From the NCBI GenBank assembly GCA_902766415.1, contig CACXDR010000304.1:1-6221 (forward strand): DNA of 6,221 bases, in the 5' to 3' direction. Of this stretch, positions 1 to 6,221 are shown piece by piece. The stretch is from an uncultured Lachnospiraceae bacterium (GTDB lineage: Bacteria > Bacillota_A > Clostridia > Lachnospirales > Lachnospiraceae). The notes beneath the pieces were generated by a model. The model was not told where the DNA came from and did not search any database. It was given only the letters and a program-made list of their open reading frames with translations. The first letter of the stretch is position 1. Every line of letters starts with the position of its first letter. Both the position numbers and the translations under genes were made by a program.

Positions 1-59
1 GGAACAGCTCCCGTATCCTGACGCGTATATATGTCCTGAGCTTAAGAGGAGGCCTGAAT

Positions 60-2087
60 ATGAAAGATGGACGCAGTATCTGCCCGATGGGGGTAACGCT
101 TACAGAGAAGGGGTTCCATGTGAATGTCGTCTCGGAGGGGACGGCCTGTGCCATGCATCTTTACAGAAGAAACGAGGCCGATGCCTTTTTAAGCCTGCCG
201 TTTTCTCCTGAGAAGAAAATGGGAAGCGTCTGGTCTCTCGACGTTCGGGAAGAGGATGTGAATGAAAAGAGCGGTTTCGGATCGCTCGCCGGGATCGAGT
301 ACAACTTCGAGGACGATGACGGGATCTTCGCGGATCCGTACGGGCTGTCCTTCAGCGGGCGCGACGCCTGGGGAAAGGTTGAGCAGTACGGTAATCCGCT
401 CCGGAGCCCGCTTGTCCTCCCGGAGTTTGACTGGGAGGACGATGCCCCGCCGCGCATCCCCTACGAGGACACCATCATTTACCGCCTCCATGTCAGGGGC
501 TTTACGAAGTCCCCGTCAAGCGGCGCAGTGCAGAAGGGGACCTTCGACGGCATCATCGAAAAGATCCCGTACCTTAAGGAGCTCGGCGTCACGACAGTGG
601 AGCTTCTTCCGTGCCAGGAGTTCGAGGAGCTGATGGTCCGGAAGTCGGACCAGGGCGCGCCCGCGGGGGCAGCGCCGGAGAAGCCGCGGAAGGCCGACGG
701 CAGGGTGAATTACTGGGGCTACGCGCCCGCGAACCACTTCGCGCCGAAGGCCGGCTACTGCCGGAAGAAGGACCGGAGCCCGGTGAACGAGCTGCGCGCG
801 CTGGTGAAGGCGCTCCACAAGGCCGGGATGGAGATCATTCTCGAATTCTATTTTGACGGAAGCCGGAGCGCCTCCTATGTGATCGACGTCCTCCGCTATT
901 ATGTGCGCTTCTATCATATCGACGGCGTGCATATCTCCGGGTACGCGGACGCAGCCGCGGTCGCGGGCGATCCGTACCTTTCGGAGGTGAAGCTGATCGC
1001 GGAGGGCTGGAACACCGGGGCGAAAAAGGGAAGGAAGCGCCTCGCGGCGGCGAACGAGAACTTCGAGCACGATATGCGCCGCATCCTGAAGGGCGACGAG
1101 GGGATGCTGAACAGCCTCGTGTACCACACCCGCAATAATCCGGCCGGCTTCGCCGTGATCAATTTCATGGCGAACACGAACGGGTTCACCATGGCGGACA
1201 TGGTAAGCTACGACATCAAGCACAACGAGGCGAACGGAGAGGACAATGCCGACGGCACCGACATGAACTTCAGCTGGAACTGCGGCGCCGAGGGACCCAG
1301 CCGGAAGACGAAGATCAGGGAGCTGAGAAACCGGCAGTTAAGGAACGCGTTCATGCTGCTCCTGCTTTCGCAGGGCACGCCGCTGATCCTTGCGGGCGAC
1401 GAGTTCGGGCAGACGCAGGGCGGCAACAACAACCCCTACTGCCAGGACGGGCCGGTCACCTGGCTGAACTGGAAGCTCGAGAAGACGAACGAGGAGCTTC
1501 TTGCCTTCGTGAAAAAGCTGATCGCGTTCCGGAAGGCGCACCGCGTCTTCCATTACGCGGAGGAGCCGAAGCTTGTCGACTCCAGGGCGACGGGCATCCC
1601 GGACGTGTCCTACCACGGCGTGAGGACCTGGCAGCCGGAATTCGAAGCATGGCGCCGCCAGCTCGGCATCCTTTACAACGGGGCCTACGCGTGCGATGCC
1701 GCCGGAACGCCGGACAGCACCTTTTACGTGATGTACAACCTGCACTGGGAGCCCTGCGAGTTCTCGCTGCCGAAGCCCGGCCGCGGGGAGGTCTGGCATC
1801 CGCTGATCAGCACCGCGGCAAAGGAGCACGACGGCTTCCTGCCGGAGGACGCGCCTGCCCTTGAGGACCAGAAGACTTTCACCATGCCGCCGCGCGCGAT
1901 CGTGGTTCTGGTCGCGAGACCCGCCCCGCCGGAGAAGAAGAAAAAGGGCGGAAAGAAAAAGGCAGCCGGAAAGAAGAAGGAGAAGGAGAAAGCCGGAAAA
2001 GCGGCGGAAGCCGGAGAGAAGGCGGAGACCAGGGAAGCGGCGGAAGCCGTTGAAATGGCGGAAGTTGGAGAGAAAACGGAAGCCTGA
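60..2087 (+). CDS. GlgX/isoamylase-like GH13 protein lacking most catalytic residues (probable pseudoenzyme)
   Basis: 675 aa, cytoplasmic (no signal peptide seen). Order: CBM48-like N-terminal domain (about 7-100), GH13 barrel (about 135-490), C-terminal beta region (about 530-620), charged tail (621-675). Family signatures are clear: YRLHVRGFT (141-149), GTFDGIIEKIPYLKELGV (160-177), NYWGYAPANHFAP (217-229), SYDIKHNEANGE (383-394), QGTPLILAGDEFGQT (438-452). GlgX enzymes cleave alpha-1,6 branches of glycogen. Here the usual region I DVVxNH is EFYFDG (262-267), region II GFRFDLA is GVHISGY (289-295, nucleophile Asp replaced by Ser293, Arg by His291), and region IV HDGF is TNGF (373-376, Asp replaced by Asn374). 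Only the acid/base Glu of region III remains (IAEGW, E315). The stretch from region I to II is only about 26 residues, much shorter than in active GlgX. The ATG follows AGGAGG (47-52) by 7 nt; the frame stays open to the window edge, but the RBS and the CBM48 start favour ATG60. Inference: a non-hydrolytic, glycan-binding or regulatory paralogue. Fold is certain; role is unknown. Confidence 0.9.
   Translation: MKDGRSICPMGVTLTEKGFHVNVVSEGTACAMHLYRRNEADAFLSLPFSPEKKMGSVWSLDVREEDVNEKSGFGSLAGIEYNFEDDDGIFADPYGLSFSGRDAWGKVEQYGNPLRSPLVLPEFDWEDDAPPRIPYEDTIIYRLHVRGFTKSPSSGAVQKGTFDGIIEKIPYLKELGVTTVELLPCQEFEELMVRKSDQGAPAGAAPEKPRKADGRVNYWGYAPANHFAPKAGYCRKKDRSPVNELRALVKALHKAGMEIILEFYFDGSRSASYVIDVLRYYVRFYHIDGVHISGYADAAAVAGDPYLSEVKLIAEGWNTGAKKGRKRLAAANENFEHDMRRILKGDEGMLNSLVYHTRNNPAGFAVINFMANTNGFTMADMVSYDIKHNEANGEDNADGTDMNFSWNCGAEGPSRKTKIRELRNRQLRNAFMLLLLSQGTPLILAGDEFGQTQGGNNNPYCQDGPVTWLNWKLEKTNEELLAFVKKLIAFRKAHRVFHYAEEPKLVDSRATGIPDVSYHGVRTWQPEFEAWRRQLGILYNGAYACDAAGTPDSTFYVMYNLHWEPCEFSLPKPGRGEVWHPLISTAAKEHDGFLPEDAPALEDQKTFTMPPRAIVVLVARPAPPEKKKKGGKKKAAGKKKEKEKAGKAAEAGEKAETREAAEAVEMAEVGEKTEA
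1920..2084 (+). repeat. Low-complexity Lys/Ala/Glu tail of the GlgX-like protein
   Basis: Residues 621-675 depart from the GH13 fold. The first part is Lys-rich (EKKKKGGKKK at 625-634, then AAGKKKEKEK). The second part is Ala/Glu-rich, with a loosely repeated AExxEKxE pattern (AEAGEKAE, then AEVGEKTE at the end). At DNA level GCGGAAGCCG and GGAGAGAA recur, which suggests growth by replication slippage. The tail is strongly basic and then acidic, and is probably disordered. It is not a standard part of GlgX. It could be a nucleic-acid or polyanion contact, or simply a neutral extension. Confidence 0.75.
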
Positions 2088-2100
2088 TGAAATGAAAACA

Positions 2101-2191
2101 AGGCTGCCGGAGCAAGCCATTGACCAGACATTGTTCCCCAGATGTCCGAACACAGGGGAACATGTCTGAAAACAGCCTGCTCCGGCAGCCT
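2101..2191. terminator. Nested inverted repeat, probable bidirectional terminator between convergent genes
   Basis: A perfect 14-bp GC-rich outer stem pairs 2101-2114 (AGGCTGCCGGAGCA) with 2178-2191. Inside it a second stem pairs AGACAT-T-GTTCCCC (2126-2139, one bulged T) with GGGGAACATGTCT (2155-2167), and a 3-bp TGT/ACA extension caps it. On the minus strand the outer stem is followed by TGTTTTCATTT; on the plus strand by CCTTCTTTATTT, which overlaps the stop codon of the minus-strand GT2. It starts 13 nt after the GlgX-like stop and 6 nt after the GT2 stop, the expected place for a shared terminator. The 63-nt space inside the outer stem is longer than usual. Confidence 0.75.
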
Positions 2192-2197
2192 CCTTCT

Positions 2198-3241
2198 TTA
2201 TTTCCGGAGAGTCCGGAGCTTCTTTGATGCAGCCTGCAGCGCCGCGTAGAGCTTCGGCAGCCGGTACTCAAAGCGGCAGAAGAAGCGGTCGCGGAGCGGG
2301 AGCTCCCGGTAAAACCTCCTGCAGCGCGGGGAGTAGATGGCTTTGAAATCGCGGATGTTCATGCGGGTCAGGAACCAGAGCCGGCGGGACGCGGACACCG
2401 CTTCGCGGTGGAAGCGGCCGCCGGTCTCTTTGTCGAAGGACTCGTACATCGCCCGCATCCGGCGCGCGTACTCGTCCTGCTTCTTCACGTAGTCTCCGGT
2501 CTTCATGCTGCTGGTCCAGGAGCCGGCTCCGTTAAAACGGTAGACGCTCATGGGGCGGTCCATATAGTACGCGAAGCCCCGCGCGGCTGCCATAAGCTCA
2601 AGGGGGCGGTCTCCGACCGGGCAGTCCACGTAGTAATCCGGGAGGGAGCGGACCAGCTCCGCGCGGAGCATCATGGAGCCGAAGGGGAAGCCGCCGGCCT
2701 TGTCGATCAGCTCCTCCGGCGTGAGCACGCGGTCGCCGCGGTAGGGCCGGAGAAGCGCCTTGTTGACCAGCTCGCCGTTGTCGTTCCGCACCTCCGCGGG
2801 GTGGACGCAGAGCTGGCATTCGGGATGCGCCTCCATGTACGCGGCCTGCCGCGCGAGCTTCGTGTCGTCGCACCAGTAGTCGTCGCAGTCCATGAGCGTG
2901 ATGTATTTTCCCTTCGCGCGCGGGAAGTTGAACGCGCCTGAGATGTTCGTGATGCCTTTGGAATACTGGTTTTCCGTCTGCAGGATGGGCTTTATGATGT
3001 CCGGGTACCGCGCCTGGTACGCGCGGATGATGTCCTGCGAGCCGTCCGTGGACGCGTCGTCATGGATCAGGATCTCAAAGCGGAAGCTGCATTTCTGCGA
3101 GAGGAAATGGTCCAGCGCCTCCTTAAGGTACGGGGCGTGGTTATAGCAGACCGCGCAGATGCTGACGAGCGGGGCATCGTCCGCAGGGATGGAAGAGTTA
3201 GCGGATGCGTTTGTATAGCCGGGAAGCCGTGTATACTTCAT
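2198..3241 (-). CDS. Family 2 glycosyltransferase (GT-A fold), surface polysaccharide synthesis
   Basis: 347 aa from the chosen start. N-terminal GT2 catalytic domain (about 25-240): VSICAVCYNH (26-35), HDDASTDGS (60-68) for nucleotide binding, DCDD (118-121) as the DxD metal site, and VGDRPLE (209-215), whose Asp211 is a candidate catalytic base. YRFNGAGSWTSS (234-245) resembles the acceptor-side end of the domain. The C-terminal about 100 residues are basic and Arg-rich, with no clear membrane span, which suggests peripheral contact with the cytoplasmic membrane. Expected role: transfer of one sugar from a nucleotide sugar to a lipid-linked glycan; donor and acceptor cannot be read from sequence. 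A longer frame opens at an ATG at 3274 (358 aa) but has no Shine-Dalgarno; ATG3241 has GGAAGGAGT 7 nt upstream, so it was preferred. It is the last gene of the minus-strand polysaccharide unit and lies 218 nt after the flippase. Confidence 0.92.
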   Translation of the reverse strand: MKYTRLPGYTNASANSSIPADDAPLVSICAVCYNHAPYLKEALDHFLSQKCSFRFEILIHDDASTDGSQDIIRAYQARYPDIIKPILQTENQYSKGITNISGAFNFPRAKGKYITLMDCDDYWCDDTKLARQAAYMEAHPECQLCVHPAEVRNDNGELVNKALLRPYRGDRVLTPEELIDKAGGFPFGSMMLRAELVRSLPDYYVDCPVGDRPLELMAAARGFAYYMDRPMSVYRFNGAGSWTSSMKTGDYVKKQDEYARRMRAMYESFDKETGGRFHREAVSASRRLWFLTRMNIRDFKAIYSPRCRRFYRELPLRDRFFCRFEYRLPKLYAALQAASKKLRTLRK

Positions 3242-3248
3242 GGAATGG

Positions 3249-3257
3249 ACTCCTTCC
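3249..3257 (-). promoter_or_regulatory. Ribosome binding site that fixes the GT2 start at 3241
   Basis: Reading the minus strand, GGAAGGAGT ends 7 nt before the ATG at 3241. The in-frame ATG at 3274 lies upstream of this motif and is preceded by a GC-rich structured stretch without one. The site therefore shortens the protein by 11 residues compared with the longest frame. Confidence 0.85.
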
Positions 3258-3277
3258 GGGATCGGAATAATCATGGT

Positions 3278-3423
3278 GCCGGGCTGCAGGGGTATGCCCC
3301 GGTGTCCGCTCGGGCGCAGCGGGCTATTCGTCCGTCCATGCCGGACCAGGGAAGGTCCGTCCCGGAACGGACGCCTGTCCTGCGCACGGTGGACACCCTG
3401 GGGATAGCCCCTGGCAGCCCGGT
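3278..3423. repeat. 146-bp imperfect inverted repeat filling the flippase-GT2 gap
   Basis: This holds most of the 218-nt gap between the flippase and GT2 genes. It folds as one long stem: 3279-3287 with 3414-3422; 3288-3292 with 3408-3412; 3293-3295 with 3404-3406; 3297-3300 with 3400-3403; GGTGTCC 3301-3307 with 3391-3397; GCGCAG 3314-3319 with 3380-3385; 3320-3323 with 3374-3377; CGTCCGT 3329-3335 with 3367-3373; 3342-3347 with 3354-3359, closed by hexaloop AGGGAA (3348-3353). About 50 base pairs, broken only by small bulges and internal loops. No U-tract follows on the minus strand and the stem is far longer than a terminator. Candidates are a structured leader RNA, a processing site, or an ERIC/MITE-like palindromic element. 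No target-site duplication abuts it. Confidence 0.8.
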
Positions 3424-3459
3424 TCGACGTTTTCGCTCTTCTGGATCATGACCGGTATT

Positions 3460-4917
3460 TCAGACCCTCCCGCGCTTCCGGATCACGTCCGCGACGAAGC
3501 GGATCGTGCCGCGGTTCAGGACAGCCGAGAACGCGCAGTAGAGCACGACGCCCGCGGGGATCTGGATGAGCAGCGTAAGAAGGGGCGAAAGCCCGAGGCG
3601 CCGGATGCCGAAGACGGCGGCTCCCATAAGGACCGCGGAGACCGCGGACGGCAGCATGTCGAGATACTGCTCGCCGATCCCGTAGCGGATCAGCTTTTTC
3701 ACAGGATACGCGTTGATAAAGGTGCAGAGGAATTCATCCGCCGCCTTCAGGACCAGCATGACAAGGATGCCGTGCCGGATGCTGAGAAGGAGGATGATGA
3801 TCCCGAGCGCCTTTTTTATGATCTCAAGCTTCAGGAAGAGGTCGCTCCGCCCGAGGGCCGTGATCATCTGCAGGTTCGTCACGTGGATGGGCCAGAACGC
3901 GTAGCAGACGGAGAGCAGGCAGAGATACGGGGCGCAGAAGAGCCACTTGTCGGTCAGGAGCACCCGGATGAGGGGCACGGCAGTGCCAATGAGGCCCGCC
4001 ATCATGGGGAAGACGGCAAAGGCGGAGAGGCGGATGCTTTTCCGCATCATCTCCTTCAGCGTCATAGGATCCCCCTGGTTCTGTGCGTACGCGGGCAGGA
4101 GCACGGACTGGATCGCGGCTGAAAGGTTCGAGGTGATGAGCTTCGGGAACTGGTCCGCGCGGCTGTAGCCGCCTAAGTCCGCCTGGGAATAGCGCTTCCC
4201 GATGACGAGCCCGTAGACGTTCATCCAGACGGTGTCGATGAGCCCCGACGCGAGGATCTTTGAGCCGAAACGGAAAAGCTCTTTTACGCGCTCCCGCTCA
4301 AAGCCGCCCCGCGGCCGCCAGTCGACGGTCACGAACAGCCCGCACATCAGCGCGAAATAATAGATGATCTGCTGCGCCGCCATAGCCCACACGCCATAAC
4401 CGCGCGCCGCCATGGCCACCGCGGCCGTGCCGGACAGGAGGACCGCCGCCATGGTCGCCTTGAAAAGCTGGCGGAAGTTCAGGCTCCTCGAGACGTAGGC
4501 GGTCTGGATGGAGATCACCGCCCCGGGAAAGAGGACGATGCCCATGACCCGGAGGAGGCCGGCGAGCACAGGGGTGTCATACCAGGATGCCACCGCGGGC
4601 GCGATGAGCCAGAGGAGGAGGTAAACGGGAACGGAGATCAGGAGGCAGATCCGCAGCACCGATGAGTAGTCCGAGTCCCGGACCTCGGGGCGCTGGATCA
4701 GCGCGGTCGCGAAGCCGGACTGGACGAAGGTGTTCGCGATCGTGATGAAGATCATGATCAGGCCGATGGTCCCGTATTCCGTCGGGGACATGAGCCGCGC
4801 GAGGAGCAGCGCCACGACAAACTGCACGCCCTGAGCCCCGAGAAGCTCGGAGAGCTTCCAGAGGAGGCCGTGCGCGACTTTTGTGCCGAGTCCGCTGTTT
4901 TCCTGCATTCCTGTCAT
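3460..4917 (-). CDS. Wzx-type oligosaccharide flippase (MOP superfamily, TuaB/WzxC-like)
   Basis: 485 aa polytopic membrane protein with about 12-14 hydrophobic segments, the usual size for the family. It should move undecaprenyl-linked oligosaccharide from the cytoplasmic to the outer face of the membrane before polymerisation or attachment. Family marks: LLLARLMSPTEYGTIGL (37-53) on the first helix pair, QSGFATALIQRPE (66-78), AYVSRSLNFRQL (140-151), RGYGVWAMAAQQ (172-183), a long amphipathic cytoplasmic stretch with FRFGSKILASGL (216-225 region), and GYSRADQFPKL (250-260). This pattern matches the TuaB/WzxC branch more than the O-antigen Wzx branch. The ATG at 4917 has only a moderate AGGTAAGG upstream; a second ATG (codon 4) lies directly behind an AGGA and is too close to it. 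The first ATG is embedded in a 17-bp tandem repeat array, which is unusual. Substrate cannot be inferred. Confidence 0.92.
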   Translation of the reverse strand: MTGMQENSGLGTKVAHGLLWKLSELLGAQGVQFVVALLLARLMSPTEYGTIGLIMIFITIANTFVQSGFATALIQRPEVRDSDYSSVLRICLLISVPVYLLLWLIAPAVASWYDTPVLAGLLRVMGIVLFPGAVISIQTAYVSRSLNFRQLFKATMAAVLLSGTAAVAMAARGYGVWAMAAQQIIYYFALMCGLFVTVDWRPRGGFERERVKELFRFGSKILASGLIDTVWMNVYGLVIGKRYSQADLGGYSRADQFPKLITSNLSAAIQSVLLPAYAQNQGDPMTLKEMMRKSIRLSAFAVFPMMAGLIGTAVPLIRVLLTDKWLFCAPYLCLLSVCYAFWPIHVTNLQMITALGRSDLFLKLEIIKKALGIIILLLSIRHGILVMLVLKAADEFLCTFINAYPVKKLIRYGIGEQYLDMLPSAVSAVLMGAAVFGIRRLGLSPLLTLLIQIPAGVVLYCAFSAVLNRGTIRFVADVIRKRGRV

Positions 4918-5019
4918 CTTGCCTTACCTGTTATTTTGTGTTTCCTGTCATGCAGCCTTTCCTGTCATCCTTCGCTTTCTGTCATGCAGACGTTCCTGTT
5001 ATCCTATGCTTTCTGTCAT
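4901..5019 (-). repeat. Seven tandem 17-bp units ending in the flippase start codon
   Basis: Read on the minus strand, unit starts are at 5019, 5002, 4985, 4968, 4951, 4934 and 4917, exactly 17 nt apart. Consensus is ATRACAGRAA plus 7 variable bases; units: ATGACAGAAAGCATAGG, ATAACAGGAACGTCTGC, ATGACAGAAAGCGAAGG, ATGACAGGAAAGGCTGC, ATGACAGGAAACACAAA, ATAACAGGTAAGGCAAG, ATGACAGGAATGCAGGA. Units 1 and 3, and units 2 and 4, are most alike, so a 34-bp dimer was probably duplicated. Unit 7 supplies the first codons of the flippase. The purine-rich core of each unit sits about 7 nt before the ATG/ATA of the next, like a Shine-Dalgarno. Because ATGA/ATAA recurs every 17 nt, each ATG is followed by a stop as its seventh codon. 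It is not CRISPR: there are no spacers of usable length. Confidence 0.93.
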
Positions 5020-5096
5020 GACCCGGCACCCGGGTGCAGGGCAGCTGCCTTTTTCTTTCCTTCTGCTATTTTCCCCTTTCAGGAGGGACCGCCGCG
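5020..5096. other. Gap after the rhamnosyltransferase-like gene with two short perfect palindromes
   Basis: Between the stop of the upstream GT2 (5097) and the 17-bp array lie GCACCCGGGTGC (5026-5037) and GGCAGCTGCC (5040-5049), followed on the plus strand by CTTTTTCTTTCC. On the minus strand, the direction of the flanking genes, no T-run follows, so this is not a convincing terminator for them. On the plus strand a weak hairpin plus T-run could stop antisense transcription. No gene is seen in this stretch. Confidence 0.4.
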
Positions 5097-6071
5097 TCAC
5101 ATGAAGAGGCATTCCCCGACGGTCCTGTGGAGCCGGTTGAAGGTGAAGCCGTAACGCAGGATGACCGCGGCCTTCCGGACGCGCGGCAGCTTCCGTAAGG
5201 AGACGAAGACGCGGAGGGTCCTTCTGTCCCGCTCTGAAAGCGCGTCCCCGTACTGGCGCCCGAATTCCGCCGCCTGGCGGAAGAGCGCGGTGTAGACGGA
5301 GGAGGAGTGGCGGTCCATGTCCGCCTTCGTCTTCCCGTCCTTCCGGAAGAGGCCCAGCCGGTCCAGGACCTCGCGGACGCGGCTGCCCTTGGCGGCGCCG
5401 AGGACATTGTCCGCGTGCTGACGGTAGTCGTAGAGGGATTCGTCAAGGAAGACGATGTGCCCGAAGGCCGCCGCCGCGAGCGCGGCCCAGTGGTCGTGCA
5501 TGACCGCGTGCTCCGGCACCGGGCGGGACTTTAAGAGCCGGACCAGCGCGCTGTTCATCATCATGGCGCCGCCGGTCACGTTGTTCTGGACGAGGAGCTG
5601 GTTCAGCTGGTTCCTCGAGGGCGTCATCTGCTGGAAGCGCACGTAGGAGGGGGCGAGCTCCGCCCCGGCACCGTCCGTGACGCGCATGTCGCAGTGGACG
5701 ATGAGCGGTGTGTGCATGCCGTACCGCTTTTCGGCCTTTTTCATGGCAGCGAGCGTTTTTTCCATTTTGTCGGGATGCCAGACGTCGTCCTGGTCGGCGA
5801 AGCAGACGTAGCTGTCTTCATCCGCCCGGTCGTGGAGGACCGTCATGAAATGCTTCGCCGCGCTGCCGGAGGGCTCTTTCCTCCGGAGAAAGGTCACGCG
5901 GTCCGGATAGAGCTCCGCGTAGTCCGCCGCGATCGCGGGCGTGCGGTCCGCGGAGGCGTCGTCCGAGATGAGGAGGGATACGTCCGGCTCTGTCTGGCGG
6001 AGGATCGAGAGGATCTGCGCGTGGATGTATTTTTCGCCGTTGCGGCTGCAGAGGATGACCTGGATGCTCAT
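5097..6071 (-). CDS. Family 2 glycosyltransferase, rhamnosyltransferase-like
   Basis: 324 aa from the chosen start. GT-A domain: MSIQVILCSRNGEKY (1-15), LLISDDASADRT (33-44) for nucleotide binding, CFADQDDVWHPDKM (90-103) containing the DxD metal motif, NNVTGGAMMMN (163-173), MHDHWAALAAAAFG (191-204) with the probable catalytic Asp193, and DYRQHADNVLG (215-225). The last two motifs are typical of the RgpF/RfbF-type rhamnosyltransferase branch, which moves rhamnose or a similar deoxyhexose from a nucleotide sugar to a lipid-linked chain in the cytoplasm; the actual donor is inferred only. The C-terminal about 100 residues are basic and helical-looking. An ATG four codons earlier (6083) is possible, but family proteins begin close to the first beta strand and ATG6071 has GAGG 6 nt upstream. 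First gene of the minus-strand unit, behind its own promoter. Confidence 0.9.
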   Translation of the reverse strand: MSIQVILCSRNGEKYIHAQILSILRQTEPDVSLLISDDASADRTPAIAADYAELYPDRVTFLRRKEPSGSAAKHFMTVLHDRADEDSYVCFADQDDVWHPDKMEKTLAAMKKAEKRYGMHTPLIVHCDMRVTDGAGAELAPSYVRFQQMTPSRNQLNQLLVQNNVTGGAMMMNSALVRLLKSRPVPEHAVMHDHWAALAAAAFGHIVFLDESLYDYRQHADNVLGAAKGSRVREVLDRLGLFRKDGKTKADMDRHSSSVYTALFRQAAEFGRQYGDALSERDRRTLRVFVSLRKLPRVRKAAVILRYGFTFNRLHRTVGECLFM

Positions 6072-6077
6072 AAATAG

Positions 6078-6081
6078 CCTC
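6078..6081 (-). promoter_or_regulatory. Ribosome binding site favouring the GT2 start at 6071
   Basis: On the minus strand GAGG ends 6 nt before the ATG at 6071. The alternative ATG at 6083 overlaps this motif and has only GGAA directly in front of it, next to a stable hairpin. The preference is moderate, since the two starts differ by only four codons. Confidence 0.55.
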
Positions 6082-6087
6082 ATTTCC

Positions 6088-6107
6088 GGGGCGCTTTCCC
6101 GCGCCCC
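6088..6107 (-). promoter_or_regulatory. GC hairpin in the leader of the polysaccharide unit
   Basis: GGGGCGC (6088-6094) pairs perfectly with GCGCCCC (6101-6107) around a 6-nt loop. On the minus-strand transcript it lies between the predicted promoter and the GT2 start and ends about 4 nt before the upstream ATG (6083). No T-run follows on either strand, so it is not an intrinsic terminator. It may protect the 5' end or block the upstream ATG. Confidence 0.6.
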
Positions 6108-6120
6108 CTGATCGCTAAAG

Positions 6121-6150
6121 AGTATATCATATCCGTTTATGCGCCTGCAA
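6121..6150 (-). promoter_or_regulatory. Sigma-A-like promoter for the polysaccharide genes
   Basis: On the minus strand TTGCAG (6150-6145) is followed by an 18-bp spacer and TATACT (6126-6121), a good match to the TTGACA/TATAAT consensus. Transcription would begin near 6114, giving a leader of roughly 40 nt that contains the GC hairpin. It is the only convincing promoter seen for the three minus-strand genes. Confidence 0.65.
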
Positions 6151-6162
6151 TCGCGGCCTGTA

Positions 6163-6171
6163 TGGTATAGT
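6163..6171 (+). promoter_or_regulatory. Extended -10 promoter for the divergent right-hand gene
   Basis: TGGTATAGT fits the extended -10 pattern TGnTATAAT, with no good -35 element at the right distance. It lies about 32 nt upstream of the TTG start at 6203, so the leader would be only about 25 nt. It is divergent from the minus-strand promoter, the two -10 elements being about 40 bp apart. Confidence 0.5.
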
Positions 6172-6202
6172 GGTGGTATCTGCCTGAAAAGGAGGTCCTG
6201 TC

Positions 6203-6221
6203 TTGCAGCTTTCAGAAAAAA
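6203..6221 (+). CDS. Start of an unidentified gene running off the window (TTG start)
   Basis: AAGGAGGT (6189-6196) is followed after a short spacer by TTG at 6203. The first codons read M-Q-L-S-E-K before the window ends. The near-perfect Shine-Dalgarno and the extended -10 upstream make a real gene start likely, although TTG is a minor start codon. Six residues are too few to name the product. Confidence 0.6.

Follow-up and report, generated by a model that had tools for sequence, protein, structure and literature searches.

A tandem array of seven 17-nt units at the start of a flippase gene in an uncultured Lachnospiraceae bacterium

Described repeats at gene borders and the setting of the array

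Short direct repeats in the gaps between genes are known from marine Beggiatoaceae, in which copies of TAACTGA are found mostly just before start codons (MacGregor 2015, PMC4679880). According to this paper the forward copies provide stop codons in all frames, some of them overlap the stop of the preceding gene, and a role in translation is suggested. Another tandem repeat, the AGAT tract of uspA2 in Moraxella catarrhalis, has a copy number that goes with expression and is described as acting at the transcript level (PMC7302503, PMC4679880). For gene pairs with overlapping stop and start codons, Huber (2023, PMC10666635) reports that the geometry of the ATGA overlap favors reinitiation, and that coupling by reinitiation was almost abolished at distances of about 20 nt in the pairs tested there. 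ACA motifs have been demonstrated to enhance initiation in enterics (Yang 2014, PMC3879156).

Here we describe an array of direct repeats that reaches the start codon of a flippase gene in an uncultured member of the Lachnospiraceae; the window, as the term is used below, is the whole stretch of 6,221 nt that was analyzed. Among the described cases that we found, the TAACTGA repeats ahead of start codons come closest to this array, both being short direct repeats in gene gaps that give stop codons. As far as the published description considered here goes, TAACTGA is one heptamer occurring in 169 sets in one genome and has little Shine-Dalgarno (SD) character, whereas the window holds one known array with a 17-nt pitch, unrelated spacers and weak SD. 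The uspA2 tract, too, is repeated in tandem and precedes a gene for a surface structure; by the accounts cited it is a tetranucleotide tract that varies among strains, while the units of the window have diverged and are known from one sequence. ATG-started frames in the window end at the next ATGA or ATAA, similar to the ATGA overlaps in the work of Huber, and a true overlap exists in three relatives; in contrast to the coupling described there, however, these frames comprise only six codons, two of the links lack an ATG, and 77 nt separate the upstream gene from unit 1. The ACA triplet of Yang 2014 is invariant in all seven units, its enhancing effect having been demonstrated in enterics. A literature search of titles and the beginnings of abstracts, with most subscription journals outside its coverage, yielded no description of such an array for this group.

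The features of the window are compiled in Table 1. In the downstream glycosyltransferase the inner ATG at 3241 has a far better ribosome-binding site (RBS; -14.2 kcal/mol) than the first one at 3274 (-2.4 kcal/mol), so that 3241 is probably the start of this gene. Between this gene and the flippase lies an inverted repeat of 14 nt (3279-3292 / 3409-3422; 86%) with 116 nt between its arms. At its C-terminus (1938-2064) the alpha-amylase-type protein has a tail that is rich in K, E, A and G and carries overlapping tandem repeats with periods of 6, 11, 18 and 36. Two antisense open frames on the plus strand (4870-5154 and 4883-5104) cross the array, without evidence that either is a gene. No plasmid or phage origin is indicated, as searches for both were without match, and viral contigs were matched neither by the exact three-unit pattern nor by the flippase. 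The array had no match in Rfam at E values up to 1; the sole match, CRISPR-DR16 (E 0.53, under the gathering score), lies elsewhere in the window.

Table 1. Position of genes, start codons and repeat units in the window.
Feature	Position	Strand	Remark
Alpha-amylase-domain protein	60-2087	plus	
Family 2 glycosyltransferase downstream of flippase	2198..3274	minus	family match
Flippase, 485 aa	3460..4917	minus	Polysacc_synt_3 / Polysacc_synt (PF13440, PF01943)
Inner in-frame flippase ATG (MQENS...)	4906..4908	minus	aligned to called start of P0001 (MQDSG...)
Unit 7 ATG	4915..4917	minus	first ATG of flippase ORF (MTGMQENS...)
Gap from glycosyltransferase stop to flippase ATG	4918..5096	minus	179 nt
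Array of seven 17-nt units	4901..5019	minus	10-nt core ATRACAGRWA + 7-nt spacer
Unit 1	5019-5003	minus	
Unit 2	5002-4986	minus	
Unit 3	4985-4969	minus	
Unit 4	4968-4952	minus	
Unit 5	4951-4935	minus	
Unit 6	4934-4918	minus	
Unit 7	4917-4901	minus	
Two 34-nt dimers (units 1-2, 3-4)	4952..5019	minus	5/34 sites different
Family 2 glycosyltransferase upstream of flippase	5097..6083	minus	stop 77 nt before unit 1

Anatomy of the array and the flippase junction

The original prediction of seven units recurring at exactly 17 nt, the last of which contains the flippase start, agrees with what we found on the minus strand. The units follow each other from 5019 to 4901 without any indel, and unit 7 opens with the flippase ORF's first ATG. 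Self-match of the array is 0.61 at a shift of 17 and 0.74 at a shift of 34, beyond all of 5000 dinucleotide shuffles, in which the highest value at shifts of 5-39 was 0.54, and TRF recovers the identical array. The units are not near-identical, as pairs of them agree at 9-15 of the 17 sites. Columns 1-10 form the core ATRACAGRWA with seven invariant positions and columns 11-17 are variable; the purine content of the array in the sense direction is 0.74. A 34-nt higher order is visible in the agreement between units 1 and 3 (15/17 sites) and between units 2 and 4 (14/17), which points to the duplication of a 34-nt dimer as the latest event.

The nearest genomes represent seven species of one genus (G001-G007). 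All seven carry the flippase with 63-77% identity. The source of the homologue P0011 (69% identity) is named Stomatobaculum sp., and we accordingly term the bacterium of the window Stomatobaculum-like. In three of the genomes (G005, G006 and G007) the glycosyltransferase and the flippase share a 4-nt ATGA stop/start overlap, and the two genes are spaced by 4 nt in G002, by 18 nt in G003 and by about 99 nt in G001, the latter if its TTG start is correct. The array is absent from the junction in all six of these genomes, in which the upstream glycosyltransferase is present on the contig; the contig of G004 ends 87 nt ahead of the flippase start, and no unit is found in that stretch. The array is known from one sequence only.

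The nearest flippase protein (P0001, 93% identical) has a called start that matches the inner ATG at 4908 and not unit 7. This inner start reads ATGCAGGAA and the core reads ATGACAGGAA, the difference being one inserted A in the core. Judged from this one match, the start region of the flippase itself is the probable origin of the array, so that of the proposal of an amplified start module the origin is retained, while the units as working initiation sites are not (see below). Tandem duplication of the flippase start junction would have occurred repeatedly, with the 34-nt duplication as the final step. We tentatively read the outcome as a lineage-specific leader element, the sequence of which is itself read, with the flippase left to an independent, weak start.

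Core, spacers and other arrays of the clade

Outside the two recent pairs of units, the p-distance is 0.13 in the core and 0.72 in the spacer, where 0.71 is expected for unrelated spacers of equal composition. In simulations with a uniform rate and similar total divergence, conservation of 10 columns to this degree was reached in 1 of 70,487 runs on a star tree, and core conservation of this kind in 8 of 64,755 runs on a tree that includes the dimer step. Permutation of columns gave p = 0.0024 for the contiguity of the conserved columns; the split into core and spacer had been noticed before testing, and the test corrects for the choice of the column range but not for that of the array. Twelve other arrays of the genus, picked and cut up identically without gaps, gave a lowest p of 0.03 with the remaining eleven at ≥0.19, most of them having too few changes to be informative. 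As uniform rates rarely reproduce the contrast, the core looks to be under constraint. Its invariant C and A are not accounted for by the stop codons. The spacers have diverged to randomness, which makes a slippage-prone tuner of flippase expression in the usual sense, as had been proposed, unlikely.

The nearest genomes frequently carry arrays in their gene gaps, and the presence of an array alone therefore needs no function. We counted 17 in 30.8 kb of gaps in G001 (5.5 per 10 kb), 5 in 11.0 kb in G002 (4.5), 4 in 18.7 kb in G004 (2.1 per 10 kb) and 2 in 7.3 kb in G003 (2.7), compared with 0 in 22.5 kb in G005-G007 and 4 in 30.4 kb (1.3 per 10 kb) in other genomes of the family, the latter being stretches of 20 chosen genomes, one without a usable gap, that are mostly of lower G+C content than the genus. 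For the counts of gap arrays, SD background, core words and gene ends, the gene borders were set by a simple ORF caller based on a codon model and not by annotation. The 28 gap arrays of the genus touch a gene stop in 14 cases (7.8 expected) and a gene start in 2 (5.3 expected under random placement), counts near starts being rough since the caller takes the 5'-most starts. Units that include the stop of the preceding gene are found at L082 18944-18997 (TGACAGGAACGGAAAAGC...), L099 479-554 and L092 11494-11613, and also in a different array of 13-nt units in G001 (L039 2927-3002, identical to L001 5436-5511), which directly follows the orthologous flippase and has stop codons within several of its units. 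Other short-period gap arrays of the genus lie at L001 661-758, L067 4455-4507 and L064 621-736. No common unit was seen among the arrays of L001, L064, L067, L082 (18944-19019), L092 and L099, several of which begin at a gene stop. Gap arrays as generally purine-rich leaders were dismissed, since gaps with and without an array show no clear difference in sense purine content (mean 0.60, n=12, and 0.57, n=270, sd 0.08).

The array of the window fits the description of the intergenic tandem repeats of its clade, i.e. a short period within a gene gap, and may be a repeat without function, produced in a repeat-rich lineage in which slippage multiplies stretches of gaps and one array reaches the flippase start by chance. 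The density of gap arrays in G001-G004, the array after the same flippase in G001 and the numbers of arrays at stops and starts all agree with such an origin. Neutral decay, however, would strike core and spacer equally, whereas the observed decay is unequal, and the spacers retain no residual similarity yet have not suffered a single indel. We regard a functionless repeat as rather unlikely, yet as the next most probable reading after the leader element.

The core itself was sought in the related genomes. In G001 (1.18 Mb) the word ATRACAGRAA occurs 8 times in the sense direction in 464 same-strand gaps and 0 times antisense; for words of permuted letters the mean is 0.75, and a count of 8 is reached by 0.1% of 3000. 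Four of these occurrences include the upstream gene's stop codon, and no occurrence is situated at a start codon. Five of the eight fall in the 400 kb in which the excess was noticed first (reached by 0/3000 permutations), and three in the 779 kb analyzed afterwards, a number reached by 72/3000 permutations. The sub-words TRACAGR, ACAGGAA, ACAGRAA, TGACAGG and CAGGAA showed no clear excess in G001 (5-25% of permutations reach the observed counts). At gene ends of G001, TRA followed by CAGRA was found at 11 of 881 stops, where 2.1 are expected with independent columns, a post hoc count that is partly due to purine runs. Both excesses in G001 were tested after the core was known and are suggestive only.

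Pairs of the core at a distance of 0-30 nt are present in 98 of 299 genomes of the family. Among the 141 matches listed for these genomes (counted by eye), 3 (G001, G105 and G294) have the 17-nt spacing, with 4.5 expected if all 31 spacings were equal. A three-unit pattern with ≤2 mismatches matched 22 of 392 genomes of the order, compared to 17 (by eye) for the backward control. The one clean array of ATAACAG with a 17-nt period among them is found at L056 2037-2133 (G535), antisense to both neighboring ORFs. Core pairs with one mismatch at 17 nt occur in 4/7 genomes of the genus and in 0/7 for the backward control; these imperfect pairs lie in gaps (L005, L006) or inside genes (L007, L008). 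At L005 1501-1543 (G004) two imperfect units (one mismatch), spaced by 17 nt, stand 18-43 nt before an ORF start at 1544. Permuted letters gave 0.15 imperfect pairs per 1.9 Mb, a sample in which the real motif has 0, and four pairs in the seven genomes (16.5 Mb) are somewhat more than the approximately 1.3 scaled from the permutations.

A conserved core with spacers that are free in sequence but fixed in length, repeated at seven sites, would also suit a row of sites for a protein that binds the mRNA leader or the DNA at a 17-nt pitch and controls the flippase, and the imperfect two-unit version before an ORF start in the gap of G004 would fit such sites as well. On the other hand, 17 bp is a non-integral number of helix turns, the scan of 4800-5200 gave no promoter-like site (and a single weak terminator-like site, on the plus strand), and core pairs at 17 nt are not in excess among the 299 genomes of the family. 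We consider binding sites of this kind unlikely. We know of no binder of the core. CsrA leader sites are likewise unlikely: the CsrA family was found in 0/7 related genomes of the genus in a search that matched 3/14 control genomes, and GGA occupies the core position in only 4/7 units.

Start codons, ribosome binding and the flippase leader

According to the original prediction every unit carries a start codon and an AGGAA that serves the next unit as RBS. We found ATG in units 1, 3, 4, 5 and 7 and ATA in units 2 and 6, and AGGAA in four of the seven units, with AGAAA in units 1 and 3 and AGGTA in unit 6; start codon and SD-like motif thus hold for most units but not for each. A stop codon, TGA or TAA, is present one base into the unit in all seven. 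Each ATG before unit 7 opens a frame of six codons (MTESIG, MTESEG, MTGKAA, MTGNTK) that closes at the TRA of the next unit, the stop of the mini-ORF falling exactly at the next ATGA or ATAA, which is a point in favor of the original prediction. The fit says little about design, since any unit containing ATGA produces it when the period is 3n+2. Frames opened by ATG have a stop overlapping another ATG only at units 3-4 and 4-5, and the chain of mini-ORFs is interrupted at units 2 and 6 and just ahead of the flippase. In the frame that closes at the ATGA of the flippase AUG, GUG and UUG are all absent, the nearest start-like codons being ATA at 4934 and CTG at 4955, and the last ATG-started mini-ORF stops 13 nt upstream of the flippase ATG. 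A termination-reinitiation chain through ATGA was discarded, as the stop/start overlaps are missing at both ATA units and ahead of the flippase.

Ribosome-binding strength was estimated as the duplex energy of the 16S tail with a 17-nt stretch whose end lies 4 nt upstream of the AUG. The five AUGs of the array gave -7.9, -4.7, -6.1, -8.6 and -4.6 kcal/mol (median -6.1). In the genes of G001 (first 400 kb), G002 and G004, internal ATGs have a median of -5.4 (n=740), 41% of them at or below the median of the array, and called ATG starts one of -9.9 (n=265); in anti-SD pairing the flippase AUG is equaled or surpassed by 89% of these called starts. The tail was located in five of six 16S ends; the copy of G002 differs downstream of CCTCCTTT, and for G001 no copy was found. 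When the tail is shortened, pairing of the units is equal or weaker, the background having been computed for the original tail. Since the energies are near those of internal ATGs, the sites of the array are SD-like no more than roughly at the level of a purine-rich background. Classification as an array of functional initiation modules is not supported, with ATG in 5/7 units and SD pairing near that of AUGs that are not starts. No unusual lack of structure is seen in the leader (z 0.92 over 231 nt, -0.18 over the array by itself), and its fold is unremarkable. Elsewhere, an 18-nt repeat at L077 9441-9499 has AAGGAG in successive units directly before an ATG and is a second candidate for a repeated SD region; alternatively, it may form an N-terminal extension of the ORF.

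These numbers bear on a ladder of initiation sites that would load ribosomes toward the flippase, or park them so that the mRNA is shielded as in STAB-SD leaders. The ATGA geometry that favors reinitiation (Huber 2023, PMC10666635), the ACA triplets that enhance initiation in enterics (Yang 2014, PMC3879156) and the observation that a strong SD without a start codon can stabilize mRNAs in Bacillus (PMC3997798) would be in line with a ladder, as would the SD-like purine runs of the units, among which units 4 and 5 with -6.1 and -8.6 kcal/mol exceed the median internal AUG. Yet SD strength is close to background overall, units 2 and 6 have ATA, structure is average, no canonical start exists in the frame ending at the flippase ATGA, and the last mini-ORF ends short of the flippase. 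A part of S1 in initiation is doubtful in Firmicutes. The claim that every unit is a working start as well as the RBS of the next unit is not supported, given pairing near background, two units without ATG and a final frame without start, and we consider a ladder improbable. A repeat-spacer leader in which the cores both stop and start (ATGA/ATAA and CAGRAA) and hand short translation events from unit to unit, thereby setting how often the flippase is started, is very improbable; in such a leader the SD-to-start distance and the reading frame would together fit the 17-nt pitch.

Our preferred reading of a sequence-read leader element would thus connect the junction of the relatives with that of the window as follows. 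The 4-nt ATGA overlap, present in half of the relatives considered, would couple the glycosyltransferase and the flippase, and the array would have replaced this coupling. As the array stands in the 179-nt gap, the flippase would be started on its own, from a weak RBS. A core that was kept while the spacers drifted to randomness suggests that it has a sequence-read role in the leader of the flippase and may be under selection, possibly through an effect on expression. Each core would moreover set a TRA stop in a different frame from the preceding unit, so that stray translation of the leader would end within a few codons.

If the core is indeed under selection, the array would be a compact natural example in which two genes passed from coupling by a stop/start overlap to an independent leader built of repeated junctions, and an effect of repeated stop/start modules on initiation could be tested cleanly with it. 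The many gap arrays in the nearest genomes are natural experiments in the change of gene borders.
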